From Streptococcus cristatus ATCC 51100 (lineage in GTDB: Bacteria; Bacillota; Bacilli; Lactobacillales; Streptococcaceae): DNA of 64,000 bases. This document shows, one piece after another, positions 1-64,000 of the stretch. The notes under the pieces were generated by a model, which was not told the DNA's origin, searched no databases, and was given only the letters and a program-made list of their open reading frames with translations. A program made the translations under genes and the position numbers. Numbering within the stretch: position 1 is the first letter of the stretch; each line of letters begins with the position of its first letter. The stretch covers positions 1,612,001 through 1,676,000 of the forward strand of contig NZ_CP050133.1 in the NCBI RefSeq assembly GCF_011612585.1, written 5' to 3'.

Positions 1-201
<201 letters not shown>

Positions 202-244
202 TTAATCCTTTCAAGGCTAATGAAACCTTTTTTGATAACACTTC

Positions 245-250
245 ATTATA
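245..250 (-). promoter_or_regulatory. metG -10 box
   Basis: TATAAT on the minus strand, about 50 nt upstream of the metG start codon, in the 189-bp divergent region shared with exoA. A TTTCAA hexamer 16 bp upstream could be the -35. Assigned by consensus only. Confidence 0.5.
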
Positions 251-346
251 TCATATTTCCTAGCGATTGAAAGAGGGGACTCCTCCTTCTTCTAGCCTTT
301 TTATAGCTTTACAATCACTTTGCTATAAATCAACTCTATCTTTTGG

Positions 347-352
347 TATAAT
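347..352 (+). promoter_or_regulatory. exoA extended -10 promoter
   Basis: TGGTATAAT forms an extended -10 element 36 nt before the exoA start codon. No good -35 is visible at 17 bp, which is usual for extended -10 promoters. The AAAAGGA ribosome site lies between it and the ATG. Confidence 0.55.
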
Positions 353-387
353 AAATTCAGGAAATTTCTACTAGAAAAGGACATTTT

Positions 388-1215
388 ATGAAACTCATCT
401 CTTGGAACATTGACTCTCTCAACGCTGCCTTGACCAGTGATTCTGCCCGCGCTCAGCTCTCTCAGGCTGTCCTTCGGACCTTGCAAGCAGAAAATGCGGA
501 TATCATCGCTATTCAGGAAACGAAGCTATCTGCTAAAGGCCCGACTAAAAAACACCTTGAAATTTTAGAAGAGCTCTTCCCAGGCTATGAAAATACTTGG
601 CGCTCGTCTCAAGAGCCAGCTCGCAAAGGCTATGCTGGGACCATGTTCCTCTACAAAAAAGAGCTGACACCCATCGTAAGCTTCCCAGAAATCGGTGCAC
701 CATCAACCATGGATGCTGAAGGCCGCATCATTACGCTGGAATTTGACGACTTCTTCGTCACTCAGGTCTACACACCCAATGCTGGCGATGGCCTCAAACG
801 CTTGGAAGAACGTCAGGTCTGGGATGTCAAATACGCTGAATACTTGGCATCACTGGATGAACAAAAACCAGTCCTCGCAACTGGAGACTACAATGTAGCT
901 CACAAGGAAATCGACTTGGCCAATCCAGCCAGCAACCGCCGTTCACCAGGCTTTACCGATGAAGAGCGTGCCGGCTTCACCAACCTGCTGGATAAAGGCT
1001 TTACCGATACCTTCCGCCACTTGCACGGCGATATCCCTAACCAATACACATGGTGGGCGCAACGCAGCAAGACTTCTAAAATAAACAACACAGGCTGGAG
1101 AATCGACTACTGGCTGACAAGCAACCGAGTGGCAGACAAGGTAACCAAGTCTGATATGATTGACTCCGGTGCACGGCAAGACCACACTCCGATTGTCATG
1201 GAAATTGAACTTTAA
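388..1215 (+). CDS. exoA: Exodeoxyribonuclease III / AP endonuclease
   Basis: A 275-residue protein of the exonuclease-endonuclease-phosphatase fold. It cuts DNA at abasic sites and removes 3' blocking groups in base excision repair. Visible family motifs are the N-terminal ISWNIDSL, the metal-binding IQETKL near residue 50, the GDYNVAH segment near residue 170, and the C-terminal RIDYWLTS and DHTPIVMEI, which hold the catalytic Asp and His. The length is normal for streptococcal ExoA. An AAAAGGA ribosome site precedes the ATG, and the next gene starts 11 nt after the stop, so the two are probably co-transcribed. Confidence is high because all catalytic motifs are in order. Confidence 0.95.
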   Translation: MKLISWNIDSLNAALTSDSARAQLSQAVLRTLQAENADIIAIQETKLSAKGPTKKHLEILEELFPGYENTWRSSQEPARKGYAGTMFLYKKELTPIVSFPEIGAPSTMDAEGRIITLEFDDFFVTQVYTPNAGDGLKRLEERQVWDVKYAEYLASLDEQKPVLATGDYNVAHKEIDLANPASNRRSPGFTDEERAGFTNLLDKGFTDTFRHLHGDIPNQYTWWAQRSKTSKINNTGWRIDYWLTSNRVADKVTKSDMIDSGARQDHTPIVMEIEL

Positions 1216-1226
1216 GGAGGAATCCG

Positions 1227-1613
1227 ATGGACTATCAGGCTGTTATCCCCGAATTTATGGTATCTGACATCGAACAGTCGCGCCACTTCTACTGCGACTT
1301 ACTGGGATTCTCTGTCGAATACGAGCGTCCCGAGGAGAAATTTCTCTTCCTCTCGCTTGAAGACTGCCAGCTCATGTTAGAAGAAGGCAGCGCAGAAGAA
1401 TTAGCCCAACTGACCTATCCTTTCGGGCGCGGTGTCAATATTTCCTTTGGCATCGAAGATGTCCCTCAGCTCCACCAAAAACTGCTGGAAGCTGACTATC
1501 CCATCCATCGTCCGCTGACAAAAAGAGAATTTCGCGTAGGAGATAGCTTTATCTACCCACATGAATTTGCGGTTTTGGATCCAGATGGATATTTCCTACG
1601 ATTTAGTGAATAA
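1227..1613 (+). CDS. VOC-family (glyoxalase/bleomycin-resistance fold) protein
   Basis: A 128-residue single-domain protein with the paired beta-alpha-beta-beta-beta pattern of the vicinal oxygen chelate superfamily. The first half opens VIPEFMVSDIEQSRHFYCDLLGF and the second ends FAVLDPDGYFLRFSE, the typical closing strand with a metal-ligand Glu. The substrate cannot be read from sequence; relatives are annotated as bleomycin-resistance-like or glyoxalase-like, and binding proteins without catalysis also exist. A strong AAGGAGG ribosome site sits 6 nt before the ATG, and the short gap after exoA suggests one operon. The stop codon is followed within a few bases by a structured dispersed repeat that probably also ends transcription. 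Confidence 0.8.
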   Translation: MDYQAVIPEFMVSDIEQSRHFYCDLLGFSVEYERPEEKFLFLSLEDCQLMLEEGSAEELAQLTYPFGRGVNISFGIEDVPQLHQKLLEADYPIHRPLTKREFRVGDSFIYPHEFAVLDPDGYFLRFSE

Positions 1614-1616
1614 GAA

Positions 1617-1926
1617 GAGGCTGGGACAAAAGGCCGACCTCAAATATAAAAAGCGAACAAAACTAGTTTTCTGGTAATCAGAATTCTGCTTTGTTCGCTT
1701 TTCGCATTTAATTATAGATTTGAAGGACTTAATAATTAAGATTTTTAAAAACTGAAATCTTTTTATCCCAAACTCTCTCAATTGTCTTTGGATTGTCGAG
1801 CAAGACGCAGTGGTTAAGTGGGCTCTACTACGCTGATTTCATCAGCTTTTACAGCCCTACTCAACTGTGCGGAGGTGGGACGACGAAATCGAATTCTAAC
1901 GAATTACCGATTTCTGTCCCACTCTC
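1617..1926 (+). repeat. Structured dispersed repeat, copy 1 (expanded)
   Basis: The segment 1775-1926 is nearly identical to the reverse complement of 25948-26100; I saw one mismatch. It begins with GAGGCTGGGACAAAAG and ends with the complement of GTGGGACAGAAATCG, so the outer ends are inverted repeats. Internally it folds into stacked hairpins, including GCTGAT-GAA-ATCAGC inside a longer GTTGAG...CTCAAC stem. Unlike copy 2, this copy carries an extra module near 1650-1700 with its own 13-bp perfect stem (AAAAGCGAACAAA and its complement). It lies between the convergent VOC gene and tmcAL, so it may act as a terminator. Confidence 0.8.
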
Positions 1927-1962
1927 TATTTACAAGTAAATTTCTCAAATCTATCTATACTA

Positions 1963-3057
1963 TCAGAGAGTATTTTGTAGTGGAAAGCGTCCAAAATTCT
2001 GCTCAGTCAGTGCAAGATTGCCCAGCTGATAAACCTTGTCAGCCTTCTGGGTCAGACTATCCCATGGCTCCTTGCCAATACGGCTGACCAATTCAACTTT
2101 TCCCTTAAGCTTGGACAAATGCTGGCGTCCCTGCTCAGAAAAGCCTAAGATATGGATGTCAGACGGAATCTCTTCTTGTCTAGCTCCGACCAGAATATAG
2201 GTCAACAGACGACGAATCCGGGCCTTGGTATAGCGCTTAGTCGCCACCTTCTCGACCAGCTCTTCTATGGTCTCACTGCTTTTCAAGGCCTCTCTAATCC
2301 TAACGGCCAATTCCTGATTTACCTGATAAAAGTCTGTCAAATCCGAACAAGTCACTATCTGGTAACGGAGATAAGGAAAGAGGTTCGACCATGTCACCTT
2401 GGGAGCCGTTTCAAGCAAGTGATGGGCTGGAGTGAATTTTTTGAGAAAGTCTGGCTGATCCAGATTCTGACGAAGGGCAGTTGCCGAAGCAAATTCCTGA
2501 TCCGCTGATAAGGAATGGTAGCCAGCACCCTGACGTTGAATCGGACACAGCTTTATAGTTTTTCCCGCCACAGCCTTGGCATAGGCCAAGCCCAAGATAT
2601 GGTTGGGAGTAGACCCTGAGAAGTTGAGCCCTGCAAACTCCTGCCACATAGCCTGAGTCTTCTGAGGATAGGATAGGGAATCAGGCAAGCTAGCCAGATA
2701 AGCCTCCATCTGCTCTGCCTTTTCACCATAGACCTTGGAAATTCTCTCATAATCCAGCACTTCCTCAGTTCCAAAAGTCAGCTGTTCGATGCCCAGTCTC
2801 TCTAAAATATCTACTGCCCCCTTAGCGAAAAAGTCCGCCGCCTGAACGCTGACCAAGAAAGGCAGCTCAAGGACCAAATCCGCTCCAGCTTCTAAAGCCA
2901 TCTGGGCCCGAGTCCACTTGTCCACGATAGCCGGCTCCCCTCGCTGAACAAAGTTGCCACTCATGGCGATAATTTTCAGACCAGAAGCCTGCTCCAGCAG
3001 ATATTTGTGCCCATTATGAAAAGGATTAAACTCTGCGATAATACCGGTGACTGTCAT
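1963..3057 (-). CDS. tmcAL: tRNA(Met) cytidine acetate ligase (YlbM family)
   Basis: A 364-residue nucleotidyltransferase-fold protein. The N-terminus [19 protein letters not shown] carries the HxGH-type nucleotide-binding signature, and ISG-like [17 protein letters not shown] follows near residue 35, both hallmarks of the YlbM/TmcAL family. In Bacillus the enzyme activates acetate with ATP to make N4-acetylcytidine at the wobble position of elongator tRNA-Met. It is the last gene of the long minus-strand operon that starts at yqeG; only one base separates its ATG from the methyltransferase stop. Length is a little shorter than the Bacillus protein (about 415 residues). Confidence 0.88.
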
Positions 3058-3058
3058 C

Positions 3059-3793
3059 TCATTTCTCCGCTACAAAGAACCAGCGAGCGCTCTTATCAGT
3101 CGGCTCCTTGTCCTCAAAGTCCGCGTAAACCTTGACATTCTTAAAGCCAGCCTGCTCCAGCAAGATATCGTAGGTCAGAATCTCATAGGTCCGCTCCTCA
3201 TGCACCTCATCATGGCGCGTGAAGCGCCCATCCTCATCTTGGACAAAGAAAGTCAGCTCATGCACGATGGAATGAGGCGGTTCGTCCGCATAAGAATCCC
3301 AGACCATGGCAAAGGTTTCAGCATTTTCATGATAGGAATAACCTGGAAAAACCTCGTCAATCTGGTAAATCGAGTGCACATCAAAGATGAAGCGACCACC
3401 CTCATTTAGATGCTGGTAAACCTCAGTAAATACCTGACCGACATCGACTTCGTCCTCCATGTAGCAAATCGAGTCTGAGTAACAAGTCACCAAGTCAAAC
3501 TGACCGACGCCACTCAAATCCAGCATATTGCCCTGAATAAAGGGAATGTCCAAACCGGCCTCTCTGCTACGCTTCTCTGCCAAATCCAGCATTTCCTGAC
3601 TCAGGTCCAGCCCCGTCACATCAAAACCAGCCTGCTTAAAATAAATGGACTGAATGCCCGTACCACAGGCCAGTTCCAGCAGCCTTTTCTTATCCTTGGG
3701 AAAATGACGCAGACTGAAATCCGTCCACTTCTCATACAAAGAATCATCCATAATCGCATCGTAAACCGACGCGAAGGTTTCATAAGTTGCCAT
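3059..3793 (-). CDS. Class I SAM-dependent methyltransferase
   Basis: A 244-residue Rossmann-fold methyltransferase. Motif I is seen as [15 protein letters not shown] near residue 40, and the post-I acidic position as [11 protein letters not shown]. It resembles the YqeM-type methyltransferase found next to rsfS and yqeK in many Firmicutes; the substrate is unknown. I chose the ATG at 3793 ([16 protein letters not shown]) because a GAAAGGA site precedes it and family members begin this way; an upstream in-frame ATG at 3871 would overlap the rsfS stop and lacks a ribosome site. It belongs to the yqeG-tmcAL operon. Confidence 0.85.
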
Positions 3794-3867
3794 ACTTTTC
3801 CTTTCAAAAATAGCCCAGCCAGCAGGCTGACTGAGCCGAATTTTGCTTTCTGCCCAAGGACAAAAAA

Positions 3868-4233
3868 TCACTTATTCTTTTCTTCCAATAAGGCCGCAAC
3901 ATCCACACCAGTTGCTTCGTGCCATAACTTTTCCAGATTGTAATGCGCCCGCATTTCCTCAGAAAAGACATGGACAACGATGCCGCCCAAGTCTAATAGC
4001 ACCCAGCCACCTGCTGCGTCACCCTCAACATGACCAGCAAAAACACCAGCCGCAGCAGCTTTCTCACGAATATTTTCAGCGACTGCATCCAGCTGACGGC
4101 TGTTCATCGAGCTGACGATGACAAAATAATCTGTCACGGTTGTCAAACCTTGCAAGTCCAAAGCCACAATATCTTCTGCACGCTTTTCATCGGCCGCTTT
4201 CACGACCAGTTCCAATAATTCTTGTTCTTTCAT
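3868..4233 (-). CDS. rsfS: Ribosomal silencing factor RsfS (Iojap family)
   Basis: A 121-residue protein matching the RsfS/Iojap family over its whole length, with the conserved segments [31 protein letters not shown] and [18 protein letters not shown]. RsfS binds ribosomal protein uL14 on the large subunit and blocks subunit joining, which lowers translation in starvation. It sits in the usual nadD-yqeK-rsfS-methyltransferase order, with a small cysteine hydrolase gene inserted before it. An AGGAAC-type site lies just upstream of the ATG. The C-terminal tail ends in a short Glu/Lys-rich stretch. Confidence 0.92.
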
Positions 4234-4242
4234 AGTTCCTCT

Positions 4243-4746
4243 TTAATTAAAAATGTTTTTGTAATCTAGAACATCCGCAAAACGTCCGTCCCAAATTTTT
4301 TGGTAAAAAGTATTTATTTTTTCTGCCGAAGCGTCTTCTCCATCAAAAGTTGTAAAAGCACCTTCTGGAATGACAAGTCTATAATCAAATTCAAATCCAA
4401 CTTTAACTGATGCATCTACACAATATTCCGTCTGCATTCCACATAAAACTAGACGACCAATATCTTCTTTATCCAAGTAATCCTTCAAACCTGTCTCTTT
4501 AAATATACTATTATACTTCTTCTGAAAGACCTTTTCGTCTGACTTTCTATTCAAGAGAGGAGACAACTGCCAATCTTCCAATGCACTATCTTCTGGATTT
4601 TCCACATGCTGAATATAGATAATTTCGACACCGTTACTCCTAGCCTGATGCTGCAGAAAGGAAATTTTATCCATCATTTTATCAGACTGAAAACCTGTCT
4701 CCACTAAGATATTTTGTACATCTATAATGATTAGAGCTGTTTTCAT
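4243..4746 (-). CDS. Isochorismatase-family cysteine hydrolase
   Basis: A 167-residue alpha/beta hydrolase of the isochorismatase-like superfamily. The catalytic Asp is in [10 protein letters not shown] at the N-terminus, and the nucleophile Cys is in [16 protein letters not shown] near residue 108. Relatives include nicotinamidases and N-carbamoylsarcosine amidases; the exact substrate cannot be called. Nicotinamidase activity would fit the nearby nadD, but this is only an inference from position. Its ATG overlaps the yqeK stop by 4 nt, so translation is coupled. The DNA looks more AT-rich than its operon neighbours. Confidence 0.83.
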
Positions 4747-5342
4747 TCTTCTATTTCCTTCAAATATCCTACAAAGGCATTGTAGGTCTCCAAGGTCTGC
4801 GGATAGATAGGGATTCCTTTATGGGCTAGATGCTCCACTGTCCTTGCTGTTTCATAGGCCACAGCCTGATTGAGCGACTGCTGAGCCAACTCTCTGGCCT
4901 TGTCCACTCCTGGAAAGTCCCGGTTGTGCTCAATGTAGTCGGCGACATAGACCACCTTGTCCAGCTCAGACATGGTGCTACTGCCCACTGTATGAATCTC
5001 GATGGCCCGCAGGATCTCAGCATCTTTGATGCCTAGATCTTCCTGAATCTTGTAAATTCCCACCATGCCATGCCAGACATTGTTGCCCCAGTTTTTCAGG
5101 TCAGGGTCCAGCTGGTATTTGTCAATCAAGGCCAGAAATTCCTCATCCGAGACCTTTTTCGCATAGTCGTGTAGAAGCCCTGCCAGACCCGCTTTTTCGA
5201 CATCAAGACCGAAGCGCTCCGCTAATTCTCGGGCAGCCTTTTCCACACCTAGACAATGCTGCAAGCGTTTCTCGGGCATGACTGTTTCCATCTTAGCCAG
5301 CAAGGCCTCTCGGCTCATGCGGATATAGCTTTCATAGGTCAT
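4743..5342 (-). CDS. yqeK: HD-domain phosphohydrolase YqeK
   Basis: A 199-residue HD-domain protein. The metal-binding residues are visible as the first His in [15 protein letters not shown] near residue 29, the HD pair in [11 protein letters not shown] near residue 58, and His/Asp positions in the later helices ([14 protein letters not shown]). Members of this family, always beside nadD, hydrolyse diadenosine tetraphosphate symmetrically to two ADP. Start and stop overlap both neighbours by 4 nt (ATGA junctions with nadD and with the hydrolase gene), showing tight translational coupling in the operon. Confidence 0.92.
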
Positions 5343-5971
5343 AGGTAAAGCCCTTCTTTCTCGATATAGTCTAAGACTGACTGAGGCAGCAGGAAATTAG
5401 GAGTCCGTCCCTGAGCTAGAAAATCCCGCACCATACTGGAGGAAATATCCATAAGGGGCACATCCACCCAGATGACAGGGTAAGAAGTCCCTGTCTTGTA
5501 GCGCGGCCGCTGAACACCGACAAACTGAACCAGCTCAACCAGCTCATCAATCCGGTACCACTTGGGCAAGTAGTCCACCATATCCGCACCGATGATAAAG
5601 TAATAGTCCGTATCTGGATGCTGCTCCGTCAGGAGCTTCATAGTGTCGTAGGTGTAGGAAATTCCCTTGCGCTCCAGCTCAATGGTTTCAATCCCTAGGC
5701 CTTCAATACCCTCGATAGCCAGCTCCAGCATTTTCAGCCGATGCTGTTCATCAATGGTCTCTTTCTTATCCACATGGGGCGGCTCGTACTCTGGCATAAG
5801 CAGGACCTGATCCAAGCCCAACTGTTGCCGGACCTGGTCCGCCACGACCAAATGAGCATGGTGGACAGGGTTGAAATTCCCACCTAAAATGCCAATCTGC
5901 TTGCGTTTCTTATCTTTAACTTCTGGTTCTAATTCCACCTTGGTAAAGGGGGTCAGTAATTCAATAGCCAT
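5339..5971 (-). CDS. nadD: Nicotinate-nucleotide adenylyltransferase
   Basis: A 210-residue nucleotidyltransferase that joins nicotinate mononucleotide to AMP, giving deamido-NAD. The core motif is [19 protein letters not shown] near residue 28, with HHAH as the (H/T)xGH-type site, and the second signature is [10 protein letters not shown] near residue 176. The N-terminus has about 25 residues before the Rossmann fold, as in other streptococci. Downstream of the reaction, nadE (52.5 kb) amidates the product and pncB (53.3 kb) supplies the substrate, so the NAD salvage route is almost complete in this window. It overlaps yqeK by 4 nt. Confidence 0.95.
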
Positions 5972-5999
5972 AGGCTGATATCTCCACAGAAATTTTTTC

Positions 6000-6311
6000 T
6001 TAAATTTGCTTGACTTTAACAGAGAGTTTGCGATTTTCCTTCTTGCTGGACTGCTTGAAGAGAATCAAGATCCGGCCGATCTTCTGCACCGTATCCACTC
6101 CGATTTCTTCTTCCAAAATCTCAGCAACTTCATGGATATTCTCATCTGTATTCTGCAAGAGCGTAACCTTGATCAGTTCTCGCGCATCCAGCGCCTGACG
6201 AATGCTGGTTTTAATCTGGTCATTGAGTCCGTTTTTGCCAATCTGAACGATGGGCTTGAGTGAGTGGGCCTGACTGTTGAGAAAGGCCCTTTGTTTACTT
6301 GTTAATGCCAT
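6000..6311 (-). CDS. yhbY: YhbY-family (CRM domain) RNA-binding protein
   Basis: A 103-residue protein consisting of one CRM domain. The start MALTSKQRAFLNSQAH and the loop QIGKNGL, the GxxG-like RNA contact, are diagnostic. YhbY associates with the large-subunit precursor of the ribosome and probably helps assembly. I use the ATG at 6311 because it matches the family start and has an AAGGAAAA site; an in-frame ATG 14 codons upstream lacks one. The basic C-terminus (KKENRKLSVKVKQ) suits RNA binding. It lies in the operon between the alkyltransferase-like gene and nadD. Confidence 0.92.
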   Translation of the reverse strand: MALTSKQRAFLNSQAHSLKPIVQIGKNGLNDQIKTSIRQALDARELIKVTLLQNTDENIHEVAEILEEEIGVDTVQKIGRILILFKQSSKKENRKLSVKVKQI

Positions 6312-6359
6312 AGTTTTCCTTATTCTTTTAAAAATAGCAGAGCTTATACTCAAAGAGTA

Positions 6360-6743
6360 TTAGTCTTGCCCGCACATGAGATTTCTTTCCAAATCAAATG
6401 AATACCGTTTCTTTTGAAAATCTTGGACATAGTACCTCATCTTTGTTTTCCCTTTTTGAATAATGCTATGTCCTTCCGCTTCCAGCAGCCCTCTTTGTAC
6501 TTCAAGGCCTCCAGGATACTTCGCATTGACTTCCCCGCCTGACTTGAGCACTCGCCAATAGGGGATTTTGGCATCTTCCTCAGACCAAGCGACAATCAAA
6601 GCAGCAATACCTGAAAAAAATGGAGCACTATTATCCTGTCCAAAGTGAGTACGCAAATCAGCCAAGGTAACCACTTTGCCGTATGGTATTTGCTGAATAG
6701 CTTCCACATATTTTTCTGGTGTGATAAAAGTTGACTGGGTCAT
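6360..6743 (-). CDS. Alkyltransferase-like (MGMT-fold) protein lacking the catalytic Cys
   Basis: A 127-residue protein related to the DNA-binding domain of O6-methylguanine-DNA methyltransferase. The helix-turn-helix part PYGKVVTLADL is present, but where active enzymes have PCHRV this one reads PYWRVLKSGG, so the alkyl-acceptor Cys is missing. That resembles alkyltransferase-like proteins, which bind alkylated bases and hand them to excision repair. The start ATG at 6743 (MTQSTFITPEKY) is preceded by an AAGGTAGG ribosome site; the longer frame upstream overlaps yqeH. It lies in the yqeG operon, 14 nt after yqeH. Function as a damage sensor is inference. Confidence 0.75.
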   Translation of the reverse strand: MTQSTFITPEKYVEAIQQIPYGKVVTLADLRTHFGQDNSAPFFSGIAALIVAWSEEDAKIPYWRVLKSGGEVNAKYPGGLEVQRGLLEAEGHSIIQKGKTKMRYYVQDFQKKRYSFDLERNLMCGQD

Positions 6744-6757
6744 ACATCCTACCTTTC

Positions 6758-7864
6758 TTAGATAATCGCCTTGCGCAAGACCACGTCCACTCCTTTTGGA
6801 GCCCAAGCCGCAACCTTGGCTCTGTCATTGACGCGAATCCAGCCCAGACCAGAGAAGACGATATCCGTCTTGTCCTTGATGGTAAATTCATGCTTGACCA
6901 AGGCTGGAAATTCTTCCTTTTCCTTGCCAACTGGCGGCACTAAGAGACTGCCGACATGCTTGTCATAAAAGTCGCTAGCACCTTCCAACTTAGTCCGGTG
7001 GAGCTTGAGCTCATTGTCAAAATAAGCCGTAAAGCCCTGCTTATCGCCTGCCACAAAGTCAAAACGACCTAAACCACCCAAAAAGAGGGTTTGCTCAGGA
7101 TTGAGCTGGTAGGTTTTGGGTTTGATTTCCTTTTTGGGGCTGACATATTTGAGATTCTTAGCAGAAAGATAATGAGCCATCTGGTGACGATGGATAATGC
7201 CCGGCGTATCATAGATATGACTACCATCCGCCAAAGGAATCTCGATTTTATCCAGAGTCGTGCCAGGGAAGCGCGAAGTCGTAATGACATCCTTATCACC
7301 CGTGATTTCCTGAATGATGGCGTTAATCAAAGTAGACTTTCCGACATTGGTCACACCAACCACATACACATCACGTCCCTTGCGGCAATGCTCAATCTTG
7401 TCAATCAAGTCCTTAATGGCCTGCTTGTTTTGAGCAGAGGTCAGAATGACATCAACTGGACGCAGACCTTCTTCGTGAGCCCGCTCTGTCAGCCATTGGG
7501 TCACCTTGCTGTCCTTGACTGACTTAGGCAGAATGTCCTTTTTATTCCCGACCAAGAGAACATCATTTCCTGCGACAAAGCGAGGCAGGCCAGGGATGAC
7601 CGAGCCATTAAAGTCGAAAATATCGACAACATTGACGACCAAGGCGTCGCTATCTCCAACCTCATGCAGAAGCCGCAGAAAGTCATCATCCGTCAGCTGG
7701 ACGTCGCTGATTTCATTATAATGGCGCAGGCGGAAACAGCGCTGGCAATAGAGTTCGCCTGTCTCCAAGCCTTTTTCTAGAGCTGACTGGGGCGTGTAGC
7801 CTAGCTGGCTCTTGTCTTCTGTCTGAATAGTGGCTCCGCAGCCGATACAGAGAAGTTCTTCCAT
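6758..7864 (-). CDS. yqeH: Circularly permuted GTPase YqeH (30S assembly)
   Basis: A 368-residue GTPase with the permuted motif order G4-G5-G1-G2-G3. A treble-clef zinc finger opens the protein (CIGC near residue 6 and CQRCFRLRHYNE near residue 40). G4 is seen as VGNKKDILP near residue 105, then the P-loop GVTNVGKSTLIN near residue 167, and DTPGI as G3 near residue 218. YqeH is required for assembly of the small ribosomal subunit. It follows yqeG with a 2-nt gap and leads into the rest of the operon, a conserved order in Firmicutes. Confidence 0.95.
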   Translation of the reverse strand: MEELLCIGCGATIQTEDKSQLGYTPQSALEKGLETGELYCQRCFRLRHYNEISDVQLTDDDFLRLLHEVGDSDALVVNVVDIFDFNGSVIPGLPRFVAGNDVLLVGNKKDILPKSVKDSKVTQWLTERAHEEGLRPVDVILTSAQNKQAIKDLIDKIEHCRKGRDVYVVGVTNVGKSTLINAIIQEITGDKDVITTSRFPGTTLDKIEIPLADGSHIYDTPGIIHRHQMAHYLSAKNLKYVSPKKEIKPKTYQLNPEQTLFLGGLGRFDFVAGDKQGFTAYFDNELKLHRTKLEGASDFYDKHVGSLLVPPVGKEKEEFPALVKHEFTIKDKTDIVFSGLGWIRVNDRAKVAAWAPKGVDVVLRKAII

Positions 7865-7866
7865 GC

Positions 7867-8394
7867 TTAAATTCCTTTTTTGTATTGAATTGGGCCGTAT
7901 TTTTCAGTAATTTTATTGAGCACGCGGCGTTCACGCGCCCGATTGATCTGAGTTTTGATAGAGTCGTGCTCGACCAGCGGTTTGACCAAAATCGAACGAA
8001 TCCCAGCCCGATGCGCTGCCCGAATATCCGTCATGAGCTGGTCGCCCACCATGACCACTTCATTTTTTTCAAAATGAAAAAGCTTGAGCGCTCGGTCAAT
8101 GCCCCAAGTGAAGGGTTTCATGGCCCAGTAGACATAGTCAATATCAAACTTTTCAACAGCCCGCTTGACCCGTTTTTGGTTGTTATTGGACACCACGATA
8201 ATCCGAATGCCCGCATCCCGCAAATCATGGAGCCACTTCTTCATCTCTGGGGTTCCGTCAGGATTATTCCAAGCAATCAGGGTGTTATCCAAATCCACCA
8301 AAACTGCTTTGATGCCCTGTCTTTTCAAACTCTCTACTGTCAAATCGTAAACCGCCTCGACCGCAAAGTCGGGCATATAATCTTCAATCGCCAC
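7867..8394 (-). CDS. yqeG: HAD-superfamily phosphatase YqeG
   Basis: A HAD phosphatase of subfamily IIIA, 175 residues from the start I prefer. The catalytic motif is VDLDNTLIAWN, motif II is IIVVSNNN, and motif III is EVVMVGDQLMTDI. Family members include mitochondrial phosphatidylglycerophosphate phosphatase, but the streptococcal substrate is unknown. I chose a GTG at 8394 (encoding MAIEDYMPDFAVEA) because GGAGAG precedes it by 4 nt and because a TATAAT box at 8423-8428 places the promoter inside the longer upstream frame that begins at 8451. It is the first gene of the operon ending at tmcAL. Confidence 0.88.
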   Translation of the reverse strand: MAIEDYMPDFAVEAVYDLTVESLKRQGIKAVLVDLDNTLIAWNNPDGTPEMKKWLHDLRDAGIRIIVVSNNNQKRVKRAVEKFDIDYVYWAMKPFTWGIDRALKLFHFEKNEVVMVGDQLMTDIRAAHRAGIRSILVKPLVEHDSIKTQINRARERRVLNKITEKYGPIQYKKGI

Positions 8395-8422
8395 ATCTCT
8401 CTCCAAAAATCGTATTCGCACT

Positions 8423-8428
8423 ATTATA
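8423..8428 (-). promoter_or_regulatory. Extended -10 promoter of the yqeG operon
   Basis: TGCTATAAT on the minus strand, 28 nt before the GTG start of yqeG, is a full extended -10. No convincing -35 is present 17 bp upstream. It overlaps the stop codon of the decayed gene upstream. Confidence 0.55.
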
Positions 8429-9234
8429 GCATAAAATAGGCTTTTTGGCACCTATAACCCCATTTCTTCCAAGAGCCATTGGGAGATTCCCACTTCCTAT
8501 TTCCCAAACAAATGAAAACAGCTCCCCAAGCGGGAAGCTTCATTTTAAAATGGGCAATATTCATGCTCATAAGACCACTATCTATTTTTTCGCTCTCTAA
8601 CTTTTTTTCATAAAGTTTTTGAAGTTTAGAAATAATACCGGTAGCACCCTCTGCTTCATCTTTTTTTATGTGAAGAACCTTAGAAAATTTCTGAAAATCC
8701 TTCTCCTTAATACCTGGTGCAATGCGAATGTCAACAGATTCCCATTAACCATTTTTCTCTTCATATCCTACTAAAGTAACTAGAAATAATTTCCCCTCTA
8801 TATGACCACCTGAAAAAAATCCGCTGTAGCACTAAAAAGACCATCGTGATATTGAGGATTAGCTTCTGCAAACAGTATAACATCTTCTTTCTTAAGTTCT
8901 CCATCAACACTAGATAAGGGTTGCTCATCTTCAATCTGTAAGCTCATTTCTGCTGGAAATAACCAAAAGAATGTGCTGTATCTTGAATCTGGACTCATAA
9001 TTTTGTCATAGCTATTCACAAACTCTGCGACTCCTCCCACAAGGAACAAGGAGAAATAACTAACTATAAATAGTAAAGTACATTTTTTTCGAAATATACG
9101 TAACAGATTAAAGAAGAAATAATTAAAAATAATACAAAGAAAATAATTGTATGAGGGTGGAAAAATGTTCTTATGAGATTCTCATATACAATCTCCCACA
9201 ATTTTTGATGATATAAGTTTAGAAATTCTTCCAC
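8424..9234 (-). pseudogene. Decayed two-TM membrane protein gene (two frameshifts and a stop)
   Basis: Reading the minus strand from a GTG at 9234 with an AGGAGAG ribosome site gives VEEFLNLYHQKLWEIVYENL and a first hydrophobic segment (IIFFVLFLIISSLICYVYF). The frame breaks at a run of seven A (9083-9089 on the plus strand shows T7). Adding one base restores a second hydrophobic segment and the stretch VAEFVNSYDKIMSPD. A second break occurs at T7 (A7 on the plus strand, 8813-8819), again cured by one added base, and an in-frame TAA follows near 8741 before WESVDIRIAPGIKEKDF. With both repairs the reading frame is 271 codons ending at 8424. Family not recognised. Confidence 0.75.
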
Positions 9235-9430
9235 TATAACTCTCCTAACTCATAGAATTTTTAGTTCGAGCACAAGCACTCTCCCTGATTTTTGAATGCT
9301 CATAGATTATTGCTCACCAGTCATATCATTATATCATCTTTCATACTTTTTAGCACCTATAGCTTCAAAGCTTACAAAAATGGCAAAAGATGCTATAGTA
9401 GATATAAGAATAATTCTCTTGGAGGTGCCT

Positions 9431-10057
9431 ATGGCAAGCAAGGATCGAGAAATGAAAGCTGTTTCTCCCTTTTTGCAAAAAATCATCAACTGGTCGTCCA
9501 TCATCGGGGCTGTAGGGACAGTGGCCTTTTGCATCTGGGCCTACTATGCAGGGATTCTCCAGTCCAAGGAAACCTTGTCTGCCTTTATCAAACAAGCAGG
9601 CATCTGGGGACCACCTCTGTTTATCTTCCTGCAAATCTTGCAGACTGTCGTGCCCATTATCCCTGGTGCCTTGACCTCTGTAGCAGGCATCTTTATCTAC
9701 GGGCATATCGTCGGCACCATCTACAACTATGTCGGCATCGTCATCGGCTGCGCCATCATCTTCTATCTGGCTCGCACCTACGGACCAGCCTTTGTCCAGT
9801 CCGTCGTCAGCAAGCGGACCTATGACAAGTATGTGGGCTGGCTGGATGAGGGCAATCGCTTTGAGCGTTTCTTTATCTTTATGATGATTTGGCCCATCAG
9901 TCCCGCTGATTTTCTCTGTATGCTAGCCGCCTTGACCAAGATGACCTTCAAAAAGTACATGCTGATTATCGTACTTTGTAAACCCATCACCCTCATCATC
10001 TACACTTACGGACTGACCTATATTATTGATTTCTTCTGGAAATGGCTCGCAAAATAA
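9431..10057 (+). CDS. TVP38/TMEM64 (DedA-like) membrane protein
   Basis: A 208-residue polytopic membrane protein of the VTT/SNARE-associated family. Hydrophobic segments appear near residues 17-37, 55-90, 90-115, 150-170 and 185-205. The family signature is in the middle: IPGALTSVAGIFIYG followed by GIVIGCAIIFYLART, and later FFIFMMIWPISPADFLCMLA. Relatives are suggested lipid scramblases or flippases; the bacterial role is not settled. I use the ATG at 9431 because GGAGG lies 5 nt upstream; an upstream in-frame start at 9296 has none. A TATAGT box with TTACAA 16 bp upstream lies just before. It converges on lytR. Confidence 0.85.
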   Translation: MASKDREMKAVSPFLQKIINWSSIIGAVGTVAFCIWAYYAGILQSKETLSAFIKQAGIWGPPLFIFLQILQTVVPIIPGALTSVAGIFIYGHIVGTIYNYVGIVIGCAIIFYLARTYGPAFVQSVVSKRTYDKYVGWLDEGNRFERFFIFMMIWPISPADFLCMLAALTKMTFKKYMLIIVLCKPITLIIYTYGLTYIIDFFWKWLAK

Positions 10058-10073
10058 GAACCACGGGCATTAA

Positions 10074-10105
10074 AAATCGCTCAAGCTAGTAAGCTTGGGC
10101 GATTT
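10074..10105. terminator. Bidirectional hairpin between the TVP38 gene and lytR
   Basis: AAATCGCTCAAGCT pairs with AGCTTGGGCGATTT (one G.T pair) around a 4-nt loop. On the minus strand the hairpin runs into TTTTTAATG, a good T tract for ending lytR; on the plus strand the tail GTTTATT is weaker. Confidence 0.8.
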
Positions 10106-10107
10106 GT

Positions 10108-11340
10108 TTATTCTGAAGATGCTGATGTTGCTGGGTGATCGGCAGATGATGCTGACGGTGTCGGAGCTGGCGTAGATGCAGGCGCAGAACTTGCTGGCGG
10201 TTCACTGCTAACGCTCGGCTCAGGAGGGGTCGGTGTCGAACTACTATAGTTGGCACCACCATAATTGCTCTCCGTTGGTTGATTGTAAATCGTCTGCTCA
10301 TCATGCTGATAAGTTGCTGAAGAGCTAGAATTAGAAGAGCGCAAGCTTCGGCCTCCCATCAGATCTTCATACAGTACGGCATTGGTTTTCAGAGTCTTAA
10401 CTGAAGACAAGCCCAACGTTTTCCGAATCAAATTTTGCATTTCCAGCAAATGATCAGACGTAACCAGCTGATAGCTACCGCCATCAGCCAAGGTAGCATC
10501 TTCCCCACGTAATTGTTCAGACTGAATGCTTCTAAAGGCGTCTTTGTAACCCAATAACTGAGGGATACTTCCCGCATCCAGCGCTACATTGGTCTGCATA
10601 TTCTTGCTGACTGCTCGCAAAATAGCTTGATAATGGCTAATACTGTTAAGACTGAGCACCTTCTCAACGACCTTTCGGATTACCTCACGCTGACGTTTCT
10701 GACGACCGTAGTCACCCTCTGGATCCTGGTAACGCATGCGGGCATAGACCAAAGCTTGGTCTCCGTTGATCAAATGCTTACCTGGCTCGACAGTTGCAGT
10801 GTATTCTGGTTCATTTTCTTCGATGGAAATTGGGAAATCAAAAGTATTGTTGACTTCAATACCTCCAACTGCATCGACTAGCTGAACCAGTCCTTGCATA
10901 TTGATCATCACATAACGGTCAATATGGATGTTCATCAATTTCTCAATGGTCGCGATGGCCAATTCTGCACCACCATAGGCATAGGCTGCATTTAGCTTGG
11001 CTTCTGTCGTTTCGCCTTTTTCATCGATTTGAGTCAGAATATCCCGCTCCAAACTCATCATGACCGTCTTTTTAGTCTGAGGATTGACGGACAGGAGGAG
11101 CATGGAGTCGCTATTTCCCTTCCAGGTATCAGACCGCGAGCCGCTTCCTGTATCTACCCCCATCAGTAAAACCGTCAAGGGTTTGGTTTCCGCAATAACG
11201 TTCGTCTCATTCCCAAAACCCTTGTAAGTATGGGACAAAGCGTCCGTTGACTGATTGTAAATAGTCCAAGCATAGCCTCCTACCCCAATAGCTGTTACAA
11301 GCAACAGGCTCAAAAACATTCGTACAATTTTTTTTAACAT
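10108..11340 (-). CDS. lytR: LytR-CpsA-Psr family cell-wall glycopolymer ligase
   Basis: A 410-residue LCP-family enzyme that moves lipid-linked glycopolymers (teichoic acids, capsule) onto peptidoglycan outside the membrane. A single N-terminal anchor spans about residues 7-27. The LCP core contains LLMGVDTGSGSRSDTW, the NSDSMLL segment and MSLERDILTQI; conserved Arg and Asp that hold the polyprenyl phosphate are in RSD and in ALVYARMRYQDPEGDYGRQKRQREVI. The last 60 residues are a Ser/Pro/Ala-rich tail, a probable wall-spanning linker. Neighbours GNAT and tsaE occur in the same order as at the pneumococcal lytR locus, which supports the name over the paralogues psr and cpsA. Confidence 0.9.
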   Translation of the reverse strand: MLKKIVRMFLSLLLVTAIGVGGYAWTIYNQSTDALSHTYKGFGNETNVIAETKPLTVLLMGVDTGSGSRSDTWKGNSDSMLLLSVNPQTKKTVMMSLERDILTQIDEKGETTEAKLNAAYAYGGAELAIATIEKLMNIHIDRYVMINMQGLVQLVDAVGGIEVNNTFDFPISIEENEPEYTATVEPGKHLINGDQALVYARMRYQDPEGDYGRQKRQREVIRKVVEKVLSLNSISHYQAILRAVSKNMQTNVALDAGSIPQLLGYKDAFRSIQSEQLRGEDATLADGGSYQLVTSDHLLEMQNLIRKTLGLSSVKTLKTNAVLYEDLMGGRSLRSSNSSSSATYQHDEQTIYNQPTESNYGGANYSSSTPTPPEPSVSSEPPASSAPASTPAPTPSASSADHPATSASSE

Positions 11341-11346
11341 ATTTCA

Positions 11347-11868
11347 TCAATCTATCAGTTTTCCCATCAGGTAAACATCTAGAAATACCCCTTCTCTTAA
11401 ATAGGCCCCTCTTTTTTGCAGGCCTTCGATTTCAAATCCTAATTCTTTATAGAGATGAACAGCTCGCTCATTTCTGACCTGAACAGTCAGTTCCAAACGG
11501 CGAAGACTGCTTCCATTTTCTGCCCAGTCCACAGCTTCTTCTAGCAAGATACGACCGAGGCCTTGATTCCAAAAGGCTTTTTTGACAACGATAAAGACTT
11601 GCCCAATGTGGCGAATCCGCTCATGAAAATCCGCTGTGATACTGACAATCCCAGCGATTTCATTATCAAGCAAGGCCAAAAGATAAAGCTGATTATCCGA
11701 CTCAGCTTGGCGCTGAATGAACTGAGCCATCTGCTCTTCATCCATCAAAATCCCCGCCTCATCCAAGGTCATGTAGTCTGACTCGGATCCGACTTGATTT
11801 AAGAAGCGAATCAAGTCAGCGGCATCTGTCTTTTCTGCCTCCTGCAAGGCCAATTCAAACTCAGCCAT
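11347..11868 (-). CDS. GNAT-family N-acetyltransferase
   Basis: A 173-residue acetyltransferase. The acetyl-CoA pyrophosphate loop appears as NQGLGRILLEEAVDWA near residue 110, preceded by the beta-4 strand IGQVFIVVKKAF and followed by LELTVQVRNERAVHLYKELGFEIEG, the usual C-terminal half. The acceptor is unknown. I use the ATG at 11868 because GGAGG precedes it by 9 nt inside the end of tsaE; a longer frame lies wholly within tsaE. The start overlaps the tsaE stop by 8 nt, and lytR follows after 6 nt, so the three genes form one operon. Confidence 0.87.
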   Translation of the reverse strand: MAEFELALQEAEKTDAADLIRFLNQVGSESDYMTLDEAGILMDEEQMAQFIQRQAESDNQLYLLALLDNEIAGIVSITADFHERIRHIGQVFIVVKKAFWNQGLGRILLEEAVDWAENGSSLRRLELTVQVRNERAVHLYKELGFEIEGLQKRGAYLREGVFLDVYLMGKLID

Positions 11869-12301
11869 GCAGCAATTCCTCCAGCAATTCCTGAGAACGG
11901 CGTCCCTGACTTTCAAAGACTAGCTCGCGACCGTCGTCTTTCTTCACAAGGGTCAGCTTCAGATAATCATCTGGTAAACTCTCACCTAGCAATTCTCCCC
12001 ACTCGATGACCGTAACTCCCTCACCAAAGAGAAAATCATCCAAGTCAATCGAGTCCGGATCTTCACCAATCCGATAAACATCTAAGTGATACAGTGGCAA
12101 ACGTCCTTCATACTCGCGAACAATGGTATAGGTCGGACTTTTGATCATCTGCTTGATGCCCAGACCTTGGGCCAAGCCCTTGGTAAAAGTCGTCTTGCCC
12201 GCACCCAAGTCTCCTGTCAAAACCAAAACATCTTGCTCCTGAAGGAGGCTTCCGAGACGCTGGCCCCAGTCGATTAATTCTTCTTCATTATGACTAAACA
12301 T
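11861..12301 (-). CDS. tsaE: tRNA threonylcarbamoyladenosine biosynthesis ATPase TsaE
   Basis: A 146-residue P-loop ATPase needed, with TsaB, TsaC and TsaD, for the t6A modification at position 37 of ANN-decoding tRNAs. Walker A is LTGDLGAGKTTFTKGLAQ near residue 33, the switch region is IKSPTYTIVREYEG, and the Walker B-like stretch is DLDDFLFGEGVTVIEWGE. I take the ATG at 12301 (MFSHNEEELIDWG), where the family usually starts. No ribosome site precedes it; instead an extended -10 TGGTATAAT ends 6 nt before the ATG, so the transcript may begin at the start codon itself. Confidence 0.92.
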   Translation of the reverse strand: MFSHNEEELIDWGQRLGSLLQEQDVLVLTGDLGAGKTTFTKGLAQGLGIKQMIKSPTYTIVREYEGRLPLYHLDVYRIGEDPDSIDLDDFLFGEGVTVIEWGELLGESLPDDYLKLTLVKKDDGRELVFESQGRRSQELLEELLHG

Positions 12302-12307
12302 TCTTTT

Positions 12308-12313
12308 ATTATA
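12308..12313 (-). promoter_or_regulatory. tsaE extended -10 box abutting the start codon
   Basis: TGGTATAAT on the minus strand leaves six bases before the ATG at 12301. Transcription normally begins about seven bases after the -10, so the predicted mRNA starts at or within one base of the ATG. No ribosome site is present. A TTGAGC hexamer 19 bp upstream is a weak -35. Confidence 0.6.
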
Positions 12314-12461
12314 CCAGAAGATTTGCATTTGCGCTCAATTTTCTAATAGAGGAAGCAAAATGTTTGAAAAAAATTAGATAAGCTTTCGAAATCTTCTAAT
12401 CAAAGCAGGTTACTCGCTTTTATTTAGAAGTAAACTAGAACATTTCCTAAATTTTTCCTAC

Positions 12462-12489
12462 AAAAAAGAAGCTGGAAGATTCCAACTCC
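12462..12489 (-). terminator. Terminator of the purine permease gene
   Basis: On the minus strand GGAGTTGGAA pairs with TTCCAGCTTC (G.T pairs allowed) around a TC loop and is followed by TTTTTTG. It begins 10 nt after the permease stop codon. Confidence 0.75.
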
Positions 12490-12498
12490 TTAGTGTTC

Positions 12499-13920
12499 TT
12501 AAGATAAAGCTAGGCTGATAAAATTAAGGATGAAAAGCAGATTTAAAATCCAAATCATTGGATGCACATCCTTAGCTTGACCTTTAATAACTTTCACAAG
12601 AGCATACATGATAAATCCTGCTGCAATCCCGTTCGTGATACTGTAAGTGAAGCCCATGAAGATAGAAGTAAAGAAAGCTGGGACAGCTTCTGCCATATCA
12701 TCCCACTGGATATTTTTCAGACTGCCAAGCATCATGATCCCTACGACAATCAAAATTGGCGCAGTTGCTGCTGTTGGAACGATGGCCAACAGCGGGCTAA
12801 AGAAGCTAGATACCGCAAAGCAGACCGCTACAACCAAGGCTGTCAAACCAGTCCGTCCGCCAGCTCCGATACCAGCTGCAGACTCTACATAAGTAGTAAC
12901 GTTAGATGTTCCGGCGATTGCACCGATAGTCGTACCGATTAAGTCTGAGTACAAAGCCTTGTCCAAACCTTCTGACTCATGGTTTTCACCAGAGCTTGCG
13001 ACGATACCCACTTTTTCACCAGTTCCGATCAAGGTACCGATAGTATCAAAAATATCAGTCAGAGAGAAGGCTAGGATGGCCATAAATGTTTGAGGCAGAC
13101 GAGCCGTATCAGCAAAGAGAGCTCCCAAACCTTCTGGACCAACTGCCACCCCGAACACTTGTCCAAGTTCTTTCAGAGCTGTTGACAGATTGTGCTGACC
13201 GAAGTCAATCGCAGACAGGTTTACTAAGCCAACAGCAATCGCTACGACTGTCGTTGTAAAGATAGATAAGATAATGCCGCCTTTGATACCCTTGATAACA
13301 AAGAAAACTGTAATCGCTAGGCCAAGCAAGGCAAGTAAAACTGCCGGATTATTGAAATCAACCAGTCCCGGAGTCGCAGCTGAGTTTGCTGTAATAGCAG
13401 CTTTGGCTTGGTCAGCTCCCTTACCGGCTACTACATAGTTGCCAGGATCGATCGAAAACTTCAACAGTCCGGCATTTTTAATCCCTACATAAGCTAGGAA
13501 GACACCGATACCAGCGGAAATAGCTGAACGAAGTGCTGATGGAATAGACTCGATAATAGCCTTCCGAATCTTAGTCAGGGTAATAAAGAGCGAGATCAGA
13601 CCACAGATGAAGACCATGCCCAGAGCTTCTTGCCAAGTATAGCCCAGACTAAAGACAACCGTGAACGTAAAGAAAGCATTGAGACCCATCCCCGGCGCCT
13701 GTGCGTAAGGGAGGTTGGCATAAAAGGCCATCATAAGTGTTCCAGCAACGGAACCGATGATCGTAGCCAGAAAGACACCTTGAGCTGGCATACCCGTTTG
13801 CGACAGCATGGCTGGATTGACAAAGAGGATATAGCTCATAGCAAAGAAAGTTGTTAACCCAGCGAGAACTTCCGTACGAACATCCGTACCGTGCTCTTTG
13901 AGTTTAAATAATTTATCCAT
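12499..13920 (-). CDS. NCS2 (AzgA-like) purine permease
   Basis: A 473-residue transporter with 12-14 hydrophobic segments of the AzgA/PbuG branch of the nucleobase-cation symporters, which import adenine, guanine or hypoxanthine with protons. Family features are the opening FKLKEHGTDVRTEVLAGLTTF, the AYAQAPGMGLNAFF-type helix seen here as PYAQAPGMGLNAFF, FDTIGTLIGTGEKVG, and the TSNVTTYVESAAGIGAGGRTGL segment that lines the substrate site. The substrate within purines is not certain. A PurBox-like sequence at the promoter start point supports purine control. It stands alone with its own promoter and terminator. Confidence 0.9.
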   Translation of the reverse strand: MDKLFKLKEHGTDVRTEVLAGLTTFFAMSYILFVNPAMLSQTGMPAQGVFLATIIGSVAGTLMMAFYANLPYAQAPGMGLNAFFTFTVVFSLGYTWQEALGMVFICGLISLFITLTKIRKAIIESIPSALRSAISAGIGVFLAYVGIKNAGLLKFSIDPGNYVVAGKGADQAKAAITANSAATPGLVDFNNPAVLLALLGLAITVFFVIKGIKGGIILSIFTTTVVAIAVGLVNLSAIDFGQHNLSTALKELGQVFGVAVGPEGLGALFADTARLPQTFMAILAFSLTDIFDTIGTLIGTGEKVGIVASSGENHESEGLDKALYSDLIGTTIGAIAGTSNVTTYVESAAGIGAGGRTGLTALVVAVCFAVSSFFSPLLAIVPTAATAPILIVVGIMMLGSLKNIQWDDMAEAVPAFFTSIFMGFTYSITNGIAAGFIMYALVKVIKGQAKDVHPMIWILNLLFILNFISLALS

Positions 13921-14004
13921 TATAGATAATCTCCTAAATTGTTTTATGGCAACTGATTAAAAGAGAACTCCTGATTTTCTTTAAAACAGTGCTGCTTATT
14001 CGTT

Positions 14005-14017
14005 ATTTACGAACAAT
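14005..14017 (+). promoter_or_regulatory. PurBox-like operator
   Basis: The sequence ATTTACGAACAAT matches the lactococcal/streptococcal PurR box AWWWCCGAACWWT at 12 of 13 positions. It overlaps the predicted transcription start of the purine permease. It also forms half of a TTCGT-N5-ACGAA inverted repeat, so a second, weaker half-site faces it. Confidence 0.55.
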
Positions 14018-14023
14018 ACTATG

Positions 14024-14052
14024 ATTATACTCAAAAACATTCACTTTTTCAA
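14024..14052 (-). promoter_or_regulatory. Promoter of the purine permease gene
   Basis: On the minus strand -35 TTGAAA (14047-14052) and -10 TATAAT (14024-14029) are separated by exactly 17 bp. The leader to the ATG at 13920 is about 97 nt and I see no purine riboswitch aptamer in it. Confidence 0.75.
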
Positions 14053-14084
14053 GTCCATTGCTCCAAAAATTACTTTAAAGTGTC

Positions 14085-14687
14085 TTATTTTTTATTCTCT
14101 CTGCTTAAAAAGAGCAAAGTCATGATTTGGATAAAGGTAAATCCAAGGATAAATACCAGACGATCCTTCTGAAAGGTCTCCAGTAGCTTTTGGAAAACTA
14201 GCTGGGGCCGCGTCACCAGATCCCAGGAGTTGAGGCGGTCATAACGGCCGATATAAATGGCTAGACTCGACAGATAAGACAGAGCCGCAACTGCAAGCAT
14301 ATCCAACCACCAAGTCCACTTCCAGCGCTCACGCAAAATATTCCAGCTTTCAATCCCGCAGTAAATGCCAAATAAAATGCTCGGCACAAAAGCCATAAAT
14401 AGGCGCATGCTAACAGGGTTCCACAGAGTATCTCCCACCCAAGTCATGTGCACCAAGTCTGTCAGCATATAAAAAGTATTAGGATAAAAGGCCAGCCAAA
14501 CCACCAACAAAAGTGGATAAAGCCATTTCTGCTTCTTAGATATCGTCGTTAAGACAGCAGCGTCATAGGCAATTAAGGCCAGAATCATATTCCAGATCAG
14601 GTCTGGTCCCTGAACCGTAATCCCCTGAATATACACAACAAATGCAATTAGTATGAAAAAAATGTGAATGAAAATTGGTTTACGCAT
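14085..14687 (-). CDS. DUF1361 integral membrane protein
   Basis: A 200-residue protein with about six hydrophobic segments. It matches the DUF1361 family through LAFYPNTFYMLTDLVHM near residue 65, where the conserved PN and TD residues occur, and through SSLAIYIGRYDRLNSWD near residue 140. No function has been established for the family. The basic start MRKPIFIHIF and the end LSRENKK suggest a cytoplasmic C-terminus. It is a single gene lying between the purine permease and a divergent HAD phosphatase; a GAGGATC ribosome site lies before the ATG. Confidence 0.85.
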   Translation of the reverse strand: MRKPIFIHIFFILIAFVVYIQGITVQGPDLIWNMILALIAYDAAVLTTISKKQKWLYPLLLVVWLAFYPNTFYMLTDLVHMTWVGDTLWNPVSMRLFMAFVPSILFGIYCGIESWNILRERWKWTWWLDMLAVAALSYLSSLAIYIGRYDRLNSWDLVTRPQLVFQKLLETFQKDRLVFILGFTFIQIMTLLFLSRENKK

Positions 14688-14849
14688 ACAAGATCCTCCC
14701 CTTACTTTAACTCTCTTCGCTCATAGACTGTTAGCAGACATCTTTCGTCTTAGCTATTGAGGAAACATTATACCACAACTTGTGTCATTTTTTCTTAATT
14801 CTGTTATAATAGATTTACTATACTGATTGATACTGTACGAGGAATAAGA

Positions 14850-15662
14850 ATGACGAATAAAGTAATTGCTGTAGATTTGGATGGAACCTTGCTCAATTCT
14901 GAGAGTAAGATTTCTGATTTTACCAAAGAAACTATCCAAAAAATATCGGCTAAAGGACACAAGGTCATCATCACTACTGGCCGCCCTTACCGCATGGCTC
15001 TGAACTTCTATAAGGAATTAGAGCTGAATACCCCCATGATAAACTTCAACGGATCTTTGACCCATATCCCTGAGCAAAAGTGGGAATTTGAACAATCCTT
15101 GACCGTAGACAAGTCTTTCTTGCTGGATATGGTCCAACGAAAAGAAGAAATCGAAGCCGACTTCATCGCTGGAGAATACCGCAAGAAATTCTATATCACA
15201 AATACGAACGAAGAAATCGCAGATCCCAAGCTCTTTGGCATTGATAATTTTAAGCCAGAAAATCAATTTCAAGCGCAGCTGGTCACCAAAAATCCAAATG
15301 CCATTTTGCTGCAAACCCATGCTACGGACAAATATGCTCTGGCTGAAGAGATGAATGCCTTTTACCAGCACGAACTCTCTATCAATACCTGGGGCGGTCC
15401 TCTCAATATCCTTGAGTGCGGCCCTAAAGGTGTTAACAAAGCCTTTGCCCTCCAGTACCTGCTCAACATCCTCAATGTCGATCGCAAGGACCTGATTGCT
15501 TTTGGTGACGAGCACAATGATACCGAAATGCTAGAATTTGCGGGAACAGGCTATGCCATGAAGAATGCCAGCGAAACCCTGCTGCCTTATGCTGACCAAC
15601 AGCTTGAACTCACTAATGACCAAGATGGTGTAGCTCACAAGCTAACTGAGCTCTACTTATAG
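14850..15662 (+). CDS. Cof-type HAD phosphatase
   Basis: A 270-residue HAD hydrolase of the Cof/YidA type (subfamily IIB). Motif I is VIAVDLDGTLLNSESK at the N-terminus, motif II is VIITTGRPY, the lysine motif is in GPKGVNKAFAL, and motif III is LIAFGDEHNDTEMLEFAG. These enzymes dephosphorylate sugar phosphates or related metabolites with broad specificity. It has its own promoter (TATAAT near 14804) and a GAGGAA ribosome site 9 nt upstream of the ATG. A strong hairpin follows the stop codon, so it is monocistronic. Confidence 0.9.
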   Translation: MTNKVIAVDLDGTLLNSESKISDFTKETIQKISAKGHKVIITTGRPYRMALNFYKELELNTPMINFNGSLTHIPEQKWEFEQSLTVDKSFLLDMVQRKEEIEADFIAGEYRKKFYITNTNEEIADPKLFGIDNFKPENQFQAQLVTKNPNAILLQTHATDKYALAEEMNAFYQHELSINTWGGPLNILECGPKGVNKAFALQYLLNILNVDRKDLIAFGDEHNDTEMLEFAGTGYAMKNASETLLPYADQQLELTNDQDGVAHKLTELYL

Positions 15663-15692
15663 AAATCAAAACAAATCAAACAAACATAATTT

Positions 15693-15753
15693 GAACCGCA
15701 CCTCAACTGCCAGACTCTTTCTGTCTAACTGTTGAGATGCGGTTCATTTTTTT
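15693..15753 (+). terminator. Terminator after the HAD phosphatase
   Basis: GAACCGCACCTCAAC (from 15693) pairs with GTTGAGATGCGGTTC (ending 15745) with one mismatch across a 23-nt loop, followed by ATTTTTTT. It lies between two convergent genes and may also slow transcription arriving from the minus strand, though the T tract there is poor. Confidence 0.85.
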
Positions 15754-15781
15754 AGGCAAATTTTCTACTAGACCAAAGATT

Positions 15782-16648
15782 CTATTCTACTTTTCCACCT
15801 TCAACGACGAGGTCATCTGCTTTTGCAGCATCACCGTAGGTTGGGTGAAGAGTCTTTTCATAAGCCTTGTGGAAGAAGTTTTCCTTGCCCAATTTTTCAA
15901 TGTCTTTATTGATGAAATCAAGCAACTCTTTGTTTCCTTTTTGGACTGCTGGTGCGATAGTATCTGGGTCGCCAAGCGAAGTAATTCCTACTTCATATCC
16001 TTTATTTTCAAGAGCCCAAGCTAGAACTTCAGTATTGTCAGTCGAGAAGGCATCTCCACGTCCATCCAAAAGAGCTTGATAAGCGTCACTGTATTGGTCA
16101 TATTTTTGAAGTTTGACTTCTGGGTGATTTTTCTCAAAATAAGTTTCAGCAGTGGTTCCTTTGGTTACAATCAAGGTCTTGCCTTCAAGCTGCTTGACAT
16201 CTGTAATGACACCTTTCTTAGGAGACACAACACCCAGTGAAACCTTCATGTAGGGAAGGGCAAAGTCAACTTGTTTCTTACGTTCGTCTGTAACTGTAAA
16301 GTTGGCAAGGGTGATGTCCACCTTGTTAGAAATCAAGTATTCCGCACGGTTAGCAGCATCGACAGAAACGTATTTCACCTTAACACCGAGGTCTTTGGCC
16401 AGCTGATTTCCCAGTTCGATGTCATAACCTTGGTAAGAACCGTCGTTGTCTACATAACCAAAAGGTTTCTTGTCTCCAAATACAGCAATTCGAAGTTCAC
16501 CACTTTTTTTGATTTCCTCAATAGTGCGAGCTTTAGCAGTAGTTTTGCCAGATGAAGAAGTAGCATTTCCGCCTGAGCTACAAGCTGTGACAAAGATAAG
16601 GGCAAAGGCAAGTGCCAAAACAGTTAAGAGTGATTTGAGTAGTTTCAT
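15782..16648 (-). CDS. Polar amino-acid ABC transporter, lipid-anchored binding protein
   Basis: A 288-residue extracellular solute-binding protein of family 3. A lipoprotein signal covers residues 1-23, with the lipobox VTAC giving the lipidated Cys. The periplasmic-binding fold opens with GELRIAVFGDKKPFGYVDN, and the family signature is GYDIELGNQLAKDLGVKV. The LANFTVTDERKKQVDFALPY stretch is typical of binders for charged or sulfur amino acids. Substrate (Glu, Gln, Arg or cystine) cannot be decided from sequence. It is the last gene of the four-gene transporter operon, 11 nt after the ATPase gene. Confidence 0.88.
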   Translation of the reverse strand: MKLLKSLLTVLALAFALIFVTACSSGGNATSSSGKTTAKARTIEEIKKSGELRIAVFGDKKPFGYVDNDGSYQGYDIELGNQLAKDLGVKVKYVSVDAANRAEYLISNKVDITLANFTVTDERKKQVDFALPYMKVSLGVVSPKKGVITDVKQLEGKTLIVTKGTTAETYFEKNHPEVKLQKYDQYSDAYQALLDGRGDAFSTDNTEVLAWALENKGYEVGITSLGDPDTIAPAVQKGNKELLDFINKDIEKLGKENFFHKAYEKTLHPTYGDAAKADDLVVEGGKVE

Positions 16649-16659
16649 AAGAATCTCCT

Positions 16660-17418
16660 TTATAAATATGAGCCAAATTGGCTGAAGTCAAAAACGTTTA
16701 AAAATTCTTGTGCTCGTTTGGTTTGTGGATTGGTAAAGAAGGACTGAGCCGTTCCTTCTTCAGCAATCTTCCCTTGATCAAGGAAGATAATCCGATCTGC
16801 AATAGCTTGAGCAAACTGCATTTCGTGGGTCACCAAGATCATGGTACGACCTTCTTGAGCTAGGTCGTTGATGAGTTCGAGGACCTCACGCACCATTTCT
16901 GGATCAAGCGAAGCCGTCACCTCGTCAAAAAGGATAATTTCTGGATGCATGAGCAGGGCACGAACAATGGCAACCCGTTGCTTTTGTCCACCAGATAATT
17001 GGCGAGCGAAACTGTGTTTTTTATCGAGCAGTCCGACACGTTCCAGTAATTGCAGGGCTTCTTCCGTCACCTCTTTCTTATCTCGACCCTGTGCCTTGAT
17101 AGGACCTAAGATAAGGTTCTGCAAAACGTCCAGATGGGGAAAGAGTTCATAACTTTGAAAGACCATGCCAATCTTTTGACGAACCAAGTGAAAGTCTTTC
17201 TGGTTTCCAATAATGGACTGGCCATCCAGAAGAATATCTCCACCCTGAATGGTTTCTAAGCCATTGAGGCAGCGAAGGAGGGTGCTTTTCCCACAACCAG
17301 ATGGTCCTAGAATAACCACTACTTCCCCTTTCTTGATTTCTAGGGAAAGTCCTTGGAGGATAGGATTGTCTCCAAAGGATTTTTTTAGATCCTTGATTTC
17401 TAATATGGTATCAGACAT
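16660..17418 (-). CDS. Polar amino-acid ABC transporter, ATP-binding subunit
   Basis: A 252-residue ATPase. Walker A is LGPSGCGKSTLLRCLNGLE near residue 35, the Q-loop is MVFQSYELFPHLDVLQN, the signature is RQLSGGQKQRVAIVRAL near residue 138, Walker B is IILFDEVTASLDPE, and the switch His is in ILVTHEMQFAQ. These are the marks of the GlnQ/HisP subfamily. Its ATG follows the stop of the second permease directly (TAAATG), which shows coupling. It powers uptake through the two permeases encoded upstream. Confidence 0.93.
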   Translation of the reverse strand: MSDTILEIKDLKKSFGDNPILQGLSLEIKKGEVVVILGPSGCGKSTLLRCLNGLETIQGGDILLDGQSIIGNQKDFHLVRQKIGMVFQSYELFPHLDVLQNLILGPIKAQGRDKKEVTEEALQLLERVGLLDKKHSFARQLSGGQKQRVAIVRALLMHPEIILFDEVTASLDPEMVREVLELINDLAQEGRTMILVTHEMQFAQAIADRIIFLDQGKIAEEGTAQSFFTNPQTKRAQEFLNVFDFSQFGSYL

Positions 17419-18096
17419 TTAGTTCCTCCAGTGTTTTTCTAAGTGAGTGGATAGTTTAGAGATAGGGAAGCAAACTGCGAAGTACAAGACCAGTATGGTT
17501 CCATAAATCCAAAAGGATGCGGTTGGAATGGTCAAACGATTGCTATCGATGATTTGCTGTCCCACCTTTGTAACTTCAACGACTCCAATCAAAACAACCA
17601 GAGAAGTCGTTTTGATCATCCGAGTAATGAGATTGATGGCCTGCGGAAGCAGTCTTCTCAAGACCTGCGGGATGATGATGTGGTAGTAAAGTTGGAAATT
17701 CGTTAAGCCCAGCGCCTGTCCGCTTTCAAACTGATGTTTAGGAAGGGAAGTGATAGCTCCACGCACCAAGTCCCCCATTTCAGCCGTTCCCCAGAGGGTA
17801 AAAACGATAACGGCAGAAGTTTCTCCAGAAATGTTGATATTGAAATTTCGGGCTAAACCGAAATAAACAATGAAGAGTAGCACTAATTGGGGCATGATGC
17901 GGATAAATTCTAGATAAAAACGTGTCAAGAAGCGAACGACTCTAGAATGAGAGGTCATGATGATTCCCATAACCGTTCCGAAAATCATGGATAAGAGGAC
18001 AGAGAGAATGGAAATACCAATCGTGACTCCCAATCCTTGTAAGATCCGCAAGAGATTATTTCCCTGAAAGAGTACTTGTATTCCCGAATCCTGCAT
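17419..18096 (-). CDS. Polar amino-acid ABC transporter, permease 2
   Basis: A 225-residue permease of the HisM/GlnP type with about five hydrophobic segments. The EAA loop that contacts the ATPase is seen as SGQALGLTNFQLYYHIIIPQVLRRLLP near residue 140, and the C-terminal half includes IKTTSLVVLIGVVEV. The ATG at 18096 has AAAGGAGG 7 nt upstream, and the gene overlaps the end of permease 1 by 41 nt in another frame. The overlap is unusually long for this family but the ribosome site argues that it is real. Confidence 0.9.
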   Translation of the reverse strand: MQDSGIQVLFQGNNLLRILQGLGVTIGISILSVLLSMIFGTVMGIIMTSHSRVVRFLTRFYLEFIRIMPQLVLLFIVYFGLARNFNINISGETSAVIVFTLWGTAEMGDLVRGAITSLPKHQFESGQALGLTNFQLYYHIIIPQVLRRLLPQAINLITRMIKTTSLVVLIGVVEVTKVGQQIIDSNRLTIPTASFWIYGTILVLYFAVCFPISKLSTHLEKHWRN

Positions 18097-18736
18097 GGCG
18101 GAGCCTCCTTTCTATCCAACTAAAAAGCAATGATATAGGCAGGAGCATAATAAGATAGGCTACTACCAACATAGCCAGCGCAATATCTGTCTCATAGTAA
18201 AGCCCGATCAAGTCCTTAGCAACATACATGAGATCGGCTAGAGCAACCGCAGAGAAGACAGAGGTCTCCTTAATCAGGAAAATCACATTGGCGCTGAAGG
18301 ACGGCAGAGCCACTGCTGTGGCTTGTGGCAAGACCACGTAGCGAAAAACCTGAATGGGTGTTAGACCGATCGCTAAGCCAATCTCATGCTGGGTTTGACT
18401 AACTGCTTCTAGCCCGCTTCGGAAGGATTCTGCCATATAGGAGCCTCCCAAAAAGATGAGACCAAGGGTGGCGCAGACCTCTGAGGAAAGGACAATCCCA
18501 ATCCGAGGAAGCCCGAAGTAGAGAAAGAAGAGTTGGATCAAAAGGGGCGTATTTCGCGATAATTCAATATAAGCTGTGGCTAGCTGTGCCAAAACAGGGA
18601 TGCGATAATGTCGGATGATACTAACAAGTAAACCAACTAGAAAAGCTCCCAAAATACCCCAAACTGCGATATGCAGGGTTAAAAAAAATGCCTTTTGATA
18701 TAATGGTAGATATTGTTCAACAATGGACCAATCCAA
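18056..18736 (-). CDS. Polar amino-acid ABC transporter, permease 1 (TTG start likely)
   Basis: A 226-residue permease with the same fold as permease 2; the EAA loop reads IGLAIGLTPIQVFRYVVLPQATAVALP, and LIKETSVFSAVALADL follows. An ATG lies at 18751, but the bases just before it have no ribosome site, while GGGAGG inside its first codons stands 7 nt before a TTG at 18736. I therefore place the start at the TTG, giving MDWSIVEQYLPLYQ. It is the first gene of the operon (permease 1, permease 2, ATPase, binding protein). The choice of start would change five residues only. Confidence 0.85.
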   Translation of the reverse strand: MDWSIVEQYLPLYQKAFFLTLHIAVWGILGAFLVGLLVSIIRHYRIPVLAQLATAYIELSRNTPLLIQLFFLYFGLPRIGIVLSSEVCATLGLIFLGGSYMAESFRSGLEAVSQTQHEIGLAIGLTPIQVFRYVVLPQATAVALPSFSANVIFLIKETSVFSAVALADLMYVAKDLIGLYYETDIALAMLVVAYLIMLLPISLLFSWIERRLRHAGFGNTSTLSGK

Positions 18737-18768
18737 AAGAGAACCTCCCATCTAGGAATAATACAGCT

Positions 18769-18774
18769 ATTGTA
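18769..18774 (-). promoter_or_regulatory. Extended -10 promoter of the amino-acid transporter operon
   Basis: TGCTACAAT on the minus strand lies about 32 nt before the TTG start of permease 1. Upstream, near 18809-18823, TATCA-CAA-TGATA is a perfect short inverted repeat that could be an operator. Assigned by consensus only. Confidence 0.45.
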
Positions 18775-18871
18775 GCACTAAAAGGCATGTTTGGATAATA
18801 TGTATTTTCTATCACAATGATAAAAAATATTTATCGTCTCTATTGCAATCTGAAACTTCCAGACAAAATTT

Positions 18872-18900
18872 TTGAAAATGACATGAAAAAGAGTTAAGAT
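18872..18900 (+). promoter_or_regulatory. lctO promoter
   Basis: -35 TTGAAA (18872-18877) and -10 TAAGAT (18895-18900) are separated by exactly 17 bp. The predicted start near 18907 leaves a leader of about 45 nt containing the palindrome and the AAGGAGG ribosome site. Confidence 0.65.
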
Positions 18901-18915
18901 GTTCCTGTAAACCAA

Positions 18916-18933
18916 AAAGTAAACGTTTACTTT
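18916..18933 (+). promoter_or_regulatory. Perfect 18-bp palindrome (LacI/CcpA-type operator) before lctO
   Basis: AAAGTAAACGTTTACTTT is fully self-complementary with a central CG, the form recognised by LacI-family regulators; the core GTAAACGTTTAC approaches the CcpA cre consensus. It lies about 10 bp after the predicted transcription start, where a bound protein would block elongation. Confidence 0.6.
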
Positions 18934-18951
18934 TATCAAGGAGGACATTTT

Positions 18952-20088
18952 ATGTCATACAAAACAAGCAATGCCGAAGGCCCTGTGAATTTTATCAATA
19001 CCTATGATCTGGAGCCTATGGCGCAGCAAGTCATTCCTAAAGCTGCTTTTGGCTACATCGCGAGTGGTGCTGAGGACACGTTCACTTTACGCGAGAACAT
19101 TCGAGCTTTTAACCATAAACTCATTGTTCCTCATACACTCTGTGATGTGGAAAACCCAAGCACTGAGATTGAATTTGCTGGAGAAAAACTATCTTCACCA
19201 ATCATCATGGCGCCTGTTGCAGCCCATAAATTAGCAAATGAACAAGGAGAAGTCGCCACTGCGCGTGGTGTACATGAGTTTGGCTCTCTTTATACAACCA
19301 GCTCCTACTCCACTGTTGACCTTCCAGAAATTTCTCAAGCCCTCCAAGGGACACCTCATTGGTTCCAATTTTACTTCAGCAAAGATGATGGCATTAACCG
19401 CCATATCATGGATCGTGTCAAGGCAGAAGGCTACACAGCCATTGTCTTAACTGCGGATGCGACTGTAGGAGGCAATCGTGAAGTTGATAAGCGCAACGGT
19501 TTTGTTTTCCCAGTTGGCATGCCTATCGTTGAAGAATACTTACCCGAAGGTGCTGGTAAGTCCATGGACTTTGTCTACAAATCAGCTAAACAACGCCTAT
19601 CGCCACGAGATGTCGAGTTTATCGCTGAATACTCAGGACTTCCTGTCTATGTCAAAGGTCCTCAATGCCGTGAAGATGTCGAACGTTCGCTTGCCGCAGG
19701 TGCTTCTGGAATCTGGGTAACCAACCACGGTGGCCGCCAAATTGACGGTGGACCAGCTGCCTTTGACTCACTTCAAGAAGTTGCTGAAGCAGTTGATAAA
19801 CGTGTGCCGATTGTCTTTGACTCTGGTATCCGTCGTGGCCAACATATCTTTAAGGCCTTGGCTTCAGGAGCAGACTTGGTAGCCATTGGACGTCCTGTCA
19901 TTTATGGTTTGGCTCTTGGTGGTAGCGTCGGTGTTCGCCAAGTCTTTGAACACCTAAATGCTGAACTAAAAACCGTTATGCAACTATCTGGAACTCAGAC
20001 CATCGAAGATGTCAAACACTTCAAACTCCGTCACAATCCATACAACCCAACTTTCCCAGTTGACCCTCGTGATTTGAAATTGTATTGA
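18952..20088 (+). CDS. lctO: L-lactate oxidase (FMN-dependent)
   Basis: A 378-residue FMN-dependent alpha-hydroxy-acid oxidase. It turns L-lactate and oxygen into pyruvate and H2O2. Visible marks are the N-terminal YIASGAEDTFTLREN, FMN-binding segments VLTADATVGGNREVDKRN and SGIWVTNHGGRQIDGGPAA, which holds the active-site His and Arg of the family, and the C-terminal FDSGIRRGQHIFKALASGADLVAIGRPVIYG. Length matches streptococcal and aerococcal lactate oxidases. AAGGAGG lies 6 nt upstream of the ATG. In oral streptococci this enzyme adds to the peroxide made by pyruvate oxidase, which inhibits competitors. The gene is monocistronic. Confidence 0.94.
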   Translation: MSYKTSNAEGPVNFINTYDLEPMAQQVIPKAAFGYIASGAEDTFTLRENIRAFNHKLIVPHTLCDVENPSTEIEFAGEKLSSPIIMAPVAAHKLANEQGEVATARGVHEFGSLYTTSSYSTVDLPEISQALQGTPHWFQFYFSKDDGINRHIMDRVKAEGYTAIVLTADATVGGNREVDKRNGFVFPVGMPIVEEYLPEGAGKSMDFVYKSAKQRLSPRDVEFIAEYSGLPVYVKGPQCREDVERSLAAGASGIWVTNHGGRQIDGGPAAFDSLQEVAEAVDKRVPIVFDSGIRRGQHIFKALASGADLVAIGRPVIYGLALGGSVGVRQVFEHLNAELKTVMQLSGTQTIEDVKHFKLRHNPYNPTFPVDPRDLKLY

Positions 20089-20110
20089 TAAATAAAGCAA
20101 TTTATAATGA

Positions 20111-20162
20111 AAAAACACACCCCAAATGTTAGACATAAAATCTAACGTTTGGGGTGTTTTTA
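20111..20162 (+). terminator. lctO terminator
   Basis: CACCCCAAATGTTAGA pairs with TCTAACGTTTGGGGTG (one T.G pair) around an 8-nt loop and is followed by TTTTTAAT. It begins about 25 nt after the lctO stop. Confidence 0.88.
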
Positions 20163-20381
20163 ATAAGAAATTAACTTATATGGTCATAGTTCATAACTAT
20201 CATCTATGGAATAATGGGTAACTTGAAGTGAGAAAACTAACGAGAAAGTACTATACAGAGGAACAAACCAGTGCCCTGTCCAATACAGAACTAAATCTTT
20301 TTCTTAAATTATTTGTGTAGTTTTTGTAGGACAAGTATACATTGTCTAAGTTTTCTCCAATTTCTATTAAAAGTTTCAAAT
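20163..20381. other. Intergenic stretch with a possible gene remnant
   Basis: No gene with a normal start is visible. From a GTG at 20229 the plus strand stays open for 34 codons (VRKLTRKYYTEEQTSALSN...) and then stops at TAG. The RKYYTEEQ wording recalls the N-terminus of some transposases and regulators, but it is too short to assign. The stretch marks the left edge of an AT-rich patch extending to about 22 kb. Confidence 0.3.
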
Positions 20382-21137
20382 CTAATCTTCAGTTGCCCCT
20401 TTCATATTCTCCTTTCTTACAACTTTAAATCGAATATTCAAATCCCCTTTTGTTTGGTTTAGTATCTTTTCGGCCATTTTCTCAGGTGAAACTAATCTAA
20501 ACGTACTATCCATAATATATTTAGTTAAATGGATTTTTAATTTATCACATTTTTCAATCAACTTCGTTTTAGCTAAAAATTCATCAGTAATTTTTGTATA
20601 TTCTACGAAATCTATAACCTTAGAAATGTTTTCAAAAGAACTATTAAATAATTCAATTTCGTCATTAACTTCTGTTTTTAACTGGGAAAGTTTAACATCA
20701 TCTTGAATAACTATACTTAACAACAACTCATCTCTCAAATCTATATAGTGATAATATTTAGGAATCAAGTGTTTATAATAAAATTTAACGAACTCCGTTT
20801 TGAAATCCAATTCCTCTGAAAAATTTTCGATAAACCATATTCCTTCATCTCGAAACATTGCTTCAGCTTTTTTTAGCTCATTCAAAATTTGATAAGACCT
20901 CTCAGCCCGTTCTATCGTAAATTGTAAAAAAATACGTTCCCTTTCGTTCTCTTCTTGTTTTTCAAAAAATTCTCGTTGTAGCTTATGTTCATATTTCAAC
21001 TGTTTAAGTTGTTGTTTATTTTGAAGCTTTGCAATATACACCGCTACCCCAGCGCCCAAAAGAGCACCTAGCATTGAACTGATAAACTGTGAATTTAAAA
21101 ATTCACCCAATATTTGAAAAATAGCTAACTTATCCAT
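20382..21137 (-). CDS. Unrecognised TM plus coiled-coil protein A
   Basis: A protein of about 251 residues that I do not recognise. One hydrophobic segment lies near residues 18-36 (SSMLGALLGAGVAVYIA), followed by a long charged helix rich in Lys, Gln and Glu (residues about 38-90), predicted as a cytoplasmic coiled coil, and then a helical remainder with many Lys/Glu/Ile/Phe codons. The DNA is much more AT-rich than the surrounding housekeeping genes. AGGAG lies 12 nt before the ATG at 21137; another ATG at 21149 directly abuts AGGAG and could not use it. It is divergent from a second gene of similar plan at 21421, which hints at a shared acquisition. Confidence 0.6.
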   Translation of the reverse strand: MDKLAIFQILGEFLNSQFISSMLGALLGAGVAVYIAKLQNKQQLKQLKYEHKLQREFFEKQEENERERIFLQFTIERAERSYQILNELKKAEAMFRDEGIWFIENFSEELDFKTEFVKFYYKHLIPKYYHYIDLRDELLLSIVIQDDVKLSQLKTEVNDEIELFNSSFENISKVIDFVEYTKITDEFLAKTKLIEKCDKLKIHLTKYIMDSTFRLVSPEKMAEKILNQTKGDLNIRFKVVRKENMKGATED

Positions 21138-21420
21138 AACAATTTTCATCTCCTATACTCGAAGTTATGTCTAATAACATTGAAATCCCTTATTCAATCT
21201 CTATTTATAATTTTATTGCTTATCTTCGAACTATTTTATCAGTTTCTCAACGAATCATAAAGTATTTTTATACTAAAATAACACTATTTTGATATTGCTA
21301 TATTTAATTTCTTCAGCTTATGCTTTCAGCATAATAGGAGATGTACAACTATCTAAAAAATATTGATTCCTTAATCCTAATGCTGTAAAATAAAGGTATC
21401 TTTAATTTAAAGGAGCCATA

Positions 21421-21963
21421 ATGGAAAAAATTTCATATCGTATTGGTCAAATTATTGCAATTGCTATTCTCATTTTTAGCCTTTGGGCACTAGTAAAAGC
21501 AATACTATTCTCAATCACATTTTTTAATAACCTACCAACACTGGATACTGTTATTATTGTAGCTCTAGTGTCTGGTACAATCTCAATTGCGTCTACTATT
21601 GCCAAATTTATTTGGGAACGACAACAACAAAAAAGAGAGTATTTAACACAAAAACGAGAAGAACCATATGAACAATTTGTAGCGATAATCTATAAAATAG
21701 TAAAAAATAAAGATCAAAATTACCCTGAATTAGAAAATGATATACTAACTCTTAATAAAAGTCTTTCTTTATGGGGATCTAAAAACGTTGTAAAATCATG
21801 GTCTGAGTTTATATTGCTTTCTTTCGAAAATACTGATAGACAAAAACTACTTGATAAATCAGAAGAAATATTGAACCATATGAGGAATGATTTAGGAGTT
21901 AAAAAAACAGAGAATACAATATTACGCTCACTTTTCATCAGTGATATTAACAATTTGAAATAA
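21421..21963 (+). CDS. Unrecognised TM plus coiled-coil protein B
   Basis: A 180-residue protein with two N-terminal hydrophobic segments (about residues 10-33 and 41-63), then a basic helix (FIWERQQQKREYL) and a soluble region in which EPYEQFVAIIYKIVKN and LSLWGSKNVVKSWSEF stand out. I have seen this TM-(R/K/Q-rich helix)-EPY layout in small hypothetical proteins of Firmicutes accessory regions, but I cannot assign a function. AAAGGAG precedes the ATG by 5 nt and a TAAAAT box lies upstream near 21385, so the gene looks expressed. AT-rich composition and the neighbour at 20382 suggest horizontal gain. Confidence 0.65.
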   Translation: MEKISYRIGQIIAIAILIFSLWALVKAILFSITFFNNLPTLDTVIIVALVSGTISIASTIAKFIWERQQQKREYLTQKREEPYEQFVAIIYKIVKNKDQNYPELENDILTLNKSLSLWGSKNVVKSWSEFILLSFENTDRQKLLDKSEEILNHMRNDLGVKKTENTILRSLFISDINNLK

Positions 21964-22014
21964 GTTAATTTTTAATTCACTGTCTCTACTTACTAAAGAC
22001 CTATCACAAATCCA

Positions 22015-22049
22015 CAAAAATCCCCCTCAGAATCTTCCTTCTAAGGGGG
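22015..22049 (-). terminator. Terminator of the DUF6261 gene
   Basis: On the minus strand CCCCCTTAGAA pairs with TTCTGAGGGGG (one T.G pair) around a short purine loop, then ATTTTTG. It starts a few bases after the DUF6261 stop codon. Confidence 0.85.
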
Positions 22050-22054
22050 CTTCT

Positions 22055-22807
22055 TTATGCTGATTTCTCTCCTGCTTCTTCCGTTTTTGTTTTCTTATTT
22101 GTGCCAACTAAACGGCGCTTGCTGTCTCGGATCGTATTGAGGTCTTTGAGGAGTTTGGTCAAGTTAGTTCTCTCTGGATAGGCTTCTGCGACGGCTGCTG
22201 TATAGCGCACAAAGAGGTCGTAGGTACGGGAGATTTCGTTGCGTAGCTGTTTGGTTTTACCGACTTCCTTGGCTGACTTGGCTGCACGCGCTTCTGCTTC
22301 TCCTTTATCATAGTCCGCTTGAGCCGCTATCACAGCCGTCAGCATAGGGAGAAGGCCTAGACTCGTCACAGCCCCCTGATAGGGCTCTTCCTGCAATGTT
22401 TTGAGCAGGCTCTTAATCTCAGCCGTTGCGACGGCATTGGTATGCTTGGTGATATCCTTATATTTTTTAAAGACTGGCAGCAAGACTTCATAGGCTTCTT
22501 TCAAGTCTCTGTCTTTGATTTTGGCAAAGCCCTTATGCAAGGTAAACAGACCAACCAGAGCGTTATCTCGCTCCTTGTCTAGTTCTACGAGACTCATAGA
22601 GTCTTTCTTTTCCACATTGGCCAATTGAGCCTGAAACTGCTCTAGCTTGCTATGAAAGCCCTCTAGGTGCTTGCTGTACATATCCTCATCTCTATAGGAG
22701 CTCGTAAAAATCGTGAGTAGCTGATAAGAATCAACCATTAGACTCTCAAACTCACGGTGGGTCAGATTGCTATAAGACAAGGGGCGAATGGTGTAAGTAG
22801 TGTTCAT
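22055..22807 (-). CDS. DUF6261-family protein
   Basis: A 250-residue all-helical protein without signal peptide or membrane segment. It begins MNTTYTIRPLSYSNLTHREFESLM and is built from amphipathic helices with heptad-like spacing, ending in a basic Lys/Glu tail (NKKTKTEEAGEKSA). The sequence resembles the DUF6261 family, which is found in Bacteroides and streptococci and has no known function. Two ATG codons in tandem follow GGAGAGG; I take the second because its spacing is 7 nt, while the first (22810) has 4. A 42-bp tandem repeat array lies about 250 bp upstream, outside the gene. Its own terminator follows the stop. Confidence 0.7.
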   Translation of the reverse strand: MNTTYTIRPLSYSNLTHREFESLMVDSYQLLTIFTSSYRDEDMYSKHLEGFHSKLEQFQAQLANVEKKDSMSLVELDKERDNALVGLFTLHKGFAKIKDRDLKEAYEVLLPVFKKYKDITKHTNAVATAEIKSLLKTLQEEPYQGAVTSLGLLPMLTAVIAAQADYDKGEAEARAAKSAKEVGKTKQLRNEISRTYDLFVRYTAAVAEAYPERTNLTKLLKDLNTIRDSKRRLVGTNKKTKTEEAGEKSA

Positions 22808-23060
22808 CATAAAACCTCTCCAATATTTTTGATAAAGCAAGTATAGCATGTAGAGATGAAACTTGGGGTCTCTTGCCCTAAAATGTCATTTTTTATCCCT
22901 GAAAGGGGCATTTTTTCAAAAAACGGAGTCTCTTTCCAACTTTTCCTCTAGTCTTTCAAAAGAAAAAGACACAAAATCGCCCCTCATCTGGCACTTGTTT
23001 TTGACGACAAATGACCGAGGGGCGACGGATCTTATAAATAGAAATGAAAAGAGCCTTCTA

Positions 23061-23338
23061 GGCCTAGATTACCATGAATTTATAGGGAAAGTGACCAGCC
23101 GAGGCCTAGATTGCTATGAATCTATAGGAAAAATGACTAGCCGAGACCTAGATTGCTATGATTCTATAGAAAAAGTAGCCGGCCGAAGCCTAGGTTACCA
23201 TGAATCTATAGGAAAAGTGACCGGCCGAGGTCTAGATTACCACGATTCTATAGGAAAAATAACCAGCCGAGGCCTAGATTGCCATGAAACTATAGGAAAA
23301 GTGACCAGCCGAGGCCTAGGTCACTATAAAACTTTCTT
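23061..23338 (+). repeat. 42-bp tandem repeat array, six full units plus a partial one
   Basis: Unit starts fall at 23061, 23103, 23145, 23187, 23229 and 23271, with a seventh that fades after about 12 bases from 23313. Each unit reads GGCCTAGATT...TATAGG...CCAGCCGA with scattered substitutions, and contains short palindromes (CTATAG, GGCC). Because 42 is divisible by three, the plus strand stays open in a 14-residue repeat (LDYHESIGKVTSRG-like), but its only start is a TTG at 22863 without a ribosome site. Differences between units are not biased to third codon positions as far as I can see, so a non-coding minisatellite is at least as likely. Confidence 0.85.
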
Positions 23339-23400
23339 AAATACTAATAACTAAGATATCGAGTAGGTTGATTTCAACTAAAAAGATGTTCGTCTATCGC

Positions 23401-24246
23401 TTAAAAATCCATTCCATCTGGATTAGGTGCTCCGCCTTCCAAACCGCTGATATTTTTGAGAATCTCTAGGTCAGCTGGACTCAATTCGATGTCAAAGCAG
23501 TCTAGATTGCTAGCAATCCGACTCGGAGTGACCGACTTAGGCAGGGGCAGGAAGCCTTCTTGTAGGCTCCAAGCTAGAGCGATTTGGGCAATAGTCTTGC
23601 CATACTTATCTGCTATCGCCTGCACAGCTGAATTTTGGAAGAGTTCGCCTTGGCCAAATGGTCCCCAAGCTTCAAGTAGGATATCATGGGCACGGCAGAA
23701 GTCCACTGCCTCTGTCTGATAGACACCTGGCGCTAGGCGGATTTGGTTGACGGCTGGAGTGACACGCGCTGTTTCTAGGAGAACCTCTAGGTGATGAGGC
23801 AGGAAATTGCTGACGCCGATCGCTCGGATCTTACCAGCTTGATAGAGGTCTTCCATGGCCCGCCAAACTTCTGCATTGCGCTTTTGCCAAGCCCCGTCTT
23901 CTCGTAAAGGCTTAGGATTTGGCCAGTGGATGAGGTAGAGATCCAGATAATCCAGCCCCAATCGCTCCATAGAGCTGTCAAAGGCTTCTAAAGCCTCTTC
24001 ATAAGTATGCTTGCTATTCCAGAGCTTGGTGGTGATGAAAAGCTCTTCACGCGGAATGCCGCTGTCTTTAATTGCTCGACCAACACTCTCCTCATTCTTA
24101 TAGATAGCTGCCGTATCAATGTGGCGATAGCCAGCCTTAAGGGCGGCCAAGACTGCCTGATAAGCCTCTTCTCCGTCCTGAGCCTTCCAAGTACCAAAGC
24201 CCAAGACTGGAATCTTGACGCCATTGTTAAGGGTATAATTTTGCAT
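23401..24246 (-). CDS. Aldo/keto reductase
   Basis: A 281-residue NADPH-dependent oxidoreductase of the AKR superfamily, close to the 2,5-diketo-D-gluconate reductase branch. The catalytic tetrad is visible: Asp and Tyr in GYRHIDTAAIYKNEESVG (near residue 45), Lys in ELFITTKLWNSKHTYEEA (near 75) and His in LDLYLIHWPNPKP (near 108). The IGVSNFLPHHLEVL and LPKSVTPSRIASN segments form the substrate and cofactor sites. The physiological carbonyl substrate is unknown. A small membrane protein gene lies 11 nt upstream and likely shares its transcript. Confidence 0.9.
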   Translation of the reverse strand: MQNYTLNNGVKIPVLGFGTWKAQDGEEAYQAVLAALKAGYRHIDTAAIYKNEESVGRAIKDSGIPREELFITTKLWNSKHTYEEALEAFDSSMERLGLDYLDLYLIHWPNPKPLREDGAWQKRNAEVWRAMEDLYQAGKIRAIGVSNFLPHHLEVLLETARVTPAVNQIRLAPGVYQTEAVDFCRAHDILLEAWGPFGQGELFQNSAVQAIADKYGKTIAQIALAWSLQEGFLPLPKSVTPSRIASNLDCFDIELSPADLEILKNISGLEGGAPNPDGMDF

Positions 24247-24257
24247 ATCTGTTCTCC

Positions 24258-24446
24258 TTATTTTTTCTTTCTTTTGGCCAATTTTGGCTTAAAGATATTT
24301 TCCTTGGTTGGAGCCATACCTCGGCTGAAAAAGCTGTAAATGATAAAGGCCAGCCCAGCAATAAATATCAAGAAACGATGCAGTAGCAATCCAAAGAAGA
24401 GGAACACCAAGCCCATTCCCATAAATTTATAATCAATCTTTTTCAT
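24258..24446 (-). CDS. Small membrane protein
   Basis: A 62-residue protein with a basic N-terminus (MKKIDYKFMGMG), two hydrophobic segments at about residues 10-23 and 26-40 separated by HR, and a strongly basic tail (KPKLAKRKKK). AGGAGG lies 5 nt before the ATG, so expression is likely. I do not recognise the family. The charge pattern predicts both ends inside the cell. It precedes the aldo/keto reductase gene with an 11-nt gap. Confidence 0.65.
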   Translation of the reverse strand: MKKIDYKFMGMGLVFLFFGLLLHRFLIFIAGLAFIIYSFFSRGMAPTKENIFKPKLAKRKKK

Positions 24447-24611
24447 CCTGTCCTCCTCGTTTGTGATAACCCTATTATAACATCTTCTCTTTCATTGAGA
24501 AAGCCCTACCATCTGTTAAGAAAAATATCTCAGAGACTTTCTAGTTGCGCCAACCATTCTAGCTTTGCCCAAGTCCCTCAAGAAAATCCTAGAGAAAAGC
24601 AGCAACCCTAC

Positions 24612-24642
24612 ATTAAAAAGGACAGGTTACCCCATCCTTTCT
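24612..24642 (-). terminator. nagA terminator
   Basis: On the minus strand AAAGGA...GG pairs with CC...TCCTTT around a short loop and continues into TTTTAATG, about 20 nt after the nagA stop codon. Confidence 0.65.
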
Positions 24643-24662
24643 AAAAATATAAGGAGACTCAA

Positions 24663-25829
24663 TTAAAGAATACTGGAGGCAGCTTCAAAGCGCTTTTCAC
24701 CATCCAGATAAGTAGCAACCAGCTCCAAATCCTTGTCCAGCACGATAAAATCGGCATCATAGCCTTCCTTGATCTGGCCACAGACATCGTCAATGTGGAC
24801 GGATTTTGCTGGGATGAGACTGGCCATCATGACTGCTTGGTGAGGATTTGCGATGCCCCACTCAACCACATTTTTCAGGCCGTCTTTGAGCTGCAGGATT
24901 GATCCTGCCAAGTTGCCAGTCGATTTGAGACGAGCTGTGCCATTGGCTACCACCACTGGAAATTCTCCCAGCATATAGTCACCATCTTCCAGCCCACCTG
25001 CAGTCATACAGTCTGTGATGAGGGCTACATGTTCATGGCCCTTTTGCTTGAGCAAAATATCACAGGCCTTGGGATCTACGTGGTGCCCATCACAAATCAA
25101 CTCTGCGTAAGTGTGAGGCAGCTCGTACATAGCCCCAACCATACCTAGTTCACGGTGGGTCAAGCCCCGCATACCATTGTAGGCATGTACCCAAACACTG
25201 GCTCCTGCTTCCACTGCTGCCTTAGCTTCGTCATAGGTCGCATTAGAGTGCCCCAAAGCGACTGTCACACCTTCATCAGTGATGGTGCGGACAAATTCTT
25301 CCACGCCCTCACGCTCAGGTGCCAAAGCAATCTTATTTAGCAGGCCATTGGCTGCCTTTTGCCAAGCACGAAATTCATCCATACGAGGGTCCTTCATGTA
25401 GGCTGGGTTTTGGGCACCCTTGTACTTTTCAGTGAAGTAAGGCCCTTCAAAGTAGAGACCGCGAATCTTGGCACCACTTGCTTCTTGATAGCGCGCACCA
25501 ATATTCTCCGTCACAGCTAGAAGTTGCTCGTAAGATGATGTCAGCGTAGTCGGCAGGAAACTAGTCACCCCAGTCGTCAAAAGCCCTTCACTCATGGTAT
25601 GGAGGGTACCTTCGATGTTATTGTCCATGACATCGACCCCACCAAAACCATGGACATGGGTATCCACCAGACCCGGTGCGACAGAGTAGCCTGTGTAATC
25701 CACCACTTCCGCATCCGCAGGGACTTCCTGTACTAATTTTCCAAATTTTCCATCAATCACTTCTAAAAATCCACCCTTGCGAATCCCTTGAGGATAGAAG
25801 AACTGATCGGCTTTTATATATTTAGGCAT
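24663..25829 (-). CDS. nagA: N-acetylglucosamine-6-phosphate deacetylase
   Basis: A 388-residue amidohydrolase that removes acetate from GlcNAc-6-phosphate in the amino-sugar pathway, feeding glucosamine-6-phosphate to NagB or GlmS. Metal and substrate residues are visible in APGLVDTHVHGFGGVDVMD (near residue 52), YFEGPYFTEKYKGAQNP (near 127), ALGHSNATYDEA (near 192), VWVHAYNGMRGLTHRE (near 213) and LITDCMTAGG (near 270). The gene stands alone, with a good promoter and a possible CcpA site over the -10. GAGGAGG precedes the ATG. Confidence 0.95.
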   Translation of the reverse strand: MPKYIKADQFFYPQGIRKGGFLEVIDGKFGKLVQEVPADAEVVDYTGYSVAPGLVDTHVHGFGGVDVMDNNIEGTLHTMSEGLLTTGVTSFLPTTLTSSYEQLLAVTENIGARYQEASGAKIRGLYFEGPYFTEKYKGAQNPAYMKDPRMDEFRAWQKAANGLLNKIALAPEREGVEEFVRTITDEGVTVALGHSNATYDEAKAAVEAGASVWVHAYNGMRGLTHRELGMVGAMYELPHTYAELICDGHHVDPKACDILLKQKGHEHVALITDCMTAGGLEDGDYMLGEFPVVVANGTARLKSTGNLAGSILQLKDGLKNVVEWGIANPHQAVMMASLIPAKSVHIDDVCGQIKEGYDADFIVLDKDLELVATYLDGEKRFEAASSIL

Positions 25830-25865
25830 CTGACTGCCTCCTCTTGTTCTATTTCTATTGACTCT

Positions 25866-25894
25866 ATTATAACGCTTTCTATTTTATTTGTAAA
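25866..25894 (-). promoter_or_regulatory. nagA promoter with a cre-like site over the -10
   Basis: On the minus strand -35 TTTACA (25889-25894) and -10 TATAAT (25866-25871) are spaced by 17 bp. AGAAAGCGTTATAA (25867-25880) overlaps the -10 and resembles the CcpA cre core, though its right half is degenerate. Carbon control of nagA would be expected, so this is plausible. Confidence 0.55.
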
Positions 25895-25947
25895 TGGTCT
25901 ATACCTCTTTTTTAGAAAAATTTATTATATTATTTAAATCAAGAAAA

Positions 25948-26122
25948 GAGAGTGGGACAGAAATCGGTAATTCGTTAGAATTCGATTTCGTCGTCCCACC
26001 TCCGCACAGTTGAGTAGGGCTGTAAAAGCTGATGAAATCAGCGTAGTAGAGCCCACTCAACCACTGCGTCTTGCTCGACAATCCAAAGACAATTGAGAGG
26101 CTAGGACTTTTGTCCCAGCCTC
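25948..26122 (-). repeat. Structured dispersed repeat, copy 2 (compact)
   Basis: A 175-bp element in opposite orientation to the one at 1617-1926. It folds into three successive hairpins: a nested 48-bp stem (GTGGGAC/GTCCCAC, GAAATCG/CGATTTC, AATTC/GAATT), a long GTTGAG...CTCAAC stem with an inner GCTGAT-GAA-ATCAGC, and GAGGCTAGGAC-TTTT-GTCCCAGCCTC. Both outer ends start GAG..TGGGACA. It lies between the Na/Pi cotransporter stop (9 bp away) and nagA. No coding potential. Confidence 0.82.
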
Positions 26123-26130
26123 TTTCTGTC

Positions 26131-27762
26131 TTAAATTTGTTCCATCTGTACTTTCTCAGCCAAATTCATGGCGTGGTCAGCAACTCTGGTATAGTGGGAA
26201 ATAATATCGATGAAGTTGACCCCAGCCTGAGGCGTACATTCTCCCTTGTTGAGACGGGCAATGTGAGTCTTGCGCAAGCTGCGTTCTAGCTTGTCAATAG
26301 CTGTATGCTTAGCTTCTAAAGTGTTGGCCAATTCCACATCATTTGTTTCCACAGAAGTCAAAGCTTCTTTGATAAAGTCCAAGGTCAGTTGATAAATGTT
26401 TTCCAACTCTGCTAAGGCAGCTGGTGAAAATTCCACTTTCTTACGGTGCAAGTAGTCTGTCAAATTCAACAAAGCTTCTGAGTGGTCACCGATTCTCTCC
26501 AAATCACGGCTAGAGTCCAGAATGCTGGTCAAGACTTCACTCTCTTTTGGATTGAGCTGCTGACCAGATAGGACAATCAGATAGCGAGTTAATTCATCAT
26601 CAATGGCATTGATGGCTTCCTCTGTCTTATGGCCCTTCTCAGCGGATTTCTCTTCGTAATTAATAATATAATCATAGGCCAATTCGAAAGATTTAGCCGC
26701 GTAGCCACCCAAGTGAAGGAGTTCCTTTTTAGCATTTCCCAGAGCCAATGATGGCGCTTGGTCGATCAAAATCATATCTAGGTAGAGAGATTCGTATTTA
26801 ACGGTTTCATCCTCACCCGGAATCAGCTTGGTAACCAAATAAGCTAGAAGGCCGATAAAAGGAAACTGGATAATAGTATTGGTAATATTAAAGGTTCCGT
26901 GGGCAAAGGCAATAGTCATTTCTGGTGACAAATGCAAGGCTGTCTCAAACCACTGAATCAGTGATGTGAAAGGCAGCAGGAAGAGCATACAGATGACTGT
27001 TCCCACAACGTTAAAGGCTACATGGGCTCCAGCGACACGCTTGGCTGCGATATTAGCCCCCAAGGAAGCAATAATCGCTGTAATCGTCGTTCCGATATTG
27101 TCACCAAAGAGAACTGGTAAAGCTCCTTGCAGGTCAATGAGATTGCTGGCATAGAGATTTTGCAGAATCCCGATGGTCGCCGAAGATGCTTGAATGAGCA
27201 GGGTCAAGCCCGTTCCGACAAAGACACCCAAGACTGGATTTTTACTCAGCTGAACCATGTAATCTCGGAAGACTTGCAAGTCTTTGAGAGGCTCCATGGC
27301 TCCACTCATGAGATTGAGGGCGAAAAAGATGCCACCGACACCAAAGAGGATACGCCCGACATTGTTCACTGAGCGATTCTTGGTGAAAAAGAGGCAAACC
27401 GCACCGACAAAGAGCAAGGGCAGGGCGTAATCACCCAGCTTAAAACCAATGATGAAAGAGGTCACGGTCGTACCAATATTGGCCCCCATGACAATCCCGA
27501 TAGCCTGACGCAGGGTCAACAGCCCCGCACTCACCAGACCAACTGTGATCACTGTCACACCTGAACTAGACTGGATCAGGGCTGTCATCCCGATCCCAAC
27601 TAGCACACCTAAAAAAGGATTGCTCGTGTATTTATCAATGAAATAGCGCAGGCGGTCTCCCGCTGCCTGCTGCAAGCCGTCTCCCATCATACGAATACTG
27701 TATAGGAACAGCCCCAAGCCTCCTAAAAAGCTAAATATAATTTCTTGCCAATTAATGGACAT
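26131..27762 (-). CDS. Na/Pi cotransporter family protein with PhoU-like C-terminus
   Basis: A 543-residue membrane protein. The N-terminal 300 residues carry the paired Na/Pi_cotrans repeats, visible as QSSSGVTVITVGLVSAG (near residue 64) and its twin QASSATIGILQNLYAS (near 192), with GANIGTT and GDNIGTTITAI following each. From about residue 340 the sequence changes to a charged helical PhoU-like bundle (LERIGDHSEALLNL and VADHAMNLAEKV). Such proteins export or import phosphate with sodium; direction is not known for streptococci. GGAGG lies upstream of the ATG. The stop codon is followed by the structured repeat. Confidence 0.9.
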   Translation of the reverse strand: MSINWQEIIFSFLGGLGLFLYSIRMMGDGLQQAAGDRLRYFIDKYTSNPFLGVLVGIGMTALIQSSSGVTVITVGLVSAGLLTLRQAIGIVMGANIGTTVTSFIIGFKLGDYALPLLFVGAVCLFFTKNRSVNNVGRILFGVGGIFFALNLMSGAMEPLKDLQVFRDYMVQLSKNPVLGVFVGTGLTLLIQASSATIGILQNLYASNLIDLQGALPVLFGDNIGTTITAIIASLGANIAAKRVAGAHVAFNVVGTVICMLFLLPFTSLIQWFETALHLSPEMTIAFAHGTFNITNTIIQFPFIGLLAYLVTKLIPGEDETVKYESLYLDMILIDQAPSLALGNAKKELLHLGGYAAKSFELAYDYIINYEEKSAEKGHKTEEAINAIDDELTRYLIVLSGQQLNPKESEVLTSILDSSRDLERIGDHSEALLNLTDYLHRKKVEFSPAALAELENIYQLTLDFIKEALTSVETNDVELANTLEAKHTAIDKLERSLRKTHIARLNKGECTPQAGVNFIDIISHYTRVADHAMNLAEKVQMEQI

Positions 27763-28078
27763 TTCTTTTCCTCCGAAAAATAAATAGCGGATAATCTCCT
27801 ATACTATTTTAAAACATCCAGCCTAATCTCACAAGCCTTTTCTAAAAAAGAATCAAATTATTTTTTGCTAATTTTGAAACTTTTATTTTCATCACACTCA
27901 AGACCAAACCAGAGCAAGCGACAAGGCTCTCTCACTACAAGAAAAGACAAGTAGACAGAACTAAATTTCAATATTTTTAGCTTGGTTCATCGCTTTCTAG
28001 TCTCAGGCTCAAAACATCTAAATTGCCCAGTTTATCTTTTATCTCAGCATAACTCACATTCTATACATGCAAAAAGCA
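27763..28078. other. Intergenic region between the cotransporter and the SRR adhesin gene
   Basis: About 316 bp without a plausible gene on either strand. A TATAGG/TAAAAT-like stretch near 27795-27810 probably holds the cotransporter promoter. I see no repeat, tRNA or clear hairpin before the adhesin terminator. Confidence 0.5.
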
Positions 28079-28112
28079 AAAATCCCAGATAGCTATAGGC
28101 TATCTGGGATTT
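28071..28112 (-). terminator. Terminator of the SRR adhesin gene
   Basis: AAATCCCAGATAGC (from 28080) pairs perfectly with GCTATCTGGGATTT (ending 28112) around a 5-nt loop. On the minus strand it runs into TTTTTGCTTTTT. It lies about 45 nt after the adhesin stop codon. Confidence 0.9.
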
Positions 28113-28159
28113 GCGTTCCATCGCTAAAGTGCTGGTATCATTTTAGCTAGGTCTTAAGA

Positions 28160-31100
28160 TTAGTCTTCCAAGTTCACATCAGATGTTGATTCTTTCTTCT
28201 TTTTGTTCTTAAGAAAGGCTGATGCCAACGTTGCTATTCCTAATCCAAGCGCTGCTAATGGATTATTGGCAGTTCCTGTATTTGGCAAAGCTTTAGTGTT
28301 TGGAGTAACCTTGACTTTTTCTGGTTGTGCAGGCTGTGGCTTAGGTGCTTGAGAGTGATTTGTCGCACTAGATACAGATGCACTTTCAGACAGACTAGTA
28401 GAGATACTTGCGCTATCACTCAGTGACACACTTGCGGATGTGCTCAATGAAGCAGAAACACTCATGCTCAAGTAGGCACTTGCTGAAAGTGAATCGTCGG
28501 CGATGGCATGACTGGCACTGATTGAACCTGAAATGCTTGCACTTGTACTCAATGAAGTAGAGATAGACTGACTATCACTTACAGAAGCTGAAGTACTTGC
28601 ACTTACAGACGCGAGGTAGCTTGGCAGGTTAAACTCTGGCTTAGACTCGCTGGTTGGATCACCCTTACTATAGCTGAATGAGTTTGACTCTTGTGACACA
28701 CTTGTACTCAAGCTGCTTGAAAGGCTATCGCTAAGTGATGTAGAGGTACTTACGCTTGCTGACTCTGACGCACTGACTGAAGCCGATACGCTGGTGCTTA
28801 AGCTTGCTCTTGCTGATATAGATTCGCTTATGCTCAGTGATGCCAAATCATTTTCACTTGCAAGAGCAGATGCGCTAGCGCTCAATAACACTGAAGTGCT
28901 CTCGCTTGTTGAGACTGATTGGCTACTGCTTACAGAAGACGATGCACTCTCGCTTACTGAGATTGAAGCACTGAGACTTGTGCTTATGCTTGTACTTGTT
29001 GAATCTGACGCGCTGAGTGAGGCACTGAGGCTGGTGCTCAAACTTGTGCTTGCTGAATCTGAGGCACTAATTGAGGCACTGAGGCTTGTACTCAAGCTGG
29101 TGCTTGATGAATCTGAGGCACTGAGTGAGGCACTGAGACTTGTGCTCAGGCTCGTGCTTGATGAATCTGAAGCGCTAATTGAGGCACTGAGGCTTGTACT
29201 CAAGCTGGTGCTTGATGAATCTGAAGCGCTAATTGAGGCACTGAGGCTGGTGCTCAGACTAGTACTTGTTGAATCTGAGGCACTGATTGAGGCACTTAGA
29301 CTTGTGCTCAAGCTGGTGCTTGCTGAATCTGAGGCACTGAGTGATGCACTTAGACTTGTACTCAAGCTGGTGCTTGCTGAATCTGAGGCACTGAGTGATG
29401 CACTGAGACTTGTGCTCAAACTTGTGCTTGTTGAATCTGAGGCACTGAGTGAAGCACTTAGACTTGTGCTCAAACTTGTACTTACTGAATCTGAGGCACT
29501 GAGTGAAGCACTTAGACTTGTGCTCAAACTTGTACTTGCTGAGTCTGAGGCACTGATTGATGCACTGAGGCTGGTGCTCAAGCTGGTGCTGGCTGAATCT
29601 GAGGCGCTGATTGATGCACTGAGGCTTGTGCTCAAGCTGGTGCTTGATGAATCTGAAGCGCTAATTGAGGCACTGAGGCTGGTACTCAAGCTGGTGCTTG
29701 ATGAATCTGAAGCGCTAATTGAGGCACTGAGACTTGTACTCAAGCTGGTGCTTGATGAATCTGAGGCACTGATTGATGCACTGAGACTTGTGCTCAAGCT
29801 GGTGCTTGATGAATCTGAAGCGCTGAGTGAGGCACTGAGGCTGGTACTCAAACTTGTGCTGGCTGAATCTGAAGCGCTAATTGAGGCACTGAGGCTGGTA
29901 CTCAAGCTGGTGCTTGATGAATCTGAAGCGCTAATTGAGGCACTGAGGCTGGTACTCAAGCTGGTGCTTGATGAATCTGAGGCACTGATTGAGGCACTGA
30001 GGCTGGTGCTCAAACTTGTACTTGCTGAGTCGCTTGCACTAATTGAGGCACTGAGGCTCGTGCTCAAACTTGTACTTGCTGAGTCGCTTGCACTAATTGA
30101 GGCACTGAGACTTGTGCTCAAGCTGGTGCTTGCTGAATCTGAAGCGCTAATTGAAGCACTGAGGCTGGTACTCAAGCTGGTGCTTGATGAATCTGAAGCG
30201 CTAATTGAGGCACTGAGGCTGGTACTCAAGCTGGTGCTTGATGAATCTGAAGCGCTAATTGAGGCACTGAGGCTGGTACTCAAGCTGGTGCTTGCTGAAT
30301 CTGAAGCGCTGAGTGAGGCACTGAGGCTGGTGCTCAGACTAGTACTTGCTGAATCTGAAGCGCTAATTGAGGCACTGAGACTTGTACTCAAGCTGGTGCT
30401 TGCTGAATCTGAAGCGCTAATTGAGGCACTGAGACTTGTACTCAAGCTGGTGCTTGCTGAATCTGAAGCGCTGAGTGAGGCACTGAGGCTTGTACTCAAG
30501 CTGGTGCTTGCTGAATCTGAAGCGCTAATTGAGGCACTGAGGCTGGTGCTCAAGCTTGCATTTGATGACTCTGATGCACTAATTGAGGCACTGAGACTTG
30601 TGCTCAAGCTGGTGCTTGCTGAATCTGAAGCGCTAATTGAGGCACTGAGGCTAGTGCTCAGACTAGTACTTGCTGAATCTGAAGCGCTAATTGAGGCACT
30701 GAGGCTTGTACTCAAGCTGGTGCTTGCTGAATCTGAAGCACTGATTGATGCACTTAGACTAGTACTCAAACTTGTACTTGCTGAGTCGCTTGCACTAAGT
30801 GACGCACTGAGGCTGGTGCTCAAGCTGGTGCTTGCTGAATCTGAAGCACTAATTGAGGCACTGAGGCTAGTACTCAAGCTGGTGCTTACTGAATCTGAAG
30901 CACTGAGTGAAGCACTTAGACTTGTGCTCAAACTTGTACTTGCTGAATCTGAAGCACTGATTGATGCACTGAGGCTTGTACTCAAGCTGGTGCTTGCTGA
31001 ATCTGAAGCACTAATTGAGGCACTGAGGCTAGTACTCAAGCTGGTGCTTGCTGAATCTGAAGCACTAATTGAGGCACTGAGGCTTGTACTCAAGCTGGTG

Positions 31101-34100
31101 CTTGCTGAATCTGATGCGCTAATTGAAGCACTGAGACTTGTGCTCAAACTTGTGCTGGCTGAATCTGAGGCGCTAATTGAGGCACTGAGGCTCGTGCTCA
31201 AACTTGTACTTGCTGAATCTGAAGCACTGAGTGAGACACTGAGACTTGTGCTCAGGCTCGTGCTGGCTGAATCTGAGGCGCTAATTGAGGCACTGAGGCT
31301 GGTGCTCAAGCTTGCACTTGATGACTCTGATGCACTAATTGAGGCACTGAGACTTGTGCTCAAGCTGGTGCTTGATGAATCTGAAGCGCTAATTGAGGCA
31401 CTGAGGCTGGTGCTCAGACTAGTACTTGTTGAATCTGAGGCACTGATTGATGCACTGAGACTTGTGCTCAAGCTGGTGCTTGCTGAATCTGAGGCACTGA
31501 GTGATGCACTTAGACTTGTACTCAAGCTGGTGCTTGCTGAATCTGAGGCACTGAGTGATGCACTTAGACTTGTACTCAAGCTGGTGCTTGATGAATCTGA
31601 GGCACTGATTGATGCACTGAGACTTGTGCTCAAACTTGTGCTTGTTGAATCTGAGGCACTGAGTGATGCACTTAGACTTGTGCTCAAACTTGTACTTACT
31701 GAATCTGAGGCACTGAGTGATGCACTTAGACTTGTGCTCAAACTTGTACTTGCTGAGTCTGAGGCACTGATTGATGCACTGAGGCTGGTGCTCAAGCTGG
31801 TGCTTGATGAATCTGAGGTACTGATTGATGCACTGAGGCTGGTGCTCAAGCTGGTGCTGGCTGAATCTGAGGCGCTGATTGATGCACTGAGGCTGGTACT
31901 CAAGCTGGTGCTTGATGAATCTGAAGCGCTAATTGAGGCACTGAGGCTTGTACTCAAGCTGGTGCTTGATGAATCTGAAGCGCTAATTGAGGCACTGAGG
32001 CTGGTGCTCAGACTAGTACTTGTTGAATCTGAGGCACTGATTGAGGCACTGAGACTTGTGCTCAAGCTGGTGCTTGATGAATCTGAAGCGCTGAGTGAGG
32101 CACTGAGGCTGGTACTCAAACTTGTGCTGGCTGAATCTGAAGCGCTAATTGAGGCACTGAGGCTTGTACTCAAGCTGGTGCTTGATGAATCTGAAGCGCT
32201 AATTGAGGCACTGAGGCTTGTACTCAAGCTGGTGCTTGATGAATCTGAGGCACTGATTGAGGCACTGAGGCTGGTGCTCAAACTTGTACTTGCTGAGTCG
32301 CTTGCACTTACTGAGACAGACTGGCTTGCGCTCAATGACGTTGAAGCTGATTCACTTGTTGAAACTGATTGACTCAGGCTTACTGATGCTGAAGCACTTG
32401 TGCTTTCTGAAACGGATTGACTCAGGCTCACTGATGCTGAAGCACTTGCACTTACTGAGACAGACTGGCTTGTTGAGACAGACTGGCTTGCGCTCAATGA
32501 TGCTGAGGCACTTGCACTTGCTGAGACAGACTGGCTCAAGCTCAGTGACGCTGAAGCAGACTCGCTTGCTGAAACGGATTGACTTAAGCTCAACGAAGAT
32601 GAGGCACTTGCACTTACTGAGACAGACTGACTTGTGCTCAATGAAGTTGAAGCTGATTCACTTGTTGAAACTGATTGACTCAAGCTCAACGAAGCGGAGG
32701 CACTTGCACTTGTTGAAACTGACTGACTCAAGCTTACTGATGCTAAAGCACTTGCACTTACTGAGACAGACTGGCTTGCGCTCAATGACGTTGAAGCTGA
32801 TTCACTTGTTGAAACTGATTGACTCAGGCTCATTGACGCTGAAGCAGATTCGCTTGTTGAGACTGACTGGCTGGTGCTCATTGACGTTGAAGCTGATTCA
32901 CTTGTTGAAACTGACTGGCTGGTGCTCAATGATGCTGAAGCAGACTCACTTGCTGAAACTGACTGGCTTGCGCTCAATGACGCTGAAGCAGACTCGCTTG
33001 CTGAGACAGACTGGCTGGTGCTCATTGACGTTGAAGCTGATTCACTTGCTGAGACAGACTGGCTCAAGCTCAATGACGCTGAAGCTGATTCACTTGTTGA
33101 AACTGACTGGCTCAAGCTTAACGAAGCTGAAGCACTATTACTCAATGAGACTGACTGACTCAAGCTCAATGACGCTGAAGCACTTGCACTTACTGAGACA
33201 GACTGGCTACCGCTCAATGAAGTTGAAGCACTCTTACTTAGTGAAACCGATTGACTCAAGCTCAACGAAGCTGAAGCGCTTGTGCTTGTTGAAACTGATT
33301 GGCTCAAGCTTACTGATGCTGAAGCACTTGCGCTTGTTGAGACAGACTGGCTGGTGCTCAATGAGGTTGAAGCACTGGCACTTGCTGAAACGGATTGACT
33401 TAAGCTCAATGAAGTTGAAGCTGATTCACTTGTTGAAACTGACTGGCTCAGGCTTACTGATGCTGAAGCACTGGCACTTGTTGAAACGGGTTGGCTCAAG
33501 CTCAATGACGCTGAGGCACTTGTGCTTACTGATACAGACTGGCTTGCGCTCATTGAGCTTGAAGCTGATTCACTTGTTGAAACTGATTGACTCAAGCTTA
33601 CTGATGCTGAATTGCTTGCACTTGTTGATACAGACTGATTCAAGCTCAACGAAGCTGAAACACTTGCGCTTGTTGAGACAGACTGGCTTGCGCTCAATGA
33701 AGCTGAGGCACTTGCACTTGCTGAGACAGATTGACTCAAACTCAATGACGCTGAAGCTGACTCGCTTGTTGAAACGGATTGGCTCAGGCTTACTGATGCT
33801 GAAGCACTTGCACTTACTGAGACTGACTGGCTCAAGCTCAACGAAGCTGAAGTACTTACACTTGCTGAAACTGACTGACTCAAGCTTACTGATGCTGAAG
33901 TGCTTGTGCTTGCTGATACAGACTGGCTCAGACTTACTGATGCTGAAGCACTTGCACTTGTTGAAACGGATTGACTCAAGCTTACTGATGCTGAAGCACT
34001 TGCGCTTGTTGAGACAGATTGGCTGCCACTCAACGAAGCTGAGGCTGACTGGCTCAAGCTCATTGACGCTGAAGCAGACTCGCTTGCTGAGACTGACTGG

Positions 34101-37100
34101 CTGGTGCTCAGTGACGCTGAAGCACTGGCACTTACTGAGACTGACTGGCTGGTGCTCAACGAAGCTGAAGCACTTGTACTTACTGAGACTGACTGGCTCA
34201 AGCTCATTGACGCTGAAGCACTGGCACTTGTTGAGACTGACTGGCTTGCGCTCAATGACGTTGAAGCTGATTCACTTGTTGAAACTGACTGACTCAAGCT
34301 CATTGACGCTGAAGCACTTGCACTTGCTGAGACTGACTGGCTCAAGCTCAGTGACGCTGAAGCACTGGCACTTACTGAGACTGACTGGCTGGTGCTCAAT
34401 GAAGTTGAAGCTGATTCACTTGTTGAAACTGACTGGCTCAGGCTCAATGATGCTGAGGCACTTGCACTTGCTGATACAGACTGGCTAGTGCTCAATGAAG
34501 TTGAAGCAGATTCGCTTGTTGAAACTGACTGGCTCAGGCTCAATGATGCTGAAGCATACTCGCTTGTTGAAACTGACTGGCTCAAGCTCAATGACGCTGA
34601 AGCACTTGCGCTTGTTGAGACAGATTGGCTGCCACTCAACGAAGCTGAGGCTGATTCACTTGCTGAAACTGATTGGCTCAGGCTCAATGATGCTGAAGCA
34701 TACTCGCTTGTTGAAACTGACTGGCTCAGGCTTACTGACGCTGAAGCACTTGCACTTACTGAGACTGACTGACTCAAGCTCAATGAGGCTGAAGCAGACT
34801 CGCTTGTCGAAACTGACTGGCTCAGGCTTTCTGATGCTGAAGCACTTGCACTTGCTGAGACTGACTGGCTCAAGCTCAATGACGCTGAAGCACTCGTACT
34901 TGTTGAAACTGATTGGCTACCACTCAATGAAGTTGAAGCACTATTACTTAGTGAGATGGATTGGCTCAAGCTCAACGAAGCTGAGGCACTTGCACTTGTT
35001 GAAACGGATTGACTCAAGCTTACTGATGCTGAAGCACTTGCACTTACTGAGACTGACTGGCTGGTGCTCAATGACGTTGAAGCTGATTCACTTACTGAGA
35101 CAGATTGGCTCAAGCTCATTGACGCTGAAGCACTTGCACTTACTGAGACTGACTGACTCAAGCTCAATGACGCTGAAGCAGACTCGCTTGTCGAAACTGA
35201 CTGGCTCAGGCTTTCTGATGCTGAAGCACTTGCACTTGCTGAGACTGACTGGCTCAAGCTCAATGACGCTGAAGCACTCGTACTTGTTGAAACTGATTGG
35301 CTCAGGCTCAATGATGCTGAAGTGCTTGTGCTTGCTGAAACTGACTGGCTGGTGCTCAATGAGCTTGAAACAGATTCACTTGCTGAAACTGACTGGCTCA
35401 AGCTCAATGAGGTTGAAGCAGATTCACTTGTTGAGACTGACTGGCTTGCGCTCAATGACGCTGAAGCAGATTCACTTGTTGAGACTGACTGGCTTGCGCT
35501 TAATGAGGCTGAAGCACTTGCACTTACTGAGACTGACTGGCTGGTGCTCAATGAGCTTGAAACAGATTCACTTGTTGAAACTGACTGGCTCAAGCTCAAT
35601 GACGCTGAAGCACTTGCACTTGTTGAAACTGATTGACTCAAGCTTACTGATGCTGAAGCAGACTCGCTTGCTGAAACAGACTGGCTTGCGCTCATTGAGG
35701 TTGAAGCTGATTCACTTGTTGAAACTGACTCGCTCAGGCTTACTGATGCTGAAGTGCTTGTGCTTGCTGAGACAGACTGGCTGGTGCTCAATGAGGTTGA
35801 AGCTGACTCGCTTGTTGAAACTGACTGGCTTAGGCTTACTGATGCTGAAGTGCTTGCACTTACTGAGACAGACTGACTCAAGCTCAATGATGCTGAGGCA
35901 CTTGTGCTTACTGAGACAGACTGACTTGCGCTCATTGAGGTTGAGGCACTTGCACTTGCTGAGACTGACTGGCTCAAGCTCATTGACGCTGAGGCACTTG
36001 TGCTTACTGAGACTGACTGGCTTGCGCTCATTGAGGTTGAGGCACTTGCACTTGCTGAGACTGACTGGCTCAAGCTCATTGACGCTGAGGCACTTGTGCT
36101 TACTGAGACAGACTGGCTTGCGCTCATTGAGGTTGAAGCTGATTCACTTGTTGATACAGACTGGCTCAAGCTTACTGACGCTGAAGCTGATTCACTTGCT
36201 GATACAGACTGACTCGTGCTCAACGATGCTGAGGCACTGGCACTTACTGAGACTGACTGGCTGGTGCTCAATGAAGTTGAAGCTGATTCACTTGCTGAAA
36301 CTGATTGACTCAAGCTCAACGATGCTGAGGCACTCGCGCTTGCTGAAACAGACTGGCTCAAGCTTACTGACGCTGAAGCACTTGCACTTGCTGAGACTGA
36401 CTGGCTCAAGCTCAATGAGGCTGAGGCGCTTGTGCTTGTTGAAACTGACTGGCTCAGGCTTACTGACGCTGAAGCACTGGCACTTGCTGAAACGGATTGG
36501 CTCAAGCTCAATGAGGCTGAGGCACTTGCACTTGCTGAGACAGACTGGCTGGTGCTCAATGAGCTTGAAGCTGATTCACTTGTTGAAACTGACTGGCTAC
36601 CACTCAATGAAGTTGAAGCTGACTCGCTTGTTGAAACTGACTGGCTCAAGCTTACTGATGCTGAAGTGCTTGTGCTTGCTGAGACAGACTGGCTTGCGCT
36701 CAATGAAGCTGAGGCACTTGCACTTGCTGAGACAGACTGGCTCAAGCTCAATGACGCTGAAGCAGACTCGCTTGTTGAAACGGACTGGCTTGCGCTCAAT
36801 GACGCTGAAGCTGATTCGCTTGCTGAAACTGATTGGCTCAGGCTCAATGATGCTGAAGCTGACTCGCTTGTTGAAACTGATTGACTCAAGCTTACTGATG
36901 CTGAAGCACTTGCACTTACTGAGACAGACTGGCTGGTGCTCAATGAGGTCGAGGCACTTGCACTTGCTGAAACTGACTGGCTCAGGCTTACTGATGCTGA
37001 AGCACTGGCACTTGCTGAGACAGACTGGCTCAAGCTCAACGAAGCTGAGGCACTTGTGCTTACTGAGACAGACTGGCTCAAGCTCAACGAAGCTGAGGCA

Positions 37101-40100
37101 CTTGTGCTTACTGAGACAGACTGGCTTGCGCTCAATGACGCTGAAGCACTGGCACTTGCTGAGACAGACTGGCTGGTGCTCAATGACGTTGAAGCTGATT
37201 CACTTGCTGAAACTGACTGGCTTGCGTTCAATGAAGCTGAGGCACTTGCACTTGCTGAAACTGATTGGCTCAAGCTCAATGACGCTGAAGCACTGGCACT
37301 TACTGAGACAGACTGGCTGGTTCTCAATGAAGTTGAAGCAGATTCACTTGTTGAAACTGACTGGCTCAAGCTCAATGACGCTGAAGCACTTGCACTTGTT
37401 GAAACAGATTGACTCAAGTTTACTGATGCTGAAGCACTTGCACTTGTTGAGACTGACTGACTCAAGCTCAATGAGGCTGAAGCAGACTCGCTTGTTGAAA
37501 CTGACTGGCTCAGACTTACTGATGCTGAAGTACTTGCGCTTGCTGAGACAGACTGGCTCAGACTTACTGATGCTGAAGCGCTCTTACTTAATGAAACGGA
37601 TTGACTCAAGCTCAACGAAGCTGAAGCACTTGCACTTGTTGAAACTGATTGACTCAAGCTCAACGAAGCTGAAGCACTTGCACTTGTTGAAACTGATTGA
37701 CTCAAGCTCAACGAAGCTGAAGCACTATTGCTCAATGAGGCAGATTGACTACCACTCAACGAAGCTGAGGCACTTGCACTTGTTGAAACTGATTGGCTCA
37801 AGCTCAATGATGCTGAGACACTCTTGCTTAGTGAGACTGACTGGCTACCACTCAATGAAGCGGAGGCGCTCTTACTTAATGAAACTGACTGACTCAAGCT
37901 CAATGATGCTGAGGCACTATTACTCAATGAAATTGACTGGCTCAAGCTCAACGAAGCCGAGGCACTATTACTTAGTGAGACTGACTGACTCAAGCTCAAC
38001 GAAGCTGAAGCAGACTCACTTACTGAGACAGACTGGCTCAGGCTTACTGATGCTGAAGCACTTTTGCTCAATGAGACTGACTGGCTACCGCTAACCGATC
38101 CAGAAATACTATTGCTCGCTGAAACCGAACGACTGACGCTCATCGATACCGATTGGCTATTGCGCAAGGAAGTAGACAAGCTCTGGCTAGCAGAAACTGA
38201 ACGGCTGGCGCTCAATGAAGCAGCGCTCTGACTCGCTGAGACAGACTGACTACCGCTTACTGAGGCCGAAACACTATTTCTCGCTGAAACCGAGCGGCTG
38301 GCGCTCATCGATGCCGATTGGCTATTGCGCAAGGAAGTAGACAAGCTCTGGCTAGCAGAAACTGAACGGCTGGCGCTCGTTGAAGCCGACGCACTCGCTG
38401 ATGTACTAGCACTTACTGAGGCACTGGTTGAGGCAGACGCACTTGCTGACATTCTTGCAGAAACGGATGCTCTCGTTGAGGCAGATGCGCTCGCTGAAGT
38501 GCTGGCGCTTACCGATGCACTCGCTGATGCACTGGTTGACTGTCTTTGACTTAGACTAGTTGAAGCACTGCTACTCTTATACTCACTATCAGAAAGTTTT
38601 ACAGTGAACGTATCCGTAGTCTTATCTTTATAGATAATGGTAACTGTTCCATTGTTACTAATAGTAAAGGAATCAATACGTTTTTCCTGCTTATTGTTTA
38701 GTTTCTCAACAGCCGCCAATATACGAGTTTTTTCTTGAGGTTTTAATTGAGAAACACTCTCTACCTGGAAGGTTTCAGTCGGTGCTACCCCTTCCATAAT
38801 ATCTGTCAGCCTACCTTGCACAATACGGACATTGCCCGGTGAATCATTTCCTGCACTATTACTATTACCAGCCTTATCCGTTGCTACTGCATTGCGTTGC
38901 CAACTATTTCTACCATTTTTATCATACTCTAGATTATCATTCAAATGAGCTCTTACAGTAATACGGGCTGGACTAGCAGTAGTCGCTGTGATATTCCCCG
39001 TTAAATGCTCTACAGTCCCCGTCCCATATTTATTATCTTCAAAGAAATTATTTTTAATTGGCGAACCATTTGCATCTGCATTTGAAACGATCTTAAATTC
39101 TGATAATTGCCCGCTATTATCTGTAGCAGTGAAATTAATTTGAATATCATCTCCTGCGTACACAATATAGTTGCCGTTTACAGGTGTTAGAGTTTGACCG
39201 TTACGAGTCACCGTCGCACTTGGAACTGGAACAGCATCCACATTAGCTGGGATAACAGTTGTAGTATTATCACGGTAGGTAATGGTAATATTCCCATTTT
39301 CAGCTACCGAAATCGTTCCGGTTACACCATCTTTCGTAAAATCACTACCAGATAAAAGCGACTGGTTTTTTTCTTTAAATTTTTCAAGTACTTGATCGCG
39401 TTCACTTACAGTCAAAGAAGAGGGATTCTTAACAATAACAGTATCCCCACTAACTGGGTTGTGGCGTTCGTTGAAGCCTTTGATATGGAAATTCGTACGT
39501 GCTGTAGCAGTCAAGCCATGAATATCTGTTACTGTGTACTCCAGAACATAGGTACCAGGCTTATAGGGTTTCCAAGTCCCGTTTTCACGACCCACCGTCC
39601 CTATTATGTTAATAGTGTATGTTCTTTGACCACCTGTTTTATTCCCCCTTTGATCATAGATATATAGATCTCCAAATTCCCCTTTCTTGTTAGTTGGATA
39701 GTTCGGTGCTTTTAAACCTGTAATAATAGCATTGGATGGGGAGGCCGTGATTTTAGCCATCCCTTGATCATCATTCAGTCTTATCTGAAAATTATTGATT
39801 GCTTCATCATTATAAATTGTGATAGTAGATGGCATAGAAATCGTAGGCGGATTAGAGGCTGCACGTGAGTGTGCCCCTCTAGCAATTTCTGTCCCATTTC
39901 GTGGATCACGCACACCAGAATTAGCCGCCAACACAGCATTGACAATCGAATTACGCGCTGAAGTAGCTTTTTGCAATACTGTTGTTAAATCACTAGTTGG
40001 ATCAGTCAGGGCTTTTTCAATTTCTGTTACTGCAGCATTGGCCTTAGCAAGAGCTGAATCCGTATTTGGTAAATCAACCGCTTTTGCTAGATAGTCACCT

Positions 40101-41452
40101 ATTTCAGCTGAAAGATTGGTCAACTTCCTACGGTTTTCTTCTTGTTGTTTAGCAGTGACTTCTGAAGATGCTAATGCAACCGCAGCAGCTTCAATTAAGC
40201 TAGTTGTGACAGAAGTTGATTGAACTCCACTAACACTATTCTTACCAGTAATTTCAGTTATTTTTAATTCAGCTGAGTCAATTTCAAGGTTCTTTGCTTC
40301 TTTTGAAGTAGAAGGTTGCTGGTCAATTGCTGTCGTCGATCCACTCTGTTCAATAGACAAACTTGACACTACAGAAACATTCGATCCACTTGTTGATTGA
40401 CTGACATTAACCCTAATATTTTTATTGACAGCTCTGAATCCTGAGTAGCCCGCACTACGGAAGCCTGACCGACCAGACTCTTTTGGTGAAGTTGCTACAG
40501 TCTTATCTACCGTTTGACTCTTCTCAGCTTGCTTAAGCTCATCCTTGCCTTGGGCTTGGTTCTTATCAGCTACCACACCAGCGGCTAAGTTGTTGCTGGT
40601 TGCTAGGGCTTGGCTATTGCTCAAAGTAGCACTAGCTACACTTTGTCCGGCAGCAGATGAGACAAAGCTATCAGCAACATTGACTCTGATATCCAGTGAA
40701 ACAGAATTAGAAGCTGAGACAGAAGCATCAGCTACTGATGCGCTAGTTAGCACTTTATCCTGTTCTAGAGAAGTTGTAGTGTTAGCACTTTCTAGCTTAG
40801 CTGGCGCTTTGCTTTCTGATACCTTTGTAGCAGGCTCAGTACTCGCTGATTTGCCAGTCAAGACCGAACTGCTAGCAGATACAGACTGGCTGACAGAAAC
40901 TGAACTACTAGCCGAAACTGATTGGCTGAGCGATTGACTAACAGACTGGCTAGTCGAGATGCTAAGAGAGACTGACTCACTTGTAGAGACAGAAGCGCTG
41001 GCTGACTGAGCAACTGAAACAGAGGCCAACTCAGAAGCTTGTTCTGCTTTTGCTTTTCGCATTTCTGCTTGCGCTTGTGCAATAATCGAATTAGTACTTG
41101 CTTCTGTCGCTTCCTCATTGTCCTTGACTTCAGCTGAGATAACTGCTTTATCAGTATATTCAGATGTTTCATCTGCATATACAGACTGCTCCTGAGTCAC
41201 CATTAGCCCCGCTGCCCCAGCGGCTAATATCCCTCCCAGACCTGCAAGAGTATTGAGGCTCAGATGGTCGTGATCAAGCTCTTCTGTATCTGACAAGCTG
41301 CTTGAGACAACTTCTCCCATTCCACCAATACGAAAAAGATCGAGTTGAGAATTTGAAGCTTTTACCCAATTTTTCCCAGACTTATAGAGCTTATATCGCT
41401 TCTTTTCGTCAATAATCTCGAAATCTTTGTTATATTTCTTACTTCGAAACAT
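28160..41452 (-). CDS. Giant serine-rich-repeat LPXTG surface adhesin
   Basis: About 4430 residues. The start ATG at 41452 ([14 protein letters not shown]) has GGAAAGGAAAAGG upstream; the frame also continues 27 codons further up without a better site. Residues 1-95 are the long SRR-type signal: KLYKSGKNW at 21-29 fits KxYKxGKxW, and a Gly/Ala-rich hydrophobic core ([17 protein letters not shown]) ends at YADE. A short Ser-rich segment (about 150-205), a helical linker, and a folded region (about 535-955) follow. Residues about 960-4165 are serine repeats of two classes, then a short tail with LPNTG near residue 4389, a hydrophobic stretch and KNKKKK. Members bind host glycans or proteins and are glycosylated and exported by SecA2/SecY2, absent from this window. 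I see no YTRY-type sialic-acid motif. Confidence 0.95.
28965..32300 (-). repeat. SRR class B array: 54-bp (18-residue) units
   Basis: The C-terminal half of the serine region consists of about 60 units of the form [18 protein letters not shown], where x is A, S, T or V. Many units are identical at the DNA level or differ at one or two codons, and multi-unit blocks recur (for example near 29640-29990 and 31370-31420), which points to unequal crossing-over or gene conversion. The unit count is an estimate from length. Occasional variant units ([16 protein letters not shown]) interrupt the pattern. Confidence 0.9.
32301..38100 (-). repeat. SRR class A array: 48-bp (16-residue) units
   Basis: The N-terminal half of the serine region holds about 120 units of the form [16 protein letters not shown]. 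Unit composition varies more than in class B (T/A/V/G at several places; Glu, Asn or Lys at the third position), and a few truncated units occur (for example [13 protein letters not shown] near 32470 and a short unit near 34050). Next to the folded region (about 38100-38570) the repeats become irregular with Arg and Met ([21 protein letters not shown]), present as two imperfect copies. The unit count is an estimate from length. Confidence 0.88.
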
Positions 41453-41599
41453 CCTTTTCCTTTCCTTTTCCAACATGCCAGTTTTTGTTAATCTCATGAC
41501 CATTAGCAAAGAAGCTGGCTTATTGCATACCATAGTTTATAAGCAAAAATACACACTTTTTTACATTTTTATTCTAGGTGTCCTAATGCTCCAGATAGT

Positions 41600-41628
41600 A
41601 TTTTAACAAAAATAAGACAAGAATTCAA
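41600..41628 (-). promoter_or_regulatory. Promoter of the SRR adhesin gene
   Basis: On the minus strand -35 TTGAAT (41623-41628) and -10 TAAAAT (41600-41605) are 17 bp apart. The predicted leader to the ATG at 41452 is about 140 nt, longer than for most genes here, and could hold post-transcriptional control. Confidence 0.6.
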
Positions 41629-41657
41629 TCTATTGAAATCTTTATTTATTGACAATA

Positions 41658-41675
41658 AGCTTGATAAATCAAGCT
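41658..41675. promoter_or_regulatory. Inverted repeat upstream of the adhesin promoter
   Basis: AGCTTGA-TAAA-TCAAGCT is a perfect 7-bp inverted repeat about 30 bp upstream of the -35 box. The position suits an activator or repressor site; no regulator can be named. Confidence 0.4.
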
Positions 41676-41752
41676 ATTTTGAGATATCCATATTAACCTA
41701 GAGATTTAAATTATAGGTTATTATAGGGATTAACAATAAGTAACTATTTATA

Positions 41753-41810
41753 CAAAAAAAGCTAGACGGCTGACCCGAGATACTTGGCTCAGATCCGTCT
41801 AACTTTTTCT
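41753..41810. terminator. mapZ terminator
   Basis: GCTAGACGG (41761-41769) pairs with CCGTCTAAC (41795-41803) with one G.T pair and a 25-nt internal loop that itself contains complementary bases. On the minus strand it ends in TTTTTTTG, so it terminates mapZ; the plus side also ends in TTTTTC. Confidence 0.8.
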
Positions 41811-41845
41811 TTATCATATTTTGAATGGATTAGTGAGAAAGATGA

Positions 41846-43309
41846 TTAATAATCCAAATCTTCTGCATACCCAGCTCCATTTCCTACAAAGTAGCCTGTT
41901 TTACAGTTCATACTAAATAGGTATGTACCGTCTGGTTTATAGAGATTGTAGTAGCCATTTCCCTTGACAATGTTAACTTTTTCAAGGATAAACTGGTCTC
42001 CTGTGATGTAGCCGCGCTCGCGAGACACCTTGAGGATCGTTTCCAAGACACCTGGATTAAAAGTCCAAGCAGGATTGTTCACATCATCAATCGCTGCTTG
42101 ATTGTAAGGCACACGGCTAAGGTGGCGCTGGAGGTTAACTCCTGCACTTGGCAATCCGATACCAGTTTCTGCATTTCTAATGCCACTAGGATCACTAGGC
42201 GCTGGATTTACAGCTGGCGGCGTTGATGGTGCGACTGGTGCTGTAGAAGGCGCTGACGGTTCCACTGTTGGACTAGGCGCCGGTGCTGGTAGCTGCTGAC
42301 TGCGTCCTTGAGCAATAGCCGCCTTCAAGACCTCGTCCAACTTGCTATTACCTGTCGATACATCTGGAAGATTAGCGTTTCCTTTCACTTGGGCATCCGT
42401 CTTCAATAGACCATCAACGATAACACCTGTGTTGAATTGTGAATTGACACTTTGGATAGCAGAAATTTGCTTGACAAGGTCATCATATTTCTTCTTAGCA
42501 GCCGTATATTCTGAGCTGCCAGTTAAGACATCTAACTTAGTTTTCAGCTTATCCAAATCGCCAAACTTGTCATTTTTGATGGCTGTCTGACTACTATCCG
42601 TAAAGAAGCTAGCATAAAGGTCTTCAAATTCTTTAGCAGCCTCTTTCTTAGCTTCGCTAGAGCTTGTAGATTTCTTTTTGCTAGAAGAAACTGTCGAACT
42701 GGAACCAGTTGTCGACTTGTGGCTCCCCCACCCTTGATGAAAATACCAAGTCGTTCCAGCGGCAAGCGCTACAAGACCTAAGGCCGAGTATAGGAAGCCT
42801 TTCTTCTTGTAGAAAGGTTTTGTCTCAGGCTCGTCCTCATCTTCAAACACTGTCGGAACTGGATTTGATACCGGCTTTGTTGCCGGGATGATTGGTGCTT
42901 CAGCTGCAACTGTTAGCGCTGGTTGTGCGGCCTTTGTAGCCTCTACATTTGCCGAGTTTGCAGCTTCTGCTTTCACTGGCTGCGCCGAAGGTGATACCAC
43001 ATTGGCAGTATTTTCCTTCGCCTGAGACTGACTCTTAAGCTGTTTGATAGTCTCTTGTATCAAAGCTTCTTTTTGTTGTGCCAGCTCTTCCATGATTCTC
43101 AGCTTTTGGGTTTCAAATTTTCCAGCCTCGATTTCATCTCGGTGTTGCTTGATGTACTTATCAAGGATATTGTCTCCTTCAGTCACACCAGCTTCGACTT
43201 CCTCGTTTTTCCGAGCAGCCTGACCAACTGTCATCTCTTTCGCATCTTCTAAGTCGAGAACGGTTTCTTTTGATTCTTGCTCTGTTGGCATCTTTTCTTC
43301 TTTGCTCAC
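41846..43309 (-). CDS. mapZ: Mid-cell-anchored protein Z (division-site marker)
   Basis: A 487-residue bitopic membrane protein. The N-terminal cytoplasmic part (about 1-168) is acidic and helical and includes ILDKYIKQHRDEIEAGKFETQ, conserved in MapZ/LocZ; in pneumococcus this part binds FtsZ and is phosphorylated by StkP. One membrane span lies near residues 172-190 (LYSALGLVALAAGTTWYF). Outside are a Ser/Lys-rich linker, a helical domain, a Pro/Ala/Ser spacer and a C-terminal domain that ends FVGNGAGYAEDLDY, which contacts peptidoglycan. The start is a GTG at 43309 with AAAGGAAA upstream. Position beside rlmL, rnpB and gpsB matches the pneumococcal locus. Confidence 0.92.
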   Translation of the reverse strand: MSKEEKMPTEQESKETVLDLEDAKEMTVGQAARKNEEVEAGVTEGDNILDKYIKQHRDEIEAGKFETQKLRIMEELAQQKEALIQETIKQLKSQSQAKENTANVVSPSAQPVKAEAANSANVEATKAAQPALTVAAEAPIIPATKPVSNPVPTVFEDEDEPETKPFYKKKGFLYSALGLVALAAGTTWYFHQGWGSHKSTTGSSSTVSSSKKKSTSSSEAKKEAAKEFEDLYASFFTDSSQTAIKNDKFGDLDKLKTKLDVLTGSSEYTAAKKKYDDLVKQISAIQSVNSQFNTGVIVDGLLKTDAQVKGNANLPDVSTGNSKLDEVLKAAIAQGRSQQLPAPAPSPTVEPSAPSTAPVAPSTPPAVNPAPSDPSGIRNAETGIGLPSAGVNLQRHLSRVPYNQAAIDDVNNPAWTFNPGVLETILKVSRERGYITGDQFILEKVNIVKGNGYYNLYKPDGTYLFSMNCKTGYFVGNGAGYAEDLDY

Positions 43310-43321
43310 AGCATTTCCTTT

Positions 43322-44476
43322 CTAATCTAGTTGTCTTTTGACCCTTTGGCCAAAATATTGATATAAATCAACTTTTAAAGTACCATTGTAAAGTTTTCGC
43401 TTTTTATCCGCCTGACTGCCATATTTGGCTTCAAAGGCCTCATCACTGGTCAAGATAAATTTACTCCATGTCTTCAAGGGAGCAAAGGTTTCTCCCATTT
43501 CTTGATAAAGCTTGGTTACTGCATCATCGTCTAACAAACGCTCACCATAAGGCGGATTGGAAATAATGACGCCATTGATCTTGTCCGTATGAAGGTCTTG
43601 CAGACGCATTTGCTTAAAGTGAATCTGGTCAGCAACACCCGCTTCTTCTGCATTTTTCTTAGCAATCTCTACCAGACGAGCATCCAAATCGGAACCTGAA
43701 ATATCCAGCTGAATATCTTGGTCAATCTGAGCTAGGGCTTCTGCCCGAAGTCGACGTACCAAGTCCTTGTCTACCCAATTCCAGTCTTCAAAAGCAAAGG
43801 AACGGTGTAAACCTGGGGCCATCTTCATTCCAATCATGGCCGCTTCGATACAGAAGGTTCCTGATCCGCAAGTCGGGTCAATCAAGGGTTTATCTGGGTA
43901 CCAGTTTGACAAAAGTAAAATCGCAGCTGCCATATTTTCCTTGATTGGTGCTCCGCCTTTTTCTGTCCGATAGCCACGTTTGAACAAGCTAGAGCCACTG
44001 GTATCAATCATGACTGTCACCAAATCTTTCAAAATGGAAACTTCAATCTTAAACTCTGCTCCATTTTCCTGCAAGGGGACACCTTCTGGACGAGCATAAT
44101 GCTTTTGCAGTTTTTTTACAACTGCTTTTTTTGAAATAGCTTGAACACTAGGCTCATTATGCAGTTTTGACTTGACGCATTTGGCTTTAGAAATGGGAAA
44201 TTTGGCACCTAAGGGTAGATAATTTTCCCAATCCAAGGCAAAGACACCTTGAAAAAGCTCTTCAAATGTTTTAGCTGGAAATGTTCCCACAACAATCTTA
44301 ATCCGATCTGCTGAGCGCAGCCAGAGATTGGTTTGAATGATGGTAGCCATGTCGCCACTAAAGCGAACACGGCCATTTTCAACCTGACAGTCTATACCCA
44401 AATCCCGAATCTCACGGCCGACCACAGCTTCCAGACCTGCTGCTGCAGTAGCAATTAAATTAAATTTTTCTTTCAT
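43322..44476 (-). CDS. rlmL: 23S rRNA (guanine-N2) methyltransferase, RlmL/YpsC type
   Basis: A 384-residue RNA methyltransferase. An N-terminal ferredoxin-like/THUMP region (about 1-160) starts MKEKFNLIATAAAGLEAVVG, and the catalytic domain contains the SAM motif PLIDPTCGSGTFCIEAAMIG (near residue 190) and the N2-guanine signature ISNPPYGERL (near 308). The family modifies G2445-equivalent positions in 23S rRNA. It is shorter than E. coli RlmKL because it lacks the RlmK half. mapZ begins 12 nt downstream, so both are probably on one transcript. Confidence 0.92.
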   Translation of the reverse strand: MKEKFNLIATAAAGLEAVVGREIRDLGIDCQVENGRVRFSGDMATIIQTNLWLRSADRIKIVVGTFPAKTFEELFQGVFALDWENYLPLGAKFPISKAKCVKSKLHNEPSVQAISKKAVVKKLQKHYARPEGVPLQENGAEFKIEVSILKDLVTVMIDTSGSSLFKRGYRTEKGGAPIKENMAAAILLLSNWYPDKPLIDPTCGSGTFCIEAAMIGMKMAPGLHRSFAFEDWNWVDKDLVRRLRAEALAQIDQDIQLDISGSDLDARLVEIAKKNAEEAGVADQIHFKQMRLQDLHTDKINGVIISNPPYGERLLDDDAVTKLYQEMGETFAPLKTWSKFILTSDEAFEAKYGSQADKKRKLYNGTLKVDLYQYFGQRVKRQLD

Positions 44477-44635
44477 TCTTTCTTACTCTATCACTATCCG
44501 CTGAGCCACACCGTTAAAAACTGGCATCAGCTAGAAATCAGAATGTTCTTGCTTGGCTCCTCTTTTTGAGAAAAACCTTGCTTTCCTACTTTGTCCCTTA
44601 CAGCAATCTTCTGTCTAAGGGGCTCTATATCTTAA

Positions 44636-44660
44636 TCAAAAAGCTAGCATACGCTAGCTA
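44636..44660 (-). terminator. rnpB terminator
   Basis: On the minus strand AGCTAGC-GTAT-GCTAGCT forms a perfect 7-bp stem followed by TTTTTG, directly after the 3' end of the RNase P RNA. Confidence 0.85.
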
Positions 44661-44663
44661 ACC

Positions 44664-45050
44664 TATGTGCAATTTTCTATAAGCCATGTTTTGTTCCAGA
44701 AATGACTAGGTACCATCTCCTTCGATAATCATCTGTCTACTGTTTCCAGTCAGAATGCTATGTTCGTTTCCACGCATTCCGTGCCCCGACCAAAGTTTGG
44801 GTTGCTAGCTTGAGGGGTTTACCGCGTTCCACTTCTTCTGTTTCCAGAAGAACTACGTCACTGTGGCACTTTCAGACCTATTCAGGCCTATCTAAAAGAC
44901 TTAGCCTTTTCAGTCGCCGTAACGGATTACTCCGTCCCTAGGCTTATTGTTTCGCCTAGCACAAACACTACCAGCATCACAGCCGGTGCTAGCATGGACT
45001 TTCCTCATGAAAATATTAAATCTTCACGCGATTATCCAAAAATTGCACTC
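44664..45050 (-). ncRNA. rnpB: RNase P RNA, type B
   Basis: On the minus strand the RNA opens GTGCAATTTTTGGATAATCG and closes TAGAAAATTGCAC, which pair as helix P1. Between them lie the conserved GAGGAAAGTCCATGC (P4 5' strand and CR-I), CGGCTGTGATGCTGGTAG, the GACGGAGTAATCCGTTACGGC hairpin region, and near the 3' end ACAGATGATTATCGAAG, the P4 3' partner. It is the catalytic RNA that trims 5' leaders of tRNA precursors. The ends are estimated to within a few bases. It starts only about 8 nt after the gpsB stop codon, so its promoter must lie inside gpsB or it is processed from a joint transcript. rnpB beside gpsB and rlmL is the pneumococcal order. Confidence 0.95.
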
Positions 45051-45057
45051 TGCAACA

Positions 45058-45402
45058 TTATTGCTCTTCGCTGTCCAGAATTTGTTTGCCAAAAACTTCC
45101 TTTTCCAAACGGCTTAAGCGTTTCAAAATATCGAAGTTAGTCGCTGTTCCCATCTGTGGCATCTCAATTGTTGGTTGAGCTGGCTGACTATGCGTCGAAG
45201 GAGTAGCAGTTTCTTGATTATATACTTGTTCCTTAAGAAGGGCAATCTCCTCACGTAACTCCTTTACCAAAGCGGCATAAGTTTCATAATCCTTGATTAC
45301 ATCATCTAAAAATTCATCCACTTCAGCCTTGCTATATCCTCGCACTTCACGCTTAAAGTCTTGATCAAAAATATCTTTTGCTGTATAAATAATACTCGCC
45401 AT
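45058..45402 (-). CDS. gpsB: Cell-division regulator GpsB
   Basis: A 114-residue cytoplasmic coiled-coil protein of the DivIVA/GpsB family. The N-terminal membrane-contact domain carries [25 protein letters not shown], followed by a coiled coil ([17 protein letters not shown]), a Thr/Ser/Pro linker and the C-terminal trimerising [16 protein letters not shown]. GpsB links StkP, penicillin-binding proteins and the divisome and balances septal and peripheral wall growth. I use the ATG at 45402 ([14 protein letters not shown]) with GGAG 7 nt upstream. A TATAAT box lies near 45430. rnpB follows immediately. Confidence 0.94.
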
Positions 45403-45473
45403 GCTCTCACTCCAATCTAGTTTATCATATCCAATTATATACGAAATCACCTATAAAAAGCAAGATTTATACC

Positions 45474-46001
45474 CTACTTTTCCGAAAAAATTTCTGCAAC
45501 CTCATTCAAATCATCAAATGTTAATTTTTTGATAAAATACTGTTCTTGATTCTTCATCTCCCTGTAAAGATACTTAAGATTGGTTTCATTTTCCTCATCG
45601 TAAAACAGGTAAGCTCCATCCGTATTCTGAAGCAAAAATTGGTTGTACTCACGAAACTGACTCGGATTTTGGTAGCTAGGATAAGCATATTTGACAAAAT
45701 CTACTTGTTTAAAATCTGCTAGTTTAGCCTGATTTCCTTTGTTCCAATTTTTTCCCTGATCCTCAAAAAGAAAAATTGTCGCAATCTTGAAATTATAATC
45801 TTCTCTCAATTCCTGAGCAACTTCCAAAACCCAAGTTTCAAAACCTAGATTTCCCGTAAAGATGAGCCACTCCAATCCTTCATCCAGCAGGCGCCGCAAA
45901 TCCCGTCTGACCGCCTCTTTGATGATCTTGATCCGCATGTCTTTTTCATTCATAATGCCAAGTTCAAAAGCCTTGTAACCTACAATTAATAGACTTGTCA
46001 T
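45474..46001 (-). CDS. ypsA: YpsA (DUF1273 family)
   Basis: A 175-residue protein of the SLOG superfamily. Motifs are [14 protein letters not shown] at the N-terminus, [23 protein letters not shown] (near residue 37) and YEEN-like [14 protein letters not shown] near the C-terminus. In Bacillus and Staphylococcus YpsA affects cell division, which suits its place beside gpsB and divergent from recU-pbp1a; the fold suggests binding of a nucleotide-like ligand, not yet shown. GAGGGAG precedes the ATG. Divergent promoters with recU share the 67-bp gap. Confidence 0.9.
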
Positions 46002-46068
46002 TTATTCTCCCTCAAAAAATATTTTTATGATATAATAGAGTGATGTTATTGTACCAATAAGGAGTTTT

Positions 46069-46674
46069 ATGGTCAACTACCCTCACAAGCTAAAGATAAA
46101 AAGTAAACTAGCCCATCCAGGTTCAAAGACGACTGTTAACTTTGCCAATCGTGGGATGTCTTTTGAGAAGATGATCAACGAATCCAACAACTACTATTTG
46201 AGTAGGGGGCTCGCTGTCATTCATAAGAAGCCGACACCCATTCAGATTGTCAAAGTGGATTATCCTCAACGCAGTCGTGCAAAGATTGTGGAGGCCTACT
46301 TCCGACAGGCATCCACGACTGATTATTCTGGTGTCTTTAAGGGACATTATATTGATTTTGAAGCCAAGGAAACACGGCAAAAAACAGCCATGCCTCTGAA
46401 GAATTTCCATCTACACCAGATTGAACATATGGAGGCTGTCCTTCAGCAAAAAGGAATCTGCTTTGTCTTACTGCACTTCTCTAGCTTGCGGGAGACTTAT
46501 CTACTTCCGGCATCTTATTTGATTACATTTTATAAGATGGATAAAGGCGGAAAATCCCTCCCTTTATCTTACATTCAAGAACATGGATTTTTAATCGAAA
46601 CAAAGCAATTTCCAAGCATCCCTTACCTTGAAATTATCGAACAAAAACTACTAGGTGGTATCACAAATGAATAA
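46069..46674 (+). CDS. recU: Holliday-junction resolvase RecU
   Basis: A 201-residue endonuclease that cuts four-way DNA junctions in recombination and chromosome segregation. The active site is in [14 protein letters not shown] (near residue 90), where Asp, Glu and Lys coordinate the metal, preceded by [15 protein letters not shown]. The N-terminal [19 protein letters not shown] is also conserved. AAGGAG lies 6 nt upstream of the ATG and TATAAT near 46032. Its last eight bases overlap the start of pbp1a, an arrangement conserved in low-GC Gram-positives that ties recombination to wall synthesis. Confidence 0.95.
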
Positions 46675-48817
46675 ACAAACCCTTTTGCAGGCCTTAAAAT
46701 ATCTTGCAAGTGTCCTCTTATCTCTCTTTATCATTGGAGTTGTGAGTGGCGTTCTTGTCTTCACATACTATGTCGCCAAGTCTCCTACCCTTTCTGAGAA
46801 GGATCTTGTCGCAACAACTTCAAGTAAGATTTACGATAGCGATAACAATCTGATTGCGGACCTCGGTTCTGAAAAGCGGGTCAATGCGTCAACAGACCAG
46901 ATCCCTACACAGCTAGTAGATGCTATCGTTGCGATTGAGGACCACCGCTTCTTTAATCACCGTGGGGTTGATTTCATTCGGATAGGAGGAGCCTTCCTAA
47001 GCAACCTGAAAGGAGGCGGACGTCAAGGGGGATCTACCTTAACCCAGCAGTTGATTAAGTTGACTTATTTCTCCACTTCCTCAGCGGATGCTACCCTTTC
47101 TCGGAAAATCCAAGAAGCATGGCTGGCAACTCAACTTGAGCGAAAGGCTACCAAGCAAGAAATCCTGACATACTATGTCAATAAAGTCTATATGTCCAAT
47201 GGAAATTACGGGATGCAAACAGCTTCTCAAAGTTACTATGGCAAAGATTTGAAAGATTTGACCCTTCCTCAAATTGCCCTGCTTGCAGGAATGCCTCAGG
47301 CTCCTAACCAATATGACCCTTACACAAACCCAGAAGCTGCCACTCAGCGTCGTAATCTCGTATTATCTGAAATGTATGAACTCAAGTACATCTCACCAGA
47401 ACAATACGAACAAGCTATCAATACACCAGTGACCGACGGCTTACAGAGCTTGAAAAATTCAGCTAGCTATCCTGCCTATATGGATAACTACTTAAAAGAA
47501 GTTATTGAGCAAGTCGAAGAAGAAACTGGCTACAATGTCCTTACGACTGGTATGGAAGTTTATACCAACGTTAATACCGAAGCCCAGAAAAAATTGTGGG
47601 ATATTTACAACACAGAAGAATATGTTGCTTATCCAGATGATGAACTGCAAGTGGCATCAACCGTTATGGATGTTACCAACGGGAAAGTCATTGCCCAACT
47701 GGGTGCTCGCCATCAGTCTTCCAACGTTTCTTTTGGTACCAACCAAGCAGTCGAAACAAATCGCGACTGGGGCTCTACCATGAAACCAATCACTGATTAT
47801 GCCCCAGCCTTGGAATACAATGTTTTCACTTCCACTGCTGCCTCAATCCAAGATGCTCCTTACTATTTCCCTGGAACCTCTACTCCTGTCTATAACTGGG
47901 ATAAACGCTATTATGGCTGGATTACTATCCAATACGCCATCCAAGAATCCCGTAACGTACCAGCCGTCAAATCGCTGGAAGCAGTCGGATTAGATAATTC
48001 ATTGAAGTTCCTCAATGGCCTTGGTATTAACTATCCTGAGATGCATTATTCTAATGCGATTTCAAGTAATACAAGCGAATCTGGTAACCAATACGGAGCA
48101 AGCAGCGAAAAAATGGCTGCCGCTTACGCTGCCTTTGCTAATGGCGGTACATATTACAAACCACAATATGTAAACCGGGTTGTCTTTAGTGACGGTACAG
48201 AAAAAGTCTTTTCAAATGGCGGATCAAAAGCCATGAAAGAAACGACAGCCTACATGATGACAGACATGATGAAGACCGTTCTTCAGTCTGGAACTGGTAC
48301 TAATGCTGCAATTCCAGGGGTCTATCAAGCAGGTAAAACTGGTACTTCTAACTATGCAGATGATGAACTAGAGAAGTTGACAAAACCTTATTATAGTTCT
48401 AGCATTGTCACACCAGACGAGCTATTTGTTGGCTACACTCCACAATACTCTATGGCTGTTTGGACCGGTTACTCAAACCGCCTCACTCCTGTTTTAGACG
48501 ATGGAGTTAAGGTGGCAACGGATGTTTACCGCTCTATGATGCTCTATCTGACAGGCTATAGCAATGAAGACTGGACACCACCAAGCGGACTTTTCCGTAG
48601 CGGATCCTATCTCTATCTCAATGGTACTTCTACTTACAGCCGCGCTTATACCCAATCATCTTCAAGCTCTACTTCTGAGTCAAGCTCAGAATCTTCAAGT
48701 CAAAGTACGAGTGAATCTAGCGAAGAACATAGTAGTACCAACTCTAGTTCCCAAACAAGTTCTGCTGGAACAACCAGCAGCTCAACTAGTTCTAACCAAG
48801 GAGCTGAACATCGTTAA
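46667..48817 (+). CDS. pbp1a: Bifunctional penicillin-binding protein 1A
   Basis: A 716-residue class A PBP with a short cytoplasmic end and one membrane anchor (about residues 12-38). The glycosyltransferase-51 domain holds [19 protein letters not shown] and [15 protein letters not shown]. The transpeptidase domain has the three classical motifs: STMK (in [12 protein letters not shown], near residue 370), SRN (in [10 protein letters not shown]) and KTGT (in AGKTGTSNY). STMK is the unaltered, penicillin-sensitive form; T-to-A/S changes there accompany resistance in pneumococcus. The C-terminal 50 residues are Ser/Thr-rich. I use the ATG at 46667, with AGGTGG upstream inside recU. Confidence 0.95.
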
Positions 48818-48862
48818 ACATAAAAAAGATTGGATTTTAGAAATCCAATCTTTTTTATGTTT
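48816..48862. terminator. Bidirectional terminator between pbp1a and pepC
   Basis: A near-perfect 22-bp stem (AGATTGGATTT core paired with AAATCCAATCT) around TAG, with A-rich and T-rich flanks on both sides, follows the pbp1a stop codon. It can serve both convergent genes. Confidence 0.9.
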
Positions 48863-48898
48863 AAATAAATCAATAGCTTTCTGCAATTGCTCATCCTA

Positions 48899-50245
48899 TC
48901 AAATCATTTCGCCATTAGCAAGAGCTCCCATTGGATCCCACGGTGCTAGGACAATTGGCTCAGCATTGTAGGCTGCCAACTCTTCTGGAGTCAAGAATTC
49001 TTTTCTGACTACGATTTGGTAAGTGTACTCATCCATCCAAGCGTCGCTAGCGACAAAATAGCCCTTATCTCCAACCTTTTCACCCCAAGAATTTTCTACC
49101 TTCCATTTTTTAGCTTGGCCATTTTCATCCAAGTCTACTCCAGCCAATACCATAGCATGGGTCATAAGACTCTCGCTGTAATCAAGACGACCTGCCTTAT
49201 CTTGGGTCAACTGGATATCCATACTAGAGGTTAAATCATGCATACCTGCTTCCATGATTCCTGCCTTGCGATTGCTGGACTGACCCACATCAGAGCCAAA
49301 CCAAACAGTCTCGCCAGCCTGCATCTGAGCGATAGCTAATTCCTTAAGACGTTTCATTTCTACATTCAAATAGCGAACAGGTTTACTACCGACTACATTG
49401 CCCAACATCTCGACTGTGTAAGACTTGCCGTAAGGTTTATCCGCTGTTGGCGCATTGATAATTGACACATAGTCATCCAGCTTGAAGTCGACATATTTTT
49501 GGTAAAAGGCCTGCGGAGTCAAATCAGCTTCCCTATGGTAATTACCGTCCTTGTCCCGATAAGCAAAGTCAAACTTCCGAGGTGGCAAGCCCAACGACAT
49601 CGCTAAGAAGTTGAAAATTTCCTGTAGCAAAGCTTCTTTCTTAGCTTGTAGACTAGCTTCATCCGCACCATTCAGGGCCAATTCACGCAAGATTTGCGCA
49701 TCCTGACGCAAGAGTTTATTGAGCAACCGATTGAGCTCACGGCTATTGCTGGAAGAAATTGACTCTGGATAGACTGACTTAGGCACGACGCCGTATTTCT
49801 CAAAAAGTGCCACGACCATATCCCACTGACCGCCATCCTGCTGAGGCGTATCTAGGAGAAACTTGACCTTGCGACTAGTCAATTCTTGGTCAGCCGTTGC
49901 CAAAACCTGCTCCAAAAACCAGTTAGATTTTTCATACTTATCCCAAAAGAAGGTATGAGCCTGAGACAACTCAAAATCCTCCAATTGGAAACCTGCAATC
50001 ATCTTGTGGCGGAAAGTATTGAGAGCCGCAAACATCCAGCAGCGGCCAGATGCTTTTTGGTCACTGACCTTGTCTTTGGTGAGATCTAGTGAGAAAACAG
50101 GGGCATTTTCTACAGCAGCAGTCCGTTTTTCCAAAGAAGTCAATAGACCATTGTGGCTAATAGCATTTTCCATTGCCGCATACTTGGGGTTAGCCTCATA
50201 AGCAGCGTATAACTTATCTGTAAAATCTTGTTTTAATGAATTCAT
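48899..50245 (-). CDS. pepC: Aminopeptidase C (C1B cysteine peptidase)
   Basis: A 448-residue cytoplasmic aminopeptidase of the bleomycin-hydrolase family. The active-site Cys is in VSDQKASGRCWMFAALN (near residue 70), the His in ESLMTHAMVLAGVD (near 362) and the Asn in KVENSWGEKVGDKGYF (near 384). The C-terminus ends APWDPMGALANGEMI. It removes N-terminal residues from peptides taken up for nutrition. I use the ATG at 50245 with AAGGAGG 6 nt upstream. Its promoter (TTGCGC at 50294-50299, 16 bp, TATAAT) lies only 5 bp from the edge of the inserted IS element. Confidence 0.94.
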   Translation of the reverse strand: MNSLKQDFTDKLYAAYEANPKYAAMENAISHNGLLTSLEKRTAAVENAPVFSLDLTKDKVSDQKASGRCWMFAALNTFRHKMIAGFQLEDFELSQAHTFFWDKYEKSNWFLEQVLATADQELTSRKVKFLLDTPQQDGGQWDMVVALFEKYGVVPKSVYPESISSSNSRELNRLLNKLLRQDAQILRELALNGADEASLQAKKEALLQEIFNFLAMSLGLPPRKFDFAYRDKDGNYHREADLTPQAFYQKYVDFKLDDYVSIINAPTADKPYGKSYTVEMLGNVVGSKPVRYLNVEMKRLKELAIAQMQAGETVWFGSDVGQSSNRKAGIMEAGMHDLTSSMDIQLTQDKAGRLDYSESLMTHAMVLAGVDLDENGQAKKWKVENSWGEKVGDKGYFVASDAWMDEYTYQIVVRKEFLTPEELAAYNAEPIVLAPWDPMGALANGEMI

Positions 50246-50304
50246 AGAATCCTCCTTGTCATTATACATCTATTATAGAACTTTAAAAAAAGAGCGCAAG
50301 TAAA

Positions 50305-50326
50305 AAAGTTAGGCAAGCCTAACTTT
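50305..50326. repeat. Left copy of a duplicated terminator palindrome (IS target duplication)
   Basis: The 22-bp sequence AAAGTTAGGCAAGCCTAACT(TT) is present here and at 51866-51887 in the same orientation, including the asymmetric AA centre. It is a stem of two 9-base arms with a 4-base centre. On this side the minus-strand reading keeps a full T tract (TTTTTTAC), so it can end the transposase transcript. Confidence 0.8.
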
Positions 50327-51865
50327 CAGATTGAAGACAAACATTCCAAATGGTGTTTGTCTTTTTCTGTTTGTCAGGCTAATATTTCATCTTTTGATAG
50401 AATAATGGTCATTTGAACAAAATAAAAAGGCTTGTCCACCCTCATTTTTACTAGTTTTTTAAGATTCAAACACGCCAAAGTAAGCCCAACCTTATCTTCC
50501 ATTTTGGACTTTCCTTTCTCTCTGGTGTATCTCAAGTTATGATATTCCTTAGCAGTCCCAAAGAGTCGCTCAATTGTTTCCTTGCGCTTCTTATAAAGCT
50601 CCTTCATCCCTCTTTTGTGGCGAATCTCTTCACAAAATTCAAGGTCATCTTTCCATACATGTCTTGTGATGACTTTCTGCTGATTCTGGCTCTGGGTACA
50701 AACTGATGATAGGGGACAGGCGACACATACTTTTGGATCACTCTTATACTCACGGTAGCCTGCTCGGGTCGTCGTGCGATAGGTTAACACTTGGTTCTCT
50801 GGGCAGAGGTAACAGTCATAGAAGGCATCATAAACAAAATCACCGGGCCTTAAGTTCCCTTTTACACCCTTGGGGCGGGTATAGGGAAAGACAGGGATGA
50901 TGTTTCGCTCTAATAAATAATGAGCAATAGCTGGGGTCTTATAGCCTGAGTCCGCAATAATGTAGCGTGGGGAGAAAGCTTCTATCTTTGAAAAAAGGGC
51001 AGGGAAAGCCTGACTATCGTGTACATTTCCTGCTTCAACACTATAAGCTAGTGCCCAACCATGCTTGTCACAAGCTACCTGGGCAGAATAGGCAAATACT
51101 TCCTTGTGTTGACCCTTGTGGAACCAGCCACTCTCTGGGTCTGTCCTTGAGATTTTCTTTTCTTTAGCCTCGCTTTCTTTTGCGGGCTTTAAGGACTTTT
51201 TTTCATGTTTCCTCCTATCTAAATCAATCTCAACTTCCAATTGCTCACTCATAAATTTAGCTTGTTGGGCAACCATTTTCTTACGATATTTGTGACTGTT
51301 AGCTGCCGCTTTGATGTGAGTACCATCCACAAATAGTTCCGAAGGATCAATTAAGCCAGCACATAAAGCTTGATGGAGCACTCGCGAAAATATCTCTGAA
51401 ATTAATTCTTTATCTTGAAAACGACGACTGTAATTCTTTCCATAGGTGGTAAAATGAGGGACCTTGTCATCCAAGCTTAGTCCAAGAAACCAACGATAAG
51501 CTACATTTACTTCAATATCTTTAATGGTTTGGCGCATGGAGCGAATGCCATAAAAACATTGAATCAAAGGGATTTTGACTAACATGACAGGATCGAGACT
51601 AGGACGACCATTATCTGGACTATAGGTGTCTTCTACCAAGTCATAGATAAAATCAAAATCAAGCTTTGAATCCACTTGGCGAAGAAAGTGATCCTCTGGG
51701 ACCAATTCGTCGATCGTATAGAAGCCATATTGGCAGCGATGATAATCAGGTTTTTCTTTGTGAAACATAGAGAATACCTCACAATTCTTCTCACCTCTAT
51801 TATACGACTTTACAAAAAGAAAAGCCCTTAGAAAAGTGTCTTCTAAGGACTTTGTCTTCAATCTG
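50327..51865 (-). mobile_element. IS1182-type insertion sequence
   Basis: A 1539-bp element bounded by 15-bp perfect inverted repeats: CAGATTGAAGACAAA at 50327-50341 and its complement at 51851-51865. It carries one transposase gene. Both ends are flanked by a 22-bp direct repeat (50305-50326 and 51866-51887) that is a palindrome. An alternative view takes the palindrome as part of longer inverted ends; the centre then mismatches (AA against TT), so a duplicated target fits better. Confidence 0.82.
50374..51768 (-). CDS. IS1182-family transposase
   Basis: A 464-residue DDE transposase that appears intact. The N-terminal DUF772-type domain reads YGFYTIDELVPEDHFLRQVD and RPSLDPVMLVKIPLIQ. The catalytic Asp residues are in LFVDGTHIKAAAN (near residue 165) and RYIIADSGYKTPA (near 280), and the Glu in ERLFGTAKEYHNLRY (near 410). 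A Cys cluster (CPENQ, CVACPLSSVC) lies between them. I use the ATG at 51768 with GAGG 9 nt upstream and a TATAAT box before it, just inside the right end. It reads toward pepC and is ended by the left copy of the duplicated terminator. Confidence 0.93.
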   Translation of the reverse strand: MFHKEKPDYHRCQYGFYTIDELVPEDHFLRQVDSKLDFDFIYDLVEDTYSPDNGRPSLDPVMLVKIPLIQCFYGIRSMRQTIKDIEVNVAYRWFLGLSLDDKVPHFTTYGKNYSRRFQDKELISEIFSRVLHQALCAGLIDPSELFVDGTHIKAAANSHKYRKKMVAQQAKFMSEQLEVEIDLDRRKHEKKSLKPAKESEAKEKKISRTDPESGWFHKGQHKEVFAYSAQVACDKHGWALAYSVEAGNVHDSQAFPALFSKIEAFSPRYIIADSGYKTPAIAHYLLERNIIPVFPYTRPKGVKGNLRPGDFVYDAFYDCYLCPENQVLTYRTTTRAGYREYKSDPKVCVACPLSSVCTQSQNQQKVITRHVWKDDLEFCEEIRHKRGMKELYKKRKETIERLFGTAKEYHNLRYTREKGKSKMEDKVGLTLACLNLKKLVKMRVDKPFYFVQMTIILSKDEILA

Positions 51866-51887
51866 AAAGTTAGGCAAGCCTAACTTT
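51866..51887. repeat. Right copy of the duplicated terminator palindrome
   Basis: Identical to 50305-50326. It begins directly after the stop codon of the GNAT gene at 51889, so it is that gene's terminator. On the minus strand the hairpin is now followed by TTTCAGATTG instead of a longer T run, because the IS begins there; termination may be weakened. Confidence 0.8.
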
Positions 51888-51888
51888 T

Positions 51889-52443
51889 TTATTTTAAATC
51901 TGATTTTAGGATCCCATAGACGGAAAAATCTTTGACTTGTCCTTTATGAAATACAGCCTGCCGAAAAGTACCTTCGTAGCTCATGCCAGCTTTAGTCATA
52001 ACACGCCCCGAAGCTGGATTGGCTGTTACAAATCTTGCTGTGACACGATTGAATCCTGCGTCTTGCAAGAGGTAGTTCAAAACAGCTTTCAAAGCTTCTG
52101 TCATCAGCCCCTGCCCCCAATAGTCTTTACTTAGAATATAACCGACCTCGCAAGCATTAACCGTGTCATCTCTATCCACCACGCTGATGTCTCCAATGAC
52201 AGAATCAGGATTTTCTTTTAGGCAGATGGCCCACTTGTAAAAATCCAAGTTTTGATAATTCTCAACCCAGAGAGCAATAGACTGTTGGGTAACATCAGGA
52301 CTCTCATGAGCATCCCAAGTCACATGCAGCAAATTATCCGGACGAGAAGCCCAATTGTCATACATAGCTTGAGCATCCGATTCCAGAAAAGGTCTTAGCA
52401 AAAGACGTTTGGTTTCAATAGACTGTGTACCTACCTTTTTCAT
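51889..52443 (-). CDS. GNAT acetyltransferase, RimJ/RimL type
   Basis: A 184-residue acetyltransferase of the ribosomal-protein-serine type. It starts with IETKRLLLRPFLESDAQAMYDNWAS, shows the central GDISVVDRDDTVNACEVGYILSKDYWGQGLMTEALKAV with the acetyl-CoA loop, and ends with NPASGRVMTKAGMSYEGTFRQAV. The family acetylates N-termini of ribosomal proteins or small molecules; the substrate here is unknown. Its stop codon abuts the terminator hairpin into which an IS element has inserted. nadE lies 47 bp upstream on the same strand. Confidence 0.88.
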   Translation of the reverse strand: MKKVGTQSIETKRLLLRPFLESDAQAMYDNWASRPDNLLHVTWDAHESPDVTQQSIALWVENYQNLDFYKWAICLKENPDSVIGDISVVDRDDTVNACEVGYILSKDYWGQGLMTEALKAVLNYLLQDAGFNRVTARFVTANPASGRVMTKAGMSYEGTFRQAVFHKGQVKDFSVYGILKSDLK

Positions 52444-52490
52444 AGCTTCCTCGTTTCTTGGCTCAGACTAAAAAGTTTCGAGAGAAATTT

Positions 52491-53315
52491 TCACTTCCAA
52501 AATTCATCAAAAATTGTAATCGGCAAATGCCGTTTGTGTTGGCCTTTATGCCACCAAGACTCTATCGTTTCTTGGGCTTGGGCTGAAACGGACTTGCCTT
52601 CGAGATAGTCGTCAATTTCATTATAGGTCACGCCCAGAGCGACTTCATCCGCAATCCCAGGTTTTTCCTCTTCCAGGTCAGCCGTCGGCACCTTTTCATA
52701 GAGAGCCGGATCCGCTCCTAAGGCAGCTAAAAGCTGCTTGCCTTGACGCTTATTGAGACGGTAAAGCGGTAAGATATCTGCTCCGCCATCCCCAAACTTG
52801 GTGAAAAAGGCCGTGACATTTTCGGCTGCATGATCGGTCCCAATGACAGCCCCACTGTATGAACCAGCCAAAGCATACTGGGCGATCATACGGCTGCGGG
52901 CCTTGATATTGCCCTTGTTAAAGTCAGAGACTTTGGCACCTGTTGCCTCTACGGCAGCTGTCATGGCATCAGCGGATTCCTTGATATTGACTGTCAGGCT
53001 GACATCAGGCTGGATGAAGGCCAGAGCCTTTTGCGCATCATCTTCATCCGCCTGAACACCGTAAGGCAGGCGGACAGCGATAAAACGATAGCCATCATCG
53101 CCTGTCTCAGCCCGCATTTCCTCTACAGCCAGCTGAGCCAAGCGGCCAGCCAAGGTTGAGTCCTGACCACCAGAAATTCCCAGAACATAGCTTTTCAAAA
53201 AGGGATGTTTTCTCAGATAGACCTTGAGAAAGTCCACTGATTTGCGGATTTCTTCCTCTGGATCAATGACGGGCTTGACGCCTAGTTGGCGGATGATTTC
53301 TTCTTGTAGGCTCAT
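52491..53315 (-). CDS. nadE: NH3-dependent NAD+ synthetase
   Basis: A 274-residue enzyme that amidates deamido-NAD with ammonia and ATP in the last step of NAD synthesis. The N-type ATP pyrophosphatase P-loop is [19 protein letters not shown] (near residue 43). Further motifs are [16 protein letters not shown] (near 135), [22 protein letters not shown] (near 158) and the C-terminal [13 protein letters not shown]. No glutaminase domain is attached, so free ammonia is used. The ATG overlaps the pncB stop by 4 nt; the pair makes an NAD salvage operon that complements nadD at 5.3 kb. Confidence 0.96.
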
Positions 53316-54772
53316 TTTTCTGCTCCTGTCTGGTAGGCTTTCTTGCGCATCTGGTCAATCAAGTCCATTTTGTCCTGCCAAATATCACGCGCCAAATCGA
53401 CCGGATAATCTTGCGGATTGAGAACCCGTTTGTACTCGTCCCAGAGTTTGTCAAATTCTTGGCGGGCATAGTCCTGAATTTCAGACAGGCTCGGCAAATC
53501 GTAGACAAGCTGACCTTCTTTATAAATATCCACCAAGAGCGGCACCGCAGCAAAATTCTTGACTGTTTTATTGATATAAGTATAAGTCGGATGGAACATT
53601 TCGAGCTCTTCCTGATGATTGACATCCACACCATCATAAGTGATGTAGTCGCCCTCGGACTTGCCTTTTTCACGGCTGGTAATCCGCCAAACCTGCTTCT
53701 TGCCCGGAGTCGAAACCTTTTCAGCATTGTTAGAGAGCTTGATGGTGTTGCGCAAGTGCCCATTCTCATCTTCAATCGCTACAATTTTGTAAACGGCACC
53801 CAGCGCTGGCTGATCGTAGGCGGTAATCAGCTTGGTTCCTACGCCCCAGACGTCAATCTTAGCCTTTTGCATTTTCAAGTTGAGAATGGTATTCTCATCC
53901 AAGTCATTGGAAGCATAGATTTTAGCATTTGGGAAGCCCGCTTCATCTAACTGCTGGCGAACTTTTTTAGAAATATAGGCCAAGTCTCCAGAGTCGATCC
54001 GCACACCTAAGAAATTGATTTTATCCCCAAATTCACGCGCTACACGAATGGCCGTAGGAACCCCGATCCGAAGGGTATCGTAGGTGTCTACCAAGAATAC
54101 ACAGTCCCGATGAGTGCTTGCATAAGCCTTGAAAGCCTCGTAATCATTGCCATAAACCTGCACAAGTGCATGGGCATGCGTTCCCAGAACGGGAATATCA
54201 AAGAGCTTGCCTGCCCGAACATTGCTGGTACCGTTGGCTCCACCGATAACAGCTGCCCGCGTACCCCAAATCGCCGCATCCATTTCCTGAGCACGACGAG
54301 TACCAAACTCCATCAACGGCTCATCTTCGATCACAGAGCGGATGCGAGCTGCCTTGGTCGCAATCAAGGTTTGGAAATTCACGATATTTAAAATCGCAGT
54401 TTCTACCAACTGACATTGTGCCAGCGGCCCTTCGACCTGAACAATCGGTTCATTAGCAAAAACCAAATCTCCTTCTTTAGCAGAACGCACGGTCAGCTGC
54501 ATCTTGAAATCACGTAAATACTCTAAGAAAGCTCCGTTATAGCCTAAGGACGCTAAATAGTCCAAATCCGTCTGACTGAATGTCAAATCATTCAGATAAG
54601 CCACAATCCTCTCTAAGCCCGCAAAAACGGCATAGCCATTATTAAAAGGATTCTTGCGGAAATAGACTTCAAAAACAGCACGCTTATTGTGGATACCCTC
54701 GTTGAAATAAACCTGCATCATATTGATTTGATATAAGTCTGTATGTAAAGTCAAACTGTCATCTGGAAACAT
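53312..54772 (-). CDS. pncB: Nicotinate phosphoribosyltransferase
   Basis: A 486-residue enzyme that joins nicotinate and PRPP to give nicotinate mononucleotide, the entry to NAD salvage. Visible markers are [15 protein letters not shown] at the N-terminus, the [21 protein letters not shown] stretch, [21 protein letters not shown] (near residue 160), the phosphate-binding [18 protein letters not shown] and [12 protein letters not shown] use the ATG at 54772 with AAGGAG 7 nt upstream; a longer frame exists but has no ribosome site. An extended -10 TGTTATAAT lies about 35 nt upstream. nadE follows with a 4-nt overlap. Confidence 0.95.
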
Positions 54773-54839
54773 AATTGAACTCCTTTTATCATAGTTATTA
54801 TATATTATAACATAAATTGCAAGAAAGCCTTGATTCAAT

Positions 54840-54872
54840 AGCAAAATACCTCCAGAATTTCTTCTGGAGGTA
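54840..54872 (-). terminator. Terminator of the small transcript upstream of pncB
   Basis: On the minus strand TACCTCCAGAA pairs perfectly with TTCTGGAGGTA around a 4-nt loop and is followed by TTTTGC. It lies about 27 nt after the stop codon of the 25-codon ORF. Confidence 0.85.
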
Positions 54873-54898
54873 CCTTCTTTTATCTTTCACTTGGAATA

Positions 54899-54976
54899 TT
54901 AGATTCCATAAGTCTTGTTCACGCGGCGCATCTGTTTAAATTCTTTTTTATAGGTTACTTTAACTGCTACTTTCAT
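54899..54976 (-). CDS. 25-residue basic peptide gene behind a CiaR-like promoter
   Basis: The ORF encodes MKVAVKVTYKKEFKQMRRVN plus five residues ending YGI. It has GAGGTGG 5 nt before the ATG, its own -10 box and its own terminator, giving a predicted transcript of about 160 nt. The peptide has a net positive charge (six Lys, two Arg, one Glu) and alternating hydrophobic residues at the N-terminus. I do not recognise it. The transcript could be a small regulatory RNA of the cia-dependent kind that also carries an ORF, or simply a mini-gene. Too short for normal gene finders. Confidence 0.6.
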   Translation of the reverse strand: MKVAVKVTYKKEFKQMRRVNKTYGI

Positions 54977-55006
54977 TTTTTCCACCTCGTTTCTTTTGAT
55001 GCTTTT

Positions 55007-55061
55007 ATTATAGGCCTCAAAGCTTAAGGAAGGCTTAGAATTTTCTTGCAGAAAGCTTAAA
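55007..55061 (-). promoter_or_regulatory. CiaR-like promoter with four half-sites at 11-bp spacing
   Basis: On the minus strand, upstream to downstream, the hexamers TTTAAG (55056-55061), TGCAAG (55045-55050), TCTAAG (55034-55039) and CTTAAG (55023-55028) are each separated by exactly 5 bp. Ten bases after the last comes TATAAT (55007-55012). The CiaR site of streptococci is TTTAAG-N5-TTTAAG with the same 10-bp distance to the -10. The site starts about 30 bp after the recG stop codon. Confidence 0.65.
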
Positions 55062-55095
55062 CGTATAAGGCAAAATCTAATCGAATGTTATCTCG

Positions 55096-57111
55096 CTAGT
55101 CCAGATAATCGCGTTTTTCAAGATGCAGGGATACTAGGTGCCAATTGGCATCCTGCCGCCAGCTAGGATTGGCGACGATTTGGCTGGCGACCTTGCGCGC
55201 TTCTTCCAAAATGGGATAGTCCTCCACGATGTCCGCCACCTGAAACTCTGGGATACCAGACTGACGGGTCCCAAAAATTTCACCAGAGCCACGCATCTTG
55301 AGGTCTTCCTCAGCCAGAACAAAGCCATCTGTTGTCTCGGTCATGATTTTCATACGTTTCTTGCCAGACTCTGTCTTGGGATTGGCAACCAGCACAGCAT
55401 AAGACTGCTTATTTCCTCGACCCACTCGTCCCCGCAGCTGATGAAGCTGGCTGAGTCCGAAGCGGTCAGCATCCATGATAACCATGATGGTCGCATTCGG
55501 AACATTGACGCCGACTTCAATAACTGTAGTTGACACTAGAATATCTGTTTTCCCATCCTTGAAGTCCTGCATAATGGCCTCTTTTTCGTCATTTTTCATA
55601 CGACCGTGAAGGAGAGCCACCTGAGCCTGATTGGCAAAGTAGGCCTTGAGCTCTTCCTCTAGAGCAATCGCATTTTTTAAATCCAAAGCCTCCGATTCCT
55701 CAATCAAGGGAGAAATGAAGTAGACTTGGGCACCCTTGGCCAGCTCTTTTTTCATCCAGTCCAAAACCACTTCCAATTGCTCGTGCTTGACCCAGCGAGT
55801 AATGATAGGCTTGCGGCCAGCCGGCATCTGGTCGATGATAGAGACATCCATGTCACCAAAAGCGGTAATGGCCAAAGTACGAGGAATAGGCGTGGCTGTC
55901 ATCATGAGAACGTCTGGATTATTTCCCTTTTCCCGCAAAATCCGACGCTGGTCCACCCCAAAACGATGTTGCTCATCAATAATGACCAAGCCAAGTCGAT
56001 GATAGACCACCCCTTCCTGAATCAAGGCATGGGTGCCGACCACCATATCTACTTGCCCCGACTCTATGGCAGCTAAAGTCTCTCTGCGTTCAGCGGCTTT
56101 CATACCACCAGTTAGGAGGGCTAAATTCAGTTCAGGAAAGAGCTGAGTCAGGCTATCCAGATGCTGCTCAGCCAAGATTTCTGTCGGAACCATCAAAGCT
56201 GACTGATAGCCTGCCGTATAGGCGGCATACATGGCCAAACCGGCCACAACAGTCTTACCACTACCAACATCTCCTTGCAGGAGACGGTTCATATGAGCAG
56301 GCGATTGCAAATCACTGAGAATTTCTTCCAGACTCCTCTCCTGAGCTTCCGTCAGAGAAAATGGCAATGCAGCTTTTTTTTGAGCCAGCATTTTTTCCTG
56401 CCAAGGAATAGCGAGTCCCTGACTGATATCCTTGTTCTCATGCTTCAGAACCTGCAGCTGCATCTGAAAATAAAAAAGTTCTTCAAACTTGACCCGACGC
56501 AGGGCCTGCTTATATTCCGCCAAATCCCTAGGAAAGTGCATGGCACGCACAGCTTGAGTGCGCCCCAAAAGCTGGTAGCGCTCCAGAAGGACAGGAGGAA
56601 GATTCTCCTCTAACAACTGATCCAAACCTTGGTCAAAGGCTGCCTTAATCAGTTTGACAAGACTGGCCTGACTAATCCCTTGGGCAACTCGATAAACTGG
56701 CTGCAAGTCGTCTTCAACCTGAGCTAACACCTTCATCCCCGTCAGACTAGCCTTGGCTTTATCCCATTTACCAAAAATAGCCACCGTTGCTCCCAGCTCG
56801 ATCTTATCTGCTAGATACGGCTGGTTGAAAAAGTTGACTGCAATCGCGACTTCTCCCTGCTTGATTGTGAAACGCAGGCGATTGCGCTTGTAGCCATAAT
56901 ACTGAACATTAGCTGGAGTCGCGACGATCCCAGAAATGACCGCCTTTTCTCCATCTTCTAAATCAAGGACATTCTTACTCTTAAAATCTTCATAGCGAAA
57001 AGGAAAATAGAGCAGGAGATCCTGCAGGCTCTCAAGGCCTAGTTTTTTAAATTTTTCAGCCGATTTTGGCCCCACTCCTGGCAGAGCCGTCAAAGCCTGG
57101 TGCAGATTCAT
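55096..57111 (-). CDS. recG: ATP-dependent DNA helicase RecG
   Basis: A 671-residue superfamily 2 helicase that reverses stalled forks and remodels branched DNA. The N-terminal wedge (OB) domain covers about residues 1-150 (starting LTALPGVGPKSAEKFKKLG). Helicase motifs follow: I in LLQGDVGSGKTVVAGLA (near 285), II in LVIIDEQHRFGVDQR (near 385), III in MMTATPIPRTLA, V in TTVIEVGVNVPNA and VI in QLHQLRGRVGRG (near 575). Length is normal. It is the last gene of a group with alr and acpS, the order seen in pneumococcus; no obvious hairpin follows the stop. Confidence 0.96.
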   Translation of the reverse strand: MNLHQALTALPGVGPKSAEKFKKLGLESLQDLLLYFPFRYEDFKSKNVLDLEDGEKAVISGIVATPANVQYYGYKRNRLRFTIKQGEVAIAVNFFNQPYLADKIELGATVAIFGKWDKAKASLTGMKVLAQVEDDLQPVYRVAQGISQASLVKLIKAAFDQGLDQLLEENLPPVLLERYQLLGRTQAVRAMHFPRDLAEYKQALRRVKFEELFYFQMQLQVLKHENKDISQGLAIPWQEKMLAQKKAALPFSLTEAQERSLEEILSDLQSPAHMNRLLQGDVGSGKTVVAGLAMYAAYTAGYQSALMVPTEILAEQHLDSLTQLFPELNLALLTGGMKAAERRETLAAIESGQVDMVVGTHALIQEGVVYHRLGLVIIDEQHRFGVDQRRILREKGNNPDVLMMTATPIPRTLAITAFGDMDVSIIDQMPAGRKPIITRWVKHEQLEVVLDWMKKELAKGAQVYFISPLIEESEALDLKNAIALEEELKAYFANQAQVALLHGRMKNDEKEAIMQDFKDGKTDILVSTTVIEVGVNVPNATIMVIMDADRFGLSQLHQLRGRVGRGNKQSYAVLVANPKTESGKKRMKIMTETTDGFVLAEEDLKMRGSGEIFGTRQSGIPEFQVADIVEDYPILEEARKVASQIVANPSWRQDANWHLVSLHLEKRDYLD

Positions 57112-57142
57112 CTTGTCTCCTTTCCTTCTTCTTGATTGTCTT

Positions 57143-58249
57143 TTACTTTTTATACTCTCTCGGTACCCTATCGCTGATTAAGCAGACCACTTCATAATTG
57201 ATCGTACCACGTTTGTCTGCCACATCCGTTGCTGTAATAAGCTCGGCTCCACTCTGACCAATCAAGACTACCTGCGTTCCCAAAGGGTAGACTTGAGGTA
57301 GACGCACTGTGATCTGATCCATAGAAACCCGACCGACAATTGGACAGCGCTGACCATCGATCAAGACATCAAAGCCCTGCATGTCGCGGGTCCAGCCATC
57401 AGCATAACCCAGAGGAATGGTTCCAATGATTTGCTGGCTATCACTGGTATAGGTTGCCCCATAACCGACATGGGCGCCCGCTTGAATTTCTTTGACGTGA
57501 ACCAGAGCAGATTCTAAGCTAAGAGCTGGTTTGACCTCATAAGGTAAGTCCAGCACTCGTCCGCTAGGATTCAATCCGTAAATAATATCGCCCAGCCGAA
57601 CAGCATTCATAATCGTGTCACTGTGCCAAAGAGTTGTTGCAGAGTTACTAGCATGCACAACTGGCGGCAAGAAAGCTAACTCACTCAAAATCTCTTTGAA
57701 GCGATTTAATTGAGCTACAAAATGACTTGTATCTAATTCGTCAGCTGTTGCAAAATGAGTGAAAATTCCTTCTACCACAGCTCCTGCTGCTTGCAGGCGG
57801 CTAATTGCTTGCTGGGCTTCTTGACTATCACGGAAGCCAATGCGTCCCATGCCTGAATCAATCTTGATATGAACAGTCAAGCCCGTCAGATTAGCTTGCT
57901 GGCTCAAGAGCTCCTCCAGCCAAGCTAGGCTGGCCACCGTCAAGGTAATCTGCTGCTGGATAGCTAAAGGTACAGCCTCCAATGAAGAAACACCCAAAAT
58001 AAGAATGGATTTAGCAATGCCAGCTTCTCGTAGTTCGAGGGCTTCATCAATATTGGACACGCAAAAACCATCTACAAGCGGCTGAATATACTGAGAGACA
58101 GGAACCGCACCATGTCCATAAGCATTGGCCTTGACTACTGCCCACTTCTGGACCGACTGGGGAATATGAGCCGCAATTTGCTCAATATTAAATGCAATAG
58201 CAGACAGGTCTATGACTGCTTTAGTGGGTCTATGTAGACTAGCTTTCAT
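57143..58249 (-). CDS. alr: Alanine racemase
   Basis: A 368-residue PLP enzyme that supplies D-alanine for peptidoglycan and teichoic acids. The PLP lysine is in [14 protein letters not shown] (near residue 37). The second catalytic base, Tyr, lies in [14 protein letters not shown] (near 260), and [10 protein letters not shown] and [13 protein letters not shown] are family segments. The ATG lies inside the last codons of acpS (11-nt overlap), so translation of the two is coupled. recG follows after 31 nt. Confidence 0.96.
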
Positions 58250-58601
58250 TGTCTTCCTCCAAAATCACACTGGCGGTCACCAGATTTCCAGCATGACTGA
58301 TTGATAGCCATACCGAACCAGCAAAGGGAGACTTACTAAAATAGGGAGCCCCCTTATCATCATTTAAAATTTCCAAATCCTGAAAAGTCACAGGGCCAAT
58401 ACCGGTCCCCCAAGCCTTGGCAAAGGCTTCTTTAGCTGACCAGCGACCGGCCAAATATTCCAGCTTGCGCTTGCCCTTTAAGGAGCCAAACCGAGCCAAC
58501 TCCTGAGCTGTCAAGATTTTCTCAGCAAAGCGCTCATTCTTCTCGTAGGCCCGACCAATGCTGGAAATCTCTTCTATATCTATTCCGTGTCCTCTTATCA
58601 T
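58239..58601 (-). CDS. acpS: Holo-[acyl-carrier-protein] synthase
   Basis: A 120-residue phosphopantetheinyl transferase that activates acyl carrier protein for fatty-acid synthesis. The magnesium-binding Asp is in [13 protein letters not shown] at the N-terminus, the second signature is [20 protein letters not shown] (near residue 50), and [15 protein letters not shown] closes the protein. I use the ATG at 58601 ([11 protein letters not shown]) because the family starts here, although the ribosome site (AATAGAAG) is weak; an upstream extension is not similar to the family. It is coupled to alr. Confidence 0.93.
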
Positions 58602-58650
58602 ACTTCTATTAGGAATACGAAGCAACGCCCTTCTCCCAAGGAGATTGAAA

Positions 58651-58735
58651 GAAAATCTAATTTCGACAAGGCAAACCGATGAGAATGACACTGAAATGCA
58701 TCAAAGAGGTTTAACATCATCAAAATTAGATTTTC
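58651..58735. repeat. 13-bp inverted repeat in the acpS/DAHP-synthase gap
   Basis: GAAAATCTAATTT (58651-58663) and its exact complement AAATTAGATTTTC (58723-58735) enclose 59 bp. The 198-bp gap otherwise contains no gene that I can support. The pair may be a degraded insertion or a long hairpin; it has no T tract on either strand. Confidence 0.45.
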
Positions 58736-58799
58736 GTAGAGTATGAGCTTGCCTATATTCATTAGTAGACTTCTAGCAAAGCCTCCTAATCCTTTCTAT

Positions 58800-59837
58800 T
58801 TAAGCTTCTTTTTCTAAGGTATCATAGATTTCCTGAATGAGCTCTTCTGTCTTGTCCCAGCCCAAGCAAGGATCGGTAATGGACTTACCAAAGACTTCTG
58901 GCTCATTCTGGCGGCCATCCTCCAAGTAGGACTCAATCATGAATCCACGCACAGCCTTTTTGATTTGCTCATTCCAAGCACAGTTGATCAGAGTCTGACG
59001 GATAATACGGATCTGCTCCAAATACTGCTTGCCAGAATTATCATGATTGGTATCAATCAGGATAAAAGGATTGGACAGCTTCATTTCTTCATAGCGTTTG
59101 ATCACATCCAGAAGATTTTCGTAATAGAAGTTAGGCTTGTTCTTACCGTACTCATCTAACGCACCACGCAAAATCACATGCGCAAGAGGATTTCCTAACG
59201 TTTCTACTTCCTGACCATGATAGAGGAAGATTTGCTTATTTTGAGCAGCATAGACAGCATTAAACATGACTCCAAGATTGCCAGATGTTGGATTTTTCAT
59301 ACCAACCGGAGCGTCAATGCCAGACGCTACGAAGCGGTGTTCTTGATCTTCGACCGAACGAGCACCTACGGCATGGTAACTGACCAAATCATCTACCAGC
59401 ACTAGATTAGAAGGATAGAGCATTTCATCAGCAGTGGTCAAGCCCGTCTCAGTAATGACTCGGTAATGAAGCTGGCGCACCGCCTTTAACCCATTGATCA
59501 AGCTTGGACTTTTTGAAGTATCTGGCTGGTGAACGAGCCCTTTATAGCCGTCCCCATTGGTCCGAGGCTTGGCAGTATAGACCCGCATGACGATAAAAAT
59601 CTTATCCGCCACCTTCTGCTGCAGTTCAGCCAATCGACGAGCATACTCCAGCACCGCCTCCTCATTGTCAGATGAGCAGGGACCGATAACCAAGAGCAAG
59701 CGTTGATCTTCTCCCTTGATGATGGCAGCCAATTCCTGATCACGCTGATATTTCTTTTTCAGAGCTTGGTCTGACAAAATTGTTGCAGACTTGATCTGCT
59801 CGATGTCAATTTCCTGACCTTTTTCTATAAATGCCAT
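58800..59837 (-). CDS. 3-deoxy-7-phosphoheptulonate (DAHP) synthase, copy 2
   Basis: A 345-residue class I (type Ia-alpha) DAHP synthase that condenses phosphoenolpyruvate and erythrose-4-phosphate at the entry of the shikimate pathway. Active-site segments are LLVIGPCSSDNEEAVLEYA (near residue 48), YTAKPRTNGDGYKGL (near 87), GARSVEDQEHRFVASG (near 157), and LIDTNHDNSGKQ with the metal-binding His (near 262). It is closely related to the gene just upstream, and its ATG begins 1 nt after that gene's stop. The pair probably arose by duplication; differing feedback control is a usual reason for two copies. Confidence 0.93.
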   Translation of the reverse strand: MAFIEKGQEIDIEQIKSATILSDQALKKKYQRDQELAAIIKGEDQRLLLVIGPCSSDNEEAVLEYARRLAELQQKVADKIFIVMRVYTAKPRTNGDGYKGLVHQPDTSKSPSLINGLKAVRQLHYRVITETGLTTADEMLYPSNLVLVDDLVSYHAVGARSVEDQEHRFVASGIDAPVGMKNPTSGNLGVMFNAVYAAQNKQIFLYHGQEVETLGNPLAHVILRGALDEYGKNKPNFYYENLLDVIKRYEEMKLSNPFILIDTNHDNSGKQYLEQIRIIRQTLINCAWNEQIKKAVRGFMIESYLEDGRQNEPEVFGKSITDPCLGWDKTEELIQEIYDTLEKEA

Positions 59838-59838
59838 A

Positions 59839-60870
59839 TTATTTACCTAGTGTGTCGTATATCTCATGGACGAGTTCGACCGTCTTGTCCCAGCCTAGGC
59901 ATGGATCTGTGATAGATTTGCCAAAGACTTCTGGTTCATTTTGTCGGCCATCCTCCAAGTAAGATTCAATCATAAAGCCACGAACCACCTTCTTGATTTT
60001 ATCATTCCAGTCGCGGTTGATCAAAGTCTGACGAACAATACGGACTTGCTCCAAATACTGCTTGCCAGAGTTGTCATGGTTAGTATCAATGATGATAAAT
60101 GGATTTTCTAGTCCCATAGCTTCATACTGGGCGATTGTATCCAGCAGATTATCATAATAGTAGTTCGGAATATTTTTGCCATATTCATTGATGGCACCGC
60201 GCAGAATCGCATGAACCAAGGGATTTCCGCTCGTCTCTACTTCTCTATTTGCAAAGAGGAAGCTCTGCTTGTTCTGAGCCGCATAAATACCGTTAAACAT
60301 GACATTCAGATTGCCAGATGTTGGATTTTTCAAACCAGTCGGAAAATCCGCTCCACTGGCTACAAAGCGGTGCTGCTGATCTTCAACAGAACGAGCACCG
60401 ATCGCCATATAGGAAATCAAATCATCTACTAAGGGGAGATTTTCTGGGTAAAGCATCTCGTCAGCCGTCGTCATTCCAGTTTCTGAAATCACGCGGTAAT
60501 GCAGGTTACGCACCGCTTTAATTCCGTTGATTAGGCTAGGTGCCGCTGTCGCATTAGGCTGATGAATCAAACCCTTGTAGCCATCACCATTGGTCCGTGG
60601 CTTGGCTGTGTAGACCCGCATGACCATAAAGATCCGATCTTTAACCTCTTCCTGAAGAGCTGCCAAACGCTTGGCGTATTCCAAGACAGCTTCTTCATTG
60701 TCTGAGGAGCAAGGACCGATGACCAAAAGGATACGATCATCCTCACCGCGGATAATAGCTTCTAGTTGACGATCTCGTTCTTGCTTACGAGCCAAAATAG
60801 AACCTTCTAACTTAGCAAGCTGACGCACTTCTGCTACATTGATTGGTTGACTAGTTGCTTTAAAGGTCAT
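59839..60870 (-). CDS. 3-deoxy-7-phosphoheptulonate (DAHP) synthase, copy 1
   Basis: A 343-residue paralogue of the following gene, with the same motifs: LLVIGPCSSDNEEAVLEYA, YTAKPRTNGDGYKGL, GARSVEDQQHRFVASG and IIDTNHDNSGKQ. The N-terminal 40 residues differ most between copies (FKATSQPINVAEVRQLAKLEG here), and this is where feedback ligands bind in the family, so the two may respond to different aromatic amino acids; that is inference. It follows secA by 16 nt on the same strand and precedes copy 2 with a 1-nt gap (TAATATG junction). GAGAGA lies upstream of the ATG. Confidence 0.93.
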   Translation of the reverse strand: MTFKATSQPINVAEVRQLAKLEGSILARKQERDRQLEAIIRGEDDRILLVIGPCSSDNEEAVLEYAKRLAALQEEVKDRIFMVMRVYTAKPRTNGDGYKGLIHQPNATAAPSLINGIKAVRNLHYRVISETGMTTADEMLYPENLPLVDDLISYMAIGARSVEDQQHRFVASGADFPTGLKNPTSGNLNVMFNGIYAAQNKQSFLFANREVETSGNPLVHAILRGAINEYGKNIPNYYYDNLLDTIAQYEAMGLENPFIIIDTNHDNSGKQYLEQVRIVRQTLINRDWNDKIKKVVRGFMIESYLEDGRQNEPEVFGKSITDPCLGWDKTVELVHEIYDTLGK

Positions 60871-60886
60871 CTTCTCTCCTTATAAA

Positions 60887-63406
60887 CTACTTCTTGCGGC
60901 CATGACAGTTTTTAAATTTCTTACCTGAACCACATGGACATAAATCATTTCTTTTTACAGAGGATAAATCAACATTTTTTGGAAGATTTGGGTTTTGAGC
61001 AGCAATGTTTCGAGTAGCTGTCGTGCTGATACTGTGCTCTGTACGTGGACGTTCTTGCTCATGGATCTGTGCTTTCATCATGAGACGAGTCACATCAAAC
61101 TCGATAGAGCCGATCATATCATTAAACATCCGGAAACCTTCTGCCTGATACTCAACAACTGGGTTGTTCTGAGCATAGCCGCGAAGCCCCACAGCCTGAC
61201 GCAATTGATCCAAGGCGTCGATATGATCTGTCCATTTATTATCTACAACACGTAGGATCAGCACTTTTTGGAACTCTTGAACTGCTTCTTCATCACGAAG
61301 TTTAGAAACCTGATTGGCATAAACTTCAGAAGCTCGTTCCATCAAGTAATCTTTGATCTCTTGATTCGATTTACCTTCTAAATCGTCAGCTGAGATAGAA
61401 TCCTCAGCTACAAGGTTATATTTAGCAAAATTCAGAATCGCTTCAATTCTTTCATCGTGGTCTGAATGGCTGCTGCCATCTACGATCCGATTAATGGTAC
61501 GACGGATCATGGCATGAATTTCTGGAGCCAAATCACGGTCTGCTGTGATGACGTCATAGCGCTGAGAATAGATAATTTCACGTTGTTCGCGCATGACATC
61601 GTCATATTGAAGGACTTGCTTACGCGTATCGTAGTTATTTCCTTCAACCCGTTTTTGAGCCCCTTCAACCTGACGCGTGAGCATCCGAGACTTGATGACG
61701 GACTCTTCTTCGCTCAGATTCATCCGGTCTAGCACAGCCTTAATGCGCTCTGAACCGAAACGTTTCATCAAATCGTCTTCGAGAGATAGGTAGAATTGTG
61801 ATTCGCCTGGATCACCCTGACGTCCTGAACGTCCACGAAGCTGATTGTCAATCCGGCGGCTTTCATGACGCTCTGTACCAATGACACAAAGTCCACCCAA
61901 TTCACGTACACCTTCACCTAACTTAATATCGGTACCACGTCCAGCCATGTTGGTCGCAATGGTAATAGCACCACGCTGACCAGCATTCATGATAATCTGT
62001 GCTTCTTTATAATGGTTCTTAGCATTCAGAACTTCATGAGGAATTCCTGCAGCCACTAATTTTTGAGAAAGATAGTCACTCGTGTCAACCGATACTGTAC
62101 CGACCAAGACAGGCTGGCCTGTTTTGTAGCGTTCCTTGACGTCTTCCACGACTGCTTTAAACTTCGCTTCCAAGCTAGGATACAGCAAATCTGGATGGTC
62201 GATACGTTGGACCGGACGGTTAGTTGGAATTGGAATTACACGGATATTATAAATTTCGCGGAATTCTTCTTCTTCTGTTTTACCAGTCCCTGTCATCCCT
62301 GACAGCTTTTTATACATACGGAAAAGGTTCTGGTAAGTAATCGAAGCAGATGTCTTTGATTCTTCTTGGATAGGCACAGCTTCTTTTGCTTCAATCGCTT
62401 GGTGGAGTCCATCAGAGAAACGACGACCTTCCATTGTACGCCCTGTAAATTGGTCAACGATGAGGATTTCCTGCTTTTCGCTCACGACATAATCCACATC
62501 TAAGGTCATAATATAGTTAGCACGCAAGGCATTGTCGATAAAGTGAGTCAAAGCAACATTCTCAAGATCGTATAGATTTTCTAAATTAAAGTAACTTTCA
62601 GCCTTGTCAATACCAGAATCTGACAAACCAATCGTCTTAGATGGAATATCAATGATATAGTCATCTTTTTGAAGTGTTTTCACAAAGCTATCCGCTCTGT
62701 AATAAAGCTGATTCGTATCAGAAGCTGTCGGTCCTGACACGATCAATGGCGTACGCGCTTCGTCAATCAAGATAGAATCCACCTCGTCAACCAAGGCATA
62801 GTTAAGCGGGCGCTGCACCATATTTTCAGCCCGAACCACCATGTTATCGCGCAGGTAGTCAAAACCAATTTCAGAGTTGGTTGAGTAGGTGATGTCACAA
62901 GCATAAGCTTCTCTTTTTTCCATTGGTGACTTAGATGCTAGGTTGATACCAACAGAAAGTCCCAACCAAGAATAAAGTTCACCCATCTCAGTCGCATCAC
63001 GCTCTGACAAGTATTCATTGACTGTAACAACGTGAACTCCTTGGCCAGATAAGGCATTCAGGTAAACAGGCATAGTCGCTGTCAGGGTTTTTCCTTCCCC
63101 CGTACGCATTTCTGGCACATCACCATGGTGAAGGACAATCCCCCCCATAATCTGAACCTTATATGGGAAAAGACCTAAGACACGCTTAGCTCCTTCACGG
63201 ACAACTGCAAATGCTTCAAACAAAAGTTGATCTAAAGTTTCACCATTAGCATAACGTTCCTTAAATTCAACCGTTTTTGCTTGCAGTTCCTCATCGGTCA
63301 AGGCTGCCATTTCGTCCTCATAGGACATGACCTTGTCCGCCATCTTTTCTAATTTTCTTATTTCACCTTTATCATTTTCGATGATTTTTTTTAAAATATT
63401 AGCCAT
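60887..63406 (-). CDS. secA: Preprotein translocase ATPase SecA (canonical)
   Basis: An 839-residue SecA that drives export through SecYEG. Nucleotide-binding domain 1 has [20 protein letters not shown] (near residue 100) and [17 protein letters not shown] (Walker B, near 207); domain 2 has [16 protein letters not shown] and [15 protein letters not shown]. The last 20 residues form the zinc-binding [17 protein letters not shown], which binds SecB-like partners or phospholipid. This tail and the length identify canonical SecA and not the accessory SecA2 that serves SRR adhesins. An extended -10 TGCTATAAT at 63451-63456 and AAGGAA lie upstream. Confidence 0.97.
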
Positions 63407-63450
63407 TTTATTCCTTACTCGCTATGTTCTGTTTATAAATGTTTCCTCTC

Positions 63451-63456
63451 ATTATA
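63451..63456 (-). promoter_or_regulatory. secA extended -10 promoter
   Basis: TGCTATAAT on the minus strand, 45 nt upstream of the secA start codon. No strong -35 seen. Confidence 0.55.
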
Positions 63457-63622
63457 GCATGTTTCCCCATATCTTTCAAGAAATAATCCATTTAGCAATT
63501 GGCTTGAAAGGCTGTCATTTCTCAATTTACACGCTTATCTGCCTAACTCTTCTTGCACTCAAATTTGCTAAATAATCATGGTTTTCACGAAGTAGTTTCT
63601 CGCATAATTATCATAATTTCGA

Positions 63623-63628
63623 TATAAT
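63623..63628 (+). promoter_or_regulatory. queG -10 box abutting the start codon
   Basis: TATAAT lies seven bases before the ATG at 63636 and no ribosome site separates them, so the mRNA probably starts at or one base before the ATG. The -35 region (near 63600) is poor. Confidence 0.5.
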
Positions 63629-63635
63629 AATAGCA

Positions 63636-64000
63636 ATGAATATCAAAGAAGAAATTATCAAATTATCAAAAGACATTGGCATTTCTAAAATTGGCTTTAC
63701 GACAGCAGATGACTTTGACTATCTGGAAAAGTCGCTGCGTTTGGCTGTAGAAGAAGGCCGAAATTCAGGTTTTGAACATAAGAATATTGAGGAACGAATT
63801 AAACCTAAGCTAAGTTTGGCTTCGGCCAAGACCATCATCTCTATCGCAGTCGCCTATCCCCACAAGCTCAAGCAGCAGCCACAAAAAACAGCCTACAAAC
63901 GAGGAAAATTCACTCCCAACAGCTGGGGGCTAGACTATCACTATGTCCTACAGGACAAGCTAGATCGGCTTGCAAAGGGAATTGAGGAGTTAACTGCCGA
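63636..64000 (+). CDS. queG: Epoxyqueuosine reductase, N-terminal part (runs off the window)
   Basis: The first 121 codons of a gene that continues beyond the window. It begins MNIKEEIIKLSKDIGISKIG and contains FEHKNIEERIKPKLSLASAKTII (near residue 45) and AYPHKLKQ, typical of the DUF1730 N-terminal domain of QueG. The enzyme, a cobalamin and Fe-S protein, makes the last step of queuosine at the wobble position of GUN-decoding tRNAs; the Fe-S cluster part lies outside. It is divergent from secA. No Shine-Dalgarno sequence precedes the ATG. Confidence 0.9.
   Translation, partial: MNIKEEIIKLSKDIGISKIGFTTADDFDYLEKSLRLAVEEGRNSGFEHKNIEERIKPKLSLASAKTIISIAVAYPHKLKQQPQKTAYKRGKFTPNSWGLDYHYVLQDKLDRLAKGIEELTA

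Follow-up and report, generated by a model that had tools for sequence, protein, structure and literature searches.

The interval between recG and pncB

The window analysed here is a stretch of 64,000 nt from Streptococcus cristatus ATCC 51100 (contig NZ_CP050133.1), and in it a 25-codon ORF with its own ribosome binding site lies between recG and pncB. Four related hexamers and a −10 box precede the ORF and a hairpin follows it. The features of the locus, with positions counted from the first letter of the window, are:

55096..57111, minus strand: recG, the upstream neighbour and conserved anchor of the locus (ORF list)
55056..55061, minus strand: half-site 4 (distal), TTTAAG (sequence)
55045..55050, minus strand: half-site 3, TGCAAG (sequence)
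55034..55039, minus strand: half-site 2, TCTAAG (sequence)
55023..55028, minus strand: half-site 1 (proximal), CTTAAG, 10 bp before the −10 box (sequence)
55007..55012, minus strand: −10 box, TATAAT (sequence)
54982..54988, minus strand: ribosome binding site, GAGGTGG (sequence)
54899..54976, minus strand: 25-codon ORF, MKVAVKVTYKKEFKQMRRVNKTYGI, stop codon included, with the ATG at 54976 (ORF list)
54847..54872, minus strand: putative terminator hairpin, an inverted repeat (terminator scan, folding)
53312..54772, minus strand: pncB (nicotinate phosphoribosyltransferase), the downstream neighbour, whose place is not conserved (ORF list, PF17767)

The full promoter string on the minus strand is TTTAAG-N5-TGCAAG-N5-TCTAAG-N5-CTTAAG-N10-TATAAT, and the −10 box lies 30 nt ahead of the ATG. 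A sequence-only reading of this stretch had claimed half-sites at an 11-bp period with the last of them 10 bp from TATAAT, and both positions and spacing were borne out. It had also described a good ribosome site, a 25-codon ORF and a strong terminator within about 160 nt. The ribosome site and ORF are there, and hairpin and size agree with a predicted 164-nt RNA that folds at −35.2 kcal/mol (z = −4.0), but the U-tract of the minus-strand hairpin is only modest (TTTTGCTATT). The hairpin is intergenic, about 135-160 nt from the −10 box, and a consensus terminator scan scored it as terminator-like on the plus strand only. The encoded peptide is basic, with the core VKVTYKKEF, and inspection by eye of its 25 residues found no hydrophobic stretch suggesting export or membrane insertion.

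The four-site array with its −10 box scored 26 out of 30, beyond the best score of 22 among 200 first-order Markov sequences of 64 kb each. A two-site pattern with two mismatches allowed occurred once in the window against 2.4 expected and is no rarer than chance, so the significance of the array rests on the number of half-sites. The strict four-site pattern was found in 75 of 284 genomes of the genus and its reversed form in none of the 284. Streptococci are not alone in having the bare pattern: among the matches listed for all species, 31 of 80 were named Streptococcus and 49 were not. Conservation of the half-sites in related genomes had been set beforehand as one of the points on which the reading would stand or fall; they are conserved, as the strict pattern in the 75 genomes and as an array in 83 of 84 ORF-bearing recG 3′ regions.

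A peptide family at the 3′ end of recG

Of 197 genus genomes searched with the 25-residue peptide, 32 had a match at E ≤ 1, and the identical peptide is encoded in nine of the 197, the S. cristatus genome counted. Several of the weaker matches proved on inspection to have the same promoter and ribosome site; others, such as L023, L024, L029 and L030, were rejected as chance matches. With a profile of 11 peptides, 203 of 284 genus genomes had a match at E ≤ 0.5 and 170 (counted by hand) at E ≤ 0.005. An order-wide search with the profile covered 198 genomes, 27 of them listed as the same genus and the unlisted rows taken as other genera. Among these approximately 171 genomes of other genera the best E-value was 0.0079 and 46 genomes reached 0.5; the laxer threshold was therefore judged too permissive and E ≤ 0.005 was used.

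The family consensus is M-T-x-x-[IV]-K-V-x-Y-x-K-x-F, followed by a variable tail that often ends in YG plus one residue. The core can be written [IV]KVxYxKxF and the ORFs encode about 20-26 residues. Pfam and NCBIfam held no family model matching the four peptides tried.

Loci were also sampled independently of the peptide, starting from RecG. Of 147 genus genomes sampled, 146 gave a match to the RecG C-terminus, and 961 nt of 3′ sequence were taken from all 146 (427 and 613 nt in two cases). An array scoring at least 22 lay within 300 nt of the recG stop codon in 86 of the 146, and the top-scoring of 438 mononucleotide shuffles of the recG 3′ stretches reached 21. A family ORF (at least 15 bits) occurred at the recG 3′ end in 84 of 146, representing 54 distinct peptides. 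The sequence-only reading had proposed looking for the ORF and the half-site pattern beside recG in other streptococci, and the two do occur there together: 83 regions have both, 58 have neither, four have the array only and one the ORF only, where arrays were sought over a 620 nt stretch and the shuffle null covers only the 300-nt search. One of the four array-only loci is a broken copy (G002), two have ORFs resembling divergent members (G012, G121) and one has no recognisable ORF (G070). The gene is thus not universal, as 58 of the 146 regions lack both array and ORF.

Of 42 loci anchored on the −10 box, 37 have the ATG 29-32 nt downstream of it. In many loci the TAA stop codon of recG lies inside the first half-site, as ATTAAG, which is not the case in the window. 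The window gene has the family core, the placement directly downstream of recG, the four half-sites and the −10 box with the ATG about 30 nt on. By sequence comparison it belongs to a family of recG-linked micropeptides predicted in many streptococci.

For the recG-linked family, pN/pS was 0.26 in frame, compared with 1.87 and 0.84 in the shifted frames (214 same-length ORF pairs at least 75% identical). Over the nine-residue core (990 pairs) pS was 0.70 and pN 0.21, and the tail is less constrained than the core, with a ratio of 0.46 (176 pairs). The ratios are descriptive, because the ORF pairs are not independent. As judged from these substitution patterns, the family codons are under protein-level selection.

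Probable CiaR-type control and the pneumococcal srf-21 locus

Promoters controlled by CiaR are described as TTTAAG-N5-TTTAAG, with one mismatch allowed in each half-site, 10 bp ahead of a −10 box with at most two mismatches (PMC3091779). The proximal pair in the window, TCTAAG-N5-CTTAAG-N10-TATAAT, obeys this rule. In the same genome htrA (NF053637, above cut-off) stands behind a promoter of CiaR type, TTTAAG-N5-ATTAAG-N10-TATAAT. The genome has nine Trans_reg_C genes, one of which, at 1005.7 kb, is directly followed by a histidine-kinase gene; we take this pair, judging by its sequence, to be the probable CiaRH. NCBIfam has no curated model naming this regulator as CiaR, and the 95%-identical streptococcal proteins among the matches listed had only generic response-regulator names. 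CiaRH is reported in > 99% of streptococcal genomes, and in the same source ciaR overexpression shifted few known CiaR targets (PMC11034029).

For comparison with S. pneumoniae D39, we take spv_1507 to be recG. A Ribo-RET ORF, rio82 (MTVTIKVNYQTTFQKKEAKN), was reported between spv_1506 and spv_1507 within srf-21; that study called it protein-coding, noted CiaRH control of srf-21 in its discussion, and included rio82 among ten ORFs fused to sfGFP, five of which gave bands (PMC9426450). Elsewhere srf-21 is given as a 124-nt feature (PMC6212727), as a CiaR-regulon “ncRNA of unknown function” upstream of axe1 (PMC6560143), and as having an expression pattern that matches that of CiaR sRNAs (PMC9812572). 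The RNA holding rio82 is listed in 385 strains (PMC12323649). One further source, PMC11701578 (PneumoBrowse 2), states that rio82 is annotated as shp1518; as Table 1 of PMC9426450 places rio83/rio84 beside spv_1517/1518 and rio82 in srf-21, this statement is probably a label slip.

Among the 84 recG-linked ORFs, five encode exactly the rio82 peptide, and in one of these loci (G039) an AXE1-domain gene follows, like axe1 after srf-21; on these grounds the window gene is very probably the counterpart of srf-21/rio82 (SPV_2378, Spd_sr83). Both have a promoter of CiaR type, in which the rio82-identical loci likewise show four half-sites; an ATG about 30 nt past the −10 box and a short transcript with a hairpin are also shared. 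The core of rio82, IKVNYxxxF, is the same family core as that of the window peptide, and recG lies directly upstream in the five rio82-identical loci fetched, as in the window. The two differ in that rio82 has 20 residues and no YG ending while the window peptide has 25, in the proximal half-site (TTTCAG or TTTTAG in the rio82-identical loci, CTTAAG in the window) and in the downstream gene (axe1 and pncB, respectively). An unrelated 11-aa ORF, rio3, was rejected as a pneumococcal relative.

The pneumococcal member is thus already known, as an isolated sORF in print, with srf-21 filed as an ncRNA containing an sORF and not as a family member. The literature searched, with subscription journals mostly outside its coverage, contained no description of a family spanning the genus, of its linkage to recG or of a four-site rule. 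The coding ORF postulated in the sequence-only reading gains support by comparison, since rio82 was found by ribosome profiling (PMC9426450), and by the same analogy the ORF is probably translated in S. cristatus. Its proposal of CiaR control is likewise favoured by the comparison, as published work counts srf-21 among the members of the CiaR regulon (PMC6560143, PMC9812572). The CiaRH stress-response system very probably activates the window gene, and we infer CiaR binding and control in S. cristatus by analogy.

The sequence-only reading held that two stacked CiaR sites would be unusual, which does not apply to this family. In 16 non-redundant family promoters, hexamers ending in AG occupied half-sites 1-4 in 100, 100, 81 and 81% of cases and positions 5-7 in 0, 12 and 0%. 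These promoters were aligned on the −10 box and ORF with no half-site required; 42 of the 84 loci were used (16 after dereplication). Of the rest, ten lacked a −10 box at the set distances, namely a broken copy and nine S. sanguinis-type loci, and 32 were too short on the upstream side. By comparison, 13 non-redundant promoters of Rfam-defined Cia-dependent small RNAs (csRNAs; 30 loci before dereplication, one probably anchored on the wrong −10 box) had AG endings at half-sites 1-2 in 92 and 100% and at 3-7 in 0-8%. In S. cristatus itself, the four csRNAs examined (of five RF02379 matches) have two half-sites and both peptide genes have four. Stacked sites are therefore the normal layout for the peptide family, because its promoters have four half-sites and those of the Rfam csRNAs two. 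Half-site count provides a sequence rule, although not an absolute one, for telling peptide promoters apart from those of classical csRNAs, and it hints at a graded CiaR response.

Arrays of four sites also occur elsewhere. Several other species have them before csRNA-like transcripts without a family ORF (L047, L048, L060, L062, L068). In the S. cristatus genome a looser array (TTTCAG, TTTAAG, ATTCAG, TTTAAG) lies upstream of the probable ciaR, in front of an ORF predicted to encode 145 aa (L040, around 1501-2868; G000:C1, about 1004.6-1006.0 kb). This ORF is Gln/Gly/Pro-rich with a hydrophobic N-terminal stretch and is followed by the probable ciaRH, an arrangement that possibly reflects autoregulation with an added exported protein. 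Given these cases, four sites alone do not mean a peptide gene.

Alternative readings, mode of action and variant copies

We consider it highly likely that the window gene is a CiaR-activated micropeptide gene. A variant of this interpretation keeps the micropeptide and assigns the array to another OmpR-type regulator, acting with or without CiaR. Direct repeats with an 11-bp period are typical of the OmpR/PhoB family, and the nine Trans_reg_C genes provide candidates. We regard it as quite improbable, since the proximal pair fits the CiaR rule (PMC3091779) and srf-21 in pneumococcus has been assigned to the CiaR regulon (PMC6560143). The gene could also be a non-coding csRNA that pairs with mRNA start regions, its ORF being incidental. 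The csRNAs (Rfam RF02379) comprise 40 types (Marx et al. 2010), and the window gene resembles them in lying between genes, in size, in its first transcribed bases, in a promoter of CiaR type placed 10 bp from the −10 box and in a terminator hairpin within 250 nt of that box, all but the first bases as in the published search rule (PMC3091779). It differs in having four half-sites, where csRNA1-type promoters have two, and a conserved peptide under protein-level selection (the pN/pS of 0.26 in frame), which does not fit a non-coding RNA. RF02379 gave no match at the window gene (L234), while four csRNAs of the same genome scored well above cut-off. The nonamer [A/C]UCCUAAA[A/C] is present in all but four published csRNAs (PMC3091779); neither it nor an [AC]TCCTAA stretch was found after the window ORF or, by eye, in the predicted 164-nt transcript. 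The small-RNA option left open by the sequence-only reading thus finds no support for the window copy, and we give it hardly any weight. One published result does speak against the translation of ORFs of this general kind: the CiaR RNA Srn024 of S. agalactiae contains a 24-aa ORF, lacking a ribosome site, that proved not to be translated when tested (PMC9603419).

A leader peptide or attenuator governing pncB is another reading, for which it counts that pncB lies on the same strand and that the hairpin lies between ORF and pncB. The downstream gene, however, varies across species: pncB, an AXE1 gene, a histidine phosphatase gene, a glutamine amidotransferase-type gene or, on the opposite strand, an asparaginase gene (18 loci viewed, seven proteins scanned). 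There are also peptide genes away from recG, including a second copy in the S. cristatus genome and, in another group, a copy before a probable polA gene. The varying neighbour and the unlinked copies argue against a leader of one downstream gene and favour action in trans. Conservation is highest in the N-terminal core and not at the peptide end, so an arrest peptide is not suggested either. Control of pncB by a leader therefore appears very unlikely.

In the CiaR-activated micropeptide reading, phosphorylated CiaR would bind the four direct half-sites at the −35 position, probably as two stacked dimers, and bring RNA polymerase to the TATAAT box. The resulting short mRNA, some 160 nt long and ending at the hairpin, would be translated into the basic 25-residue peptide, which would remain in the cytosol and serve the CiaRH envelope-stress response as a small trans-acting effector. 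The two dimers, cytosolic location and trans action are what we infer from the array, the peptide composition and the neighbouring genes. The peptide might most likely bind a cytosolic partner via its conserved strand-like N-terminal core, V-K-V-x-Y-x-K-x-F; this mode of action is a guess that we hold tentatively, as the most economical reading. CiaRH has been linked to beta-lactam resistance, competence, autolysis and colonization, with part of these effects credited to csRNAs (PMC3091779, PMC8186281). A conserved peptide belonging to the CiaR regulon, whose gene passed for an ncRNA before ribosome profiling, is a candidate for part of the CiaRH effects.

The second peptide gene of S. cristatus (G000:C1:1442185, MTYKVKVTYQKSFIRSKLNEAA) also has four half-sites. 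In this copy, outside the window (G000:C1:1442087-1442238; L042, L058), a csRNA-like CATCTCCTAAATAT stretch and then a hairpin come after the ORF, and the RNA may be dual-function; RF02379 gave no match there. The gene beside it is presumably a GntR-type regulator, recognised by sequence, and the gene after the other recG-unlinked copy, in another group, is by the same means taken to be polA. That copy also has a csRNA-like stretch. Among recG-linked copies, an [AC]TCCTAA stretch lies between ORF and hairpin in at least 4 of 84, one of them broken; this is a lower bound, as the hairpin finder stopped early in at least G054, where the stretch lies further on. Between the csRNAs of S. cristatus and the start regions of its two peptide genes, duplex energies, with accessibility ignored, ranked 18th-43rd of 43 background start regions, and so give no sign of csRNAs targeting the two peptide mRNAs.

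SgrS/SgrT is a dual-function sRNA. Such sRNAs are named in PMC12323649, and the second copy and some relatives resemble them in combining an ORF and a csRNA-like CTCCTAA in one predicted transcript. The window copy differs in lacking the stretch, and dual function in the relatives is only predicted from sequence.

In S. sanguinis-type genomes (L244, L242, L239, L250, L248), two arrays lie in tandem after recG. The first is followed by a predicted 181-183-nt RNA (five genomes) in which a ribosome site, the three-codon remnant of an ORF and a CTCCTAA stretch can be recognised, and the second by an intact peptide ORF that starts 105 nt past its −10 box. The reported length of csRNA8(SK36) is 177 nt (PMC3091779), and by size and content, a close agreement and not proof, the first RNA resembles csRNA8 and may correspond to it. 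More speculatively, and with considerable doubt, these patterns could be joined in one scheme: an old, genus-wide micropeptide output of CiaRH behind a dedicated four-half-site (two-dimer) promoter, with interconversion of peptide genes and csRNAs, dual-function copies, a csRNA8-like S. sanguinis RNA that is a peptide gene with a decayed ORF, and a peptide carrying part of the CiaRH phenotypes.

The remaining observations in the window also concern the minus strand. Its sole Rfam match at gathering level is bacterial class B RNase P RNA (RF00011), at 44675-45043 of the window. An ORF at 50374-51861 resembles by eye a DDE-type IS transposase and lies just upstream of a same-strand pepC-like gene. 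Two closely related genes in tandem at 58800-59837 and 59839-60870 appear, by eye, to encode DAHP synthases.
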